A stretch of DNA of 64,000 nt from a virus: positions 20,883 through 84,882 of IMG/VR virus record IMGVR_UViG_3300022927_000011. One strand, given 5' to 3'. Every line of letters starts with the position of its first letter. Position 1 is the stretch's first letter. The notes beneath the pieces are model-generated. The model was not told the DNA's origin and did no database searches. It worked only from the letters and a program-made list of their open reading frames with translations. Positions 1 to 64,000 of this stretch are shown piece by piece. A program made the translations under genes and the position numbers.

Positions 1-3000
1 ACTACTGTTGACAACTGCGCTGCCGAGTGTTGTACTGTTAAGAACACTTGCATCGTTGATGTAATATGCTTTACCACTTGCTAGGTTAAAGTCTTCACTC
101 GAATCCCAACTTGTATTTGCATTATCCCAAGTTAGTGTTGCGTTAGCACCATCAACTGTAATACCAGCACCGTTTGCTGCTGCACCACTTGCTGCACCAC
201 TTGCTACAACAATGTTAAGATCGTCTACAGTTAGTGTTGTACTGTTAATAGTTGTAGTATCGCCATTAACTGTTAGATCACCTGTAACAACAAGATCGTG
301 TCCAATAGTAGTTGTTCCGCCACCGTCACCACCTGTACCAATATTAACTGTTGTTGCTGCTGCGCCTACATTCAATGTTGTTGGTGTTGCAAATGCATTA
401 AATGTTGTTTCAGTAGAATCTAAGTCTCCACCATTAATATCAACATCGTGTGCAAAGGTGGTTTTACCTGTAGCTGCACCTACATTGATTGCTGTTGCAT
501 CGCCGCCCATGTTAATAGTTGTAGCAGTATCATTTAGTAGAGCAACAGTTGTTTCACTTGTGCTTAATGTAGCGTCAACTTCAACTTCACCAGTGAATGT
601 TGCTTTACCACTTGTATCAATAGTTAAACGAGTTTGAACTGTGTGTTCAATGTCACTTGATGTTGAAACTTCACCAGTTTTAATGATTACATCGCCGCCG
701 GTTGCATTACCTGTTCCGGAACCGCCTTCAATAGTAATGGCTCCGCCTGCAACATTGTTTCCAATACCGCTTGTACCTTTGATTGTAGAACTAGTTGGTG
801 TTTCACTTGCTTCGGCATTGCCAAATACAACAGTACTATTTCTAATAATCATGTTATTACCAATGTTTATTGTACCTTGTACAACGTCCAATGGATCAGA
901 TGTAACATTTAAATCTGTTCTAATAGTAAACGAAGTTGCGTTTTCAGTTGCACCAATAACTGGCCAACTACCATCTAAGTTTGTTACTGCACTACTTGCA
1001 ATATTAATAGTATCGCCAACTAGTACACCTAATGTTTTAGGAGTATAAGTAAATGATAGTGTAGTTGAGTTTGTAATAGTACCTGTTGTTTCTGTACTTA
1101 AATATATGTACTCATCAGTAACACCACTAACTGTTGTGTTTGATGGAATACTGCCACTACCAGTAACCAACATACCTGCTAAGATAGTTGATGTATCACT
1201 CATCGGAACTTCTTTTTCGCCGTTGGCTGTAACTCCATTTGTATTTACAGTAACACTTCCAAGGTTAACTACTACATCCTGTGAAATAGTTGCTTCATAA
1301 CCGTCAACAAATGTTAACAAGTTACGTGTTGAAGTTGCATTACCTATTTTAATATTAGTAGCAGCGCCGCCTATTTCTAAGCTAGTAACGTTTGCATTGT
1401 AAACACTACCACTACCAATACTCGATGAGTTAAGCGAAGCGTTACCAACGTCAAGTCCTTCTGATAGATCAAGTGCTGTACCCCATTCCGGTGTTACACC
1501 ATTTGATTTTAAGAAACTGTTGTTTCTACCAATGTTGAGCGTGTTTAAACTACCTGTGGTTTGTGCATATATCATGTCGCCAATTGCGTATGTGCTAATG
1601 TTTGTACCACCTCTTGCAACTGGAACAAGACTTGTTAAGTTAGCAGGATTTAGGAAATATGCACTATCAAGTCCATCTAGCGTACCTGCATCAACTACAC
1701 CGTCTTTGATAAACACCTGTCCGCTGCCATCACTAGGAACGTCAAACTGCGTTTGTAAAAATCTACTAACACCTAATGTAGAAAAGGTACCCAGAGGATC
1801 AAGGTCTACGTTAGCAATACCAATCTGTACCGGATCGCCGTAGAACTCGCCGCCGACGCTACTACCTGTTAGTGTAATAGGGTTATCTGTTGTGTTTTGT
1901 TTTTTAAGTGTTTGTACAACATTTTTATAAGAACTATCACCAAACAATGCTGTTTCACTGTTTGGCACACCACTTGCGCCAAGTCTACTTGGACTAATAG
2001 TACCTGAAATAATATTTTCAGCATCAATGTTTGTAACAGCAAGTGTGTTCCAGTTAGCAAGTAATCTACTAGAAGTATTAATAACTGCATTAACTTGTAC
2101 GTTGTTTTTAATAACGTTTGCACTACCTACACCAATACCGTCGATAAGTTTTGGGTTAGTTACTAGATCGTTGATACTACTCAATGCGTCACTACGTAAT
2201 GCATGAAGTGTAAAGCTGTTGAGTGTTACAGATCCTATAAAGAATCTACTTCCTGATGTTACTGCTTCTGCATTAACACTAAACAGTTCATTCGACGAAC
2301 TACCATCTGATAGTGATTCAAATCTAACAGCATTACCAGTTGAAAACCCGTGTGCTTGTACTATAATACTATTATCAATTATATTAACTGTTCTTCTTGT
2401 GAGTGTGTGGGCATTGTTAGCAGGAGTGCTTGTAAAATCAATTTGATTTATTAATGCAAATCCTGAATATAATTCAAATGTATCTGCGTCAATCTTTTTA
2501 GCGTAATAAACCAATCCGTTTACTAGGCCTCCAATTGCAACATTACCATTGGTATTATAGGTTACAGGGTCGCCGTTTTCAAATCCATGATTTGTTACAA
2601 TAATACGAGAATCGGTATAGTTGACAGATCCGCCACTACCGCTAACACCAGCTAGGAAGTTGTTTTCAATAAAGTCGTCTAAGTTGATTATTTTACCGTT
2701 TTGTGTTGCAGTGTTGTCTTCAACAAAGTCAATACTCGATGAACTAGCAACGTAAAGCTCGCCACCTAATATATTAACATATGCACGTTTTTCAAAACTT
2801 GTAACTTCAATTTCAAAACCACTACCTGTTCCGCCAATGCTTGATGCAGCAACACTAAGTAGATCGCCGGTATCATAACCAGTACCGCCAGTTTTAATAT
2901 CAACGTCAGTAACCTGTCCTGCTGTTACAGTAATGTCTGCTGTTGCGCCTGAGCCCGATCCTGAGTTGTTTGTAAATGCTACGTCTGAATATACTTTTGT

Positions 3001-6000
3001 TCCGTTGGTTGGAGTATACAAACTGCCGCCTGTAATAGAACCGTTATCTACACCTGTTAGTATACCATAGCGTACTTCTGTTACAGCACCCTGAGCGTTT
3101 CCGTCAGCTGATGTAACAATAGTACGTGCAGTACCTGCTATTGTTTTCGAAGCTTCATTATCGCCAGTATTGGCAATAGTAAATGATGTTGCTGTCGGTG
3201 TGCTTAACACAAGTGTATTTTCATCGTATGTTGTATCATCTGGAACTAAAACTTGTACATTGTTATCAACTTGTAAGTTGTGAGCACCGCTTGTTGTGAT
3301 TGTAGCAATGTTGCTTGTACGTTCAACATCTGTAATAACTGCACTAGTAAATGTATAGTCGACGTCTGGATCAAGAACCAAATACTGACTGCTGTTTGAA
3401 CTACGTAAGAAGAAGTTGTCAACAATCTCTGACACTGCACCTTTTGCAGTTGGGCGTACTCCAGAATCAACTCCATTAACAAACAAGTTTGGTGCTGTTC
3501 CACTTACATCCCAAGGATCGCCTGTACTATCATCTTCAGTGTTCCACGCTCCTGGAACACTAGCAATAAGTATGTTTCCGCTCGATGCATAAGAACCTTT
3601 TGCATATGCAATAGCGTCGGCAATGCCGGGTTGTGTAATCACATCACCGTTAGTAACATTTGTAATATTTCCACTAAGTGTAAGTTCAACTTGCTCGTAG
3701 TTTTCTGTAGCAATGTCACCAGCTTTTAGATCTATTGCCGGAATATCATCAACTTGTTCTAGTCTTGATAGGTAGCCTTGTGTGTTTGTGTTGGTAAACT
3801 GACGTGTTGCCGGAATCAAATCTCCGTTTAACTGACCGTTGGTATTAAGCTGAACAATAGCACCCGGAACGGCAGCTGTACTAACTGATTTGTCAACAAA
3901 TCCGCCTAGTCTGTTGTTAATAAACGAACGTACTGCTAACTGTGTGACCATACGTGCATCACTTGGTCCGCCAAGTTCGTCGTCGCCTAAGTTAACACTG
4001 GTTGAGATTTCTTCAATAGCAACGTCACTCAAACTCAAACGCAAAGCATCGAGCTCGTCCACCTGAACTTTGTTTCTAAATGTAATGTTACCTGTTCTGT
4101 TGAACGCTGTAATAAAGTCACCAACTTTAAAGTCACCAAGTTCGTTTGTACCTGATGAGTAAACACGTCCTGGAAGTTCTTCAAACTGTTCAAACTCACT
4201 TCTTGTGTTACCACCGTTTTGTGGAAGTGCGTTGTAGTCAACACCCGAACCTGCGTATTCCCAAGTATGAGAAGAACTGTTAACAATCGACGGTCTGTGG
4301 AACCAAAGTTGTTTCTCAGGCAAGTTAACAGTGTTTGTTAAACTACTGCTACCGTCAGTAGCAGTAATCGAGAATGTTGCAGTACCTAAACCTAACTTTG
4401 TAGCTGCTTCGTTAACACCAATGGTTGAGTTTGGCGAACTAGCATGGTCTTCTGCAATAATACTTGTTTCGTCGAACTGTACTCTAAGCACACTAGAACC
4501 AACTGCAACTTGTTCAATACTTACAACTAGTCTACGCTCTCTTGGTTCCCATTTTGTAACAATAGCACTGTTATTATTAACACCAGTTGTACCTGTAATA
4601 GTTCTACCAGGCACAAACTCATAACTTTCAGCTCCTGATTCTAGTATTAGTGTTTGATATGTTGTATGAGAACTTATAATTTCTTCAACAAAGAATTCAA
4701 TAACGTTTGAGAAGAACTTGTGAGTGTTTGAACCTGCTTCAATAAGATTAACATCAAAATCTCCTGATTCGTCAAATGTTAAACTAAATTCGTCATCATT
4801 AATGATTTTAATATAATAAGTCTGTTCTGCATCAAGTCCTTTAATAGGAGGATTGCCATCTGGATCATATATAACTTTTTGACCATTTGAGAATCCGTGA
4901 TCTACAATTGTAATAACATCTGCTAAAACATTAACGGCTGTAGCAGCATCAAATGTAGTTTCAGTTGGTGTAAGTTTGAAGTCGTTTGTAATATCGCCTT
5001 CACTGCTCACTTCAGTTGGATCTGGAAGGTCGTCTGGATCATTAATAATAGTTTTTACAACATCAAACTTTGCACTTGCAAAATCTTGTACGGCTGCACT
5101 AACTCCAGTAAGATATGCTAATGTTTCTGTCTTTGCTTGCTCAATAGCAGCAATAGTTTGTAGTTCTTGACCACTAATACTAATACGCGAACTATCTTGT
5201 AAGTTTTGTGTATAATAAGCCAAGCCAGCACTACGTGAATATCTGTTGCCTGTATCCCAAACATCGTTGGCTACTGCTTCGACAATAAGTTGTGTGTCTC
5301 TATTACATTTTGATTGATTATAATCAAAGTTATACCAAATATTTGCTTGTATTTGTTCGTTAATAAACTGAGTAACATTCTGTGCAATATTGATTTGACC
5401 TGTGATTCCTAGTTCATTGAAGTCTGCTTGTAGTGCTGCACCAGTCCAAGTTATATCTGGCTCAACTCTAGTTGGCTCTGTAGCACCATTACTAGTTAAA
5501 TAAGCAATGATTTCGTCTAGTCTAGCTGCTGCATAATCAGCTGCCGCTTCACTACCTGCTGTACCTGATACATCTTGTGTTTCTGTATTTCCTGCGGTTA
5601 CAACAACTGTTTGTTCTTGTATAACTTGTTTTATTATTTCTTTTAGTCTACCATAAGCAGCAATAGTTTCCTCTTGCTGTCCAGCACCGTATTGTGCTAC
5701 ACCGTCGATAAAATATGCTAATGCTGCAACTAATGTTTGTAAGTTTCCGCCATATGTTAAATCATAAGATAACGCATCAACAATAAGTCCGGTATCTCTT
5801 TCACATTTTGATTCATTATATGCAAACCCTGGTACAAACGGTGAGTTTCCTGCGGCTATTTCTGCATTTAACCAAGCAGTAAGTTCGCTTTGTAAAAATG
5901 TTTTGTTTGCATTTATTTGTAATACTGCATTTTCAAAACCTGCATCACTAGCGTTATCTGTGCCGCCTGTTGGCAATGGACGAGAATATGCGGCTGCAAC

Positions 6001-7833
6001 ACTATCGCCGGGCACAGTATTTGCATCGCCGTTGGTTACAATATCAATAATCTCGTCCCAAAGTACATTAGCTCTACTTGTTGCTGTAGCATCAGTAAGT
6101 GCATTTGCAGTAAGTGCTTTAGCTTGTGCAAATGCTGCAATGTGTTGATCTTTTTGGGCAGCAAATACATTGCCTGCAAACGATCCGCTAAAATATCTTA
6201 GTGCAGCACTAACACTTCTGTGATTACTATTAAACAAGAAATCATAACGTACAGCATCAATCAATCTCTGAACATCGCGTCTGCATTTGTCTTCGTTATA
6301 TGTAAATCCTGCCCATATGCTCGGCGAAGCTGCTGCAACTTGTGCATTAATCCAAGTTACCACATCATTAGCAATAATATCTTTGTTGAGTTTTAGTAAG
6401 TCGTGTGCTGTTTTATAATCTGGATCTCTAAAACGTAATACAAATTCTTCAACTGGTGTATCACGATTGATACCAGCAATCGTAATAGTTTGCTTTCCTT
6501 CACTTTGACCTGTTGATGTTACAAACGCTCTATCAAATTGGAACGCTTTAGGCGAATACCCACTACTTCTCAACGCATACAAACCAAAGTTTGTAGCGGA
6601 GTTGGTAATAGAACAGTAGCCGCCACTTTGTGTATAAACACCATTTAGTAGGAAGATTTCAAAACAAGACACGATCTGTGCATAAGCATCATTGGTTAGA
6701 CGCCAAGCAGTACCACCAAACGAGAGAATAGTAAATGCGTTGGCAACCATCGATTTACCTTGCTCAGGTATTGCACCAACTACTGGATTCTCAGCTTCGA
6801 TTTGATTAACCGGAACGTTTGGAGATTCAACTTTTGAACCGTCAATTTTAGCACCGTTCATTCCTAAGAATGAAATAATCGAGGCGTTCTGAATATACGG
6901 TGAAGTTGTAATAGTTGGTTTTGTGTTTGGCAAGTTTGGATAACTTGCACGATCAGGAACATCAGTTGCTGTTGGATCATCAAAGGCAACAGCATAGTCA
7001 GCTGTAATAAGTGGAACAAAGTTTGAGTCAACACCGTCACGGAATGTAAATTCACCAAAATAACAAGCGTTACGAACACGTAGCATGTCCAAGTTAGCAT
7101 TCTTAGGACGAATAATACAACCACGCAAACCGTCACCTTTGATAACTGTGTTGTCTGGAACAATAATAGGATTGTCTTCTGTATAGTCGCCAACAGCAAC
7201 TTTGATGTTAATACGTTTAAAGTTAACAGTGCCATCAGCGTTGTATACTTGTGCGGAGGCTAGTTGACAAGCACGTTTAACTGTTTTAACTGGAGCACTT
7301 TGACCGTCATTTGCATCATCGCCTTGTTCTTGAGATACGTAAATGACATTTCCGCCGAAGATATCAGCGTCATTAAAGAATAAGTTACCAGAAGCATCAA
7401 CTGACATTAGCTGACCAATAGTACCCGAAGTTGGAGGCAGGGTTAGTTGATAGCCAGCGTCTAATGTATTTGGTGCTTTAATACTAACACCATCTTCACC
7501 AGAAGCAGTAAGTTCTCTAAATGTTAAAACACCTGCATCTTCAATATCAACATTATCTTTAATATTAAATCCAGCATTTGTAATGGTCATCTTGTCAACA
7601 TCATTAACTGTCATTGTGATTGCTGCTTCTGTACTGTCAGCTAAATCGTCAATTTTAATTTCTGAGTTGCCTTCAAAAATACGTTTAGTAATATCTTGAA
7701 CTGTATTATCGTCACGTAGTAAATATACTTTACCGTCTGCTGTGTTTAATGCTAGTTCGCCGCTTTGAAGTTGTGCTATAGTTGGTTTCTTACCAGCGAC
7801 CGCACTTCGTTTGTGTCTAATTGTTGTTGCCAT
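1..7833 (-). CDS. giant fibre-like virion protein, C-terminus beyond window
   Basis: Open from an ATG at 7833 (AGGAGG 8 bases upstream) to the window edge, 2611 codons with no stop. The N-terminus (HKRS..G..P, then GELALNTADGKVY) is the type seen on phage fibre and adaptor proteins. A right-handed beta-helix-like segment follows (about residues 158-420, beginning YVSQEQGDDANDG). Three Cys repeats of the form YNxxKCxRDxxxIVxA lie at residues 510-870, then a WEYAGSGVDYNALP knob near residue 1200, G-GY beta repeats and a GGTN motif near 2070. The visible end carries shaft repeats (LLNDTATTINMGG) and a TLTVDDLNIVV module. It is paralogous to the next gene upstream. Role as a tail or virion fibre is inferred from composition and family resemblance; receptor and exact location are unknown. 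Confidence 0.75.
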   Translation of the reverse strand, partial: MATTIRHKRSAVAGKKPTIAQLQSGELALNTADGKVYLLRDDNTVQDITKRIFEGNSEIKIDDLADSTEAAITMTVNDVDKMTITNAGFNIKDNVDIEDAGVLTFRELTASGEDGVSIKAPNTLDAGYQLTLPPTSGTIGQLMSVDASGNLFFNDADIFGGNVIYVSQEQGDDANDGQSAPVKTVKRACQLASAQVYNADGTVNFKRINIKVAVGDYTEDNPIIVPDNTVIKGDGLRGCIIRPKNANLDMLRVRNACYFGEFTFRDGVDSNFVPLITADYAVAFDDPTATDVPDRASYPNLPNTKPTITTSPYIQNASIISFLGMNGAKIDGSKVESPNVPVNQIEAENPVVGAIPEQGKSMVANAFTILSFGGTAWRLTNDAYAQIVSCFEIFLLNGVYTQSGGYCSITNSATNFGLYALRSSGYSPKAFQFDRAFVTSTGQSEGKQTITIAGINRDTPVEEFVLRFRDPDYKTAHDLLKLNKDIIANDVVTWINAQVAAASPSIWAGFTYNEDKCRRDVQRLIDAVRYDFLFNSNHRSVSAALRYFSGSFAGNVFAAQKDQHIAAFAQAKALTANALTDATATSRANVLWDEIIDIVTNGDANTVPGDSVAAAYSRPLPTGGTDNASDAGFENAVLQINANKTFLQSELTAWLNAEIAAGNSPFVPGFAYNESKCERDTGLIVDALSYDLTYGGNLQTLVAALAYFIDGVAQYGAGQQEETIAAYGRLKEIIKQVIQEQTVVVTAGNTETQDVSGTAGSEAAADYAAARLDEIIAYLTSNGATEPTRVEPDITWTGAALQADFNELGITGQINIAQNVTQFINEQIQANIWYNFDYNQSKCNRDTQLIVEAVANDVWDTGNRYSRSAGLAYYTQNLQDSSRISISGQELQTIAAIEQAKTETLAYLTGVSAAVQDFASAKFDVVKTIINDPDDLPDPTEVSSEGDITNDFKLTPTETTFDAATAVNVLADVITIVDHGFSNGQKVIYDPDGNPPIKGLDAEQTYYIKIINDDEFSLTFDESGDFDVNLIEAGSNTHKFFSNVIEFFVEEIISSHTTYQTLILESGAESYEFVPGRTITGTTGVNNNSAIVTKWEPRERRLVVSIEQVAVGSSVLRVQFDETSIIAEDHASSPNSTIGVNEAATKLGLGTATFSITATDGSSSLTNTVNLPEKQLWFHRPSIVNSSSHTWEYAGSGVDYNALPQNGGNTRSEFEQFEELPGRVYSSGTNELGDFKVGDFITAFNRTGNITFRNKVQVDELDALRLSLSDVAIEEISTSVNLGDDELGGPSDARMVTQLAVRSFINNRLGGFVDKSVSTAAVPGAIVQLNTNGQLNGDLIPATRQFTNTNTQGYLSRLEQVDDIPAIDLKAGDIATENYEQVELTLSGNITNVTNGDVITQPGIADAIAYAKGSYASSGNILIASVPGAWNTEDDSTGDPWDVSGTAPNLFVNGVDSGVRPTAKGAVSEIVDNFFLRSSNSSQYLVLDPDVDYTFTSAVITDVERTSNIATITTSGAHNLQVDNNVQVLVPDDTTYDENTLVLSTPTATSFTIANTGDNEASKTIAGTARTIVTSADGNAQGAVTEVRYGILTGVDNGSITGGSLYTPTNGTKVYSDVAFTNNSGSGSGATADITVTAGQVTDVDIKTGGTGYDTGDLLSVAASSIGGTGSGFEIEVTSFEKRAYVNILGGELYVASSSSIDFVEDNTATQNGKIINLDDFIENNFLAGVSGSGGSVNYTDSRIIVTNHGFENGDPVTYNTNGNVAIGGLVNGLVYYAKKIDADTFELYSGFALINQIDFTSTPANNAHTLTRRTVNIIDNSIIVQAHGFSTGNAVRFESLSDGSSSNELFSVNAEAVTSGSRFFIGSVTLNSFTLHALRSDALSSINDLVTNPKLIDGIGVGSANVIKNNVQVNAVINTSSRLLANWNTLAVTNIDAENIISGTISPSRLGASGVPNSETALFGDSSYKNVVQTLKKQNTTDNPITLTGSSVGGEFYGDPVQIGIANVDLDPLGTFSTLGVSRFLQTQFDVPSDGSGQVFIKDGVVDAGTLDGLDSAYFLNPANLTSLVPVARGGTNISTYAIGDMIYAQTTGSLNTLNIGRNNSFLKSNGVTPEWGTALDLSEGLDVGNASLNSSSIGSGSVYNANVTSLEIGGAATNIKIGNATSTRNLLTFVDGYEATISQDVVVNLGSVTVNTNGVTANGEKEVPMSDTSTILAGMLVTGSGSIPSNTTVSGVTDEYIYLSTETTGTITNSTTLSFTYTPKTLGVLVGDTINIASSAVTNLDGSWPVIGATENATSFTIRTDLNVTSDPLDVVQGTINIGNNMIIRNSTVVFGNAEASETPTSSTIKGTSGIGNNVAGGAITIEGGSGTGNATGGDVIIKTGEVSTSSDIEHTVQTRLTIDTSGKATFTGEVEVDATLSTSETTVALLNDTATTINMGGDATAINVGAATGKTTFAHDVDINGGDLDSTETTFNAFATPTTLNVGAAATTVNIGTGGDGGGTTTIGHDLVVTGDLTVNGDTTTINSTTLTVDDLNIVVASGAASGAAANGAGITVDGANATLTWDNANTSWDSSEDFNLASGKAYYINDASVLNSTTLGSAVVNSS
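5280..6300 (-). repeat. three Cys-containing protein repeats (about 480-base period)
   Basis: Three copies of a motif YN-x2-KC-x-RD-x4-(I/V)xA, followed by an N-x-x-S or GN turn and an Ala-rich helix ending AYY or AYF. They lie near 6275-6300, 5795-5820 and 5295-5325. They match the 12-copy array in the neighbouring 3133-aa protein. Confidence 0.8.
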
Positions 7834-7909
7834 TTGCAACTGCCTCCTATTTAGGTACGGGTCAGGTCCAAAGACGCCCATTGTAAAACGATAGAAATCG
7901 CTACTAACT

Positions 7910-7917
7910 TATTTATC
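7910..7917 (-). promoter_or_regulatory. T4-type late promoter core GATAAATA
   Basis: GATAAATA on the minus strand, 77 bases upstream of the start of the leftmost giant fibre gene and downstream of the terminator of the previous one. It matches the T4 late promoter (TATAAATA) recognised by gp55-RNA polymerase. Confidence 0.6.
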
Positions 7918-7945
7918 AAGTTTAAAAAATGGTTACTGTATTCGT

Positions 7946-7971
7946 AAAAAAAGGGCCATTTAAGGCCCTTT
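7946..7971 (-). terminator. Rho-independent terminator after the 3133-aa gene
   Basis: On the minus strand AAGGGCC and GGCCCTT form a 7-bp stem around a 6-base loop and run straight into a T tract. It lies about 30 bases past the stop of the 3133-aa gene and separates it from the next late promoter. Confidence 0.85.
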
Positions 7972-8000
7972 AGTTTTAGTTTTTATTGTTTTCAGTAAAC

Positions 8001-11000
8001 TTAGAATGCGCCACCATCTATAGTATCTGTCCAAACTGGTGTATTATCGCCGCTGCCGACTACTGTTAGTACTTGGAACGATTCGCTAGTATCACTTGTG
8101 CCTGCTGCATCAGTTACTTGAACATCTGTATCTGCATTACCATAAAGTATACCATCTGTGGTAAATGTGCTTACACCTGTACCACCATGTGCAACTGCTA
8201 GATCATTAGTTAAACTTACTGTTCCAGTTACATGGAAGTCATGATTTACAGTTAATGTACCTGTAGCATCACCAATACTAATAGTTGTTGCTGCGCCACC
8301 AAAGTTGATAGTTGTAGCAGTATCATTTAACAAGTTAAATGTTGTTTGATTTGTGCTCAACACATCGTTGTTGATTGCTAAGTCTGTTGTAAAGGTTGAT
8401 ATATCTTCACTTAAACGTAGTTTCTCAACACCAGATGTTCCACCGATCATAGTGCTAAACACCATATCAAAGTCTTCTTGCAGTCCGGTGATATCTTGTG
8501 CTATAACATCAATCTGACCTGATGTTTCAAAATTATCATTTGCTGTTTCAAGTTCAAACTTAATACCTGTACCACTTCCTGCTACCGGAGTACCACTTAT
8601 ACTATGATGTGCAAAAGTCATAGGATACACAATATCATCTGCTGCACTATCTGGTGCATTAGTTATAAGTTTTAATCCATCTTGTGCAAGTAATGTGTTT
8701 GCTCTAATATCAACAGTATCTGTTGCTAAGTTAGTAAGTTGTAATACACCACTGTTGTTGCCACCGATGTACTTTTGTACATGTAGTTCTTCACCTATAC
8801 CAACACCACCTGCAACAACAACTGCACCACTTTGATAAGTCTGACTTGGCGTTGTGTTGTTGAACGTTGTTATTACACTACTATCAATGTTAAAGTATGA
8901 GTTTCCAATAATAGCACGTTGTGATCCATTTGTAAAGAACTCAAGTTCATCGTTGTTAGCACCTGGTGATGTTTCGGGACGTATAAATGTATTTTGATCT
9001 ACATCTTTAACACCGCCTAGTGAGCCCCAAGCAACGCCGTCGTATCCTTCAAATACTAACGTATCAGTGTTGAATCGTACTTGTCCTGTTGCTTCTACTG
9101 GACGAGCTGCTGTATCACCAACTGGTAGCTGTAAACTTGTAACACTGTCAATAATAACTATTTCATTATTGATAGTAAGTGTTCCAGATATTGCACCTAT
9201 GTTAATATTTGTAGCTGCACCAAATGCATCAATGCGTGTAGCATTAGTGTTGAGTACATTAAAAGTACCAGTTTCGTCTGTAATAATGTTAGTACCATTA
9301 ACTTGTATGTCTCTATCTGCTATAATATCTCTATCAGCAGTAATATCAACACCAGCGTGTATGTTTCTCTGTGCGCTTAGGCCGCCTGTGATTTGTACTG
9401 CGCCAGTAACATTATCTGTAGCATCATCGTTGTTTAGTATAATGATATTTGGAGTTGTTCCAAACTCAACTACTTCCGATCCGTCAGTTGTATCTATTAC
9501 AATATAGTCACTAACATTTTCGTGTATTCTCAATACATTGGTATTGTTGTCTGGTAAGTCAATATCAGTTGCGCCGTTGATGTCAATAGTATCAACTGCT
9601 CTATCACTACCTAATACAACACTGCCGTCTGCTGTAAAATCAATGCCAACATTTAAACTTTTAGCAATGCCGACGCCGCCGTCAATAACAACCGAGCCTG
9701 TAGTTGTGCTAGTTGATTCTGTTGTATTTTCAACAAGCAATCCTGGGCGTATACCAAATGTAATAAGTTCTTCGTCTGTACGTGTGTTAATACTAATAAA
9801 GTCTAACGAACCTTCTGTACTAATACTATATGCTTGTAAACTTTCATCTGGAATATTTAAACTAACATCACCTGTGAATACAATATCACCGTTAACTGTT
9901 AAACTACCTTGCACAAGCAAGTCAGGATTAACTGTAAATGTACCTTCTGCTGCACCCATAATAATCGAAGTAGCATCACCAAATGCATTAATAGTTGTAG
10001 CACTTGTGTTCAACAAGTTAAATGCACCTGCTGTATCTGTGCTAATCACATCACCGTTAACATCAAAGTCACCGTTGAGTGTAATATCTCCTTCTACAGT
10101 TCCGCCTGTTAGTTTGTTTAAATATCTGTTTTCAACGTATGTACTAACAGCTTTCTGTGTAGGTGCAGTATTAAAGTCTTGTGTACCAATACTTGAAATT
10201 AAGTTTGCATTGTCACTAACTTCTTTAAGTTCTACACCAACCGGAATGCCGTCTCTAATAAACGGTCCAACACTAGTTAGACCTTTTAGATCAATTTCGT
10301 TAGCATTAAGTGTAATACTACCTGTAAGTGCGTTAACACCAAAGAAGTTACCAACTCTAAAGTTACCAATTTGGTCAACTGTACCACCTGCAAATACTTT
10401 ACCATTGCTTGTTTCGATAATCTCTTGTTCAGGAACTGCTGTGCCGCCAAAGAACGGAAGTGCATTATATGTAACACCGGCGCCAACATATTCAAACGCA
10501 TGTCCTGAAGTACTAATAGTTGAAACATTATACAAGTATGCTTGCTGTGTTGTTTCGACACTTATGATACCCGGGAATACTTTAATAGATGCACTACCAC
10601 CGTATGTTGCATTTAGATCGTTGATTGCAGTTTCAACAATAGTTTCTGTTGCTCCAACAATAACATTTCTTTCGGTATTGTATATACTACTACCAAGTTC
10701 GTGATTATGTCCTACTTCGTGCCAGCCTGTGGTATAACCTTGTATTATAGATAAGGCAACTCTATCAACTAATAGTTCAATGCTTTGTCCTATTGTAGTA
10801 TCGGCATCTGGAATAGTTGTAATCTGTGTTGCTGCGTTTCCAAAACTTTTAGTAACAACTTCGTTGTTTGCAACTTGACGCATTAGATCGCCTAGTTTAT
10901 AATAACTATATGCACTAACTAGTGTTTGATCAACATTGCCTACTTTAGCTGCACCTAATATAGTGCCACTGTAGTATGCTTCGGCTGCTCTACGAGATTG

Positions 11001-14000
11001 TTTGTTACCACCGTACATTGTATCATATAATACAGCGTCAATAATATATCCAGTATCTCTTTCACAAACTTCAATGCCATATTCAAAACCTATTATATTG
11101 TCTTGAATATATGTAATAACGCCGTTTTGTATATTTGTTTTTTGTGCAAGCAATGCATTAGCTGCCGATCTTGTTGTTTGAGGAAGCCAACTAAAGTCTG
11201 GATTAACTTCTCCTGGAACACCAACTAATGTATTGTTTTCAATAGCACCTTTGATAATACCTATTAGGCCAACTGCTGTTGAACTTTCAATACTTGTACC
11301 ATAAGCACCACCTAAAACTTGTGATTCTGGATTTCCAACAGTTGGAGTTACACCAATACCTTCTATACATTTTAAAGCAACATCTTGTAAGTGTGTATAT
11401 GCTGCAACTGTGTTTGCTCGTTGACTTTCAGGAATATATGCTACTGCTCCTAAGAAGTATGCATTAGTAGCAATGATTGTTTGTATATTACCTGTGTATA
11501 GCAAATCGTATGCTACTGCATCAATAATAAGACCTGTGTCATTTCTACAACTTGTTTGGTTGTATGAGAACGCATCATAGTTGTCTTGAAGTTCAGTTAT
11601 TGTGTTAGCAACAATAGTATCTTTTGCTGCTTCTAAACTTGCAATAGCAGTTTGTGCGCCAGCAGTTGCCCAAGTAGTATCTGGGTAAACTACAGTTGGA
11701 AGATTATCAACACCATCAGTGATAACATTTTGGAATATTGTTAATAGTTCATCTGCTCTAGTTACTTCAGTTGCTGTTGCAGCGCCCGCAGTTGTATCTT
11801 GTACTACACCTGTTTGTTCAGGATCATCGTATAATGTATCAAGTAATATACTTCCAAGTAACGTGTTTACCCATCCTAATGCTGCTGCTGTTTCTGGCTG
11901 TTGTCCTACAACTTGACTTACATATCCAACATAGTATGCTTGTGCTGCTTGGTAAGTAGCACTATTACCGCCATATAGAATGTCATATGTAAGAGCATCA
12001 ACAATATAACCTGTATCTCTTTCACACTTTGCACTATTAAATGTAAAGCTTCTTGTAAATGTTTTATTAATAAAGTTAATAACATCTGTTTTATAAAACT
12101 CTACTTTTGTAACACTGTTTAGGTCTGCAAAGTCTGTTTGCAGCTCTGCGGCTGTCCAAGTAATGTCTGTAAGAATATCTGCTGGAATAGAATCTATATT
12201 GTTGTTGTTAACAACATCTTCAACTATTTGCAACAAGTCTTGTGCTTCGCCAGCTGTACCAGCATCAGCTCCTGGATTTGATGTATTTTGTGTTACGCCT
12301 ACTTGTTCTGTAGATCCGTGTGTAATATTTTGTATAACATCAGATGCTACATTTGCCAGTTCGTTAAATGCTGCAACTGTAGCTGCTTGTTGTCCTGCTC
12401 CAAGTTGAGAAGCTGCGCCAACAAAATAACTTTCTGCTGCATTTTTAGATGCCAGGTTGCCGCGATATATGATATCATAACAAATAGCATCAATGATGTA
12501 TTTGGTGTCTCTTTCACATTTTGCTGCATCAAATACTAGAAGTGGAAAGTTATTAGTAACATATGCGCTAGTTTCTTTTGCTAAGAAGTCTCTGTTTGCT
12601 TGTAGCTGAGTTACTGCCAACGGATAGTTAGCATTTAATCCACTATCTGGGAATGTTAACGTATCTGCCGAAGCGTCAGTACTTACAACACCATTGTTAA
12701 TAATATCAAGTATTTCATTAAATCCTGCAAGTACACGACTTCTAAATGTTCCTGACAACTGTGTTTCGTTGGTATTAATAGTGTCTCTTAGATATTCAAT
12801 AGATTTTACTGTTTGTAAAAGTTGTGATCCAACAGCTACCGCAGCATTTGCTCTTTGATATGCAAGTCCTGCTGTTACTTGATTGAAGTTAGTTCCTATT
12901 GCTGCGTCATAACACACAGCTTCAATCATAATACCTACATCTCTAGCACACTTTGCTTCATCATATGTAAAGTTCTGGAAGTTATTTGCAATCCAAATAA
13001 TAACAGATTCTTTTACATCATCTTTATTACCTTTGATAGTGCTATATGCTTGTTGTAAAACACTAGTTGACCAAGTAACTGATGGTAGTTGTACCGATGG
13101 TAGTCCAGCAATGTTTCCTGCTGTAATAACATCTTCGATGATCTGTACCAGTCCTGATAGATCATCAACTTCTGTTGAACTTGCTGGAGTTCCGCTAGTA
13201 TCTTGTACTAAAACGTTGCCTGGGCTATTTTCAACAACTGCTTCGATAACAATATCGCCAACAACTTGTCCAAGTCTGTTGTATGCTGCTGCTGTTGCTT
13301 CTGCTTCGCCTGCACCTAACTGACTTGCTACTCCAACAAAATATGATTGTGCTGCTAGTTGCGTTGCACTGTTGCCGCCATATAAAATATCGTGACATAA
13401 TGCATCAACAATATATCCAACATCTCTTCTACATTTAGTTGCATCATAGCTTAGTAATGGATAGTTAGCAGTAATCCATCTAATGATTTCTTCTTGGATA
13501 TATGCTTTGTTGGCAATCAACTGATCTTTTGCTTCAACAGCGTTTGTTGATGGTAGCGTTCCAGGTGTTGGAAATACTAATGCATCTGCTGCATCGTCTG
13601 TACTGATATTTCCGTTTTCTAAAATATCAATAATCTCATCCATTGCAGATTCAGCTCTTGGTTCTGCTGTGTCGCTTAATCCAAGTTTTACTATTTCTTT
13701 TTTAAGCTCTCTTAGTGCTCCTGATGTTTGTATTAGCTGATCATCTTGTAAATCTGCGCTACTTGCTCTTTGATATGCAAGACCAGCTGTTACACTGTTA
13801 TAGTTTGTTCCTAGTGCAACATCAAGTGCAACAGCATCCATTATTAACCCAATATCTCTTTCACACTTTTCTTGATTGTATGTAAAGTCTTTGTAGTTAT
13901 TTGTAATAAATGTTGCTGCTTCTTTTTGTAAGAATGCTCGGTTTGCTACCATTTGATCTTTTGCATTGATCTGCCCAGTAGTTGCACCAGTTGGGTTGGT

Positions 14001-17000
14001 CCATGTTAATGTATCTGCAAATCCAATGCCGTTTGTAACAATATCAACTACTTCGTCAAATGCTGCGCCTACGGCTGTTTGTGTTGTTGCATCACTAGCT
14101 GTTGCTGTACTTGCTTCGCCTTTGGCAAAGTTAATAGCTGCTAGTGTTTCTGTTAGCTGATCCGATAATACTGCTCCGGCATTTACTCTTAGATATGCTA
14201 GTCCGTTGGTTACACTGTTGTAGTTCGTTCCAAGCAATGCATCGTATCCGGCACCTGAAATAATCAGTCCTGTGTCTCTTTCGCATTTAGCTTGATCATA
14301 TACAAAGTTGTTAGCATTAATGTATGCAATAACTTCTTCTGTTAAAAAGGCTTTGTTTGCAACAAACTGCGAATGTGCGTCAATAAGTGCATCAGCTGCT
14401 GGACCTGGTTCCGGATATTCTCTGCCTTCACTCGGTAGTTGGTTAAACTCAATAATATCAAATATATTATCAAATAAGTCAGATACCTTATTCTGGAATG
14501 CTGCTTCACCGTTTGCTGCTGCTACAGTCAAACGCTTTGCTTCTCTTAGTGCAATAATGGTTGCAGGCTTTTGTTCGCCATTTAAGTAAGCAACATTTGC
14601 ACGATTGTAAGCTAGTCCTGCTGTAATACTGTTTTGGTTTGTTCCAAGTTGTGCGTCTCTATATACTGCATCAACCATATATCCAACATCTCTTTTACAT
14701 TTTTCTTCGTTGTAGGTTAGTGTTGGATTGTTGACTAAGTTATATGCTATTGCATCTGCAATAATAGTTGAGATAACCGAAAGAAGTTTATTCGAAGCAT
14801 TTACTTGTCCTGCTGGCTCATTTTCTGTGTTCGGATAAGATTTAGTAGGTAAGCCAGCAACACTTTGTGCATCAATAACACTTTCAACTATTTGCACTAA
14901 TCCGTCTAATAATGTAGCTTCGATTTGTGTAGCATCACCGCTTGTAAAATCTTGTGTTTCTGCATTACCTGATGTTTTTGTAACACTAAGTCCTCTGATA
15001 ATACGTTGTACAATAAATCTTACTCTTGCAAATGAATCTTCAAATGCTTGTTGATTTGTATTAGTAAAGTTACTCCAAGTTACACTTTTAAAGAACCATG
15101 TTGTTTCTTGTACTGTTGCATTGTTACCACCATATAAAATATCATATGAAAGAGCATCAACAAAGTTTTCAACATATGCTTCCCATTCTGATGCAGTATA
15201 AGTTAGTGTACTATCAAGAGTATCTAGGTAAGCAATAAACTCTGCAACAATAAAATCTTTGTTTGCTTGTAAATGATCTTTTGCATCAATACCGTTTTGT
15301 GTAACACCAACACTTTCTGCATATGTAGGCAAAATACCTGTACTATCACCATCGTCAACTACATTAATAATAATATCAAATGCTTCATTGACTCTAGTTA
15401 CCGAAGTAGGATCTGTGTTAACTTCTGTATATCCTAATACTAACGATCTTAAATAAGCAAAACTTGAAACATAAAGATTTTTAAACCTTGTTCTTGATCT
15501 AAATTCTTTTGCTTGTCTAACTATAACATGGTCGCCACCTGTAGCAACATAATAAGAAAGAGCAGTTAAGAATACTGTCATATCTTCGTCAAACCAGGCT
15601 TGATTATAACTTAGTTCTGTAAACTGATCATTAATATAAGCAGTTAGTTCTGCAATAATAAAGTCTCTATTTTCTAGAATATTATTTTTTGCTTCAATGA
15701 TTTCGCCATCTATACTACTTAAATCATTAAACGAGGATTCGATCTGATCTCCAACAAATGGAATGCCAGTACTATCACCTGCTGCAAGTGTGCTAGTAAC
15801 AATATTAAATCGTTGATCAAGTTCCTCTTTCATTGCAAGATTTGAAGTTAACGCTTTCATTTCGTCACGTGTTGCTTCTAATGCATATATAGTAGGAGCA
15901 AGTTGATCAAGAATAACTTTAGTAGAAGTAGCTCTTAAATAACTTTGTGCTGCTGTAGTTGTTTGATAATATGTACCCATAACAATGTCACTAGTTAGTG
16001 CATCTATAATACGTCTAACATCGCGTTCGCAGGTTTCTTGATTATATACAAAAGGTTGTTCTGCAATAGTATTTGAAGTAATATAATAAAATGTGTCGTC
16101 GCCGTCAAACTTAATAACAGAACCAGTTTGTGGTTTGTCTCGCAAACTTGAAATAGAAATCGTAGAGTTTGTTCTTAGATTTACTGTTCCAGTTGCCTGT
16201 AGTGTGGCACCGCCACCTGTAAATGTAATAGTTGGAACACTTTTGTATCCACTACCATTGTCGCTAATACTAACTGCTGCAAGTTCGCCTGTAGTTAAAT
16301 CAACTTGTGCTGTAGCAACTGCTGTTGTTCCGCTTAGTGCTTCTGGCGCACTGATAGTTACTGTAGGTGTACTAGTGTATCCAGTTCCTGCAAAAGATAA
16401 TGTTACACTGCCTACTGTCGAATAATAGTCTTCGTCGGCTGTTGCAGTAGTATATGCTACCGGATAGTATCCATCTGCTACAACACCATTTGTGCCAAAG
16501 TCACTAACACTGTTTGAAATACTTAAATATCCACCTTTGGTGGTTAAGAAACCTGTGCTACAGAAAACCGAGAAGCAACTAACAATCTGTGTATAACCAA
16601 AGTTAGTAACATGGAACCCAATGCCCCCTTGTGAAATCTGTGTAAAAGCATCTGCAACAAAACTGAATACAAGTGATGCTGGGTCATAATCATCGCCATC
16701 GACTAAAAGACCACCGCCGCCACCGTTTGGGTTAATTTGTTTTTCTAGTGGAACATTTGGGTTATCTGCCAACAATATTGGCTTTGCACCTGGTGTGATT
16801 CCTTCGATTTGAACAGTTTCAAAAGGAATAAATTCAGTACCATCGTTCAGCCAAGGACCGTTCATATTAGTACAGTTTTGTACATATGGTGATGTTGTAA
16901 CAAGTGCGCCTGGGCGTATTCTTGCACACCAACCTGGCGCACGTAATCCTCTAAATGTTATCTGATACAAATAACACGCATTGCCCATAAGGAAGAAATC

Positions 17001-17402
17001 CGATGTAGGATTCTTCGGAAACACTCTAGTATTTCTAAGTTCGCCTTGTCCAGTAACAGTAACAAAATCTCTCAATGTTATTGGATTGTTTTCATAGTAG
17101 TCGCCTGGCGCAACAATAATAGTTGAACCAATCGGAGCTACTTCTGATGCACGTTTTATACTAGCAAATGCGCCATTTTTATCTGCACTTCTACCATCAT
17201 TGTCGTCATTTCCATCTTCAGTAACATAATATACGTTAGTAACCTTTGGACCAGTTGTATCACCTGTGGTGATCATGTTGGCATTTACACGAAACTCCTT
17301 GCCCTCGGCAAGGTTCATTTCCATGTCGCCATCAGATGTGAGAATAAAGGTTTTATCCCCTATTTTTCTGCTATGTATCGACTGTCTTTTAATATAACTC
17401 AT
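8001..17402 (-). CDS. 3133-aa fibre-like virion protein with 12 Cys repeats
   Basis: Starts one base after the stop of the preceding gene, with GGAAG as ribosome site. Visible layout: a short N-terminal attachment region; a beta-helix-like segment (residues 55-300, opening YYVTEDGNDDNDG); two G-GY beta repeats (about 325-410); twelve repeats with the core KCxRDxGYIVDAxxYDxxYGGN (about 450-2140); a knob (HAFEYVGAGVTYNALP, near 2297); then three shaft repeats of type FNLLNxxATTI (2460-3050) and a GGTG motif near the C-terminus. Such Cys-repeat proteins occur in marine T4-like phages as structural proteins. Long fibre or whisker is my inference. Many open frames on the opposite strand are codon-bias shadows. 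Confidence 0.8.
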   Translation of the reverse strand: MSYIKRQSIHSRKIGDKTFILTSDGDMEMNLAEGKEFRVNANMITTGDTTGPKVTNVYYVTEDGNDDNDGRSADKNGAFASIKRASEVAPIGSTIIVAPGDYYENNPITLRDFVTVTGQGELRNTRVFPKNPTSDFFLMGNACYLYQITFRGLRAPGWCARIRPGALVTTSPYVQNCTNMNGPWLNDGTEFIPFETVQIEGITPGAKPILLADNPNVPLEKQINPNGGGGGLLVDGDDYDPASLVFSFVADAFTQISQGGIGFHVTNFGYTQIVSCFSVFCSTGFLTTKGGYLSISNSVSDFGTNGVVADGYYPVAYTTATADEDYYSTVGSVTLSFAGTGYTSTPTVTISAPEALSGTTAVATAQVDLTTGELAAVSISDNGSGYKSVPTITFTGGGATLQATGTVNLRTNSTISISSLRDKPQTGSVIKFDGDDTFYYITSNTIAEQPFVYNQETCERDVRRIIDALTSDIVMGTYYQTTTAAQSYLRATSTKVILDQLAPTIYALEATRDEMKALTSNLAMKEELDQRFNIVTSTLAAGDSTGIPFVGDQIESSFNDLSSIDGEIIEAKNNILENRDFIIAELTAYINDQFTELSYNQAWFDEDMTVFLTALSYYVATGGDHVIVRQAKEFRSRTRFKNLYVSSFAYLRSLVLGYTEVNTDPTSVTRVNEAFDIIINVVDDGDSTGILPTYAESVGVTQNGIDAKDHLQANKDFIVAEFIAYLDTLDSTLTYTASEWEAYVENFVDALSYDILYGGNNATVQETTWFFKSVTWSNFTNTNQQAFEDSFARVRFIVQRIIRGLSVTKTSGNAETQDFTSGDATQIEATLLDGLVQIVESVIDAQSVAGLPTKSYPNTENEPAGQVNASNKLLSVISTIIADAIAYNLVNNPTLTYNEEKCKRDVGYMVDAVYRDAQLGTNQNSITAGLAYNRANVAYLNGEQKPATIIALREAKRLTVAAANGEAAFQNKVSDLFDNIFDIIEFNQLPSEGREYPEPGPAADALIDAHSQFVANKAFLTEEVIAYINANNFVYDQAKCERDTGLIISGAGYDALLGTNYNSVTNGLAYLRVNAGAVLSDQLTETLAAINFAKGEASTATASDATTQTAVGAAFDEVVDIVTNGIGFADTLTWTNPTGATTGQINAKDQMVANRAFLQKEAATFITNNYKDFTYNQEKCERDIGLIMDAVALDVALGTNYNSVTAGLAYQRASSADLQDDQLIQTSGALRELKKEIVKLGLSDTAEPRAESAMDEIIDILENGNISTDDAADALVFPTPGTLPSTNAVEAKDQLIANKAYIQEEIIRWITANYPLLSYDATKCRRDVGYIVDALCHDILYGGNSATQLAAQSYFVGVASQLGAGEAEATAAAYNRLGQVVGDIVIEAVVENSPGNVLVQDTSGTPASSTEVDDLSGLVQIIEDVITAGNIAGLPSVQLPSVTWSTSVLQQAYSTIKGNKDDVKESVIIWIANNFQNFTYDEAKCARDVGIMIEAVCYDAAIGTNFNQVTAGLAYQRANAAVAVGSQLLQTVKSIEYLRDTINTNETQLSGTFRSRVLAGFNEILDIINNGVVSTDASADTLTFPDSGLNANYPLAVTQLQANRDFLAKETSAYVTNNFPLLVFDAAKCERDTKYIIDAICYDIIYRGNLASKNAAESYFVGAASQLGAGQQAATVAAFNELANVASDVIQNITHGSTEQVGVTQNTSNPGADAGTAGEAQDLLQIVEDVVNNNNIDSIPADILTDITWTAAELQTDFADLNSVTKVEFYKTDVINFINKTFTRSFTFNSAKCERDTGYIVDALTYDILYGGNSATYQAAQAYYVGYVSQVVGQQPETAAALGWVNTLLGSILLDTLYDDPEQTGVVQDTTAGAATATEVTRADELLTIFQNVITDGVDNLPTVVYPDTTWATAGAQTAIASLEAAKDTIVANTITELQDNYDAFSYNQTSCRNDTGLIIDAVAYDLLYTGNIQTIIATNAYFLGAVAYIPESQRANTVAAYTHLQDVALKCIEGIGVTPTVGNPESQVLGGAYGTSIESSTAVGLIGIIKGAIENNTLVGVPGEVNPDFSWLPQTTRSAANALLAQKTNIQNGVITYIQDNIIGFEYGIEVCERDTGYIIDAVLYDTMYGGNKQSRRAAEAYYSGTILGAAKVGNVDQTLVSAYSYYKLGDLMRQVANNEVVTKSFGNAATQITTIPDADTTIGQSIELLVDRVALSIIQGYTTGWHEVGHNHELGSSIYNTERNVIVGATETIVETAINDLNATYGGSASIKVFPGIISVETTQQAYLYNVSTISTSGHAFEYVGAGVTYNALPFFGGTAVPEQEIIETSNGKVFAGGTVDQIGNFRVGNFFGVNALTGSITLNANEIDLKGLTSVGPFIRDGIPVGVELKEVSDNANLISSIGTQDFNTAPTQKAVSTYVENRYLNKLTGGTVEGDITLNGDFDVNGDVISTDTAGAFNLLNTSATTINAFGDATSIIMGAAEGTFTVNPDLLVQGSLTVNGDIVFTGDVSLNIPDESLQAYSISTEGSLDFISINTRTDEELITFGIRPGLLVENTTESTSTTTGSVVIDGGVGIAKSLNVGIDFTADGSVVLGSDRAVDTIDINGATDIDLPDNNTNVLRIHENVSDYIVIDTTDGSEVVEFGTTPNIIILNNDDATDNVTGAVQITGGLSAQRNIHAGVDITADRDIIADRDIQVNGTNIITDETGTFNVLNTNATRIDAFGAATNINIGAISGTLTINNEIVIIDSVTSLQLPVGDTAARPVEATGQVRFNTDTLVFEGYDGVAWGSLGGVKDVDQNTFIRPETSPGANNDELEFFTNGSQRAIIGNSYFNIDSSVITTFNNTTPSQTYQSGAVVVAGGVGIGEELHVQKYIGGNNSGVLQLTNLATDTVDIRANTLLAQDGLKLITNAPDSAADDIVYPMTFAHHSISGTPVAGSGTGIKFELETANDNFETSGQIDVIAQDITGLQEDFDMVFSTMIGGTSGVEKLRLSEDISTFTTDLAINNDVLSTNQTTFNLLNDTATTINFGGAATTISIGDATGTLTVNHDFHVTGTVSLTNDLAVAHGGTGVSTFTTDGILYGNADTDVQVTDAAGTSDTSESFQVLTVVGSGDNTPVWTDTIDGGAF
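10970..16050 (-). repeat. 12-copy protein repeat array, 400-500-base period
   Basis: Copies centre near 16040, 15595, 15195, 14700, 14290, 13865, 13435, 12950, 12525, 12030, 11555 and 11070. The core is (Y/F)(N/D)xxKCxRDxGxIxDAxxYD followed by GTNxNS or YGGNxAT and an Ala-rich helix. Copies alternate irregularly between the GTNYNSVTAGLAY and the YGGNSATxxAAxSY subtype. The second and third copies have lost the Cys and the RD pair. Confidence 0.9.
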
Positions 17403-17735
17403 TTACACTTCCAAATAACTTAATGTTGCTGATAGATTTGTTGGCGCTGCTCCTATTAGCATAACTCTGTCTCCTGCTTCCAATATTAATCGTTCTGCCG
17501 AGAATGTAAACGTATCAGCTGCACCAATTTCTAAATCATTTAATATTAAGTTATCGGTTGTTTTGACTGCACCATTAGGAATAATATGAACATCAACTTT
17601 AGTATCATTACTACCTGTTCCGTCATTGAGACCTGTATTACATATTAGCAGAGTTGTTAATGCAAACTTCTTTTCTGCTGGTACAGTTAAAAGAGTTGTA
17701 TCTGTTGTTAATATTGCTGCATTTACTATCGCCAT
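17403..17735 (-). CDS. small beta-rich structural protein (unknown)
   Basis: 110 residues, ATG with AAGGAAG just upstream, ending directly against the start of the 3133-aa gene. The sequence is beta-rich with no Cys repeats: a hydrophobic N-terminus, an IIPNGAVKTTDNLILND stretch, and a C-terminal region (LEAGDRVMLIGA) resembling small head-tail or fibre-accessory proteins of marine phages. No catalytic motif is visible. Its place in a run of structural genes suggests a virion protein or fibre-assembly accessory; I cannot assign a function. Confidence 0.6.
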   Translation of the reverse strand: MAIVNAAILTTDTTLLTVPAEKKFALTTLLICNTGLNDGTGSNDTKVDVHIIPNGAVKTTDNLILNDLEIGAADTFTFSAERLILEAGDRVMLIGAAPTNLSATLSYLEV

Positions 17736-17745
17736 TGTTTCTTCC

Positions 17746-18795
17746 TTAAAAAATAATACTATAAAGCAACGCTTTATTTCTGCTTACAAGTTCGTCTTCG
17801 GTACCGTCTGCGTTTATAAAATATAAACCAGTACCGCCGTCTCCAAGTGTTTTACTATATAAAGTACTACCTGCACTTGGTGGGCTTGCTGGCGTTACTT
17901 CTTCTGTAAAGTTTAACCAGCCATCAATTTGTACTCTTCCTGTTCCTGATCCTTTTAAGATTATATCACTATTAATACCCGAGGTAGTAACAATATTATC
18001 ATCAAATCTTAAATCTTCAAACTCAACTCTAGATTGGAAAAACGTAGCAATAACACTTTGATCAACTGCTATTTCAACTCGACTAGTTCCGCCACCTGTT
18101 TCGGTATCGTATACCTGAACACTTGTCGGATCTAATGTACCTGTTGTTATCTTATCCTGGAAGTTGTATGTAAAATATCCATTTACATAATCAAGCAATC
18201 CTCTAGTATTAACTAAAGCATCATCATTTACAGGGACACTAAGTCCGTCGGATTGCGAAGGATCTGGAGTAATATCACTTCCAGTATAAGGCCATATTTG
18301 TTTTTCGTAATCAGTAGTACCAGTAACATCAACGACACCAGTTCCGCCGCCTATCAAATATAAGTTTTGATTTTCAGTGGAAATAATACTACTAGTATGA
18401 ATGCCCGAAAGATTTCCACTTTCTAGTTTGAAAATATACGCACCTTCATTAGCCGGTTGTGCGCCATTTCTTATGGTTTTTAATGTTTCATCATACAAAA
18501 ATCTTGCATTAAACGCATCTGGGCCACGATCAATGATAACACCAGAGGTTCTGCCGTTACCATCGCCAATGTCAGTGATCCCGCCGTCTCCGCCGGGATC
18601 GCCATTATTAATAGTGATAGTTTTATCATCAACTATTAATTCTGCCGACCCAATACTAGTTTGATCGCCTAGTACATCTAAGTCGCCATTAATAGTAACC
18701 TTACCTGTTAACCCAACGTCAAGAACAATCTCTCCATCAGGATTTACAGATATGGTATACTTGTCAGTACCTATGCGATTAAAACGTTCAGCCAT
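17746..18795 (-). CDS. fibre-like structural protein, 349 aa
   Basis: ATG with AAGGAA 6-11 bases upstream. The N-terminal half contains GKVTINGDLDVLGDQ, typical of fibre shafts, then an AELIVDDKTITINNGD segment followed by GGI..IGDGNGRTSGVIIDRG. That is the same module found in the leftmost and rightmost fibre genes of this window. The C-terminal half holds TGRVQIDGWLNF and a GDGGTGLYFINADGTEDELV ending, similar to display-type fibre tips. Probably a short fibre or an adaptor for the giant proteins encoded next to it; specific role unknown. Confidence 0.6.
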   Translation of the reverse strand: MAERFNRIGTDKYTISVNPDGEIVLDVGLTGKVTINGDLDVLGDQTSIGSAELIVDDKTITINNGDPGGDGGITDIGDGNGRTSGVIIDRGPDAFNARFLYDETLKTIRNGAQPANEGAYIFKLESGNLSGIHTSSIISTENQNLYLIGGGTGVVDVTGTTDYEKQIWPYTGSDITPDPSQSDGLSVPVNDDALVNTRGLLDYVNGYFTYNFQDKITTGTLDPTSVQVYDTETGGGTSRVEIAVDQSVIATFFQSRVEFEDLRFDDNIVTTSGINSDIILKGSGTGRVQIDGWLNFTEEVTPASPPSAGSTLYSKTLGDGGTGLYFINADGTEDELVSRNKALLYSIIF

Positions 18796-18805
18796 TTAAG
18801 TTTCC

Positions 18806-19207
18806 TTAAACTGCTGTTAATACAATGTAATCGTTTGTCGAATCGTTTTCTAATGCCCAAGTATATCTATTACCCGAGAAGTCAGTAGCAACACGTTTTG
18901 TGATTTTTGCAAGATTAACTTCGGCGCCTGAGTTTGAATCTACACGGCCGAACATGCGCATTTCGCCTAATGCACTTGGTGTACCATTTTTAAGAACACA
19001 AGTTGTTGTACTTGTTGAATCTTTAATGTTCGGCGAACCTACGTTTGCATCTTGTGTACAAACAAAAGTTTTTGCTCCACGCTGCTTAACTATAGCACCG
19101 TCTGTTCTTAACGATGCATCGTAGAATTCTACTCTTACACCAGTGTTGCCATCAGCATCGCCGATAACATCAACACCGTTAATATCTTTTTTTAGTGGAC
19201 GTCCCAT
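18806..19207 (-). CDS. small conserved structural protein, 133 aa (unknown)
   Basis: First gene of the fibre unit after the late promoter at 19294. AAGGAG lies 8 bases before ATG. It begins MGRPLKKDINGVDVIGD and ends in a short beta strand (NDYIVLTAV). Ser/Thr/Asp-rich, no membrane segment and no known catalytic motif. Such small proteins occur upstream of fibre genes in marine T4-like phages; a minor virion component is my inference. Confidence 0.55.
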   Translation of the reverse strand: MGRPLKKDINGVDVIGDADGNTGVRVEFYDASLRTDGAIVKQRGAKTFVCTQDANVGSPNIKDSTSTTTCVLKNGTPSALGEMRMFGRVDSNSGAEVNLAKITKRVATDFSGNRYTWALENDSTNDYIVLTAV

Positions 19208-19293
19208 TTTGTTTCTCCTTATGACGTTCTAGGTCTACACAGATGGTATTCTGCGTAAGTCCAGTTTTTCTGGCTCTTTTATACCTACACAAG

Positions 19294-19301
19294 TATTTAT
19301 C
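19294..19301 (-). promoter_or_regulatory. T4-type late promoter core GATAAATA
   Basis: Minus-strand GATAAATAC 87 bases upstream of the 133-aa gene and just beyond the terminator at 19332-19365, so it starts a new transcription unit covering the fibre genes down to 8001. Confidence 0.7.
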
Positions 19302-19331
19302 TAAAAGAATAAAATGGGTTATAATGTTCGT

Positions 19332-19365
19332 AAAAAAAGGCCTACCGCATCAGTGGGTAGACCTT
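19332..19365 (-). terminator. Rho-independent terminator
   Basis: On the minus strand AAGGTCTACC pairs with GGTAGGCCTT (one G-U) around an 8-base loop and is followed by seven T residues. The opposite strand would have an A-C mismatch in the stem, so it is directional for minus-strand transcripts. No protein gene ends nearby; the closest upstream unit is the probable small RNA. Confidence 0.85.
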
Positions 19366-19583
19366 CTCTATAATATATGATAGGGAGGATTACATTCTAC
19401 CTCCAACAACCTAGTAAGTATTTTATACATTCGGTTGCGCCTAGTATCAGATAGTTATATCCAAAATACGCATCTTCATGTCTCCATGCTCATACGCTGC
19501 CACTACAGCTACTAGCCAAGTTATCGTCCTTACGAAACAACATTTCCTTGCACTATCTAACTAAAGACCGTCGTCTTTGTTAT
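19332..19583 (-). ncRNA. probable small structured RNA, about 250 nt
   Basis: The 406-base gap 19208-19613 has no credible ORF. On the minus strand it has a sigma70-like promoter (19590-19617), then a hairpin AAAGAC-GACG-GTCTTT (19566-19581), further self-complementary stretches including GGAGG..CCTCC, and finally the terminator at 19332. Promoter, structure and terminator together suggest a noncoding RNA. Tiny reading frames of 10-17 codons exist inside and cannot be excluded. It matches no RNA family I recognise. Confidence 0.5.
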
Positions 19584-19589
19584 GTAACT

Positions 19590-19617
19590 AATATAACATA
19601 TAAAAAAAGAAAGTCAA
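19590..19617 (-). promoter_or_regulatory. sigma70-like promoter TTGACT-16-TATATT
   Basis: TTGACT (19612-19617), a 16-base spacer and TATATT (19590-19595) on the minus strand. The -35 box overlaps the stop codon of the cold-shock-like gene. It points at the gap ending in the terminator at 19332. Confidence 0.5.
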
Positions 19618-19820
19618 CCAGTTTTTTCTATTTTTCTAAGATTTGATGCATATTTTTTTCCATTTGATAATATTTCGTCGTATTCAACTACATCACCTAA
19701 TAATGCTTTAAAATCTTTTGTTTCAAAAAGAACATCGTACAATTCCGGACCCCATTCTTTAGGTCTTATTATACTATACTTTCTTTTTTTGTTGTATTTT
19801 ATTATTTGTCCTATTGGCAT
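19614..19820 (-). CDS. divergent cold-shock-domain protein, 68 aa
   Basis: GGAG lies 7 bases before ATG. Length and pattern match a single cold-shock (OB-fold nucleic-acid-binding) domain: G-QIIKYNKKRKY-SII (strand 1, and RNP1 where KGFGFI is usual), DVLFETKDF (RNP2, usual VFVHFS), LLGDVVEYDEI, and a final YASNLRKI (usual AxNVxxI). The aromatic RNP1 residues are partly replaced (RKYSII), so binding may differ. It sits between the gp23 terminator and the probable small RNA, away from the structural operon. RNA chaperone or transcript antitermination is plausible but inferred. Confidence 0.55.
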   Translation of the reverse strand: MPIGQIIKYNKKRKYSIIRPKEWGPELYDVLFETKDFKALLGDVVEYDEILSNGKKYASNLRKIEKTG

Positions 19821-19846
19821 ATTATATTACTCCATGCAAATAGTTA

Positions 19847-19877
19847 TCATAAAAATAGACCCCGTAGGGTCTATTTT
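19847..19877 (-). terminator. terminator after major capsid gene
   Basis: Perfect 11-bp stem AAAATAGACCC / GGGTCTATTTT closed by a UACG (UNCG-type) tetraloop on the minus strand, about 20 bases past the gp23 stop. The 3' arm supplies the U-rich end. Confidence 0.8.
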
Positions 19878-19897
19878 CGTTTTAGTTAAGTTTAAAC

Positions 19898-21067
19898 TTA
19901 CGAGAAGCTTAGGTTGTTTGCAGTTACTTCTACTTTTTCCAAGTAGTCAGCTGCGTTACCTAGAGACGAAGCAGTGTTCGATAGCTCAACATATCCATAA
20001 CGTGTCATGAACGAAACTGTTGGTTCGAATGTACTTGGATCTAGGACAACACCTGAAGACATAAGTGGGATGTATGGGCAATAGAATGCTGCTGCATCTG
20101 ATTCACTTGTACCTTTGTAACCAACTAATACATCATCATCTGATGCATATGTGTTTACATAGATCTTCATTGCGTTGTTCAATGTACCAACCATTTTAGT
20201 GTTAGTTGGTGCTTCAAAAGTACCTTCAGTTGTACGTGCAAATGCTGAAGTTGTAGCACTTTGTAGAACTGTTAGGATTGCTGGTGATACAACTGCCCAG
20301 TTACCTGCGCCACGACGTGTACGCTGTGCGATGCGGTTAGCTGCACGGTTAACTAGTACTGCAAGTGCAGCATGTTCGTCACCAACAAAAGTTGCTGTAC
20401 CACTAACTGCTGCTTGGTCAAATGTATCTGTACCTGTACCAGCTAGTGTGTTAAGAGATGCTAGGACCTCTTGGTCGATCTCAGCAGTAATCTCTTGAGC
20501 AAGTGCTGCCATGATTTCTGCTTCAACGTCGATGCCGTGCTGCGACTGTGCGTCTTGTGCGGCTTCGAATGTCCAACGTGCTGATAGCTTACGTGTTTTA
20601 GCTTCAACAGTTTGCTTTAAGATTTGAATTGACAAACGGTTACCCGCTGCGCCTTCAAGTGAAGCTGTTGGTGCTGGTGCATTTGTACCGTCACCTGAAT
20701 ATGCTTCAGCAATCTTAAATGGACTTAGTGCTTCTTCACCAGCTATTGCACCGCTTGCGCCTGTGCCTACTGTGTCGCTATAGCGAACACGTAGCGTGTG
20801 AATCTGGCCAACTGGGCCAGTCATTGGTTGTACGCCTACAATCTCGTTTGCGATGACTGTTGGCATAACACGTCTGATCACTGGAAGGATCACACGGTTT
20901 AGTGTTGCGATGTTACCGGCAGATGTAGCACCCGCAGTTGCAGTTTCAGCCAAATACCTACGGGTATTTTCTAGGGTTGAAGCCATTACTGCTTTCTTAT
21001 TGCCTTGAAGGCCTTCAAGAAGTGCTGACTTGGTATCATTCCAACGACTTTCTAGTAGTTCTGACAT
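19898..21067 (-). CDS. 23: major capsid protein gp23
   Basis: 389-residue HK97-fold capsid protein. The diagnostic T4-family stretch is present: a run of hydrophobics with PVIRRVMPTVIANEIVGVQPM, then TGPVGQIHTLRVRYSD. The C-terminus (YGYVELSNTASSLG) also fits. A prohead protease site of the LxE type lies at LAE41, just before an Ala/Thr-rich linker, matching where gp21 cleaves T4 gp23. Downstream of gp22 with 13 bases between, in the order 20-67-21-22-23. T4 gp23 is 521 aa, so this one is much shorter and probably lacks most of the T4 insertion domain (inference). Followed by a strong terminator. Confidence 0.93.
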   Translation of the reverse strand: MSELLESRWNDTKSALLEGLQGNKKAVMASTLENTRRYLAETATAGATSAGNIATLNRVILPVIRRVMPTVIANEIVGVQPMTGPVGQIHTLRVRYSDTVGTGASGAIAGEEALSPFKIAEAYSGDGTNAPAPTASLEGAAGNRLSIQILKQTVEAKTRKLSARWTFEAAQDAQSQHGIDVEAEIMAALAQEITAEIDQEVLASLNTLAGTGTDTFDQAAVSGTATFVGDEHAALAVLVNRAANRIAQRTRRGAGNWAVVSPAILTVLQSATTSAFARTTEGTFEAPTNTKMVGTLNNAMKIYVNTYASDDDVLVGYKGTSESDAAAFYCPYIPLMSSGVVLDPSTFEPTVSFMTRYGYVELSNTASSLGNAADYLEKVEVTANNLSFS

Positions 21068-21080
21068 TGGTATCTCCTTA

Positions 21081-22175
21081 TTATAATCCAGCTAGACGTT
21101 TAAGATCAACTACGTTTGAGTCGATTGCGTCTGCTTTGATGTCATTGTGTTGTGTTCGGTTGCCTGTTACTTCTTTTGCCTCTGATAGTACTGCCTTCTT
21201 CTTCGCTGGAGTATTACCGTCTATTACCGCCGGCAGGTATTTGTCAAACGATGCTCGTAAACGAGATGTTTGAACTGATTCCAGTAAGTCTGTCATAATG
21301 TCACGTTGGTCGTTGCTCAATGGCGAAACCAATGCATTAATAGTGTCTTTGCGGGTGTTTGATTCGTTAATCGATTTAACTTCGATTGACTTTGCTTCCG
21401 CAAGTTTGATCGCTTTAGCCGCTGCTTGACGTGCTTCTACAATTTGTTTGTTTTTTGTATCTACAACTTTAAGCAGTTTTGATGTTTCTGAACTTTCATT
21501 CAAATAACTGTGTTGATATTCGTTAGCAAATGCTTCGAATAGCTTACGGCCAAAATCATTTTCACGTGCTTGATCAATATCTTCTTTTAGTGCCGAAATT
21601 TCTTTCTTAAGTCCTTTTGACACTGCTTCTGATACTAATGCTGCACTTTTCTTAATAAAGTCAGTTTTAACTTTATTAACATGTGCTTTGCCTTCACGTA
21701 CTAAACGTACTTTTGTTTCGGCAAGATCTTTTTTATCTTCATAAAACTCTGCAAGTTCTTTTGCAAGTGATTCAACTACAAACTCTTCTAGAGCAACAAA
21801 CTTGTCTTTTGTTACTTTTTGATCTGCGTGTAGTTCCTTGATTTCTTTTGCTAGTTGTTCACTAACAAATGATTTCATTAAATTGGCATTTTTACGCTGT
21901 GCAACTGCAAACTTAGCTTTTGCTTCTGCTAGTTGTTTGCGGTCATCGTGGAACTCTGCAATTTCTTCTGCTAGTTTTTCACTGAGCATAGCATCAATGG
22001 CTTCCACCATTGTTGTTTTGTCATGTGCATATTTTTTAGCAAATTCTTCGCGTAGTTCCGCAGTGGCTTGAAGTTTATTTTCTTCAACTTTAGCGTTCCA
22101 TGCTTCCTCTAGTTCTGAACGCACTTCTTCCGATAGTGCTGAGTTTTCGAAGAGTGATTTAAGTGAGTCTAACAT
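21081..22175 (-). CDS. 22: prohead core scaffolding protein gp22
   Basis: 364 residues, almost entirely charged alpha-helix and coiled coil, as expected for the gp22 scaffold around which the gp23 prohead assembles before gp21 degrades it. Helical repeats of the pattern E-x-LAKEIxEL/F-(Y/H)-x-DxK start near residues 66, 106 and 135, with a degenerate one near 183. The C-terminal part (PLSNDQRDIMTDLLESVQT, SRLRASFDKYLPAVI) is the conserved gp22 end. Gene lies between protease and capsid genes, with AGGAGA before ATG. Confidence 0.9.
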   Translation of the reverse strand: MLDSLKSLFENSALSEEVRSELEEAWNAKVEENKLQATAELREEFAKKYAHDKTTMVEAIDAMLSEKLAEEIAEFHDDRKQLAEAKAKFAVAQRKNANLMKSFVSEQLAKEIKELHADQKVTKDKFVALEEFVVESLAKELAEFYEDKKDLAETKVRLVREGKAHVNKVKTDFIKKSAALVSEAVSKGLKKEISALKEDIDQARENDFGRKLFEAFANEYQHSYLNESSETSKLLKVVDTKNKQIVEARQAAAKAIKLAEAKSIEVKSINESNTRKDTINALVSPLSNDQRDIMTDLLESVQTSRLRASFDKYLPAVIDGNTPAKKKAVLSEAKEVTGNRTQHNDIKADAIDSNVVDLKRLAGL

Positions 22176-22192
22176 TTTATCTCCTCTCCTAG

Positions 22193-22816
22193 TTAGCGGA
22201 GTTTGCTTATTACATCTAATAAGCTCTCTTTTAAATATTTTTGTGCCTGTTTATCGCCTTGTACTTCCCTAGATGTTAGGAACGCCTTATAACCGCCTCG
22301 GGTGTTCATAAGGTGTTCGTAAATTGGTGTTGGGTAGGCGCCCGGAGCACTTGGCTGGGCAACTACATCTACTGTTATAATCTCAAAATCGGAAACTTCG
22401 CCATTGCCACTTTCGCTGACATTGCCGCTACCTCTCGATGAAACACCTAGTTTAACACCTGCTTCAAGCATTGTTTTAACTAGTTGTCCCATCGGAGTTG
22501 GTAGTATTTTTAGTTTACCGTAACCGTTTGGGCCATCCATCCACATTTCTGTAATCATATGGCTTACACGGTCAATATTAATGTTAAGTCCTTCAGGATG
22601 ATCTACTTCGCCTAGTACTGAAAAACCATTGCTAATCTGCTCGTTGAGCGTGGTGACAGCCCTGCCAATTTCGTTAACGGGATATACACGTTGATTTGCG
22701 TTGCGTACTCCGCCTTGAATGCAAATACCTTTCATAAAAAGATCTTTGCCTTCATTAGCAGACTCAACAATCACTTTAGCTTGGTCAAAACTCAAACTTT
22801 CACTTAGTAAATTCAT
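22193..22816 (-). CDS. 21: prohead core protease gp21
   Basis: 207-residue serine protease of the T4 gp21/herpesvirus-assemblin-like group that cleaves gp22, gp23 and core proteins during head maturation. Catalytic signatures are visible: His73 in GEVDHPEGLN, Ser in GVSSRGSG (residues 124-131), and Asp150 in TVDVVAQPSAPGA. The N-terminal GGVRNANQRVYP is also typical. Start supported by AAGGAC 6 bases upstream; 10 bases separate it from the acidic core gene. Length is close to T4 gp21 (212 aa). Confidence 0.93.
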   Translation of the reverse strand: MNLLSESLSFDQAKVIVESANEGKDLFMKGICIQGGVRNANQRVYPVNEIGRAVTTLNEQISNGFSVLGEVDHPEGLNINIDRVSHMITEMWMDGPNGYGKLKILPTPMGQLVKTMLEAGVKLGVSSRGSGNVSESGNGEVSDFEIITVDVVAQPSAPGAYPTPIYEHLMNTRGGYKAFLTSREVQGDKQAQKYLKESLLDVISKLR

Positions 22817-22826
22817 ACTTCAGTCC

Positions 22827-23855
22827 TTACTTCGCTCTTTTTGGAGCGCCATTTAAAGGTGAACCTGCGCCTGCGTCTTGGTTAGGTGCAGCACCTTTCT
22901 TCTCGGCACCGTGGCCGGGTCGGGTTGACATTTTTGTCGCCCCTTTAGCACCAGGAACATTTACGTTCTTGGTATTCATATCTTTTGGTGTTGGAGCAGC
23001 TAGACCACCTTGTGTTCCGCCTGTTCCGCCGTCGCCACCTTTAACTATGTTAGCACTTGTGCCACCCATGTTGTTTGGTTTTGCTGTTGGTGATTTTGCA
23101 TTTGCGCCATTGTCGCCCATTTTTGCTGGTGCTACTTTGTCTGCATATTCACGCATTAGTTCTGAATTTGACTTTGGAAGTTTTGATTCTTCAACTTCGT
23201 CTGTTGCTTCTTCAACTTCTTCGTCATCTGATTCAAAAGCATAGGCTTCTTCTTCTGGTTCTTCTGCATCCATATCCATTGGCATTTCGCCGCCGTCCAT
23301 GTCCATGTCCATGTCGCCTGCTTCGTCGTCATCTTCGTCGCCTTCGTCACCCATCATATCTGCAAATTCTGCTTTAAGTGCTTCTAGTTCGTCTTCTAGG
23401 TCTGCAACACGATCTTCAACGTCACCGTCTTCGTCGCCCATGCCCATGTCATCAGCGCCTTCTTCGTCGCCCATGCCCATGTCCATGTCCATATCACCAT
23501 CGTCTGCGCTTGGCATCTCGATGTCCATTCCTAGCTCGTCTGCTGGATCTCCACCTTCAGGGAACATACCTTCATCAACTTCATCATCAGTTGCTTCGTC
23601 TAGGTCTTCGTCTGACTCGTCAACTTCTTCATCAGTTGCTTCGTCTAGGTCTTCGTCTGATTCATCTACTTCTTCGTCAGTAGCTTCATCAACTTCTTCA
23701 TCAGTTGTTTCTTCTACTTCTTCGTCTTCTAGTAGTGATTCATAAATATCTCTTGATTTTTCCACTACAATTTCGTGGAACAATGCTTCTGCACCTTCTT
23801 TGTCTTCGTTTACAAGACGCTCAAGCATTTCTTCAAACTTGTTGCGATCAGTCAT
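22827..23855 (-). CDS. 67: acidic prohead core protein (gp67-like)
   Basis: 342 residues from the ATG at 23855 (MTDRN), preceded by AAAGGAG at proper spacing; the frame can be opened from a TTG at 23876, but that would place the ribosome site inside the gene. The N-terminus (FEEMLERLVNEDKEGAEALF, then a helix with SRDIYESLL) resembles T4 gp67, followed by very acidic tracts with 15-residue repeats (SDEDLDEATDEEVDE), Asp/Met runs, a coiled coil (VADLEDELEALKAEF) and a Gly/Lys/Pro-rich basic C-terminus. T4 gp67 is only 80 aa, so the middle and tail are expanded. Position between gp20 and gp21 matches. Confidence 0.7.
   Translation of the reverse strand: MTDRNKFEEMLERLVNEDKEGAEALFHEIVVEKSRDIYESLLEDEEVEETTDEEVDEATDEEVDESDEDLDEATDEEVDESDEDLDEATDDEVDEGMFPEGGDPADELGMDIEMPSADDGDMDMDMGMGDEEGADDMGMGDEDGDVEDRVADLEDELEALKAEFADMMGDEGDEDDDEAGDMDMDMDGGEMPMDMDAEEPEEEAYAFESDDEEVEEATDEVEESKLPKSNSELMREYADKVAPAKMGDNGANAKSPTAKPNNMGGTSANIVKGGDGGTGGTQGGLAAPTPKDMNTKNVNVPGAKGATKMSTRPGHGAEKKGAAPNQDAGAGSPLNGAPKRAK
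23575..23664 (-). repeat. 45-base tandem repeat in acidic core gene
   Basis: Two nearly identical 45-base copies (23575-23619 and 23620-23664), each encoding 15 acidic residues (DEATDEEVDESDEDL register), with a partial degenerate continuation to about 23710. Confidence 0.85.
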
Positions 23856-23888
23856 GTCATTCTCCTTTATTGTCAAGGCTGTCTATTA

Positions 23889-23896
23889 TATTTACA
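23889..23896 (-). promoter_or_regulatory. possible late promoter TGTAAATA
   Basis: Minus-strand TGTAAATATAAT, 33 bases upstream of the acidic core gene start. Weaker than the GATAAATA sites, but in the right place to boost the 67-21-22-23 unit. Confidence 0.4.
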
Positions 23897-23917
23897 CTTT
23901 ATTTAAAATATACGCTG

Positions 23918-23943
23918 AAAATGGGCTCAAAACGGCCCATTTT
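23918..23943. terminator. inverted repeat AAAATGGGC..GCCCATTTT
   Basis: Perfect 9-bp stem with an 8-base loop just past the stop of the 197-aa gene. The T-rich tail is better on the plus strand, so it may act in either direction or block antisense transcription. Direction not settled. Confidence 0.5.
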
Positions 23944-23949
23944 ATTTTT

Positions 23950-24543
23950 TTATTGAAAAATTTTATTAAAATCTTCATATGTTATATGTGATAAGTTAGA
24001 TAAATCCTTTAAATGATCTGGAATATAATCCTCCATTGAGCTCATCACTCGGTAGTATTTAGTCTTTGGATGTTGATTTATACACATCATTGTTTGTCTT
24101 TGCCAGTTACCATAATACGTTGCTCTGTCGTTTACGTTCTTATAGTTTCTACTACCTGCATATACATTATTAACTAGTTGATTATCTTTTCCTGAACCTA
24201 CATAGTCAAAACCTAATATGTATATTTCTTTATGATCATGCTGACTTGCTAATAATAGTGCAGTCGGGCCACTACTCCAGCCTTTGTTTGGATTCATAAT
24301 ATTAATATTAGGTGTTCGTTCAGTTAGTTTGTTTCTATTTGAATGAACATTATATTTTAGGTGATATTCAGTTTCGCTAATTTCAATAATCATTTTAGTA
24401 TCAACACATACTAAATGATCTGGCACAAACTCTCTATACAAGCCATTACAACCGTATGTTGTGCCTTTGGTTTTTAAGTTATGTAGATTGAGTGAGGAAC
24501 GACTTGTTCCGTTTCCTAATACAAACGCTGTTTTATTTGACAT
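23950..24543 (-). CDS. Rossmann-like protein, possible glycosyltransferase-type
   Basis: 197 residues; ATG overlaps the stop of the preceding gene (TAATG). The N-terminus FVLGNGTSRSSLNL followed by TYGCNGLYREF and PDHLVCVD resembles the nucleotide-binding half of DUF115/sialyltransferase-like proteins (GNGPSL...NR.Y). Later conserved-looking parts are GWSSGPTALLLAS, IYILGFDYVGSGKDN, NNVYAG and YYGNWQRQ. Related proteins sit near gp20 in marine T4-like phages. Enzyme activity and substrate are unknown; it could modify capsid or host surface sugars, or be a non-catalytic descendant. Lies within the head gene block after gp20. Confidence 0.45.
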   Translation of the reverse strand: MSNKTAFVLGNGTSRSSLNLHNLKTKGTTYGCNGLYREFVPDHLVCVDTKMIIEISETEYHLKYNVHSNRNKLTERTPNINIMNPNKGWSSGPTALLLASQHDHKEIYILGFDYVGSGKDNQLVNNVYAGSRNYKNVNDRATYYGNWQRQTMMCINQHPKTKYYRVMSSMEDYIPDHLKDLSNLSHITYEDFNKIFQ

Positions 24544-24791
24544 TAAATCCCGCCGGCGGCTGCTTGTGCTGCTAGACCGTACATTTGTCTAACATAATTA
24601 AGGTCCTTGGCTTTTTGTTCAGTGTGAGTATCAGATGCTTTACGAGCACGATTGATATCTTTTAGAGATAATCTACTTTTCCTATTGTCATCAATTTTAA
24701 CAACGCTGATATCATCCTCAGCGTTGTAGGTATCGTCCTCAGTAGGCTCCATTGTTTCTCTGTCAAAGTAATATAGTTCTCTAAGTATCAT
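24543..24791 (-). CDS. small conserved head-cluster protein, 82 aa
   Basis: Start taken at ATG 24791 (MILRELYYFDR), 7 bases after the gp20 stop. A longer frame from 24908 would lie inside gp20. The charged, helical body (KSRLSLKDINRARKASD, then KDLNYVRQMYG) matches a small gene conserved beside the portal gene in marine T4-like phages. Function unknown; assembly or core accessory is inferred from position. No Shine-Dalgarno is visible: the late promoter core ends 4 bases before the ATG, so it is either coupled to gp20 translation or made from a nearly leaderless late mRNA. Confidence 0.65.
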   Translation of the reverse strand: MILRELYYFDRETMEPTEDDTYNAEDDISVVKIDDNRKSRLSLKDINRARKASDTHTEQKAKDLNYVRQMYGLAAQAAAGGI

Positions 24792-24795
24792 AATG

Positions 24796-24803
24796 TATTT
24801 ATA
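24796..24803 (-). promoter_or_regulatory. T4 late promoter core TATAAATA over gp20 stop
   Basis: Exact T4 consensus TATAAATA followed by CATTATGATA on the minus strand. The TAA inside it is the gp20 stop codon. The same 18 bases recur before the 448-aa gene at 31256. Confidence 0.7.
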
Positions 24804-26553
24804 TCGTTTGTGCCGGATTTGGTTCTGCGCCATCGCCGCCAAGTTCGTTTCCTGTATTTGTTTCGGGTGCAGTATCAGTGCCGCCGTCAATGCCGCCTTC
24901 ATCTGCACCTAACTCGTCTTCAAGTCCGCCAAAGTCGCCTGCAAGATCGGCGCCGCTTAATCCAGCACCTCTCATTTCGCCTGCCATGTCGTCAGTAACA
25001 AGATCGGTTAAGTTTTCGTCATTTTCTTCACGCCATAAACGTTCGTTCTCTGCTATTTCTTCTGCACTTAATCCTAAGAATCTTTCAAGTGCAAATCTAT
25101 TTGAAATATAAGGAACAGCTGCCATACTTGTAAATGTGCTTATTCTATTGTTGTCTAGTTCTGCTTGTCTATATGCTGCAAAGTTCTGTGGCGGTGTTAA
25201 TCGTAAGTCAAACATTGCATAATCAATGTTTGCACCTTTACTTTGTAAAAATAGTTTAAACTCACTATTAAAATCTTCAGCCATCATATCTTGCAAACGT
25301 TCGCAATATTTATTAAAGCGAAGTTCTTGAATATATGCTGTGCCTACTCGGCCATCATTATACTGCGATGCACCGTCATCGGCGCCGGTAGGCAAGTAGC
25401 TGCTTGGAATACGTAAGCCGCGTACCAGTTTGTTAGTAAAGTATCTAAGGTCATCAATCTCGCCTAAGTTAGTGCCGCCTGGTAGTGTTTCAACTTTTGA
25501 TCCTCTACCTTCTGCTGTTTGAGGGAAGAAGTAGTCTTCGTTGATTGACAGTGGATTATAACTACTGTCTATAACATTTGTACCTCCACCTGTCTTACTT
25601 GGGATACGCCTTTGATGTATTTCAGTTTTAACACGTTCCACAAACTGCATAGCAAGGTGTGAAGGCATGTTGCCCACATCAACGTAGAATACTCTGCGCT
25701 CTGGCGCACGTTGGACACGATAGATAATAATCGCATCCTCAAGCAACTCTTTCTGCTTGTATACTTTAAAAATACTCTCAAGCAAACTATTACCGAAAGG
25801 ATAGTTTTGATCTAACCCTTCACTTAAACTTAAATGTAAAACATGTTGTGCATCAATATATGTTTCGTCGTGTTCTTGTGCAAATCTACTAGTGTTTCCA
25901 CTTGGTGTATGATTATTACCTACGCCGGTTCCTCTTTGAACTTGCTGATATCCGTTAGTTCCGCCTGGTCCATAACTGTTTTGTGTGTTTAACGGTGTTG
26001 CTTCCAATGCACCAAATGCAAAGTTTAGATTTTTTACAACATACTGCTCTGGTTTTTTGCCTTCTGATTCATTTACAATGATTTTTGTAATCTGACTAGG
26101 ATCAACATGAAATAGTTTCTGTGTTTCGGGATCTCTAATAAAAAACTGATCGCCATACTTAAATGTATTGCGTATAGTTCTAAACATACGTGTTTCAAAC
26201 TTGTTTAGTTTACACCATTGCTGTAGATACTGCCCAATAACTTGTACTTCGCTGTTTGTAGGGGTGCCTTTAAAGTCAAGACGGAAGTGTGTTTTGTTGT
26301 CGTTGTTTTTTTGTGTACAAAATTCAGCTAGAATATCAAGTGCAGCATTTACTTCGCTATCACTATCCATAGTATTATACTGATTATAACGTTCAATACG
26401 ATTTGGCGAGCCGACATATACATCTGGCAAGTGAGATGAGTAGTTGGCCGCAGCTGGACCTATTCCGTTGTTTCCTTTTAAACTAAAGGGACTGTACCCT
26501 CCGTTTATATTGTCACTCGTCGGAACTGGAGTAAAATGTTTTTTCCAACTCAT
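24799..26553 (-). CDS. 20: portal vertex protein gp20
   Basis: 584 residues (T4 gp20 is 524). The portal ring forms the DNA entry vertex, nucleates the prohead and later joins the neck. Recognisable blocks include PDVYVGSPNRIERYNQYNTM, AEFCTQKNNDNKTHFRLDF, FKYGDQFFIRD, EGLDQNYPFGNSLLES, RVQRAPERRVFYVDVGNMP and LRIPSSYLPTGADDGASQYN, all typical of gp20. An acidic Gly-rich C-terminal tail follows FLGLSAEEIAE. ATG overlaps the stop of the upstream tape-measure-like gene (ATGA), indicating coupling. Confidence 0.95.
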   Translation of the reverse strand: MSWKKHFTPVPTSDNINGGYSPFSLKGNNGIGPAAANYSSHLPDVYVGSPNRIERYNQYNTMDSDSEVNAALDILAEFCTQKNNDNKTHFRLDFKGTPTNSEVQVIGQYLQQWCKLNKFETRMFRTIRNTFKYGDQFFIRDPETQKLFHVDPSQITKIIVNESEGKKPEQYVVKNLNFAFGALEATPLNTQNSYGPGGTNGYQQVQRGTGVGNNHTPSGNTSRFAQEHDETYIDAQHVLHLSLSEGLDQNYPFGNSLLESIFKVYKQKELLEDAIIIYRVQRAPERRVFYVDVGNMPSHLAMQFVERVKTEIHQRRIPSKTGGGTNVIDSSYNPLSINEDYFFPQTAEGRGSKVETLPGGTNLGEIDDLRYFTNKLVRGLRIPSSYLPTGADDGASQYNDGRVGTAYIQELRFNKYCERLQDMMAEDFNSEFKLFLQSKGANIDYAMFDLRLTPPQNFAAYRQAELDNNRISTFTSMAAVPYISNRFALERFLGLSAEEIAENERLWREENDENLTDLVTDDMAGEMRGAGLSGADLAGDFGGLEDELGADEGGIDGGTDTAPETNTGNELGGDGAEPNPAQTI

Positions 26554-28757
26554 ATTGTACCTTTCAGCATATTGCCCTGTAAACTCTTTGTAGCTCTAAA
26601 TGTTTTTTGTTGCGCACTCACTGAAGATGATTCTATAGTTACAAGTGTTTGCAACTGTTGTATCATTGTATCAAACTTACTTGCCATTAAGTTACTCATT
26701 TGTTCTGCAACATTATTATTACTTATCGTATTTTGTCCATTTGTACCATTGTTCTGAACACTAGCATCAAGACTTTTAATGCCTTTCATAAGATTTTGCA
26801 TAACGCCCATACTAGTGTTTGCACTCATAACATTTGCTGGCCCTGATATAAATTCCGGTCCAGCTTCGCCTACCATACCGTACTCACCTGCACCAATGCG
26901 GCCACCGTTTGCAAATCCTCCACTATACCTCGATGGATTAGCTTGATATCTTGCAACTTTACTTAATGTTTCGGCTTGTATATCTGCTAATCCTTCAACT
27001 GAGTTTATTATTACATCACTTAGGTGTGCTTCAGCTGCTGCAACTCTTTCAACTGCACCCGCTGCAATTGATGGTATCTCGCTTAATAATTCAGCTTGAG
27101 CAGATTCAAGTGATGCACGAGCAGCAGCAATGTCATTTTGTGTGGTTGTAGCAGTTTCGTTAACATTTGTATCAGTAGTTGCTCCAGTTGCAGTTGTAGT
27201 TGCTCTTAAAGCCTCTTGTGTGGTTGTAGCAGTTTCGTTAACATTTGTATCAGTAGTTGCTCCAGTTGCAGTTGTAGTTGCTCCTAAAGCCTCAGCATCT
27301 GAAGTTGCTGATTGCATCTGTTCTCTCAGTTGGGCTACTATACTTCCATGACCTTGTTTTATTACTTCGCTATTTGTATCAAGAAATTCGGCTGCATTAA
27401 ATAAGTTGTTGATGCCGCCTGAAAGTTCGTTGGCAATTGTTTCTGCGCTTGGCATCACCTCTGATATTTTATTCAATGCGGCAACTGCAACATTCTCAAT
27501 GTGCGGAATAGTAGTTTCCATTACTGTTGTTGTTAGTGTGCGTAAATCTTCTTGTATGCCAATAGTTTTGTCAAATATACCTGTAGTCTGTTCCATCTGA
27601 CGAGCTTGCTCTTGTAGTATTTGATTGTTGAGCGTTTCTCTAGCCTCTTCAGCAGTCATAGTTCCGTCGCTAACACTATCGACTGCATTCTTGTAGTTGT
27701 ATCCAGCAGCACTTGCGTCTGCAAATGCACTTGATATATTAGACATACCACCTAGCATTGCAGTTTGTCTAAACTGTTCTGTGTCTTGGTAATCCATTGC
27801 AGCACCAGTTGCTGCTTGTAAACTATCTTGGAAACTACGTATATCGCCAGCGTTAAACTGTTGGGCAGCAGCATACAAGTCATCGGCACCGCTGCCCATA
27901 GCAAGCAATGCAGCTCTTGTACTTTCAGTTGTAGGAGCTCCTCTAAGTGCAACATCTACAAATGCGTCAGCAGCATCTTTACCTAATGTGTTTTGCAGTT
28001 CTACCAACTTGGTGGTAAATGCAGTTTGTTCTTCAGCAGTTTTATTTGACAAAAATGCATTAACATCACCTTGACGTCTACGTTCTTTCATTTCATCTGC
28101 AAGAGCGTCACGCTGTTTGCCTGTAAGTTTTGACAATCCGTCTAGTTCAACCATTAGATTTTTAGCAGCAGCAGCTTGTTGTTCTACACTTGCTCTATCT
28201 GTTCTACTGTTAGCATCACTTAGTTCGCCATAGAGGGCAAGATTTTCATTTATGTCAGCTGTTGTAAATCCTAACTGTCGAAGTTTAGTGCCTAGTTCTG
28301 CACTATCAAGTATTGTAGTTGATACTGCTTTAAATCTAGATATAGCTATATCTGTTGTGCCACCGAAAGCTCTTAAAGATTCAGAGTTCTTTTTCAAGAA
28401 TCCTGTCATTTCTTCAACACTCAATCCAAGTTCAGCAGCAGATACTTTTACATCTTTTATTTCTTTGCCAAATGTAGCACCTACACTGGTAAGTTGTTGA
28501 TATTCAGCAAGACTAGCTTCGGCGAACTGCGACAACCCATCAACTAGTTTGCCAACAGTTTTTCCAAACAATCCAGTGTTAGCTGAAATAGCGCCACTGT
28601 ATGCACTTAGTTGTTGCTGTCCAGTAAGAAGTGCGCCGCCTAGGCCGAGCGCAGCTTTAGTAGTACCTGATAGAGCTTTTCCAGCTGCGCCTGCACCGGT
28701 GCCGAGAGTACCTAATAATGTATTTAAACCACCGCCGGCTGTTGTTTCTTCTGCCAA
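26550..28757 (-). CDS. tape-measure-like tail protein
   Basis: 735 residues. N-terminal Gly/Ala-rich hydrophobic stretch (GALLTGQQQLSAYSGAI), long helical body with Ala/Gln-rich coiled coil, and near the C-terminus the motif GGRIGAGEYGMVGEAGPEFI, very common in phage tape measures (GxxGlVGExGPEl). This makes a tail-length ruler (gp29 role) the best call, though similarity to T4 gp29 (590 aa) is not obvious. Contains a fresh 26-residue tandem duplication (residues about 489-540). Location directly upstream of gp20 and beside the hub/chaperone pair is unlike T4. Other possibility: a structural internal protein. Confidence 0.6.
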   Translation of the reverse strand: MAEETTAGGGLNTLLGTLGTGAGAAGKALSGTTKAALGLGGALLTGQQQLSAYSGAISANTGLFGKTVGKLVDGLSQFAEASLAEYQQLTSVGATFGKEIKDVKVSAAELGLSVEEMTGFLKKNSESLRAFGGTTDIAISRFKAVSTTILDSAELGTKLRQLGFTTADINENLALYGELSDANSRTDRASVEQQAAAAKNLMVELDGLSKLTGKQRDALADEMKERRRQGDVNAFLSNKTAEEQTAFTTKLVELQNTLGKDAADAFVDVALRGAPTTESTRAALLAMGSGADDLYAAAQQFNAGDIRSFQDSLQAATGAAMDYQDTEQFRQTAMLGGMSNISSAFADASAAGYNYKNAVDSVSDGTMTAEEARETLNNQILQEQARQMEQTTGIFDKTIGIQEDLRTLTTTVMETTIPHIENVAVAALNKISEVMPSAETIANELSGGINNLFNAAEFLDTNSEVIKQGHGSIVAQLREQMQSATSDAEALGATTTATGATTDTNVNETATTTQEALRATTTATGATTDTNVNETATTTQNDIAAARASLESAQAELLSEIPSIAAGAVERVAAAEAHLSDVIINSVEGLADIQAETLSKVARYQANPSRYSGGFANGGRIGAGEYGMVGEAGPEFISGPANVMSANTSMGVMQNLMKGIKSLDASVQNNGTNGQNTISNNNVAEQMSNLMASKFDTMIQQLQTLVTIESSSVSAQQKTFRATKSLQGNMLKGTI
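27138..27293 (-). repeat. 78-base tandem duplication in tape-measure-like gene
   Basis: Two adjacent 78-base copies (27138-27215 and 27216-27293) that differ by one base, changing Gly to Arg in the encoded 26-residue unit (EAL-G/R-ATTTATGATT..). In frame and near-identical, so recent. Confidence 0.95.
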
Positions 28758-28783
28758 AACGTTAAACTCCTACTTAACTATAG

Positions 28784-28791
28784 AATAAATA
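28784..28791 (+). promoter_or_regulatory. late promoter core AATAAATA (rightward)
   Basis: AATAAATA 32 bases before the gp26-like ATG. Faces, and interlocks with, the leftward late promoter at 28802. Confidence 0.55.
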
Positions 28792-28801
28792 TAGCTAGTA
28801 G

Positions 28802-28809
28802 TATTTACC
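28802..28809 (-). promoter_or_regulatory. late promoter core GGTAAATA (leftward)
   Basis: Minus-strand GGTAAATACT 44 bases upstream of the tape-measure-like gene; TAGGAG ribosome site follows in the leader. Would start the tape measure-gp20 unit. Confidence 0.55.
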
Positions 28810-28823
28810 TTATAGGAACTCCC

Positions 28824-29663
28824 ATGGAAAAAACAGAAAGTCCACTAAAAAAATATCGTAGACAGCCCAAGTTATATTTTAATATTCCTAGCAACGGAAA
28901 ATGGTATAATGAAAAAGTATTAGCTGAAAATACGTACACTAATCTAGCTGTGTTTAGTATGACAGCTAGTGATGAAATATTATTTAAAACACCAGATGCA
29001 CTTATCAACGGCGATGCAACTGCAAAAAATATTAGTAGCTGTATTCCAGCTATATTAGATCCGTGGGCTATAAAAACATTAGATCTTGATGCAATACTAA
29101 TAGCAATACGAATGTCTTCGTATGGCGACACAATGAATGTTTCCGCTAAATGTAAAAAATGCGGCTCTGACAATCAATACGAAGTTGGACTACAAAAATA
29201 TTTAGATTACTTTTCAACAAAAGAGTTTGAAGATAAAGTATACTACGAAAACTTTGTTGTGCATATCGAGCCATTGAGCTATAAACAATGGACTGATATA
29301 CAAAAACAACAAACAGCATACCAACGTGCATTAAATTTAAATGTCAGTAAAATCAAAGAAGAAGCTGAAAAAGAAAAGTTTATACAAGATGTTATTGATA
29401 AAATAAATGTGTTGGTTGCTCAAGCAATACTTGATCAAGTTGTTGCTGTTGAAGTTGACGGGCAAGTTGAAACTGATAGAAAAGAAATAGATGATTTTCT
29501 CGAGCAAGCTGACGTAGGTTTATTTCACGAACTTAAAAGAGTGATTGAAAAAAATACATTGGAATGGCGTCTCGAGCCTGAATCAATAAAATGTAATGAA
29601 TGTGAGCATGAAGATATTGTTAGGATATCATTGGACACATCAGATTTTTTCGTACAAGGCTAA
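28824..29663 (+). CDS. 26: baseplate hub / tail-assembly protein gp26-like
   Basis: 279 residues with AGGA 8 bases upstream. Matches the T4 baseplate gp26 type (208 aa in T4): YFNIPSNGKWY, FSMTASDEILFKTPDALING, IPAILDPWAIKTLDLDAIL, AIRMSSYGDTM. Two Cys pairs are visible, CKKCGSDNQYEV and CNECEHEDIV, which may bind zinc. The T_TTT_TTC heptamer near its 3' end and the overlapping -1 frame suggest that a fraction of ribosomes makes a longer product. Isolated as a rightward unit between two leftward blocks, next to the tape-measure-like gene. Confidence 0.75.
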   Translation: MEKTESPLKKYRRQPKLYFNIPSNGKWYNEKVLAENTYTNLAVFSMTASDEILFKTPDALINGDATAKNISSCIPAILDPWAIKTLDLDAILIAIRMSSYGDTMNVSAKCKKCGSDNQYEVGLQKYLDYFSTKEFEDKVYYENFVVHIEPLSYKQWTDIQKQQTAYQRALNLNVSKIKEEAEKEKFIQDVIDKINVLVAQAILDQVVAVEVDGQVETDRKEIDDFLEQADVGLFHELKRVIEKNTLEWRLEPESIKCNECEHEDIVRISLDTSDFFVQG

Positions 29664-29670
29664 CGAGCCT
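29645..29670 (+). promoter_or_regulatory. probable -1 ribosomal frameshift signal
   Basis: Slippery heptamer T_TTT_TTC at 29645-29651 in the gp26 reading phase, 5-base spacer, then hairpin AGGCT-AACG-AGCCT (29657-29670) that contains the gp26 stop codon (29661-29663). The -1 frame is open across this site. Confidence 0.7.
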
Positions 29671-29884
29671 AGAAGACTCTGATATACTTTCGTTAGCCAA
29701 AGATTTTGAAAATAATATCAAACAAATAAAAGACAACGCATACCGACTTAGTTGGTACATGCGTGGCGGGATCTCAGTTGATCAAATACTTTACGATACA
29801 GATTTAGAAGATCACGATATCATTGGCAATATTATAAAAGATAATATTGAAAATACCAAAAACTCAAAGATGCCGTTGATTTAA
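29651..29884 (+). CDS. 51: gp51-like extension expressed by -1 frameshift
   Basis: The -1 frame relative to gp26 is open from 29624 to the stop at 29882-29884, but has no ATG/GTG/TTG start with a ribosome site; its first Met (WYMRGG) is in the middle of the conserved part. The encoded sequence (YRLSWYMRGGISVDQILYD, then DNIENTKNSKMPLI) matches the small protein called gp51 (hub assembly catalyst) downstream of gp26 in marine T4-like phages. With slippage at 29645 the fusion would be 353 aa (276 + 77). This copies the logic of lambda G/GT tail chaperones. Stop abuts the stop of the convergent 448-aa gene. Confidence 0.65.
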   Translation, partial: RTRLTSLEDSDILSLAKDFENNIKQIKDNAYRLSWYMRGGISVDQILYDTDLEDHDIIGNIIKDNIENTKNSKMPLI

Positions 29885-31231
29885 TTACTGAGGGCCTGGC
29901 ACTGCATCTGGATTCGTAGGCATACCTGGTTCGCTAGTTTGTGCAGTAGGTTCAGCAGGATTCTCAGATGCATCTATAGGATTGAGACCTAACGTACCTG
30001 TTAGCAGTGTTTCTCGTCTACCCTCAGGTATGTAAGGAACCAATCTACTTTTTTGACTTGGCGGAAACAATAATGTTCCAAACACTAACTTGGCCCATTC
30101 ACTTTCGCCGTAGTACTCTCCTGTAACACCTTCGGTTTCTTTTGGATCAAACCCTGATATTGCTTTAGCTAGAGCGCCAGTGCCAAACTTTCCATCAAGA
30201 GCAATAGCAGCTTGATTGGTAATATTTTCTAGACTTCTTCCTGTATTAACAAAAATATCTTTGAATGTGCTATCAACAATAATTTCTGCCAACCAGCGTT
30301 GTATACTTGATGTACTTAAAATTAGTGGTATTACTATCCACAATGCTTCAGTGACAATCATACTTAAAAATGCAGCTGGAGCACCTGCACCTGTGAGTGC
30401 AACAGACAGTTGTCCGGCTCTAACTACTGATCTTATTGGTGCCATGAGTGCTCTTACAAATCGAATTTTTGTAAGTAATCTTGCACATTGAGCTGCATAA
30501 TAGGCTACTAGTTGTCCTTGGAGTATGTTTCTAATATCTTGTAATCTTTGAACGTCTCCACCAGATTGTTCAGCTTGTTCAATTTCTAGATTTATATTTT
30601 CAATTTCTACCATCATTCCCCAGAAGGGACCTACAATAGATGCTGTTGTTCCAAGTAATCCTATTACAACTTTAAACATTCGATTTTGTAGGAGGCGGCC
30701 GAGTCTACTACTACGAGCTTTTTGTACATTTGCGTAATCTTCTGCTGTTGCATTTCTAATAGCTCTACCAAGAGAAAACGATCTTTTAAAATCGCCTTTG
30801 AGTTTGCCATCTTTGATTTCTGTATCGATTGTGTTTGAAATTTGTGCAGGAGTTCTACTGCTTAAATCGTCAACTCTTGCTTGTATTTTTTCTGCATCTG
30901 CTCGAGTTGTAGTATTAACTACAGTTGTTGTATCAGGTAGAGTTACCATAAATCTATCGTCAGCAAGTCGTTGTACACCAGGTGTTAGTTTAAATACACC
31001 TCGACCAACTGGGTTACTTGTTCTCCACTGAGATGTTAGTTGTCTGCCAACACCAGTTGGTGCAGGTCTTCCATTACTGCCGTCAGGTTTGACCTCAGTC
31101 CACATTTGTCCGCGCCACTTGTACGTTTTACCATCGAGATCGGTAGTAGTACCAACTTCAGGAACTCGTGTATCAGTTTCATCTTCGAATATCAAATGTG
31201 TTTTTTTTAATGTTACTTCGCTCAGTTTCAT
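29885..31231 (-). CDS. unknown virion-type protein with membrane segments, 448 aa
   Basis: Begins MKLSEVTLKKTHLIFEDE. The middle has hydrophobic helices likely to span or insert in membrane: about residues 185-207 (MFKVVIGLLGTTASIVGPFW) and 275-310 (LTGAGAPAAFLSMIVTEALW, then IPLILSTSS). A charged helix lies between them. The C-terminus is Pro-rich. I do not recognise the family. An amphipathic, membrane-segmented protein under a late promoter could be an internal ejected protein or a lysis or membrane factor; neither is proven. The start is chosen because the late promoter lies 25-32 bases upstream; the ribosome site is weak. Confidence 0.55.
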   Translation of the reverse strand: MKLSEVTLKKTHLIFEDETDTRVPEVGTTTDLDGKTYKWRGQMWTEVKPDGSNGRPAPTGVGRQLTSQWRTSNPVGRGVFKLTPGVQRLADDRFMVTLPDTTTVVNTTTRADAEKIQARVDDLSSRTPAQISNTIDTEIKDGKLKGDFKRSFSLGRAIRNATAEDYANVQKARSSRLGRLLQNRMFKVVIGLLGTTASIVGPFWGMMVEIENINLEIEQAEQSGGDVQRLQDIRNILQGQLVAYYAAQCARLLTKIRFVRALMAPIRSVVRAGQLSVALTGAGAPAAFLSMIVTEALWIVIPLILSTSSIQRWLAEIIVDSTFKDIFVNTGRSLENITNQAAIALDGKFGTGALAKAISGFDPKETEGVTGEYYGESEWAKLVFGTLLFPPSQKSRLVPYIPEGRRETLLTGTLGLNPIDASENPAEPTAQTSEPGMPTNPDAVPGPQ

Positions 31232-31255
31232 AGATATATTCCAACTATCATAATG

Positions 31256-31263
31256 TATTTATA
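31256..31263 (-). promoter_or_regulatory. T4 late promoter core TATAAATA
   Basis: Minus-strand TATAAATACATTATGATA, exact consensus, 25 bases upstream of the 448-aa gene. A perfect inverted repeat (AGTTGAAC-TAC-GTTCAACT, 31271-31289) lies just upstream of the promoter. Confidence 0.75.
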
Positions 31264-31732
31264 TATTATAAGTTGAACTACGTTCAACTGTGTTTTCGTT
31301 TGCACTCAACACATTTATATTTTTTTAGTAATATTTAAATAAGGCATATGCTTTGCATATGCATTTAATATTATGTAGATTGATCTGGTCAGACGGAACC
31401 TGTTTAAGGGTTCCATCTTCTCAAACATTATGTGAGTATCACTAGCCGAGACATTGGAAGTAGGTGTTTGTTATACTGCTACACAATGGGCTCTGACCTT
31501 TCCCAACCTACGTCGACATCGTTGTTTCCAACTACCTCTCGCTTCGTTCCTATTGCTAAAGAGTTTTTATGTGTAATGTGCAGTTTTTCGACAGCCAACA
31601 ATCTATCTATACCAACCTGTGAGCCCAATTTGTTTGATGGCTTCCTACCTCTGGGTAGTCGATCAGTATGTTACGTGTGCTCCTATACGGTAGCTTTTTC
31701 CACAGCGGTGTGTATGAACTGGCCCGCCAACC
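31264..31732. other. 469-base noncoding, structured gap
   Basis: No credible gene. Three inverted repeats are visible: 31271-31289 (8-bp arms, 3-base loop), 31330-31372 (imperfect arms around GCATATGC-TTT-GCATATGC) and 31391-31418 (10-bp stem on the minus strand, AGATGGAACC / GGTTCCGTCT with one G-U). The part from 31430 to 31730 looks less AT-rich than its surroundings. GGGCTC near 31489 and GAGCCC near 31622 could pair. May hold an RNA, a regulatory region or the remnant of a gene. Confidence 0.4.
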
Positions 31733-32182
31733 TTATGTGTTGGATTGTTTTGCCTTGATGGAATGTTCTAGCAATGCCTGTTTGAGTTTGTCTGATCCGC
31801 CGACTCTAACATTAATAATACCATTATAGTATTCATCTGTTTCAAGTACTCTGCGATCAAACTGTTCTCGTGCCTCTATGTAGGACATTTCGCCTCTACC
31901 TTTACATAGGTATAATATTTCTCTTGTAAACTTATCTTTGCCTAGTGCTGCTACGTCTGCGTTTAGTCTGTCTGAACTACCGTAGTATGTTCTCCAGTCG
32001 CTTTCTTTGTAGCCGCGTCTTTTATTTTTCTTGCCTTTTAAAGGTGGCTTAGTAGTTTTGAACTTTGCTAGTTTTTTGCCTATGTATTTTTGATTGTTAG
32101 TAAGGTTGGTGATAAGATAAACAAATCCTTCATACTCATCTGGTATTTCAGTTATTTCTTTACCTCGATATGTCCAACTCAT
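31733..32182 (-). CDS. GIY-YIG-like endonuclease, 149 aa
   Basis: The N-terminal GFVYLITNLTN (residues 19-29) and KYIGKK (32-37) give the GIY-YIG core, followed by YYGSS (66-70), a GKDKFTREILYLC helix, a Glu in the YIEAREQF helix (residue 103) and a late Asn in YNGIIN (119-124), the residues expected for this nuclease fold. MSWTYRGKEI at the start is shared with phage homologues. Role uncertain: homing or anti-host nuclease, or DNA repair alongside gp46/47. The ribosome site is weak. The last 3' codons border the noncoding gap. Confidence 0.6.
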   Translation of the reverse strand: MSWTYRGKEITEIPDEYEGFVYLITNLTNNQKYIGKKLAKFKTTKPPLKGKKNKRRGYKESDWRTYYGSSDRLNADVAALGKDKFTREILYLCKGRGEMSYIEAREQFDRRVLETDEYYNGIINVRVGGSDKLKQALLEHSIKAKQSNT

Positions 32183-32233
32183 ACAGTAGTTACTTGTTTG
32201 CCTTTACCTCACGTGCCTTTTTTGAATAAATGC

Positions 32234-32443
32234 CTATGTGTCTCTATTATTACGTAGTTCGGTTATGTGTTTTTCATATTTGTCTATTATTTCGTCTTGC
32301 CTTTGTTTTGCTAATCCCATTAGCAGCCTTAATTCTCTCCGAGCAGTACGTTTTGTACTTTCACTCGGTCTTCTTTCAAAAGTTTCGCTGGCTTTCAAGT
32401 AACTTAACACAGCTTGCATTATTTGATCGTGAGTATCGTTCAT
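32234..32443 (-). CDS. small conserved helical protein, 69 aa
   Basis: Overlaps the gp46 stop (TAATG). Highly charged helix: MNDTHDQIMQAVLSYL, then SESTKRTARRELRLLMGLAK. Similar small genes follow gp46 in marine T4-like phages. No known function; association with the gp46/47 nuclease is only implied by coupling. Confidence 0.55.
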   Translation of the reverse strand: MNDTHDQIMQAVLSYLKASETFERRPSESTKRTARRELRLLMGLAKQRQDEIIDKYEKHITELRNNRDT

Positions 32444-34221
32444 TATTCTACAATATCAATATCATTCTCGTAACTAGTAAATCCGTTTTCCTTAATCACT
32501 TTCATGACATGATTCACTCTGCCTATTAGTTCGTCTTTGTGTGAGATTAAGAAAACATTTTTACTACGTTCTCTACCCATTTTCTTTAGTACAGCAAGTG
32601 CTGACTCAACGCCAGCAGTGTCCATGCCACTGTCAATAAGTTCGTCAATAAACAACAAGTTAATACCTTGATACAATGACTCCCAAACATCTCTAAATGC
32701 CCAACTCATGCCTAGTATCAGCCTGTTGCGCTCGCCTCGACTCAAGTTATCAAAGTCCAAGTCTTGTCCTAGCTGAGTAATCTCAGTTGACAAATCGTTT
32801 TGGAACTGAACTTGATGCGGCAAGCCTAGTTTATCAAGATAGTATGTGAGCCTATTGTTCAAGTACGCTAAGTTTTGATCTATAATCTTTTTACGAATGA
32901 ACGAATCTTTGTTTGTCAACAGTTTAAGCAAAAACTCTTGGTGTTCTTTGAGTAACGTAAGCTGATTAACTGGTTCCCAATCGATATTTTGTAGTGCTGT
33001 CTCTGTTAAATCGTCAATCTGTGTTTGATATGGATCTTCTTCTTGCTGTTTACTTATTAATGTACTGCGCAAGTTATCTACGTTGTTTCTATGTTCGTAT
33101 GCTTCTTTAGCACTTTCGTAAAACGTAGTAGGCTTGCCGTTGATATCGCCAATCTCTTCTAATAGCTGCATAGTTGTGTTTAGTTTACTTGAAACTTCGC
33201 TTTGATATGCAACTGCATCATCTAGTTCTTGTACTTTTAGCGATTCAATCTCAGCTTTTTTGTCTGCATGTAGCTCTTGACCGCAAGTATAACATGTTGC
33301 ATCCTTTAATTCTAAGATGTCTTTATTAACCTTTTCAACACTAGTAGTAGCACGCCGTAGTGCAGGCTCGAGTGTGCTTAACTCTTTCCTTAAAGAGGTT
33401 AGTTTGTTGTTGTGTTCAGTCCAGCTAGCCAGTTTTTCATGTGCATCAAGCTCATATTCAATGTCCAACTTCTCTAATTCTTCAATCCCTGCTGCTAATC
33501 TATCTTGATCTTGTCTACTTTTGCTTTGCCAAGCACGTTGTCTACCTGCAAGTGTTTCAATACTCTGCTCAATCTTTTTATTTGCAGCTTCGATGGCATT
33601 GATCTTTAATGTTTCTTCTGTGATAGCATCTTTTGTCTGTTTTACTTTTTCTTTTAAGCTATCTGCTTTTTCGGTAAGAATAGTAATGCCCAATAACTGC
33701 TCAATAATAGCACGTTGATCGTTTGCTCGCATACTTAGGAAAGGTTCTGTGTAAGTATTGAGTGCAACTACGTGTTTAAACATATCATGGCTCATGTCAA
33801 GCAAACTATTGATATCTTCTTGTGTTTTTCTACTATCGCCTTGCGATTCGTCGTGTAAATCATCCTTTTGTTCGTGATTGTTCACGTAAAACTTGAGAAC
33901 ATTTGGAGATCTACCACGCTCGATGCGGTATTGGTTAGTACCTATACCGAAGTTAAGAGTAACTAACATGCCTTTGCTGTTGGTTTTGTTGATCAAGTTG
34001 TTGCGTTTGATGTTTGTAAGAGCTGTACCATACAATGCATAGCTTAATGCGTTGATGATAGTAGTCTTACCTGTACCATTACGTGATCCAGTGTCGTCTC
34101 CGCCTTGATCTAAGTTCTCTCCTAGTACAAGTGTTAGTTGTTCTTTGTTGAAGTCTACAGCCTGAGTAACATTACCCACACTCATGAAGTTCTTTACGGT
34201 TAAGTCTTGTATTTTAATCAT
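32443..34221 (-). CDS. 46: recombination endonuclease ATPase subunit gp46 (Rad50/SbcC-like)
   Basis: 592 residues. ABC/SMC-type ATPase partner of gp47 that resects DNA ends for T4-type recombination-dependent replication. The P-loop ends SRNGTGKTT, but GEN is separated from it by an insert (GEN-LDQGGDDTG-SRNGTGKTT). A coiled coil follows, with a zinc hook C310-YT-C313, a second coiled coil, the signature LSRGERNRLILG and Walker B LLFIDELID, then an ISHKDEL switch His. ATGA overlap with gp47. Similar to T4 gp46 (560 aa). Confidence 0.93.
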   Translation of the reverse strand: MIKIQDLTVKNFMSVGNVTQAVDFNKEQLTLVLGENLDQGGDDTGSRNGTGKTTIINALSYALYGTALTNIKRNNLINKTNSKGMLVTLNFGIGTNQYRIERGRSPNVLKFYVNNHEQKDDLHDESQGDSRKTQEDINSLLDMSHDMFKHVVALNTYTEPFLSMRANDQRAIIEQLLGITILTEKADSLKEKVKQTKDAITEETLKINAIEAANKKIEQSIETLAGRQRAWQSKSRQDQDRLAAGIEELEKLDIEYELDAHEKLASWTEHNNKLTSLRKELSTLEPALRRATTSVEKVNKDILELKDATCYTCGQELHADKKAEIESLKVQELDDAVAYQSEVSSKLNTTMQLLEEIGDINGKPTTFYESAKEAYEHRNNVDNLRSTLISKQQEEDPYQTQIDDLTETALQNIDWEPVNQLTLLKEHQEFLLKLLTNKDSFIRKKIIDQNLAYLNNRLTYYLDKLGLPHQVQFQNDLSTEITQLGQDLDFDNLSRGERNRLILGMSWAFRDVWESLYQGINLLFIDELIDSGMDTAGVESALAVLKKMGRERSKNVFLISHKDELIGRVNHVMKVIKENGFTSYENDIDIVE

Positions 34222-35231
34222 GTTAGCTCGTTATATATGTCTAATAATAGTTTTTTGTTGAACTGTTCGCTGTCGATTGCTTGTATCTCATTGCTTACGA
34301 TCTGATCTACGCTCTCAAACTGTTCGATATCAAGATCAGTGGTAATATCTTCTATATTCTTGTTTGGAATAAGTGTTATTTCTCTGCAACTATATGCTTC
34401 CATAAAGGTTTCTTTGATAAAGGTTGCCTCTTCGTAGCTAATATCAATGTCTAGTGTAACTCTAAGGTACATGTTTGGCTTGATAAGTGTATCCTTCTCG
34501 TCAATCAACTTGGATAGCCTGACTGTACGATACTTAGGACACTCTTCCCAATCGATGTACAGTGGTTCTGCATCATTCTCTTTGTCCAGTATCATCATAC
34601 CACGTGCATCGTCCCACGCATCAGCGTAGTTATGCGGAAAAGCATTACCAATGTAATGTACTTTGCCTTGCTTCTGACGTTTGTGGAAGTGACCACTGAA
34701 CACATACTCTTGGTTCTTAAAGTGTTCAGCTTTAAGTTCTCCGTGGTCCGGCATTTGTACCATAGCGTTCATGTAGAACGATGGGAGTTCGAAGTGACCA
34801 AACAAGTATTTTGCTTTTAACTTTTCAATCTTCTTCCATTCATCGCCAACCAACCAAGGCACCAGTGCAACATCGTCTTTGACCATCATTTGATCTATTA
34901 CGGTAATGCCTGGTATGTGTCTTGCAAACTCAGTCGAACTAATATCACGTTTGTCTTTGTAGTACAAGTCGTGATTACCAGCAAACATATAGAAGTTTTC
35001 AAAGGCTTCACCTAGTTTTTCTAGTAGCCTAATAGTCGTATCCATAGTTGTAAGGTTAAGACTGTTGCGATTATGATGCCAGTCACCACAAAACAATCCA
35101 GTTTCACATCCGTGAGCCTTGGCTTGTTCGATATACCAATCAATATAGTCCTCGCAGTCCTGATTATGGACTCGACTGTTGCCTTTCATACCTAAATGTA
35201 TGTCAGTAAACACCGCTGCTTTGTTAAACAA
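34218..35231 (-). CDS. 47: recombination endonuclease nuclease subunit gp47 (Mre11/SbcD-like)
   Basis: 337 residues, metallophosphoesterase. Motifs: DIHLG (Asp10, His12), GDWHHNR (Asp50, His52), GNHD (Asn86, His87), FGHFELP and SGHFHKRQ. With gp46 it makes the end-processing nuclease. The start is a TTG at 35231 with GGAG 7 bases upstream; the nearby ATG is out of frame and hits a stop. A near-consensus sigma70-type promoter lies upstream. Confidence 0.93.
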   Translation of the reverse strand: MFNKAAVFTDIHLGMKGNSRVHNQDCEDYIDWYIEQAKAHGCETGLFCGDWHHNRNSLNLTTMDTTIRLLEKLGEAFENFYMFAGNHDLYYKDKRDISSTEFARHIPGITVIDQMMVKDDVALVPWLVGDEWKKIEKLKAKYLFGHFELPSFYMNAMVQMPDHGELKAEHFKNQEYVFSGHFHKRQKQGKVHYIGNAFPHNYADAWDDARGMMILDKENDAEPLYIDWEECPKYRTVRLSKLIDEKDTLIKPNMYLRVTLDIDISYEEATFIKETFMEAYSCREITLIPNKNIEDITTDLDIEQFESVDQIVSNEIQAIDSEQFNKKLLLDIYNELT

Positions 35232-35253
35232 GAATATTCTCCATTTCCTGTAT

Positions 35254-35282
35254 ATTATAAACTAGATTTTTAGGAAGATCAA
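35254..35282 (-). promoter_or_regulatory. sigma70-like promoter TTGATC-17-TATAAT for gp47-gp46
   Basis: Minus-strand TTGATC (35277-35282), a 17-base spacer and a perfect TATAAT (35254-35259), 23 bases before the TTG start of gp47. Confidence 0.6.
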
Positions 35283-35285
35283 CCT

Positions 35286-36116
35286 TTATTTTTTAGTTGC
35301 ACTCTCTTCGCGCTTTACAGCAGCTTCCCATTCGCCTGCATGTAGTCTAGTATGACTAGGATTCATGTCATTCATCTCTAAAATGTCATCTCTTATGTTC
35401 TGCGCACGTTTTTCAATGTTAATCACACGCACAAACGAGTTAGTAACCACAGCAGTGTAGTATGCAAACGGATTGTTAGACTTTGCTTCGTCAAACTGTA
35501 GTCCAATCTGCGACAGTTGTAGTATTGCCTGGCCTTTCATTTCGTCATTGTAAGTATATCCACGCACATTACCACGGGTAGCATAACGATCAACAAGTTT
35601 TAACCACATCATAGCAAGTTTATTGGTTGCCATGCCGTGTCCTTTGTTAAAATATCCGTTTTCCATGCCACCTTCCCAGTGACTTTTTCCTACACAAATA
35701 AGATTATCATCATCATCAAACTTATAGTGCTGAAATGGAGGAAAGTTTAGTTTAGTTTTATGATCGGCAACTGTTTTAGGATTTTTCTTTCTTCCGGGCT
35801 CTTCTGGAATATGATCAAATGTCATAATACGAAAGATTAGTTCGTTTTTTTCAATCTTTCTATAATCTACTGAAAACTCTGCCATCTTTACCTTTTTGCC
35901 AGAAGCCTTTGCAGCTTCGTATGCACGAGATCCTTGCAGTTTTGCTTTGTTTCTCTTTGCTTCGGCAATAGTTCTTATGTTGATTTTATCTACACTGGGC
36001 AAAATAATATCATAATCAGCATGTTCTGGTGCAATGTAACTACAAAATGTAGCCTTACTTCGGTGTATCTCCAACAACATGTCTTTGTTATTGAGATAGT
36101 TTATTTTTCTAGCCAT
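35286..36116 (-). CDS. 55: late-transcription sigma factor gp55
   Basis: 276 residues (T4 gp55 is 185 aa). It begins MARKINYLNNKDMLLEIHRS, and its C-terminal half has GQAILQLSQIGLQFDEAK, NPFAYYTAVVTNSFVRVIN and IRDDILEMNDMNPSHTR, the conserved gp55 / sigma region-2-like block of marine T4-type phages. It directs host RNA polymerase to TATAAATA-type late promoters, which are abundant here. The N-terminal half contains an extra lysine-rich region. AAAGGAG before ATG. Transcribed from a perfect sigma70 promoter, not a late one. Confidence 0.88.
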   Translation of the reverse strand: MARKINYLNNKDMLLEIHRSKATFCSYIAPEHADYDIILPSVDKINIRTIAEAKRNKAKLQGSRAYEAAKASGKKVKMAEFSVDYRKIEKNELIFRIMTFDHIPEEPGRKKNPKTVADHKTKLNFPPFQHYKFDDDDNLICVGKSHWEGGMENGYFNKGHGMATNKLAMMWLKLVDRYATRGNVRGYTYNDEMKGQAILQLSQIGLQFDEAKSNNPFAYYTAVVTNSFVRVINIEKRAQNIRDDILEMNDMNPSHTRLHAGEWEAAVKREESATKK

Positions 36117-36135
36117 TTATCGACTCCTTTAATAC

Positions 36136-36164
36136 ATTATAATATACATAGTTTATTTTGTCAA
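36136..36164 (-). promoter_or_regulatory. perfect sigma70 promoter TTGACA-17-TATAAT for gp55
   Basis: Minus-strand TTGACA (36159-36164), exactly 17 bases, TATAAT (36136-36141), 20 bases before the gp55 ATG. The -35 box overlaps by one base the rightward late promoter of the baseplate operon. Confidence 0.85.
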
Positions 36165-36171
36165 CTAAATA
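36164..36171 (+). promoter_or_regulatory. late promoter core ACTAAATA of baseplate operon
   Basis: ACTAAATAG, 18 bases before the first baseplate gene, with TAGGAG following as ribosome site. First base deviates from RATAAATA, so medium confidence. Confidence 0.45.
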
Positions 36172-36189
36172 GTAGTGTAGGAGTTTACA

Positions 36190-36978
36190 ATGACAAACAA
36201 TCCAAATCAATCAGTACCAAACACAGTTGGTACTAGAAATCTTAATAACACGTTCTTTGCAAATCGATCAAATGTTGGCAAATCAATACGTTCAAGAAGT
36301 TTACCTCCAGGCGCAGAACCTGATAGAGGCTCTGCAACAACTGCACGGTTTGCTCCAACAAACGATTCAGTTCCAGATTGGCGAGTCAAGATAAAAGTTC
36401 CTACAATATCATCTTATAGATATAGTCCTATATTAGCTCCTTTAGCACAAACAGATTGGTATGCCGTTTTTCCTGTTACTCCAACAATAAACCTTGTATC
36501 ATCGGCAGCATATGAGGAAATGGCTCCTACACATAGTAATTATCCTTTTCCGCAATATGTTAACAGTAGACATGACGATATAACTGTCACTGGAAGATTT
36601 CCAGTACAGTCTGAAGAAGATGGAATGTATTGGGTTGCTTGTGTTCACTTGTTTAGAAGTCTTACTAAGATGTTTTATGGTGAAAGTAGTGAAAAAGGTT
36701 CACCACCACCTGTTGTAAAACTAAGTGGATATGGAGATTATGTTTTAAACAATGTACCGGTTGTAGTCACACAGTTTAGTTTTGATTTAGCTGATGAAAT
36801 TGATTATATCAAAGTAAATACGGGCGCATTTGGAGAATATTCTTCAACTTATCAAATGGTTCCAACAAATAGTATGCTTTCAATAGGTTTAAAACCAACA
36901 TACAGCCGAAGCAAAGTATCAAGCTTCAATATGGATCAGTTTATCACTGGTAATATAGCAAATAAAGGATTTATCTAA
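36190..36978 (+). CDS. tail tube initiator / baseplate protein (gp54- or gp48-like)
   Basis: 262 residues. Pattern VPDWRVKIKVPTISSYRYSP, LAPLAQTDWYAVFPVTPTI, HSNYPFPQYV, DDITVTGRFPVQSEEDGMYW, HLFRSLTKMFYG and PPPVVKLSGYGDYVLNNVPV is the widespread gp54/gp48-type fold that caps the hub and starts the tail tube. I cannot separate gp54 from gp48. The N-terminal 55 residues are disordered-looking. First gene of the baseplate operon, TAATG-coupled to the next. Confidence 0.6.
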   Translation: MTNNPNQSVPNTVGTRNLNNTFFANRSNVGKSIRSRSLPPGAEPDRGSATTARFAPTNDSVPDWRVKIKVPTISSYRYSPILAPLAQTDWYAVFPVTPTINLVSSAAYEEMAPTHSNYPFPQYVNSRHDDITVTGRFPVQSEEDGMYWVACVHLFRSLTKMFYGESSEKGSPPPVVKLSGYGDYVLNNVPVVVTQFSFDLADEIDYIKVNTGAFGEYSSTYQMVPTNSMLSIGLKPTYSRSKVSSFNMDQFITGNIANKGFI

Positions 36979-37280
36979 TGGCAAACTATGGAAAAACTAG
37001 TCCTTACGGAAATACAAAACTTACAACCAGCGGCGAGTTAGGTTTCTTCTCTATTAGACCAGTTCCAGCAGAAGATGACGATATTCTTTACACTATTGAG
37101 CCTCAATATTCACACCGTCCTGACTTGTTAGCATATGATTTGTATAATACATCAAAGTTATGGTGGGTTTTTGCTCAAAGAAATATGGATACAATAAAGG
37201 ATCCTGTATTTGATTTTGAAGCTGGCACTAAAATATTTTTACCTAAGAAATCAAAATTGAAAACAGAGTTAGGAATCTAA
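36978..37280 (+). CDS. 53: gp53-like (LysM/gpX-type) baseplate wedge protein
   Basis: 100 residues. The core DILYTIEPQYSHRPDLLAYD, then LWWVFAQRNMD, DPVFDFEAGTKIFLPKK follows the gp53 / tail protein X pattern (Y..rpD.lA...Y....lWW.....N.I.dP...l..G..l.iP), a LysM-like fold used to clamp baseplate wedges. T4 gp53 is 196 aa; this is a compact version. TAATG overlap on both sides. Confidence 0.65.
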   Translation: MANYGKTSPYGNTKLTTSGELGFFSIRPVPAEDDDILYTIEPQYSHRPDLLAYDLYNTSKLWWVFAQRNMDTIKDPVFDFEAGTKIFLPKKSKLKTELGI

Positions 37281-39679
37281 TGTCTATCGAAACAAACAGT
37301 CTACATCAGTTTTCTAGTTTTAATACTATTTTTACAATGTCTTGTTTAACAAGAGATGAGATTGCAGTACCTAATGAAACATATAGAGCATATGGTCCTC
37401 AAAATGTTATTCTTAGAAGCGGCGGCGGCGCCGGCGACAACAAAGTTACGACTGAATATGAAGATATCATAGGCGGCAAGTTAGAATACTTTATTGATAA
37501 TGTTAATATTGAAGCATTGTGTGTTCCAAACTCAAAATCACGCAGTACAAATGCTACATTCATAACATTTACTGTTGACGAACCATATAGTATGGGATTA
37601 TTCTTACAAACTTGTCAAATAGCTGCAACTATTAGCGGATATCAAAACTATGCTAATGCTCCGTTTATGTTATCAATGGAGTTTATAGGGTACGATGACG
37701 ATGGAGATGTTATTGTTACAGAATCAGGATTAAATCTTCGTAGAGATGTTCCAATAAAACTAACAAACATAGAGTTTGATGTAAATCAAGGTGGCACAAC
37801 TTACACAGTTGAAGCACTACCGTGGAATGAACAAGCATATCTTGATGATGCAACTGCAAGTCCAGTTGATATAGCATTAACAGGCAATACTGTTGAAAAA
37901 CTCTTACAAAGCGGTGAACAAAGTTTAACAACTATTATTAATGGACACTATGAAGAACTAAGAAAATCAAATCAACTAGCAGAAGCTTCGGAAATAGTTA
38001 TTACATTTCCAAAAGATATTGCTTCTAGTGGCAATCCTGCAAGAATACCAAATACAACTGATGCAGGCGCCACAACTAAATCTCAAGGCGGTGGCGCCAG
38101 CAAAGGCGGCGGATTATTTGGTGCTGTAGCAGCTGGAGTAGTTGGCGGCGTTATTGGAGGCCTAGCAAACGGCAATAGTTTAAAAAATAGTTTTCAAAAC
38201 AGTGCAGCAGGAGCAGTTGCTGGAGCATTAGGAGGATCTATTAGCGGCATAGGCGGCGCAGCTGGAGGATTGTTAGGTGGATTAGCTGGCGGCCTAGACA
38301 AAAGTCTTGGAGGATTGTTAGCAAACTTTAAATCGGGTAATGTGCAAGGATTGTTTGAAAACATTAGTGGGTTTTTAGGAGCGCAAGCGCCTCAAAACTT
38401 TGAAGCATTTTTGAGTATGATTACTGGACAAATATTAACAAAAAGCAGCATCGGTGAACAGCTATCATCGATAGCACAAGACCCAAACAGTTTGAACAAT
38501 CTTGGAAAAGCACGTATCATTGAAGGTGCTGAAGAAAGTGGAACAGTACCAATGCCACAAACTGGTCAAGTTTATGACAAAAAAAATAAAGTTATGACTC
38601 GTGCTAAAAATACTGTTAGTAATGATGAAAGAGTTTTTAGCTATAGTTCGGGTACATCAATATTAAGAATCATCGAAGATGTAATATTAACAAGCGACTG
38701 GGGCAAATCTATAAAAGAACGAGCACCTGATGCAAACGGAATGGTTCCGTGGTTTAGAATAGATGCAGAAAGTTACCTAAAACCAAATGCACAACAGGAA
38801 AATGTATTCGGCGAAGATGCAAAAGTAAATCATTATAAAGTTGTAGAGTATATGGTGCATAGTAGTCACTTTCAGAACGCTGGAGCAGCAGGTGTAGATT
38901 ACAACAGTCTAAGACAAAATGCAAAAAAAGAATACAACTATATCTATAGTGGAGAAAATACTGATATTGTTCGTTTTGATATAAACTTTAGAGCAGCATT
39001 CTTTCAATTTATACAACCTGACAGCGGCCAGTTAAGCATTGATGCAAAAACTGGTGGCACACAGTTTAATCTTACTGAACAAAAGCCGAGTCAGTTAGGA
39101 TTGAACATCCAGCCTTCGGGTGCAAATAGTTCAACTGGTTTAACCACACAAGCATTTGTAAATTCAAGCAGCACACAAGGTAGCGGCGGAGCTGGGATTG
39201 ATAATAGTAAGATTAGATGGGCACGTAAGTTTCATGATCAGATATTAGGCAACGGTAGTGTTGACTTAGTCGAAGTTAAACTTGAAATATTCGGTGATCC
39301 TTATTTTATAGTTGACAGTGGAATGGGCAACTGGACAGATCAACCAGGAGATCTAAACACTACAGCAGGAGGCCAGGTTGATTATCAACGCAGTGAAGTT
39401 GATGTTATATTGAATTTTAGAACTCCGATTGATTACAATCCAGATACCGGAGGAATGATTTACCCAGAAAATACAGTTCCTGTATCTCAGTTTAATGGAT
39501 TATATAGAGTAACTGCTATTGAAAACAAAATTCAACGAAATCGTTTCACACAAGAGCTTACATTGCTAAGACGTCGAGGACAGCCTGAAGATACTAGAAC
39601 ATCAGGAACATCGGATCAAGCAAACAAAGTACAAGATGCTAACAAAGCAAGTCAATTAAACACAGGATTTAATAGTTAA
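37280..39679 (+). CDS. 27: baseplate hub protein, gp27-like, with Gly/Ala insert
   Basis: 799 residues, twice T4 gp27 (391). The N-terminal ~235 residues and the C-terminal ~330 (from FSYSSGTSILRIIEDVILTS through GLYRVTAIENKIQRNRFTQE) fit the hub fold that threads gp5 and joins the tube. Between them, near residues 270-345, is a strongly hydrophobic Gly/Ala tract (GAVAAGVVGGVIGGLANG, then GAVAGALGGSISGIGGAAGG). Gp27 assignment rests on position before the spike gene and C-terminal pattern, not strong identity. The insert could lie in the lumen or touch membrane. Confidence 0.6.
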   Translation: MSIETNSLHQFSSFNTIFTMSCLTRDEIAVPNETYRAYGPQNVILRSGGGAGDNKVTTEYEDIIGGKLEYFIDNVNIEALCVPNSKSRSTNATFITFTVDEPYSMGLFLQTCQIAATISGYQNYANAPFMLSMEFIGYDDDGDVIVTESGLNLRRDVPIKLTNIEFDVNQGGTTYTVEALPWNEQAYLDDATASPVDIALTGNTVEKLLQSGEQSLTTIINGHYEELRKSNQLAEASEIVITFPKDIASSGNPARIPNTTDAGATTKSQGGGASKGGGLFGAVAAGVVGGVIGGLANGNSLKNSFQNSAAGAVAGALGGSISGIGGAAGGLLGGLAGGLDKSLGGLLANFKSGNVQGLFENISGFLGAQAPQNFEAFLSMITGQILTKSSIGEQLSSIAQDPNSLNNLGKARIIEGAEESGTVPMPQTGQVYDKKNKVMTRAKNTVSNDERVFSYSSGTSILRIIEDVILTSDWGKSIKERAPDANGMVPWFRIDAESYLKPNAQQENVFGEDAKVNHYKVVEYMVHSSHFQNAGAAGVDYNSLRQNAKKEYNYIYSGENTDIVRFDINFRAAFFQFIQPDSGQLSIDAKTGGTQFNLTEQKPSQLGLNIQPSGANSSTGLTTQAFVNSSSTQGSGGAGIDNSKIRWARKFHDQILGNGSVDLVEVKLEIFGDPYFIVDSGMGNWTDQPGDLNTTAGGQVDYQRSEVDVILNFRTPIDYNPDTGGMIYPENTVPVSQFNGLYRVTAIENKIQRNRFTQELTLLRRRGQPEDTRTSGTSDQANKVQDANKASQLNTGFNS

Positions 39680-41245
39680 ATGCAAAACAATGGACCAATA
39701 AAAGCAGAACAAACAAGATCAGTTGATAACGGACAACCTGCTCCTAAGGCCGGCCCATATTTGGCTAGAGTTATTAAACATGCCGATCCTTTGTATCTCG
39801 GAGCACTAGAAGTTGAACTTTTAAAAATAAGTGAAGCAGGAACAGCTGGAGAAACCTTAGGTCAAACGTCGATAGTTTATTATGCAAGTCCATTTTATGG
39901 AGTTACAGGTGCCCAGCATTTAGGAAAAAACGATACGTATTCAAATACACAAAAAAGTTATGGATTTTGGGCTATTCCGCCAGACCCAGGCACATTAGTA
40001 TTGTGTACATTTGTAGAAGGAAGCAGAGAGTTTGGTTATTGGTTTGGATGTGTACCTGAAAGAGGTATGACATTTATGTTGCCTGGCGGCCAGCCTAGTA
40101 CAGAACAAACCAGCGGCCCAGTACCAAAAGAATTAAAAGGTAAAAAACTACCAGTTGGCGAATACAACAAAAAAATAACAAAAATACAAACCAATAATCC
40201 TGTAAAATACAAAAGACCTGTTAATGAAGATTTTATCAATCAACTAAAAGAACAAGGATTAGTTGAAGATGATATTAGAGGAATAACAACTAGTAGTGCG
40301 CAACGTGAATTTCCTAGTGCAGTACTTGGATTAAGTAGTCCGGGCCCTGTTGACAAGCGTGGAGGATCACCGCAAGGCAGAATAGGTTTAAAAGAAAGCC
40401 AAGCAACAGTGCATGTAAACCGTTTAGGAAGTAGTAGTTTTGTTATTGATGACGGTGACGACAAACTTATACGAGAAGGATCCCCTGAAGATACTCCTTA
40501 CAAATACATAAACAAAGAAGCAAGCGAAACTGGCGGCGATGTTACACGCCCTGCAAACGAAATGATACGATTTAGAACACGCACTGGTGCACAAATAATG
40601 ATCAACACCAGTGAAGATCTAATCTATATCAATAACAGCAGAGGAACAGCATGGATTGAAATGTCAAGTAATGGCAAACTTGATGTTTATGCTAAAGATA
40701 GTATTAGTTTTCATACAGAAACAGATTTCAACTTTGTAGCAGACAGAGATATTAACTTTGAAGCCGGCAGAAACATCAATATGATTGTAAATGAAAGCAT
40801 ATATCAAAGTGCTGCTGTTAATTGGGAAGTATTAGTAGGTGTTGATGGCAAAATTTCAACATTAGGTAACACACATATAAACAGTGCAGTCGGTGTAAAC
40901 ATTACGTCAGCAGCCGCTAGTAACTTCAAGTCTGGTGCTGAAACAAAAGTAACAGCCGGAGGTGACTTTAGTATTGGTGCAACAAACACAACAATATCAG
41001 GCGGTGATATACATCTCAACGGGCCTGCTGCACCGGAAGCAGAAGAAGCAGAAGTATCGATAAAAGCCAAGTTCCCGCAGCGTGTTCCGCAACACGAACC
41101 ATGGCAAGGCCACGAAAACTGGAACCCACTAGAAACAGCACCAGATAAAACAGAAGCAGTTGATACAGAAAGCCAAGACCTTCATATGGATGAACTCCCG
41201 GTACACACCGATAGAACACCAATGAACGAGCTAGGAAAAGAGTAA
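39680..41245 (+). CDS. 5: central spike protein gp5-like, without lysozyme domain
   Basis: 521 residues. N-terminal OB-fold-like part (YLARVIKHADPLYLGALEVE, FWAIPPDPGTLVLCTFVEG, YWFGCVPE) followed by a long beta-helical region (residues 310-450) with VgrG-like repeats (RDINFEAGRNINMIVNESI, INSAVGVNITSA). The C-terminal VPQHEPWQGHENWNP recalls the linker region of T4 gp5. No lysozyme-like Glu-Asp-Thr domain is visible between OB-fold and needle, unlike T4. Immediately follows the hub gene. C-terminal linker position and absence of an enzyme domain are odd. Confidence 0.7.
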   Translation: MQNNGPIKAEQTRSVDNGQPAPKAGPYLARVIKHADPLYLGALEVELLKISEAGTAGETLGQTSIVYYASPFYGVTGAQHLGKNDTYSNTQKSYGFWAIPPDPGTLVLCTFVEGSREFGYWFGCVPERGMTFMLPGGQPSTEQTSGPVPKELKGKKLPVGEYNKKITKIQTNNPVKYKRPVNEDFINQLKEQGLVEDDIRGITTSSAQREFPSAVLGLSSPGPVDKRGGSPQGRIGLKESQATVHVNRLGSSSFVIDDGDDKLIREGSPEDTPYKYINKEASETGGDVTRPANEMIRFRTRTGAQIMINTSEDLIYINNSRGTAWIEMSSNGKLDVYAKDSISFHTETDFNFVADRDINFEAGRNINMIVNESIYQSAAVNWEVLVGVDGKISTLGNTHINSAVGVNITSAAASNFKSGAETKVTAGGDFSIGATNTTISGGDIHLNGPAAPEAEEAEVSIKAKFPQRVPQHEPWQGHENWNPLETAPDKTEAVDTESQDLHMDELPVHTDRTPMNELGKE

Positions 41246-41251
41246 TAAATA
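41244..41251 (+). promoter_or_regulatory. late promoter core AATAAATA over the gp5-like stop
   Basis: TAATAAATACTACTAGGAGGG: tandem stop codons of the spike gene form the promoter core, and a strong ribosome site AGGAGGG follows before the 432-aa gene. Confidence 0.6.
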
Positions 41252-41267
41252 CTACTAGGAGGGCAGT

Positions 41268-42566
41268 ATGGTAGCATTTGCAATAAACAACTCGCAGTTG
41301 GTTCAGCCTATTGTTAGAGAATCAATATCTCGAGGAGTGCAAGGAATAAATCAAGCATTGGCTAATGCACCTTTGCCTACAGTAGCACTTGTTGGCGGCA
41401 TAGCTGGAGGCATACAATCTGGTAATATAGAAGGTGCGCTTCAAGGTGCAGCAGGAGCAGTATTTGGGTCAATATCAGGACAACTAGCTGGCGCAGCAGG
41501 CGCACTACAAGGTATTTCAAACCCGGCTGCATTTGTTGAAAACTTAGGATTTGTTAGTCCTGCTACTCTTGCAGCAGGTAATATTCCTGCTATTGCTGGT
41601 ATAAGAGTACCTGGCGGAAATTTTGGTGCTCCTACTGGTAGTTCTTCTGTTACTAATACCTACGCTGGCGGAACAAACGCAGCTAATCCAGCAGAGGTTA
41701 GAACAGAAATACAAGATGCAACTACTAACACAGTTGATTACATAAAAGATAGTTTTTTACAAGGCCTACAAGGCGGATTAAGTAGTATAGCAGGATCAGC
41801 ACTTGGAGGAATACTAGGAAAACTTCCTGGTGTAATGGGTAACTTACTATCAAGTACAGGATTGTCCGGTGCATTAGGAAGTGCTTTAGGAGCTATCGAT
41901 GGTGCTATAGGAAATGCACTCGGAGCAGTATCTGGCGCATTAGGAGATATGGCCGGAAAACTAGCAGGCGGGTTAGGAGCAGCTATTTCAGGCATACCAG
42001 GAGTAGGCCCGGTGTTTGATCAGTTTAGTCGTGGTGTTGGTGATTTTACAAAAAATCTTTCAGGAGCACTAAACAGTTTACCACCTGATTTACAAAAAGT
42101 ATTAGGCGGCGCTGCTGCACAAGTAGGAGCAAATCTAGTTGGAAAAATATTCAATAAGCCGAGAGTTACTAGCAAAGCAGGCAAACAAATAGCCAAAGAT
42201 ATTATATTCAATGATAATCCAGTAGGTCAACTTAATAACATGGCAAGTTTAGCCAAACAAATAGATAAGAAAACATTTAAAACAACAAACGATCCTACAT
42301 TTGCAAATGTAGCAACTGCTTGTAAAAGATGTGCTAAAAAGTTTGGAACTAAACTTGTTAAAAAGAACAATGGATACGGAATAAGTATTGAAGAAAAAGC
42401 AAAAGAAGATACGATATTAGGTATTGTAGTAGACGGACAAGTTTTTAAAATAGGATCATACGATTTTGACAGAATAGTAGAGTTGAATCCTAGTAACAGA
42501 TCTGCCGAACTAATAAAATTACCTGCCGACAGCCAAGCCGCATTCAACTATATGATAGCAAGATAA
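41268..42566 (+). CDS. Gly/Ala-rich structural protein, 432 aa (unknown)
   Basis: Residues 40-280 are dominated by glycine, alanine and small hydrophobics (VALVGGIAGGIQSGNIEGAL, LGGILGKLPGVMGNLLSS, GALGSALGAIDGAIGNALGA). The C-terminal 140 residues are a normal Lys-rich domain (CKRCAKKFGTKLVKK, then DGQVFKIGSYDFDRI). Possibly a structural or membrane-active component next to the spike; compare the similar tract inside the hub protein. Family not recognised. Own late promoter and strong ribosome site suggest high expression. Confidence 0.5.
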   Translation: MVAFAINNSQLVQPIVRESISRGVQGINQALANAPLPTVALVGGIAGGIQSGNIEGALQGAAGAVFGSISGQLAGAAGALQGISNPAAFVENLGFVSPATLAAGNIPAIAGIRVPGGNFGAPTGSSSVTNTYAGGTNAANPAEVRTEIQDATTNTVDYIKDSFLQGLQGGLSSIAGSALGGILGKLPGVMGNLLSSTGLSGALGSALGAIDGAIGNALGAVSGALGDMAGKLAGGLGAAISGIPGVGPVFDQFSRGVGDFTKNLSGALNSLPPDLQKVLGGAAAQVGANLVGKIFNKPRVTSKAGKQIAKDIIFNDNPVGQLNNMASLAKQIDKKTFKTTNDPTFANVATACKRCAKKFGTKLVKKNNGYGISIEEKAKEDTILGIVVDGQVFKIGSYDFDRIVELNPSNRSAELIKLPADSQAAFNYMIAR

Positions 42567-42569
42567 ATA
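42562..42569 (+). promoter_or_regulatory. late promoter core GATAAATA over upstream stop
   Basis: AGATAAATACAGT then ATG: the TAA stop (42564-42566) of the 432-aa gene is inside the promoter; the gp25 ATG begins 4 bases after the core. Confidence 0.6.
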
Positions 42570-42573
42570 CAGT

Positions 42574-43011
42574 ATGGCTACAAATGAAAAACCCTTATAC
42601 AAAAATGTAACAGTATCAAACGATATTACTAGTCCTCCTGTGGTTTCCAAACAATACAGAGGAGTTAGCACAGTAGCTAATCCTAAAGGATTTAACTTGT
42701 ATGATATTAGTATAATCAAGCAGGATATTATAAATCATTTCCATATTCGTCAAGGTGAAAAACTTGAGAATCCAGAGTTTGGAACTATTATATGGGATGT
42801 GTTGTTTGAACCATTTACTGATGACTTAAAACAACTTATTATTGAAGATGTAACAGAAATAGTCAACTACGATCCAAGAGTTAATGTTGATAGTGTAATC
42901 GTTGACAGTTACGAAAGCGGTATACAGATTGACTGTTCGTTGACTTACATTCCTTACAGCATTAGCGAAAGTATGCGTATAAAGTTTGATCAAGACAACG
43001 GATTAATTTAA
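42574..43011 (+). CDS. 25: baseplate wedge protein gp25
   Basis: 145 residues (T4 gp25 is 132). Contains HIRQGEKLENPEFGTIIWDV and LFEPFTDDLKQLIIEDVTEI, the conserved gp25/GPW family core that sits in the wedge near gp6-gp53 and controls sheath triggering. No Shine-Dalgarno ahead of ATG; coupling to the upstream stop or leaderless late mRNA is likely. Confidence 0.92.
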   Translation: MATNEKPLYKNVTVSNDITSPPVVSKQYRGVSTVANPKGFNLYDISIIKQDIINHFHIRQGEKLENPEFGTIIWDVLFEPFTDDLKQLIIEDVTEIVNYDPRVNVDSVIVDSYESGIQIDCSLTYIPYSISESMRIKFDQDNGLI

Positions 43012-43032
43012 AGTACGCAGTTTTTTACTTCA

Positions 43033-43040
43033 GGTAAATA
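43033..43040 (+). promoter_or_regulatory. late promoter core GGTAAATA for gp6
   Basis: GGTAAATATAC in the 52-base gap before gp6, followed by GTGAGGAA as ribosome site. Confidence 0.5.
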
Positions 43041-43063
43041 TACTATAAAGTGAGGAACCGCGA

Positions 43064-46000
43064 ATGTCAACGACAGATAGGCAAAACAGACTTCTACTAG
43101 CTGAAGACTGGAAAACAATATATCAAAGTTTTAGATACGCAGATTTCCAAAGTTACGACTTTGATAATCTACGCAGAACTATGATTACATATATCCGTGA
43201 AAACTATCCAGAAGATTTTAATGATTATATCGAATCCAGTGAATATCTTGCACTTATTGATCTTATTGCATTTCTAGGACAAAACCTTGCTTTCCGTACT
43301 GACCTAAATGCTAGAGAAAACTTTATTGAAACTGCTGACCGTAGAGAAAGTATTCTCCGTTTGGCAAGGCTTATTAGTTATAATGCAAATAGAAATATTC
43401 CAGCCAACGGATTATTAAAAATTGAAAGTGTTAGTACCACAGAGGATGTAGTCGATGCTAATAACAACAATTTGTCTAATCAATCTATTATTTGGAATGA
43501 TCCTACTAACTCGGATTGGTACGAACAGTTTATTAAGATTATGAATGCTGCGTTGCCAGCAAACTCAACATTTGGCCGCCCTATTAAAAAAGCTATTGTA
43601 AATGGCGTAACAACTGAACAATATAGATTTAGTGCAAATAATACAGGGTTGCCTATATATAGTTTTACAAAAAACATAGATGACACCTCACGCAAGTTTG
43701 AAATTGTTAGTACTAATATTGATACAGATACTACAACAATATACGAAGAAGAACCGTTTCCTGGAAATAAACTAGCATTTTTATATAGAGACAACGGCCA
43801 AGGTGCAGGAAGTTCAAACAGTGGATTTTTTATGCACTTTAGACAAGGTAGTATACAAGAGAATACATTCTCTATATTAAATCCTGTTCCAAATACAACT
43901 GTAAACATTGACAGCGATAACATCAACAACAGTGATGTTTGGCTTTACAAGTTAGACAGCAACGGAAACGAAGAAGCGTTATGGCAAAAAGTTGAAAGCA
44001 CAGAAGGTAATAACATTGTTTACAACAGTGTTACCAAAGGTGTTCGTGATTTGTATAGTGTTCTAAGTCGTGTAAGCGATAGAATAAGTCTTGTGTTTAG
44101 TGACGGAACTTTTGGAACATTACCAAAGGGCGATTTTAAAGTTTATTATAGAATATCAGCAAATGCACAGTTTAATATAAATCCAGCTGATATGACAGGA
44201 ATACAAATTCAAGTTCCTTACATTAGTAAAAATAACTCAGCAGAAACACTTAACATAGTTTTAGAACTACAATCGGTTGTTTCAAATGCAGATCAATCAG
44301 AAACTAATGAAAGTATTCAAACAAATGCACCTAGTACATATTACACACAAAATCGTTTGATAACTGGCGAAGATTATAATATTGGACCTTTGGGTGTAAG
44401 CCAACAGATTATCAAAACAAAAAGTGTAAACAGAACAAGTAGTGGTATTAGTAGATATTACGATTTACGTGATGCAACTGGAAAGTACAGTAACACTTTG
44501 ATGTTTGGCGATGACGGAAGTATTTTTACAGAAGAACTTACAAACAAATTTAGTTTTAACTTTGTTTCAAAAACAGACATTGAAGCAGTTATTAATAATC
44601 GAGTATTAGAAATAATAAAGAATACACAAACTAAAAACTTTTATTATAAAAACTTTAGTAGAAATGCAAGTATTGTTGATTTAAACTATACATGGAATGC
44701 CACAACAAATGAAACAAATCAAAGTAGTGGACTATTCCAAGATCAGTTTTCTATACCAGTTGCAGTATCAAGTTTTACTGCTACAACAATGAAGTTTGTT
44801 GCTGCTGGAAGTTTGGTTAAGTTTACTCCTCCAGCAGGATATCATTACGACAAAAACAATAAACTGGTCTTAGGAGAAGTATCTGCACTAGGTGATAAAG
44901 AATATATATGGACTAAAATTATAAGTGTATATGAGAATGGAACAATAGGTAATGTTGATAGTACATTAGGACCTATTATATTAAATGATGAAGTTCCTAG
45001 TACTAGTAAACTTTCAGAAATTATTCCGGTATTAAATAATACTATTGTAAATGATACATTATCACAAATGGTTGATCAGGCATTTGCATTTAAAACATTT
45101 GGATTGCGTTATGATGTTGAAACAACCAACTGGAAAGTTATTACAAACAGCAATCTTGATACAACCAGTGTATTTGATACTGGAAAAACTGGAGATGCTA
45201 CTGGCACAAATCAAGATGCTAGTTGGATTTTCTTATTTGAAACTGATGGTGAAAAATATACAGTAACTAGCCGTGCTGTAAGATATGTATTCGAAAGTGA
45301 CAAACAAATACGTTTTTACTTTGATGGCAATGATCGTATATACGATAGTAAAGTTGGTAAGATTGTTACTGATAGTATTAGTATTTTAAGTAATAATAAT
45401 AAGCCTGATTTATTAACACCGTTTAACCAAGATTGGAAGTGGCAAGTTGTTAAAGAATACAGAAGTGCAGATGGGTATGTAGATAGTAAAAAACTAGAAA
45501 TAGGATTTACTGATAGTGATGCCGATGGAGTGATTGACGATCCTGATCTATTTACAAATATTGTTGCACCTGCTTATTTGCCAGACACAAAATATATATT
45601 TTCTAAAAAGTTTGAAAAAAATGATGTCGAAACTTATGAATATGTTAGTGCCGCAGCAGAAAATATTGTAGTAAAACAAACTGAAGCAGCAATCGGAGCA
45701 TACAGTTCGTATGATGCTGCAACAATATTTTATATTAGTAGTACTGATGTATTTAAAAAGTTTAATGCACTACAAACAGGATTAGAACTATCCATTGATT
45801 ACAAAGCATACAGAGGCAGAGATAATATTAGATTTGATTACAGACATGCCGCTGCTGAAAATCGTCGCATTGATCCAAGTAGTAGTAACATTATTGACTT
45901 GTATATTTTAACAAAATCTTATGATATTGAATATAGAAAATATCTCAAAGGCGATATTACAACTAAGCCATTGCCACCTAGTAGTGATTCACTGTTTTTA

Positions 46001-46528
46001 GATTTTGGCAATGATATTAAAAAGATTAAATCAATCAGTGATGAAGTAATATATCATCCTGTAAAATATAAATCTTTATTTGGTTCTGAAAGTGATACTG
46101 ATGTGCAAGCAACATTTAAAATAGTAAAAAATACAAATCGTGTTGTAAATGACAATGATATAAAATCACGAGTTGTTGATAGTATCAACGAGTTCTTTGC
46201 ATTAGAAAACTGGGACTTTGGAGAAACATTTTATTTTAGTGAATTAGCAGCATATATTATGAAGCAAACTGCACCTGATATAAGTAGTATTGTTCTAGTA
46301 CCAAAAAGTGAAACACAATCGTTTGGTAGTATGTACGAACTAAAAAGTGAAAACGACGAAATATTGATTAGTAGTGCAAGTGTTAGTGATGTTGAAGTTA
46401 TTGATAGTATTACTGCATCAAGACTTAAAGCAACTGCAAATGTTATTACAAGTAACGAAGTTTTAAACACAGGCGTTCAAAGTACAACAACTTCGACAAC
46501 CACCATTACTGAAGGAAATAATTACTAA
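43064..46528 (+). CDS. 6: baseplate wedge protein gp6
   Basis: 1154 residues (T4 gp6 is 660). The N-terminal third shows the gp6/gpJ-type motifs: FRYADFQSYDFDNLRRTMI, YIRENYPEDFNDYIESSEYL, LIDLIAFLGQNLAFRTDLNA and RRESILRLARLISYNANRNI. A later VYYRISANAQFNINP block also fits wedge proteins that form the inner baseplate ring with gp25 and gp53. The enlargement is C-terminal (from about residue 600), with extra beta-rich modules. TAATG overlap with the giant downstream gene. Confidence 0.85.
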   Translation: MSTTDRQNRLLLAEDWKTIYQSFRYADFQSYDFDNLRRTMITYIRENYPEDFNDYIESSEYLALIDLIAFLGQNLAFRTDLNARENFIETADRRESILRLARLISYNANRNIPANGLLKIESVSTTEDVVDANNNNLSNQSIIWNDPTNSDWYEQFIKIMNAALPANSTFGRPIKKAIVNGVTTEQYRFSANNTGLPIYSFTKNIDDTSRKFEIVSTNIDTDTTTIYEEEPFPGNKLAFLYRDNGQGAGSSNSGFFMHFRQGSIQENTFSILNPVPNTTVNIDSDNINNSDVWLYKLDSNGNEEALWQKVESTEGNNIVYNSVTKGVRDLYSVLSRVSDRISLVFSDGTFGTLPKGDFKVYYRISANAQFNINPADMTGIQIQVPYISKNNSAETLNIVLELQSVVSNADQSETNESIQTNAPSTYYTQNRLITGEDYNIGPLGVSQQIIKTKSVNRTSSGISRYYDLRDATGKYSNTLMFGDDGSIFTEELTNKFSFNFVSKTDIEAVINNRVLEIIKNTQTKNFYYKNFSRNASIVDLNYTWNATTNETNQSSGLFQDQFSIPVAVSSFTATTMKFVAAGSLVKFTPPAGYHYDKNNKLVLGEVSALGDKEYIWTKIISVYENGTIGNVDSTLGPIILNDEVPSTSKLSEIIPVLNNTIVNDTLSQMVDQAFAFKTFGLRYDVETTNWKVITNSNLDTTSVFDTGKTGDATGTNQDASWIFLFETDGEKYTVTSRAVRYVFESDKQIRFYFDGNDRIYDSKVGKIVTDSISILSNNNKPDLLTPFNQDWKWQVVKEYRSADGYVDSKKLEIGFTDSDADGVIDDPDLFTNIVAPAYLPDTKYIFSKKFEKNDVETYEYVSAAAENIVVKQTEAAIGAYSSYDAATIFYISSTDVFKKFNALQTGLELSIDYKAYRGRDNIRFDYRHAAAENRRIDPSSSNIIDLYILTKSYDIEYRKYLKGDITTKPLPPSSDSLFLDFGNDIKKIKSISDEVIYHPVKYKSLFGSESDTDVQATFKIVKNTNRVVNDNDIKSRVVDSINEFFALENWDFGETFYFSELAAYIMKQTAPDISSIVLVPKSETQSFGSMYELKSENDEILISSASVSDVEVIDSITASRLKATANVITSNEVLNTGVQSTTTSTTTITEGNNY

Positions 46529-49500
46529 TGGCATACAATGATGATCAAAATGAATATCCTGTACCTGGAAGTTCTAGTGCAAAGAGAACTTCGGCTTCTT
46601 TGCTTCCAAGATATTTTAGAACTAATGCAAATAAAAAGTTTTTAGGCAGTACAGTTGATCAGTTAACCAACCCAGGCGTTGTCGAAAAGATTAACGGATT
46701 TGTTGGAAGTAGAACTGCTAAAGCAGTTACTACTCAAGATAGTTATATTAGTGATATTAACTCTAACAGAGAAAACTATCAGTTAGAACCGTTTGCTATT
46801 GTTCAGGATAATCTTGGAAATGTAGAGTTTGATGCTGATTATGTAGATATACTAGGACAGATAAGTGCGTTTGGCGGCAATATCAAAAATCACGACAAAC
46901 TTTTTGCTCAAGAGTTTTATGCTTGGAACCCACATATTGATTTTGATAAGTTTACTAACTTTAGAGAATACTACTGGCTACCTAACGGCCCGCAGGAAGT
47001 TCCTATTAGAGGACAGGGTAGACAAGTAGTTAGTACATTTACTATTGAAACTGTTGTTGACGATGATAATACAGCCTATGTATTTTCGCCTGATGGAGTA
47101 ACACGTAATAAAAGTATAAAGTTGTTTAGAGGTCAAACATATAGATTTGAAGTTAACGTTCCAGGCCATCCTATTAGTTTTGCAACAAGCAGACAGAAAA
47201 AAGTTGAATATTCAAAAGATAGTACATTAGTTAGTACATTGTATCGAGAAGGTGTTGTACTAACACATGAAAATGTAGACGACACATTGGTAAATCCACA
47301 AGATTATTTAGAAGATGGATTTATTGAAAACGGCGTCATTGAATTTACAGTACCAGGAGACGCTCCTGAAAATCTTTATTATGTTAGTCAAAACGATATT
47401 GATAACAGTGGTGTGTTTAATGTATACGACATTGAAGAAAATAGTGACATAAATGTAGACGAAGAAATCATAGGCAAAAAAACATACACAACTGTCAACG
47501 GTTGGAATATGTCAAATGGCATGAAAGTGTATTTTCAAGGCAATGTAACGCCAGCAACATATGCACAAGGACTATACTATGTTGAAGGAGTAGGCACATC
47601 TATCAAACTAGTTCCAGTTAGTGACCTTGAAGTGCCGGCTATATTTACACAAGACACACAAGTACCGTTTGATGTAAACGGATTTGACCGTGTTCCTTGG
47701 AGTAATGCTAGAAGTTATGCAGGATACAAGGATTATATTTGTATAAACAGAAGAGACACTAGTAGAAATGCATGGGCAAGATACAATCGCTGGTTCCATA
47801 AATCTGTTATTGAAAAAAGTGCAAATATTAACAATCAACCAATCGAGCTAGATCAGACAGCACGAGCTAAACGTCCTATTATTGAGTTTGAACCAAATCT
47901 ACGTTTGTGGAATCACGGCAATACAGCTAAACTTAATGTTGATTTAGTTGATACATTTACAAAAGATGCATTTAGCACAATCGAAGGCACTGCTGGATAC
48001 AACATTGATGGAATAGATTTAGTTGAAGGAATGCGTATACTGTTTGTGGCAGATACAGATAGTTTAGTAAAAGATAAAATATTTGAAGTCAAGTTTATTA
48101 CTCATACAAACACTACTCAAATAAGTTTGATTGAAACAGCAGATACTGACCCTGTTCTAAATCAAACCATACTAGTCAAAGACGGTGTAAAAAATGCTGG
48201 AAAAATGTATTGGTATGACACAACTGGATGGAAACTAGCTCAAGATAAAATAGGTTTAAATCAAGCACCAAAGTTTGATTTGTTTGATAGCAACGGAAAC
48301 AGTCTCGGAGATAATACAGTTTATGAAAGTACAGATTTTGCTGGAAACAGACTTTTTAGTTATAGAGTCGGTGAAGGCGCCAATGATACCGAACTTGGAT
48401 TTCCTCTTACATACAAAAACTTTGTAAATATTGGCGACATTGTTTTTGATTTTGCATTGCTTGCAGAAGATTACAAATACAAAGTTAATAATATTTTTAC
48501 AACTATAAGCAGTGATGTTTTCTTTTTACAAGAATATAATAATCAAGTTATATCTTATACTAATGCTTGGAAAAAAACAAATATAAAAAGCAGTCAATAT
48601 GTTATAAGAAAATACACAGGCGAAGATTATACAAATAGATTTCCAGTTGATGTTTACAATAATAGTGCTGAGTTAACTGATTTAGAAATCAAAGTATATG
48701 TTAACAATGAATATAAACCTGATTATCAAATAGTCAATGAAAATAAAACAACCAAAGTTGTACTTTCTAACGATATTGGGTTTACTGATATTGTTGTTAT
48801 TAAAACTAAAAGCTCAGCAAACAAAAATGACAATGGTTATTATGAGATTCCTCATAACTTTGAAAGAAACCCGTCTAATAAAAATATTACAGAGTTTACA
48901 CTAGGCGAAGTAAATGATCATGTTGAAGGACTTATTTCTGAAGTTGCAGCATTTTCAGGAGTTCAACCTGGCTTAAACAATCTAAGAGATTTAGGCCCAG
49001 TTGCTGAATATGGTAGAAAGTTTGTTCAACACAGCGGACCGCTAAATCTATCACTTTATCATTTGGTTAATAAAAACTCAAATGTTGTTGCAGCTATTAG
49101 ATATGCACTAAATGAATATACTAAGTTCAAAAGACAGTTTTTACAAACTGCAACTGAAACATCATTTAACGGAACAGTAAAAGAATATGTTGATTTTATT
49201 TTCAATGAGATTAATAGTACCAAGACTACAACTACTCCGTTTTACAGTACTGATATGGCAGCCACTGGCGGCAGCAAAAAGATTGAATATGAAATACTTG
49301 ATAGTAGATTAACAGTTTATGCTCTCTCAACAGTTTTTAATAAATCGGCTATCAGTAATAAAGCATTGTATGTGTATTTAAATAATCAACAACTTGTGTT
49401 TAATAGAGATTATACATTTACTGGAACTGGATTTGTAGACATTTCTGCAACACTGACCAGTGGCGATATATTAACTATACACGAATACGATAATACTGAA

Positions 49501-52500
49501 GGTAGTTTTATTCCACCGACACCTACAAAAATAGGTATGTTCCCGGCATATGTTCCTGAGATATTTATTGACTCAAGTTATCAAACTCCACAAAAAGTTA
49601 TTAGAGGACACGACGGCAGTATTACACTTGCTTATGATGATTATAGAGACGATTTGATTTTAGAAATGGAAAAGCGTATTTTTAATAATCTAAAAGTTGA
49701 TTATAATCCAGACATATTTGACATAAACGATATTGTTGGAGGTATTGATAGAAATACAAAGATCACATCACAAGAAATCGATAATATTATTATCAAAGAT
49801 TTTATTGACTGGATCAATATTGCTAAGATTTCAGATTATACTAAAAATGACTTTATAGTACAAGGTGAAAGTTTTACTTATAACTACACCGGAAGTACAA
49901 ATGATCGCAACGAAGCAGTACCAGGATTTTGGAGAGGTATTTACAGACAAGCATTTGATACTGATCGTCCTCACACACATCCTTGGGAAATGTTGGGTTA
50001 TGGAATTCAACCAACTTGGTGGGAAAGTGTTTATGGCCCTGCACCCTATACAAACAATAACTTGATACTTTGGACTGATTTACAAAACGGTGTGATTAGA
50101 GAACCTGGTAAAACAGTACTAAGAAACAAAAAATATATTAGACACAACTTATTAAAACATATTCCAGTCAACGAAAACGGACAGTTAGTATCGCCTTTAG
50201 AAAGCGGATATGTAAGTAACTTCAGTTATGCACCGCAAAGTCAAAACTTATTTAAGTTTGGCGACGAAGCACCAACTGAAGCAGCATGGAGAAGAAGTAG
50301 CGGATATCCGTTTAGTTTGATGATTGCTGCTTTAATAACACGCCCTGCACACACAATGGGTATTGGATTTGATAGAAGTAGAATTCAACGCGATATTGCT
50401 GGAAACTTGGTTTATACTGCTACAAATAAAAGAATAACCACAACAGATTTGATATTTCCTAAGATAAAAAATGCTGTAAGTGCAGGATTTTTAAACTATA
50501 TTAGTGAATATATCAATGCAGACTCGTTGTATCCATATACTACATATGTGAATAATCTAAAACTATTAAGCAATAAAATAGGATTTAAACTTGCTGGCTT
50601 TGCTGAAAAGAACAAACTAAAACTAGTATTGGATAGTAAGACTCCGTTAAACAAAGGAAATATATTTGTACCTGATGAAAACTATAATATTGTTTTGAGA
50701 ACTTCTAGTCCTCAAGATGTAGCAACTTATAGTGGTGTAATAGTTGAAAGAACTGCAAAAGGATATCGCATAAGTGGATATGATAAAGATCTTCCATCTT
50801 TTAAATATCGTAATCCGAGAGAAAATACAAATGATCCGTTTGTAAACATCGGCGGCATCAGCGAAAGTTACATACAGTGGGCTGAAAACAAGTTTTTAGT
50901 TGCTGGCAAACTTGTAGAATACAACGATAGATATTATAGAGTAAATGCAAACCATACAACTGGAACAGATTTTAATTCGAGTTTGTATACTCCATTACCA
51001 AGTCTGCCTGAAAATGGCGGTAGAGGCGCCTATTTTAGAAAGGCGTTTACTAATGAAATACTAACACTTGATTACGGAACAATATTGAATGATGAACAAC
51101 AGGTGGTTAACTTTCTTTTAGGCTATCAACAATACTTAAAAGATATTGGATTTAAGTTTGAATATTTTAATAAAGCAACTGAATCTGTTGAAAACTGGCA
51201 ACTAGCATGTAAAGAGTTTTTGTTTTGGATAACACAAAACTGGGCAAACACTAGCACATTAACATTATCACCATTAGCAAATCAAGTTGAGTTTGAAAAG
51301 GACTTTTATGTAGTTGATAATATACACAGCAATCTTTATGGATTTGCACTATTAAATGAAAACGGAAATGTGATTAGTAAAACCCGTTCTAGTATTTACA
51401 GAGACAACACCAACAGATTTAGTTTAACATCAGAGGATGACGGAATATATCTTCTCAAACTACCGCTGATACAAAAAGAACATCTTGTGTTAGTTGATAA
51501 CACAACAGTATTCAACGATACAATCTATGTACCCGAAACAGGATATAGACAAGAGCGTCTGAAAGTTGTTGGATATAGAACAGACGATTGGAATGGTAGT
51601 TTAAATATTCCAGGATTTATATACGATGATGCCAAAGTTACTGAATGGACTAGCTATAAAGATTATAAAACTGCAGAACTAGTAAAATACAAAGAGTTTT
51701 ATTATGCAGCTAGATTTACACACAGTGGCACACAAGATTTCATTTATGGAAACTGGAGCAGATTGGATAGTAAGCCTGTAAGTGAATTAAAACCAAACTG
51801 GGATTATAGAGCAAATCAGTTTGCAGATTTTTATGATTTAGATACAGATAACTTTGATAGTGAACAACAAAGATTGGCTCAGCATCTTATCGGATATCAA
51901 AAGCGTGAATATCTTGCTAATATTATTCAAGACGATGTTAGTCAATACAAGTTCTATCAGGGATTTATACAAGACAAAGGTACATCAAATGCTGTTACAA
52001 AGCTGTTTGACAAACTTGGTTCAGCAGATTCCGATAGTGTTGAACTGTATGAAGAATGGGCAATACGTGTTGGTAGATACGGTGCAACCACAAGTTACGA
52101 CGAAGTTGAATTTAAGCTAGACGAAAGCCAGTTTAGAATAGAGCCACAACTTGTAGAGTTTGTTGAAACAGTAGATTCAACACGCACAGATTTGGTTTAT
52201 CAATATCCAAGAAAAGATGTATATCTTTCTCCAACTGATTATGCACATACATCTTTGCCATTAACATCTGGTAGTGCAGAATACACTAAAACTGCCGGGT
52301 ATGTTAAACTAGACCAAGTAAACTTTTTAACAACTACAAAAAATGATATATTGGTTCTAGATATCGATAGTGTTGATATTGGAAGTTACATATGGGTGCC
52401 AAAAGATTCTCAATCGTGGAATGTTTACAAGCATGTTGTTTCTCCAATCGGTATTCAATCTATTGAGAAAACAGACCTAGGATTTAAAGCAAACTTTAGT

Positions 52501-55500
52501 AAGCCTATTACGTTTGCAGAAGGCGATATTGTTGGATTTAATAATGTCAATGGTGAAGTTAATGGCTTTTGGATTGTACAAAATATTGGATATACTGATT
52601 TTGAAATACAACTGGATAACCCAATAACCGAAGACTTTATTGACTTGTCAGACAGTACTATTGGAATAGTATCAGAACTATCGTCACGCAGAGTATCGTC
52701 ACCTGAGGGTATAAACAATATTACAAAACTTTACGATTTAGACGATAATGACAGAGTATGGATTGACGATATTGGCACTGGAACATTTGGAGTATACGAT
52801 AGTGACATTATACGTAGCTTTAAACAAAGCATTGCAGCACCCGAAACTGGTAGCAGAGAGTTTGGATCTGATTTAGCTGTCAGTGACAACAATACTACTT
52901 TAGCAGTTGGAACCCCAGATATAGATGATGGCAAAGTTTATGTATACACTCGTGGTAGCGAAGCTGGTGCATTTACACTAAAACAAACACTAGAACCGTT
53001 GTCTAATCATCATGACGCAGGCGAGTTTGGTACAAGTGTTGAAATAACAGACAACGGACAATACTTATATGTAGGCGCTCCAACTGCTGCAAATGTTAAA
53101 ACACGATACAAGGGTGTATTTACTGAAGGTGAAAGTTATCTAGCTGGAGACTATGTAAGTCAGCGAGGAACATTATGGAGAGCTCTAGTTGATGTTATAG
53201 CAGAAAGTAGTACTATTAATCTATTAAGTCAAGATTGGGAACTAGCAGATCTAATAGTTACAGATACTTCTGGAGCAAGTCTTGGATATGCAAATCAAGG
53301 TGTGGTTTACATTTATAAAAAACTTATCGATGGATCATTTACTTTAGTTGATATTATTTTAAGTCCAGAACCGTCAACAAACGAACAGTTTGGTATTGCA
53401 ATCAAATCAGCTTCACCAAGCGATTTCCAACACAACATTATTATTAGAAGTTTAAAAGATAACGGCCGTGTTTATTTTGTTAACAACAAAGGTCAATCTA
53501 ATGTAACATCTTATGCATATTCAAGAGATTCAAACTACAAAGGCGAATGGGAAAGTATTTCAAAATATATTCCTAACAATATTGTTTATTATGAAGGCGA
53601 ACTTCGTCAAGCAAATACAACCGTACTTGCAGGAAATCCTTTTAACAATAGTCAGTGGGATGTACTTGATACATATGTTGATTATTTGGGTTATGTTCCT
53701 TATTCATCACAAACTGATGATAGCACTGGCGGCTTACTTGATAATGATAGTAGTGATTTTTTAAATGCACTTGCTATTGGCTCAAGTTATGATATTAGTA
53801 AAAACGGCGAAGTATTAGCACTTGGTGGAATTCAAACCGGCGGCGAATATCGTATAGCAATATATAGAAAAACAAATGGCAGATTTGTATTTGATGAAAA
53901 TATTGATCCTGCAACCGAAGAAGAAGCATTTGGATCTACACTAAGTCTAAACGATGATGGATCTAAAATAGCAATAGGCGCACAGTTATCAAATGCTAAT
54001 GGTATTTACAATGGCGCAGTATATGTATATAAACTTACAAACGGAACATATGTACAAGATCAAATATTGCTTGCACCTAATGGTGAAAAGAATGAAAGAT
54101 TTGGTACTAATGTAAGTTTTAATTCTAATAAACTTGCTATAACAAGTCGCAACGGTGATACGGAATCATACGTAACATTTGATAATGAACTTACAGATTT
54201 TGATAATAAAGCAACAAGCATTTATGATACAATCAAAGATAACGGACAAGTTTATGTTTATGAAACATTAAACAACAAGTTGGTATATGCTGAAAAACTT
54301 TACTCACAAGTAGATATATCAGATTCATCTGATATATTGAGTGTATTAAATAGAAACCATTTGTATGTTATTTCGATAGGAACAGCAGTTGATGACAAAA
54401 CAGGACTAATTCAAGATCATAGAACAGACTTAAATGCCAACGCTTGGAATATCAACAGCCAAGGCGACAGCTATGTTGATATTGATAAAATCAAAGGTGT
54501 GTGGCTATATGATACAAATACAAATGATTTGATCACATACCTTGATTATATAGACCCTATTAGAGGAAGGATTGCTGGCCCTGCAGAACAAGAACTTAGT
54601 TATAAGACTTATTATGATCCAGCGGTTTATAATGTTGGCACTAGAGACACTGGTGTAGCAGATCTTTGGGGTAAACAGCAAGTTGGAAAACTATGGTGGG
54701 ACCTTGATGCTATAAAATGGTACAATCCATATCAAGGAAGTATACAATATAAATCCAATACATGGAATCAGATTATTCCTGGATTTAGTGTAGATGTGTA
54801 CGAGTGGGTTGAAAGTGATTTATTACCAAGTGAATGGGATGAAATAGCAGACACTACTGAAGGATTAGCCAGCAGTATAAGTGGAAAAACTTTATACAGT
54901 GATGATTCATATGTGAGAGCAAGAGTGTACGATAGTGTAGCAAGTGTTTTTGTACCAAAGTATTATTTCTGGGTTAAAAATAAAAATACATTGCCTGATA
55001 CATATGGCAGAAAGATCAGCTCGTTTGATGTTGCAAACTTGATAGCAGATCCTTCAGGTCAAGGTTACAGACATATTACATTACTCGATGGTAAAAAGTT
55101 TGCCTTACACAATGTAAAAAATCTAGTAAAAGACAAAGATACTATCTTGCACGTAGATTATTATGTTCAAGATAATGCAGAAAACAAAAACATTCATAGT
55201 GAATATGCATTGGTTGTCGAAGGGTTAGCATCAAGCAAACCAAATAATGACATTGTTGATAAGTGGGTTGACAGTTTAGCAGGGTATGATAAAAACGGAA
55301 AAGTTTTGCCTGATTTAAATATCAGTGTTGCTCAACGTTATGGCATTTTAAATAATCCAAATCAAACTATATTTGTTAATAGAGCCGAAGCACTAAAACA
55401 AGTTATTGAAAGAGTAAACGGAGTATTATCACAATATACAATCGTAGATGATTTTGATATTTCTCCGCTGTTCCAAACTGAGACTGCACCAAGCAAGTTT

Positions 55501-58500
55501 AGCAATGAGTGGGACACACAGATTGATACAGAAAGTTTGTTGAGATTTGTCGGTACTGCAAAAATTAAACAAGCAACTCTTACACCTATTATTGTTGACG
55601 GAACTATTACAGGCGCAACTATTACAGAACCAGGCAGAGGGTATATTGACAGTAACTATACATCTGGCAAGCGACATGGTCCAACTGTAACTATAGAAGG
55701 TAAGGGTGTTGACGCAGAAATAAAAACCTACATCAACAATCTTGGACAAGTTATTGAAGTTGAAGTTGTAAATGGCGGCAAAAACTATTTAAGTGATACT
55801 ACACTTATTGTGCGTCCGTTTAGTGTTCTTGTAACAACCGATACAGAAGTAGGCGGATTGTGGGCGGTGTACAACTGGATATCATCCACACAAGAATGGT
55901 TTAGAAACTACATTCAAAGCTATGATGTTAATAGATACTGGAAGTATGTTGACTGGTATGCAACTGGATACAGCGAAGTTACATCTATTGATTTTGTTAT
56001 AAATGGTAGTTATGAACTTGCCGGATTAGACGATAAACTAGGAAATACTATTAAGATTGAAAATATCGGCTCCGGCGGTTGGATGCTATTAGAAAAGATT
56101 GACAATCAACTAGAAGTAGATTATACTATTAACTATAAAGTTGTAGGCAGACAAAATGGCACAGTAGAGTTTAGCAATACATTGTATCAAAATGATGCAG
56201 TTGGATTTGATAACATAATCTATGACATTTCGTTGTACGACAGTGAGCCAACTGATGAAATAAAAATAATATTATATGCACTAAGAGATAACTTGTTTGT
56301 TGATCAACTAGAAGTTGAGTGGAACAAACTGTTCTTTAGTAGCATTAGATATGCAATGAGTGAGCAGGTTGATTTAGACTGGATTTTTAAATCTAGTTTT
56401 GTAGTTGCAAAACACAATGTTGGTGAGCTTACACAAAAAGTAACTTATCAAAACGATAATCTTCCTAACTATCAAGACTATATTGAAGAAGTAAAACCAT
56501 ATAGTACTAAAATAAGAGAATATATCAGTTCGTATAATAGAACAGAACCAACACAAACTAGTGTTACTGATTTTGATTTGCCGCCTCGTTACGATGCAGA
56601 ACGTGGCCAGATTATCAGCGAAACTATCAAGTTCTTCAACAATGGTCTTGTTGGAACAAATGATACCACAACTACATACCCACAAAAACATTGGTTAGAT
56701 AATGTTGGATTTGAAATAACAGAGTTTGTTGTTTACAATGGCGGCAGTGGATATACTGACACAGCAAATGTAACAGTTAGCGGAGGAGGTGGTCCAACAC
56801 TTGAAGGACTTGCGTATATAGGTGGTGGATCAATTCAGTACATTGAAGTTGATACAGTTGGAGCAAAATACTTTACAACTCCAACCGTAACAATAAACGG
56901 AAGTTTAACAGAAGACGGAGTTGATGCAGTTGTTTATGCACAGATAGGAAACAGTGTAATCAGATCCACGCATATGTTGATGAAGTTTGATAGAGTTGCT
57001 GGTGCATACTATTTTACCACATTAAATGAAACAGAAACATTTGTCGGTAATGGCGGTTTAACTGAGTTTAGTTTAAAATGGCCACTGAGTACAAATAGTG
57101 CAGATATATCAATAACTGTAGCAGGGGAGCCACAGCTAATAAGTGATTTTGTAGCATCAAATATTATTGATACAACCAAGACATTTGATAGATATCGTGG
57201 TAAAATAACATTTACTACTGCACCTGCAAATAATGCTGCTGTTGTTATAAACTATAAAAAATCATCCAACCTGTTAACTGCTGAAGATAGAATAAACTTC
57301 TTTTACAAGCCTACTACAAACATGCCAGGCAAAGAACTAAGTCAGTTAATGAGTGGTGTTGACTACGGTGGCGTTCAAATGGATAGTATCGGCTTTGGCG
57401 AAAATACTGGGTTTGATGCAAACGCTTATGGTATTGATTTTGATACGTTTGACACTAACTATGAAGATGAAATCATTACATTAGATGGCAGTACTCAAAT
57501 AATATCATTGAGCAGTGTTTTAGAATCAGGTGTAACATACAATGTATATCTTAATAATGTAAGAATAGACGACCCGTTTTACGATGGAAGTAGTGTAACA
57601 GCCAATCCAAATGCAAAAATGGTGTCACCGCAAGGCGATAATATTACAAATACCGTATTCTTAGACAGCGATGTCGTTGAAACCAAAGACGGCGATGTTG
57701 TGATCATTAGAAAATCAACAAGCGACGGCAGCTTTACTCCAGAATCAACTGCATACGATGTAAGTTTACAAGGTGGAAACTTTGAATACACAACTGCTAA
57801 AGGTATCGACTCTGGCGACATAGTTGTTGACGGCGACGGCTTTGTTACAGAAACTACCAGCGGCGGACCAGAAGAACAAGTTCCAGGACAGGTACTTGAT
57901 GCAGTTGATATTCAAGTGTACAATAGAAGTGTAGACGGCCAGGGTATTATTAGTGTTAGAAACTATATCACAGATGGCACAACCATTGAGTGGGAGTTTG
58001 ACAACTTCCCACAAACAAACACCACATTGGTTGTAAAAGTTGACGGCGACATTATTGATAATGACGATTTAAATGTCGACTATGAAAATAAGTTCATAAG
58101 TTTAAACGATAGTACAGCATTAGACGAAGGAAAAAATCTTTCAATACTTACAATAGGAACCAACGGTGTAGATTTAATCGATAGTGATAATATTGTTTCT
58201 ACTGGTGATACGTTTATATACAACCTGCCAATCACATGGAAGTCTGGATTGAGTTCGTTTGTAACAATAAATGGCGTATTACAAAACGATACAACAGATT
58301 ACGGACTTACAGAATCAGATACTGGTAATGCCCAACTAGAGTTTCCTATCAAAGTAACTGCTGGAAAAATCATTGGATATACAATATATGACGGCAGCGT
58401 AAATCAATACAGTCAAATGGTAATCGACAATACTTTTGTAACCGATGGTACAAATAAAGTTCATAGATTTACAAATGATGTTGCACTACCAGTTATTGAT

Positions 58501-60165
58501 AAACCTTTATCGCACAATATTTTAGTAAAACGTGGTGATGGTAGATTCTTAAATGCAGGTTATAGAAAAAAATATACAATAGATAGCAACCGTGCTTACG
58601 ACATTGATAGATGGCAGTTTGAAGATACAACAGCAGTTAGAAACACTGACGTTGTATTATATATTAATGGTTCTATTGTCGATGTACTTGATTATTATTA
58701 TGACACTACAAATGGCAGAGTACAACTTCTCAACAACAATGTAGGATTGATTGGAGATACTTTAGAAATCTTTATTATCAGAGATGCAGAATATTACTTT
58801 TTAAACACAACAGTACAAATACAAAATGGTTCAGAAGTTAATGATCCAGCAGTTGGACAAGATATAAGTTTTGAGTTATCTGATGATAGTACTACAGTTA
58901 TTGCTTGTGTCGAAAAGTTTAGCAGATCGGGTTCGACGTTAACAATAGAACTTCAAGGATATATTAGAGAACTATTCCAGCTAAAAAGTATTGATGATAC
59001 ACCAGAGATTGTAGCAAGTTGGGAAAACGATAGCACAAAGGCAATCATTGGTGATATTAAACTTATCGAAACTGATGTATTATCACTAACAGAAGCACCT
59101 GCTGATTGGGAAACAGTTGATATCTATGTATTCAGCAACCATGATATAAACGGATTTGAAAGAACCTCGTATGATATTGTGTGGAATACAAATCAAGCAC
59201 CAGCAGGAACACAGTTTTATATTGATAAAAACTTGCTGAGTAGAGGATTTATCAAACTTGAAAAACCTGCATTAAGTGCAAACTATGTTTGGGTATTTAA
59301 AAACGGAATATTACTTTCTCCACAAAACGATTACTCACTTGATGCAAGTGGATCTGGCGTTCAACTTTACAACAAAGTTACATCAAATGACAAAGTTGAA
59401 GTATTGCAGTTTACCGCATTAACAAGCGATCCTAAGTTTGGATATCGTATCTTTAAAGATATGTTAAACAGATTCCACTTCAAGCGTTTAAACAAAGATA
59501 ACGAGTATAAGTTGCAACAACCATTAAACTATTATGATTTATCTATTCAGTTGGTTGACAGCACAGGAATACAAGAACCAAATAAAGCACTTGGCACTCC
59601 GGGAGTTGTTTGGATTGACAAAGAACGTATCGAATACTTTAGTGTTGACGGCAATCTACTTAGACAACTAAGAAGAGGAACGCTAGGAACAGGTATAAAA
59701 GAGCAATATCCAGTTGCAACAAAGGTACAAGGACAAGGTATAGAAGAAAATATTCCTTATAAAGACGAAACAGCTAAAACTATGTTTATTGGTGATTCTA
59801 GTACCAAAGAGTTTATACTTGATTTTATTCCAACTAGTGTAAATGAGATTGATGTATTTTTAGCCGGCACTAGGTTGCGCAAAGATAATATTGTAACATT
59901 TGACAAAACAGTAGATCAAGATTCGCCTGAAGCAGATGTAACAATAGATCCAGAGTATACTATTGAAAATATAATAACAGGCGACGGTAGTACAATCACA
60001 GTGTTAACACTTGCAGATTATATTGATGCTCCTGCAGATGGAATATTCATTGAAGTTGTTCGCAGAACAGGAAAAATATGGAACGATACAGGAAAATCCC
60101 TAGCAAATAGTACAAATCAAATAGCTAAATTTATAACAGACAAAACAATATCGCTACCCCGATAA
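46528..60165 (+). CDS. 4545-aa giant baseplate-associated protein (gp7 position)
   Basis: Continuous 13.6-kb gene directly after gp6, where T4 has gp7 (1032 aa). The N-terminus (FAQEFYAWNPHIDFDKFTNF, REYYWLPNGPQ) and the C-terminal block (VVWIDKERIEYFSVDGN, LRRGTLGTGI) match large marine T4-phage structural proteins. Visible modules: cupredoxin-like segment (about residues 175-305) with RGQTYRFEVNVPGHPISF but without the usual Cys/His/Met ligands; FG-GAP/propeller-like repeats (about 2090-2550, FGSDLAVSDNNTTLAVGTP); G-GY beta repeats (about 3030-3470); and serial beta modules (3500-4450). Gp7 role is by position only. One of the longest phage proteins I can think of. Confidence 0.8.
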   Translation: MAYNDDQNEYPVPGSSSAKRTSASLLPRYFRTNANKKFLGSTVDQLTNPGVVEKINGFVGSRTAKAVTTQDSYISDINSNRENYQLEPFAIVQDNLGNVEFDADYVDILGQISAFGGNIKNHDKLFAQEFYAWNPHIDFDKFTNFREYYWLPNGPQEVPIRGQGRQVVSTFTIETVVDDDNTAYVFSPDGVTRNKSIKLFRGQTYRFEVNVPGHPISFATSRQKKVEYSKDSTLVSTLYREGVVLTHENVDDTLVNPQDYLEDGFIENGVIEFTVPGDAPENLYYVSQNDIDNSGVFNVYDIEENSDINVDEEIIGKKTYTTVNGWNMSNGMKVYFQGNVTPATYAQGLYYVEGVGTSIKLVPVSDLEVPAIFTQDTQVPFDVNGFDRVPWSNARSYAGYKDYICINRRDTSRNAWARYNRWFHKSVIEKSANINNQPIELDQTARAKRPIIEFEPNLRLWNHGNTAKLNVDLVDTFTKDAFSTIEGTAGYNIDGIDLVEGMRILFVADTDSLVKDKIFEVKFITHTNTTQISLIETADTDPVLNQTILVKDGVKNAGKMYWYDTTGWKLAQDKIGLNQAPKFDLFDSNGNSLGDNTVYESTDFAGNRLFSYRVGEGANDTELGFPLTYKNFVNIGDIVFDFALLAEDYKYKVNNIFTTISSDVFFLQEYNNQVISYTNAWKKTNIKSSQYVIRKYTGEDYTNRFPVDVYNNSAELTDLEIKVYVNNEYKPDYQIVNENKTTKVVLSNDIGFTDIVVIKTKSSANKNDNGYYEIPHNFERNPSNKNITEFTLGEVNDHVEGLISEVAAFSGVQPGLNNLRDLGPVAEYGRKFVQHSGPLNLSLYHLVNKNSNVVAAIRYALNEYTKFKRQFLQTATETSFNGTVKEYVDFIFNEINSTKTTTTPFYSTDMAATGGSKKIEYEILDSRLTVYALSTVFNKSAISNKALYVYLNNQQLVFNRDYTFTGTGFVDISATLTSGDILTIHEYDNTEGSFIPPTPTKIGMFPAYVPEIFIDSSYQTPQKVIRGHDGSITLAYDDYRDDLILEMEKRIFNNLKVDYNPDIFDINDIVGGIDRNTKITSQEIDNIIIKDFIDWINIAKISDYTKNDFIVQGESFTYNYTGSTNDRNEAVPGFWRGIYRQAFDTDRPHTHPWEMLGYGIQPTWWESVYGPAPYTNNNLILWTDLQNGVIREPGKTVLRNKKYIRHNLLKHIPVNENGQLVSPLESGYVSNFSYAPQSQNLFKFGDEAPTEAAWRRSSGYPFSLMIAALITRPAHTMGIGFDRSRIQRDIAGNLVYTATNKRITTTDLIFPKIKNAVSAGFLNYISEYINADSLYPYTTYVNNLKLLSNKIGFKLAGFAEKNKLKLVLDSKTPLNKGNIFVPDENYNIVLRTSSPQDVATYSGVIVERTAKGYRISGYDKDLPSFKYRNPRENTNDPFVNIGGISESYIQWAENKFLVAGKLVEYNDRYYRVNANHTTGTDFNSSLYTPLPSLPENGGRGAYFRKAFTNEILTLDYGTILNDEQQVVNFLLGYQQYLKDIGFKFEYFNKATESVENWQLACKEFLFWITQNWANTSTLTLSPLANQVEFEKDFYVVDNIHSNLYGFALLNENGNVISKTRSSIYRDNTNRFSLTSEDDGIYLLKLPLIQKEHLVLVDNTTVFNDTIYVPETGYRQERLKVVGYRTDDWNGSLNIPGFIYDDAKVTEWTSYKDYKTAELVKYKEFYYAARFTHSGTQDFIYGNWSRLDSKPVSELKPNWDYRANQFADFYDLDTDNFDSEQQRLAQHLIGYQKREYLANIIQDDVSQYKFYQGFIQDKGTSNAVTKLFDKLGSADSDSVELYEEWAIRVGRYGATTSYDEVEFKLDESQFRIEPQLVEFVETVDSTRTDLVYQYPRKDVYLSPTDYAHTSLPLTSGSAEYTKTAGYVKLDQVNFLTTTKNDILVLDIDSVDIGSYIWVPKDSQSWNVYKHVVSPIGIQSIEKTDLGFKANFSKPITFAEGDIVGFNNVNGEVNGFWIVQNIGYTDFEIQLDNPITEDFIDLSDSTIGIVSELSSRRVSSPEGINNITKLYDLDDNDRVWIDDIGTGTFGVYDSDIIRSFKQSIAAPETGSREFGSDLAVSDNNTTLAVGTPDIDDGKVYVYTRGSEAGAFTLKQTLEPLSNHHDAGEFGTSVEITDNGQYLYVGAPTAANVKTRYKGVFTEGESYLAGDYVSQRGTLWRALVDVIAESSTINLLSQDWELADLIVTDTSGASLGYANQGVVYIYKKLIDGSFTLVDIILSPEPSTNEQFGIAIKSASPSDFQHNIIIRSLKDNGRVYFVNNKGQSNVTSYAYSRDSNYKGEWESISKYIPNNIVYYEGELRQANTTVLAGNPFNNSQWDVLDTYVDYLGYVPYSSQTDDSTGGLLDNDSSDFLNALAIGSSYDISKNGEVLALGGIQTGGEYRIAIYRKTNGRFVFDENIDPATEEEAFGSTLSLNDDGSKIAIGAQLSNANGIYNGAVYVYKLTNGTYVQDQILLAPNGEKNERFGTNVSFNSNKLAITSRNGDTESYVTFDNELTDFDNKATSIYDTIKDNGQVYVYETLNNKLVYAEKLYSQVDISDSSDILSVLNRNHLYVISIGTAVDDKTGLIQDHRTDLNANAWNINSQGDSYVDIDKIKGVWLYDTNTNDLITYLDYIDPIRGRIAGPAEQELSYKTYYDPAVYNVGTRDTGVADLWGKQQVGKLWWDLDAIKWYNPYQGSIQYKSNTWNQIIPGFSVDVYEWVESDLLPSEWDEIADTTEGLASSISGKTLYSDDSYVRARVYDSVASVFVPKYYFWVKNKNTLPDTYGRKISSFDVANLIADPSGQGYRHITLLDGKKFALHNVKNLVKDKDTILHVDYYVQDNAENKNIHSEYALVVEGLASSKPNNDIVDKWVDSLAGYDKNGKVLPDLNISVAQRYGILNNPNQTIFVNRAEALKQVIERVNGVLSQYTIVDDFDISPLFQTETAPSKFSNEWDTQIDTESLLRFVGTAKIKQATLTPIIVDGTITGATITEPGRGYIDSNYTSGKRHGPTVTIEGKGVDAEIKTYINNLGQVIEVEVVNGGKNYLSDTTLIVRPFSVLVTTDTEVGGLWAVYNWISSTQEWFRNYIQSYDVNRYWKYVDWYATGYSEVTSIDFVINGSYELAGLDDKLGNTIKIENIGSGGWMLLEKIDNQLEVDYTINYKVVGRQNGTVEFSNTLYQNDAVGFDNIIYDISLYDSEPTDEIKIILYALRDNLFVDQLEVEWNKLFFSSIRYAMSEQVDLDWIFKSSFVVAKHNVGELTQKVTYQNDNLPNYQDYIEEVKPYSTKIREYISSYNRTEPTQTSVTDFDLPPRYDAERGQIISETIKFFNNGLVGTNDTTTTYPQKHWLDNVGFEITEFVVYNGGSGYTDTANVTVSGGGGPTLEGLAYIGGGSIQYIEVDTVGAKYFTTPTVTINGSLTEDGVDAVVYAQIGNSVIRSTHMLMKFDRVAGAYYFTTLNETETFVGNGGLTEFSLKWPLSTNSADISITVAGEPQLISDFVASNIIDTTKTFDRYRGKITFTTAPANNAAVVINYKKSSNLLTAEDRINFFYKPTTNMPGKELSQLMSGVDYGGVQMDSIGFGENTGFDANAYGIDFDTFDTNYEDEIITLDGSTQIISLSSVLESGVTYNVYLNNVRIDDPFYDGSSVTANPNAKMVSPQGDNITNTVFLDSDVVETKDGDVVIIRKSTSDGSFTPESTAYDVSLQGGNFEYTTAKGIDSGDIVVDGDGFVTETTSGGPEEQVPGQVLDAVDIQVYNRSVDGQGIISVRNYITDGTTIEWEFDNFPQTNTTLVVKVDGDIIDNDDLNVDYENKFISLNDSTALDEGKNLSILTIGTNGVDLIDSDNIVSTGDTFIYNLPITWKSGLSSFVTINGVLQNDTTDYGLTESDTGNAQLEFPIKVTAGKIIGYTIYDGSVNQYSQMVIDNTFVTDGTNKVHRFTNDVALPVIDKPLSHNILVKRGDGRFLNAGYRKKYTIDSNRAYDIDRWQFEDTTAVRNTDVVLYINGSIVDVLDYYYDTTNGRVQLLNNNVGLIGDTLEIFIIRDAEYYFLNTTVQIQNGSEVNDPAVGQDISFELSDDSTTVIACVEKFSRSGSTLTIELQGYIRELFQLKSIDDTPEIVASWENDSTKAIIGDIKLIETDVLSLTEAPADWETVDIYVFSNHDINGFERTSYDIVWNTNQAPAGTQFYIDKNLLSRGFIKLEKPALSANYVWVFKNGILLSPQNDYSLDASGSGVQLYNKVTSNDKVEVLQFTALTSDPKFGYRIFKDMLNRFHFKRLNKDNEYKLQQPLNYYDLSIQLVDSTGIQEPNKALGTPGVVWIDKERIEYFSVDGNLLRQLRRGTLGTGIKEQYPVATKVQGQGIEENIPYKDETAKTMFIGDSSTKEFILDFIPTSVNEIDVFLAGTRLRKDNIVTFDKTVDQDSPEADVTIDPEYTIENIITGDGSTITVLTLADYIDAPADGIFIEVVRRTGKIWNDTGKSLANSTNQIAKFITDKTISLPR
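47050..47440 (+). other. cupredoxin-like module in the giant protein
   Basis: Encodes YVFSPDGVTRNKSIKLFRGQ, TYRFEVNVPGHPISFATSR and FTVPGDAPENLYYVSQND, the pattern of plastocyanin-like beta-barrels. The usual Cys-x-x-His-x-x-Met end is replaced by S-QND-IDNSG, so it is unlikely to bind copper. Confidence 0.55.
52700..54180 (+). other. FG-GAP propeller-like segment in the giant protein
   Basis: Repeating (F)GxxxxxSxxxxxLAxGxPxxxxGxVYVY blades, e.g. FGSDLAVSDNNTTLAVGTP, FGTSVEITDNGQYLYVGAP, FGSTLSLNDDGSKIAIGAQ and FGTNVSFNSNKLAITS. A carbohydrate- or protein-binding propeller is the likely fold. Confidence 0.6.
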
Positions 60166-60168
60166 ATA
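60161..60168 (+). promoter_or_regulatory. late promoter core GATAAATA over stop of giant gene
   Basis: CGATAAATACATTATAGGAAC: TAA at 60163-60165 is the stop of the 4545-aa gene. The downstream ATACATTAT matches the late promoters at 24796 and 31256. Confidence 0.65.
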
Positions 60169-60191
60169 CATTATAGGAACGGAATGGAAAC

Positions 60192-60794
60192 ATGATTAAC
60201 GAACAAAGCGGTGTACACCTCGAAGGACACATAAAAATACACAATCCAGAAAGTGGGCATGTATTTGTTAACAAGCGCAATGCTATTCATTATGAAAATA
60301 TGAGTATTAGCCTTGCAGAAAGCCTCGGCAATGCCGGTTCAGGTTATATATATCAAATGGCATTTGGCAACGGTGGCACTAGTGTTGACCCAACAGGTAT
60401 TATTACATACTTAACGCCAAACAGTACTGGTACAAATGCTAGTTTGTACAATCAAACATATGCAAAAGTGGTAGACGATCGCAGTGTAAACAATGTTGAT
60501 CCACAACGAAACAAAATAGAAACACGTCACGTTACTGGTACAAACTATACTGATATTGTTGTAAGTTGTTTGTTAGACTACGGCGAACCAGAAGGACAGG
60601 ATGCATTTGATACTGCGGCCGATACAGAACAACAGTTTGTATTTGATGAACTTGGTTTAGTAGGTTATTCAGCAAGCGGAACAGGAAGACTTCTTACTCA
60701 CGTGATTTTCCATCCGGTACAAAAATCACTCAACAGATTAATACAGATTGATTATACTGTAAGAGTACAAAGTCTTTCAGGAGGTAATACTTAA
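60192..60794 (+). CDS. conserved baseplate/fibre-region protein, 200 aa (unknown)
   Basis: 200 residues. GVHLEGHIKIHNPESGHVF, then a helix and GYIYQMAFGNGGTSVDPTGI; the end FHPVQKSLNRLIQIDYTVRV is regular beta. Conserved-looking small structural protein of the marine T4-type baseplate operon, possibly an adaptor between baseplate and fibres. GGAA ribosome site; TAATG overlap with the collar-fibre gene. No function can be assigned. Confidence 0.6.
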   Translation: MINEQSGVHLEGHIKIHNPESGHVFVNKRNAIHYENMSISLAESLGNAGSGYIYQMAFGNGGTSVDPTGIITYLTPNSTGTNASLYNQTYAKVVDDRSVNNVDPQRNKIETRHVTGTNYTDIVVSCLLDYGEPEGQDAFDTAADTEQQFVFDELGLVGYSASGTGRLLTHVIFHPVQKSLNRLIQIDYTVRVQSLSGGNT

Positions 60795-62776
60795 TGGCAT
60801 ACGAAGTTCCATTCACTGACCAATCTAATAAAGGTATTATAACTGTTGAAGATAACGCAATCAATACAGAAACTAGTCTAAAACTTCCAGGTAGACTATT
60901 ATCAGATTATGGTGTTGCTATTAATGAAAACTTTTTAAAGTTATTAGAAAACTTTGCAAATGCAAATCCACCATTAAATCCAGTTGAAGGACAACTCTGG
61001 TATGACACTACAGATAGTATAGATCAGTTAAAAATATACGACGGAACAAACTGGGTTGCAGCCGGCGGTTTAAAAAAGAATGCCTCAGAACCTGATAGTA
61101 CAAACAGTGTCAAAGGCGATCTTTGGGTTAATACTAGTACTAGTCAGTTGTATTTGTATACAGGCAGCGGGTGGCTGTTAGTAGGTCCTGATTTTAGCAA
61201 TGGAAACACCACTGGAGCTAAATCAGTTGAGCTAGTAGATACTACAGATACAACTAGAACAGTAGTAGTCGTATACATTGAAAATATACCAGTTAGTATT
61301 ACAAGTAGAGTTGAGTTTTCGCCCAAAACATCATTTGCTGGATTTAATAGTGTAACACCGATAAAAGTTGGAACAAACTTTAATCAAACATTGTCAGCAG
61401 CAAAGTTTAATGGCACTGCAACTAACGCAGAAAACTTACTTATTAGTGGAGCAACAATACCAAGTTCAACATTTATGCGCAACAACATTGTTAATCAACT
61501 TACAGAAAAACTTCAAATAAAAACCAATCAGGGCTTAGAAGTTGGTGTTTCAAAAACATTAAGTTTGTTAGTTGAAGGTAATAATAGCATTGTTGAAAAC
61601 GCTGTTCCAGGTGCTCCGATAGATTTAAGAGTTAACAACAACGGCAACTTTGCAATACCAATCAGAGTTAAAGGAAACACTAATGTAGGCATCAACAACC
61701 TGTCTCCAACAGAAAGTTTAGACGTAGTTGGAAATCAAAAACTTACCGGCAACCTATCAGTAACTGGTACTACAGCATTAACAGGAAATACTAGTATAAC
61801 AGGAAATCTAACTGTAACTGGAAACTTTGATGTTGATGGAAGCCTTACTACTACTAGCATATTGCCCGATACTGCAAATGTTTATTCTATAGGCTCATCA
61901 GTATTACCTTACGATACATTACATGCTAATCGTATAACAGGTAACTTAACAGGTAATGTAACAGGTAATGTTAGCGGTACAGCTGGTAGTACAGCAAAAC
62001 TCAACAGTGTAACTACTTTTTCACTAGCAGGAGATGTTAGTGCAACTAGTTTTGTATTTGACGGCCAGACAGGCGGCTCTACTAAAACATTTACATCTAC
62101 TATACAATCAGCTGCTATTTCTAGTAGATCAGCAGCATCGAGCATCAATAGAACAACAGATGAAGTATTATTAAATCAAGGCGGAACGTTAGTTAAAGCA
62201 ACGCCTGCACAGATTATTGGTTCTATCGATACTATGCCAGTTGGCACAGTAATCATGTACGGTGGATTGATTGCACCTGATGGATGGTTTATATTAGACG
62301 GAACAGAAAAATCATTAACAACATACGGTGCTTTGGCAACAGTATTGGGATATCTTTCAGCAGATCCAACAACATGGTATCATGGAACACCGAGTGATCC
62401 TAATACATTGTTTAAAATACCAGATATGCGAGGAAGAACGCCTGCAGGGCTAGGACAAGTAGTATCGGCAAATAGAATTACATCATCAACTGTAGGTGTT
62501 ATGGGTGGTGTAGCAGGTAGTGAAGATGTTACTATAACAGCATCTAACTTACCCGAACACGAGCACGACTTAAAAAGTAGTACAGGAGAGCAATTCTATG
62601 CTACTACAACAGCTACAGCAAGTGCATCAGAAGTTGTACCAGGAGACGGAGACATATCGGGAACTGGAACACGTCTGCGAACATCAGGAGGTGTAGTAGA
62701 TTTAGCAAACGATGCATTAAATATAACAAATCCGTTCCTTGCACTTAACTTTATTATCTATCACGGAGTATCATAA
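60794..62776 (+). CDS. tail collar-domain fibre protein (gp12-like)
   Basis: 660 residues. N-terminal attachment domain (GRLLSDYGVAINENFLKLLE, GQLWYDTTDS) shared with the next gene, a shaft with LTGNLSVTG-type repeats and a GNLTGNVTGNVSG run, then a C-terminal phage tail collar domain (about residues 470-660): GTVIMYGGLIAPDGWFILDG, LFKIPDMRGRTPAGLGQ, NLPEHEHD and the ending LALNFIIYHG. Collar domains form the receptor-binding end of short tail fibres such as T4 gp12. Receptor unknown. Confidence 0.8.
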   Translation: MAYEVPFTDQSNKGIITVEDNAINTETSLKLPGRLLSDYGVAINENFLKLLENFANANPPLNPVEGQLWYDTTDSIDQLKIYDGTNWVAAGGLKKNASEPDSTNSVKGDLWVNTSTSQLYLYTGSGWLLVGPDFSNGNTTGAKSVELVDTTDTTRTVVVVYIENIPVSITSRVEFSPKTSFAGFNSVTPIKVGTNFNQTLSAAKFNGTATNAENLLISGATIPSSTFMRNNIVNQLTEKLQIKTNQGLEVGVSKTLSLLVEGNNSIVENAVPGAPIDLRVNNNGNFAIPIRVKGNTNVGINNLSPTESLDVVGNQKLTGNLSVTGTTALTGNTSITGNLTVTGNFDVDGSLTTTSILPDTANVYSIGSSVLPYDTLHANRITGNLTGNVTGNVSGTAGSTAKLNSVTTFSLAGDVSATSFVFDGQTGGSTKTFTSTIQSAAISSRSAASSINRTTDEVLLNQGGTLVKATPAQIIGSIDTMPVGTVIMYGGLIAPDGWFILDGTEKSLTTYGALATVLGYLSADPTTWYHGTPSDPNTLFKIPDMRGRTPAGLGQVVSANRITSSTVGVMGGVAGSEDVTITASNLPEHEHDLKSSTGEQFYATTTATASASEVVPGDGDISGTGTRLRTSGGVVDLANDALNITNPFLALNFIIYHGVS

Positions 62777-64000
62777 ATGGCCTATAAACTAAACAAAACA
62801 GACGGATCGTTACTAGTAGAACTAGTTGATGGTAGGTTAGATATATCCAGTGCAGATATTGCACTAATAGGAAAAAACTATCAAGGATTTGGCGAAAGTA
62901 TAAATGAAAACTTTATTAAGATGCTGGAAAACTTTAGTAATAGTACAGCACCGGTAAAACCACTCAAAGGACAACTTTGGTATGATACTGCTACAGGCAG
63001 ATTAAAAATATATGATGGTACAACATTTAGAAGTACCGATAGCACAATATATGCCAGTTCTCAGCCATCAGAACTAATACCTGGAGACATATGGATTGAT
63101 GCATCAAAGGATCAGCTATTATTTTGGAACGGTACTAATACTGTTTTAGTAGGACCGGCATATACAAAAAACCAACTTAAATCAGGCGATGAGATTGCAA
63201 CTATTAGAGATACTACAAGTCAAAATAGAGTGATTATTAAAAAGTATCTAAATGGCAGTTTATATGCAATCGTTTCAAAAGAAAATATAACCTTTACCCC
63301 GTTTCCGGCTATCACAGGATTTACTACTTTAAAACAAGGTGTAAACATAAACTCAGCGTTTGTTGATTTTGAATTTTATGGGAAAGCCTCTAGTGCTGGT
63401 CAAATTGTAGACGAGCTTGGAAATGTATTTGATCAAAACAGTTTTATAAGTGCTGTTGTTGACGATGTTACAACAGGTAGATTGGCAATAGCCAACGATA
63501 ACGGATTAAGTATTGGACTTGATACAGATCTTACAATAAAAGTAAGTGGACAAACTACTGTCTGGCAGAATAATATTCAAGATGCTGACATGCGAGTAGA
63601 TCTTAAAGATGTTTCGGGCACATACACTGCTATGTATTTTGACGCCGATACTAAAAAGATTGGTATATTTAAAACAAATCCTGCATATACGTTAGATGTT
63701 ACAGGAGACTTGCGTGTTACTGGCGATTTATTAATCGAAGGAAACTCGGTAAGTTTAGATATTGCTACTCTTAGAGTTGAAGACCATCAAATTGAACTTG
63801 CAATAAAAGACGATAGTACATTAGCAACTGACAGCGAAGCAGATGACGGCGGCATTGTTATAAGAGTACAGGGAGACGACAAACGCTGGACTTGGTTAAA
63901 TGCAACTAACAGTTGGACAAGTAGTCATAGTATTAATATTGACAACGAGTTAAACAACTATGCTATTGATAATACAAATGTATTGTCTTTAGATACGTTA
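62777..64000 (+). CDS. paralogous fibre protein, C-terminus beyond window
   Basis: Begins directly after the previous stop (TAA-ATG) and is open to the edge (408 codons). The N-terminus (INENFIKMLENFSNSTAPVK, KGQLWYDTATGRLKIYDG) is a clear paralogue of the neighbouring collar protein, so both probably dock to the same baseplate site. The visible C-terminal part has TLRVEDHQIELAIKDD and DDGGIVIRVQGDDKRWTWLN, the same module as in the 349-aa and leftmost giant fibre genes. Likely another fibre or fibre-tip protein. Confidence 0.75.
   Translation, partial: MAYKLNKTDGSLLVELVDGRLDISSADIALIGKNYQGFGESINENFIKMLENFSNSTAPVKPLKGQLWYDTATGRLKIYDGTTFRSTDSTIYASSQPSELIPGDIWIDASKDQLLFWNGTNTVLVGPAYTKNQLKSGDEIATIRDTTSQNRVIIKKYLNGSLYAIVSKENITFTPFPAITGFTTLKQGVNINSAFVDFEFYGKASSAGQIVDELGNVFDQNSFISAVVDDVTTGRLAIANDNGLSIGLDTDLTIKVSGQTTVWQNNIQDADMRVDLKDVSGTYTAMYFDADTKKIGIFKTNPAYTLDVTGDLRVTGDLLIEGNSVSLDIATLRVEDHQIELAIKDDSTLATDSEADDGGIVIRVQGDDKRWTWLNATNSWTSSHSINIDNELNNYAIDNTNVLSLDTL

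Follow-up and report, generated by a model that had tools for sequence, protein, structure and literature searches.

Frameshifting of the G-T kind has been described as widely conserved in long-tailed phages 'except T4' (PMC5009743, in the part of the text available). For T4 itself, gp26 and gp51 have been presented as hub assembly chaperones, and gp51 as essential, absent from the final particle and of unknown function (PMC3004832, likewise available in part). The key paper on the T4 pair is Vladimirov, Gautam and Davidson (2022, Virology 566:9-15). The accessible sections of two other papers cite it: the PRFect paper (PMC10885494) for some T4-like phages in which a short gene and a fused longer gene replace the frameshift, and the paper on Pseudomonas phage Adele (PMC12846349) for poly-T frameshift signals in the TAC-N genes of T4-like phages. 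This kind of system is already in print, and much of the family-level idea probably is too. In the literature searched we did not meet the breadth across jumbo phages, the codon control or the covarying stem described below, and none of the papers listed treats a T_TTT_TTC site in jumbo phages.

The window analysed here, 64,000 nucleotides from an uncultured relative of giant phages, corresponds to positions 20883-84882 of virus record IMGVR_UViG_3300022927_000011 (84,882 bases). It contains a gene (Table 1) that very probably encodes a two-form tail assembly chaperone of the lambda G/GT type, read by -1 programmed ribosomal frameshifting.

Table 1. Features of the putative frameshift locus and its neighbours (positions in the window)
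Feature	Position	Strand	Remarks
gp26-like/PF12322 (phrog_150) gene, short form	28824..29663	+	279 aa, proposed chaperone body; E 2.3e-12 (PF12322), E 1.5e-13 (phrog_150)
Slippery heptamer T_TTT_TTC	29645..29651	+	GAT TTT TTC in frame 0; kept in relatives
Spacer	29652..29657	+	6 nt
Frame-0 stop TAA	29661..29663	+	inside 5' arm of 10-bp stem
-1 frame extension	29645..29884	+	79 codons and stop, predicted helical domain; long form 353 aa
5' arm of covarying 10-bp stem, proposed stimulator	29658..29667	+	
Loop of 10-bp stem	29668..29688	+	21 nt
3' arm of 10-bp stem	29689..29698	+	
5-bp hairpin of the first-pass annotation	29657..29670	+	drawable; comparison gives no support
Divergent neighbour	26550..28757	-	735 aa; tape measure unproven
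T4-type portal (gp20)	24799..26553	-	PF07230, E 6.4e-107

The short-form ORF ends in GAT TTT TTC GTA CAA GGC TAA, and reading it confirmed that the heptamer lies in the gp26 phase, as the first-pass annotation had it. Between 29624 and 29884, and so across the site, the -1 frame has no stop before its terminal one, and its last sense codon ends at 29881; the length of the fusion predicted in the same annotation (353 aa, here 274 + 79, beside the 279-aa form) agrees with both frames as read. TTTTTTC occurs 16 times and TTTTTTT 22 times in the window, both strands counted, and only two of its ORFs of at least 100 aa have either of them in phase. The other of these two lies antisense to the gp26-like gene; reading on beyond its stop in the -1 frame meets a further stop after 11 codons. 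At the level of sequence, the frameshift cassette is real.

Elsewhere in the window, a TTTAAAA heptamer (22229-22235, minus strand) lies in phase near the end of ORF 22193-22816 (minus strand), whose -1 frame stays open for 370 codons past the stop, through the next ORF. The next ORF is itself preceded by AGGAGAGGAG, shortly ahead of an ATG at 22175, so this site is probably due to chance.

The short form scores 47.5 bits against PF12322 (T4_baseplate), for which the curated cut-off is 24.5, and its match to phrog_150 (baseplate hub) is at E 1.5e-13. A search of 50,697 phage records with it gave 61 with a match at E 1e-5; among the matches listed, 60 in number, identity is 22-29% and most records are longer than 280 kb. 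In profile comparisons by hhalign the jumbo-phage body matches T4-type gp26 at 97.8% (E 1.2e-12). Its match to the corresponding body in one-gene phages, cyanophages among them, is at 98.9% (E 2.1e-17), and that to gp51 is weak (55%, E 1.2e-4). Cysteines 110, 113, 257 and 260 are invariant in 11 jumbo sequences. When a second PF12322 gene was sought in the source record (84,882 bases, maybe a fragment), this gene was the one match.

For the predicted model of the short form (mean pLDDT 87.7, pTM 0.82), similar folds were found among predicted viral T4-like hub proteins (best E 1.3e-22). A Foldseek search of the PDB with the body model gave no match at E 0.001, and a PDB sequence search with the body profile returned only three designed constructs (E at least 0.57). 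On VIA re-alignment, model residues 2-100 paired with the HK97 tail assembly chaperone 2ob9 over 86 of 107 residues at rank 31 (rmsd 4.2), with a Z of 5.6 in a list where values below 8 may reflect only a common arrangement. Among the 50 rows shown, 2ob9 was the only one lying wholly within the first 100 residues, most others falling on the long-helix region; no other chaperone fold appeared in those rows, which does not exclude one. The alignment with 2ob9 hints that the two folds may be related.

We next consider how the site is kept among relatives. The 194 loci read comprised the window, named phages and IMG/VR contigs, and became 193 when one with a broken frame (L012) was dropped. Two of the searches for relatives each contributed the best 80 of more than 570, and 10 of the 61 phage records with a body match were fetched as loci. 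Besides L012, two loci that were cut off (L143 and L148) and one with a partial match (L017) were left out; the T4-type loci L119-L124 stand outside the one-gene counts, and L116 is a second copy of 121Q. The loci are not independent, 78 of the 193 belonging to one cyanophage cluster, and counts by cluster are given for that reason.

The heptamer T_TTT_TTC is found in 189 of the 193 loci, T_TTT_TTT in two and neither in two, so that 191 loci have an X_XXY_YYZ heptamer in phase with the frame that precedes the shift. At the level of 50% protein identity clusters the site is kept in 27 of 29 (25 + 2). The position of the frame-0 stop ranges from 2 to 16 codons from the P-site codon while the heptamer stays constant. 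As a control, T_TTT_TTC spells only 22 of 419 Phe-Phe pairs in the ORF bodies of the same loci (ORFs of at least 150 codons from stop to stop on both strands, some of which are not genes), and a Phe-Phe motif alone therefore does not explain the codon choice. Among the 15 distinct sequences of the window's clade, GAT TTT TTC is invariant and the preceding Ser uses four codons. The comparison of homologous loci that had been suggested, heptamer conservation against synonymous drift, thus came out in favour of the site.

The two loci with no canonical heptamer are both from Ackermannviridae. One (L031, 2897-2956) reads GAA ATT TTC ATT TAA and the other (L033, 2960-3030) GTT TTT CGC TAATG, with -1 frames of 53 and 58 codons past the stop, respectively; another slip, or reinitiation, may be in use there. 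L012, a near relative of the window, has its frame break within the gp26-like gene (match 3001-3836), perhaps a contig error.

Turning to the -1 frame itself, over the 72 codons past the frame-0 stop the third -1 codon position changes most in all 11 clade members compared with the window (of 14 distinct others). Between the window and L006 the substitutions at the three -1 codon positions number 1, 0 and 7 (seven of eight at the third), and between the window and L139 they number 17, 8 and 38. The -1 frame, judged by these substitutions, evolves like protein-coding sequence. The extension is predicted to form helices (mean pLDDT 86.4), and a search of its fold against viral models found none at E 0.001 (best 0.27). 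A tblastn search recovered the extension in three records, two of Atu_ph07 and one of Phosso, where it again follows TTTTTTC directly in the -1 frame. Reading the frame located the extension in phages further removed.

The first ATG, GTG or TTG codon of the window's extension is codon 39, the M of WYMRGG. Among the 27 cluster representatives, 17, the window being one, are free of such starts through the 18th codon beyond the site. The claim that the -1 frame has no usable start of its own accordingly holds for the window and 16 other representatives and fails for the remaining 10, which do have such a start; in five of these 10 (L001, L023, L030, L032 and L156) an ATG lies within the 18 codons. 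At the stop, Atu_ph07 and Phosso show an ATGA overlap and 121Q a TAATG. In such loci separate initiation is possible. Public records call parts of the -1 extension small hypothetical ORFs with starts well inside it (L001 4115-4237, L024 3867-4043, L025 3873-4031 and L023 3945-4139).

The jumbo-phage extensions are mutually related (profile comparison, 97.9%, E 4.2e-13). Against the gp51 C-terminus the window/jumbo-type extension gave 57% and E 1.1e-4 over 36-38 residues around the last helices, and a second comparison 8% and E 0.004; against the cyanophage-type extension the values were 6%, E 0.007 and 15%, E 0.002. Against pooled gp51 and cyanophage ends the match rose to 76% (E 2.2e-5), again local over 36-38 residues. 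The window's extension had no match to phrog_634, the C-terminal domain of T4 gp51. The cyanophage-type extension matches both the gp51 C-terminus (96.6%, E 6.2e-10) and phrog_634 (E 2e-30). From these comparisons the window's extension is likely to be homologous to the gp51 C-terminus; the label 'gp51-like' given to it earlier is upheld by its place, whereas by sequence the resemblance is weak and local.

Downstream of the site, the first-pass annotation had drawn a 5-bp hairpin (29657-29661 with 29666-29670) after a 5-base spacer. Across 10 distinct clade sequences, 78% of its cells are paired and no pair is changed on both sides, and we rejected it as stimulator in favour of a 10-bp stem after a 6-nt spacer, which shares the 5' arm region. 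The 32 clade loci give 15 distinct sequences, every one of which entered the alignment (10 of them differ over the part aligned), and the stem was defined after inspection of these same sequences. In it 99% of cells are paired and five of the 10 pairs are changed on both sides. Its covariation score was reached by none of 500 shuffles; the number of double-sided changes, on which the result is weaker, was reached by 47 of 500 in the window's clade. When the arms were slid, at most 44% of cells paired. RNAalifold predicts the same 10-bp stem, as does folding of the single strand at -13.7 kcal/mol (z -2.10), a value equalled or bettered by 7 of 200 shuffles.

In a sister set of ten sequences, a 10-bp stem that encloses a longer loop begins at the same offset (97% paired; two pairs changed on both sides, a number reached by 15 of 500 shuffles), its rows having been picked for having the stem, so that they are not independent evidence of its existence. 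In an unselected count, a stem scoring at least 8 with its first base at +6 was present in 26 of 93 sequences less than 80% alike, against 0.5 in dinucleotide shuffles. Folding just after the site gave z below -2 in 10 of 27 representatives, against 0-4 of 27 at five other places. Half of the jumbo-type sequences (32 of 64) lack a stem scoring at least 8, and 16 of 77 cyanophage-type sequences have a stem in the +5/+35 register, which was chosen from the data. As the stem is absent from many relatives that keep the heptamer, the comparison marks the heptamer as the shared element and the stem as a clade-level addition. In the 25 nt before the heptamer, a short Shine-Dalgarno-like word was seen in 12 of 27 representatives, at varying distance and with no control.

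Three other explanations were weighed against frameshifting. One would have two overlapping genes, the -1 frame being a separate small protein translated by reinitiation near the frame-0 stop. A separate small ORF is indeed annotated in Atu_ph07, Phosso, 121Q, SCTP-2, GAP32, XaC1, Vibrio 2.275, S-RIM8, EXVC043M, PhiW-14, phi-ST2 and VAP7, and in Atu_ph07, Phosso, 121Q and VAP7 the stop shares bases with an ATG, VAP7 being without the heptamer. Yet the annotated starts vary by record, from overlap with the stop to deep inside the domain, and the window and 16 other representatives of 27 offer no ATG, GTG or TTG up to 18 codons past the site. Moreover, reinitiation would not need T_TTT_TTY, which is nevertheless kept in 27 of 29 clusters. 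We consider two separate genes unlikely as the explanation of the locus.

Mixed frames could also arise earlier, by transcriptional slippage on the T run giving mRNAs of both frames. The run of six T is present (eight in EXVC043M, seven in CM1), but it ends in C at the exact X_XXY_YYZ phase in 189 of 193 loci, and the covarying stem 6 nt downstream in the window's clade fits a ribosomal stimulator; slippage of the polymerase seems very improbable here. That the locus is a one-frame gene with a missing base, through sequencing error or chance, is hardly credible: contig frame breaks do occur, as in the gp26-like gene of L012, but the same break at the same heptamer recurs in independent isolate and contig records. 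Programmed ribosomal frameshifting is thus the reading we carry forward.

The neighbourhood of the gene is partly shared. The order of portal, large gene and gp26-like gene is the same in RaK2, PA5oct, 121Q, GAP32, XaC1 and Phosso, and it is not shared by Atu_ph07 and Vibrio phage 2.275. In the six phages with this order, the place of the divergent neighbour is taken by a structural or hypothetical protein; for the counterparts in RaK2, 121Q and GAP32 the family hit is phrog_14121 (virion structural protein), and the RaK2 protein was labelled by its depositors as similar to tape measure. Neither the neighbour nor its counterparts matched a tape measure family above cut-off, and the earlier description of this neighbour as tape-measure-like could not be confirmed. 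A convergent ORF of 448 aa (29885-31231, minus strand), with no family match above cut-off, lies on the other side; its stop and that of the -1 frame are immediately adjacent.

The two T4 proteins bear directly on this locus. T4 gp51 matches PF12322 over residues 1-201 of 249 and T4 gp26 over residues 1-206 of 208, and the gp26 and gp51 profiles match each other at 99.5% (E 1.7e-22), which shows by sequence comparison that T4-type gp26 and gp51 are paralogues. In eight two-gene T4-type phages (T4, RB43, phiP4-3, phiAS4, SFHK24, PhT2-v2, PEi26 and Aeromonas phage 31), the heptamer was found in the last 11 codons of gp26 in none, and gp51 carries the extension in frame in all eight. The gp26 of T4 and PEi26 keeps Phe-Phe near its end, spelled TTC TTT. 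A fusion in one frame, which the first-pass annotation had counted against a shift, does exist in the form of T4 gp51, but it stands beside a separate short paralogue, so that such phages can still make both forms.

A tree of 47 bodies, rooted by midpoint only, gathers the 16 gp26 and gp51 sequences into a single group among the one-gene lineages, with support of 92/92, which is below the cut-off of 95 for bootstraps; gp26 and gp51 each occupy one side of a branch (100/99). This fits a single duplication that replaced the frameshift in the T4-type lineage, a direction that we infer. In RB43 (L205, 1201-2494) both genes lie on one strand, the gp51-type gene first and the gp26-type gene overlapping it, while the T4 pair is divergent; the RB43 arrangement may be an earlier, tandem state of the duplication.

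We infer that ribosomes shift at the window's site, at a rate such that most would stop at 29663 and yield the 279-aa gp26-like form, while a minority would slip back one base at T_TTT_TTC and yield the 353-aa form with its helical C-terminal domain; that the 10-bp stem-loop 6 nt downstream would stimulate this slip; and that the products would act as chaperones. If the pair works as lambda G/GT does, the tape measure protein would be coated by the short form, tail-tube or hub subunits would be brought in by the extension, and the virion would contain neither form. The earlier proposal of a -1 cassette making a short and a long gp26-type form, as lambda G/GT does, draws support from the conservation of the heptamer and the protein-like -1 frame, and further from the 17 of 27 representatives without early starts, the covarying stem of the clade and the two-gene phages without the site. 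Its suggestion that T4 gp26 and gp51 are of chaperone type agrees with the available text of PMC3004832, where both are hub assembly chaperones. At the level of sequence, short forms and forms lengthened at the C-terminus were found, encoded either by a single gene or by two paralogues.

For the family as a whole, we lean slightly towards a history in which the frameshifted single gene is ancestral in T4-related contractile phages, from cyanophages to giant phages, and sets how much short chaperone is made relative to long. In one lineage of Straboviridae, duplication with in-frame fusion would have taken its place once, giving gp26 and gp51 and doing away with the slippery site, and the window's clade and some cyanophages would separately have gained stem-loops at a fixed spacing of 5-6 nt that tune the ratio. 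With respect to each other, gp26 and gp51 are by our comparison the short and extended versions of one protein; in relatives, a single gene seems to yield both versions by ribosomal slipping. The comparison makes it possible to test the short-to-long ratio, annotators can join orphan small ORFs to the preceding gene, and the covarying stem offers a defined, testable candidate for a stimulator in an uncultured phage clade.

Among known systems, lambda G/GT (PMC5009743, in the part available) is like the window's gene in deriving a short form and a -1 frameshifted long form from one gene. The two differ in that the body here belongs to PF12322 and has four invariant cysteines, the likeness drawn here being one of gene layout. 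The HK97 tail assembly chaperone 2ob9 aligns with residues 2-100 of the model, with 7% identity and a middling Z, and leaves the rest of the short form uncovered. The TAC locus of Pseudomonas phage Adele and the Vandenendeviridae (PMC12846349, in the portion seen) is similar in arrangement: a myovirus TAC gene ends in a poly-T site at which a -1 shift is conserved, and the downstream frame is annotated as a separate gene, as in the window's relatives. It differs in having a GTTTTT motif and in belonging to a different phage group. T4 gp26 and gp51 share the PF12322 body itself, gp51 being that body with a C-terminal extension. In T4 the two are separate genes and gp26 is without the heptamer, whereas the window has one gene with a predicted shift.
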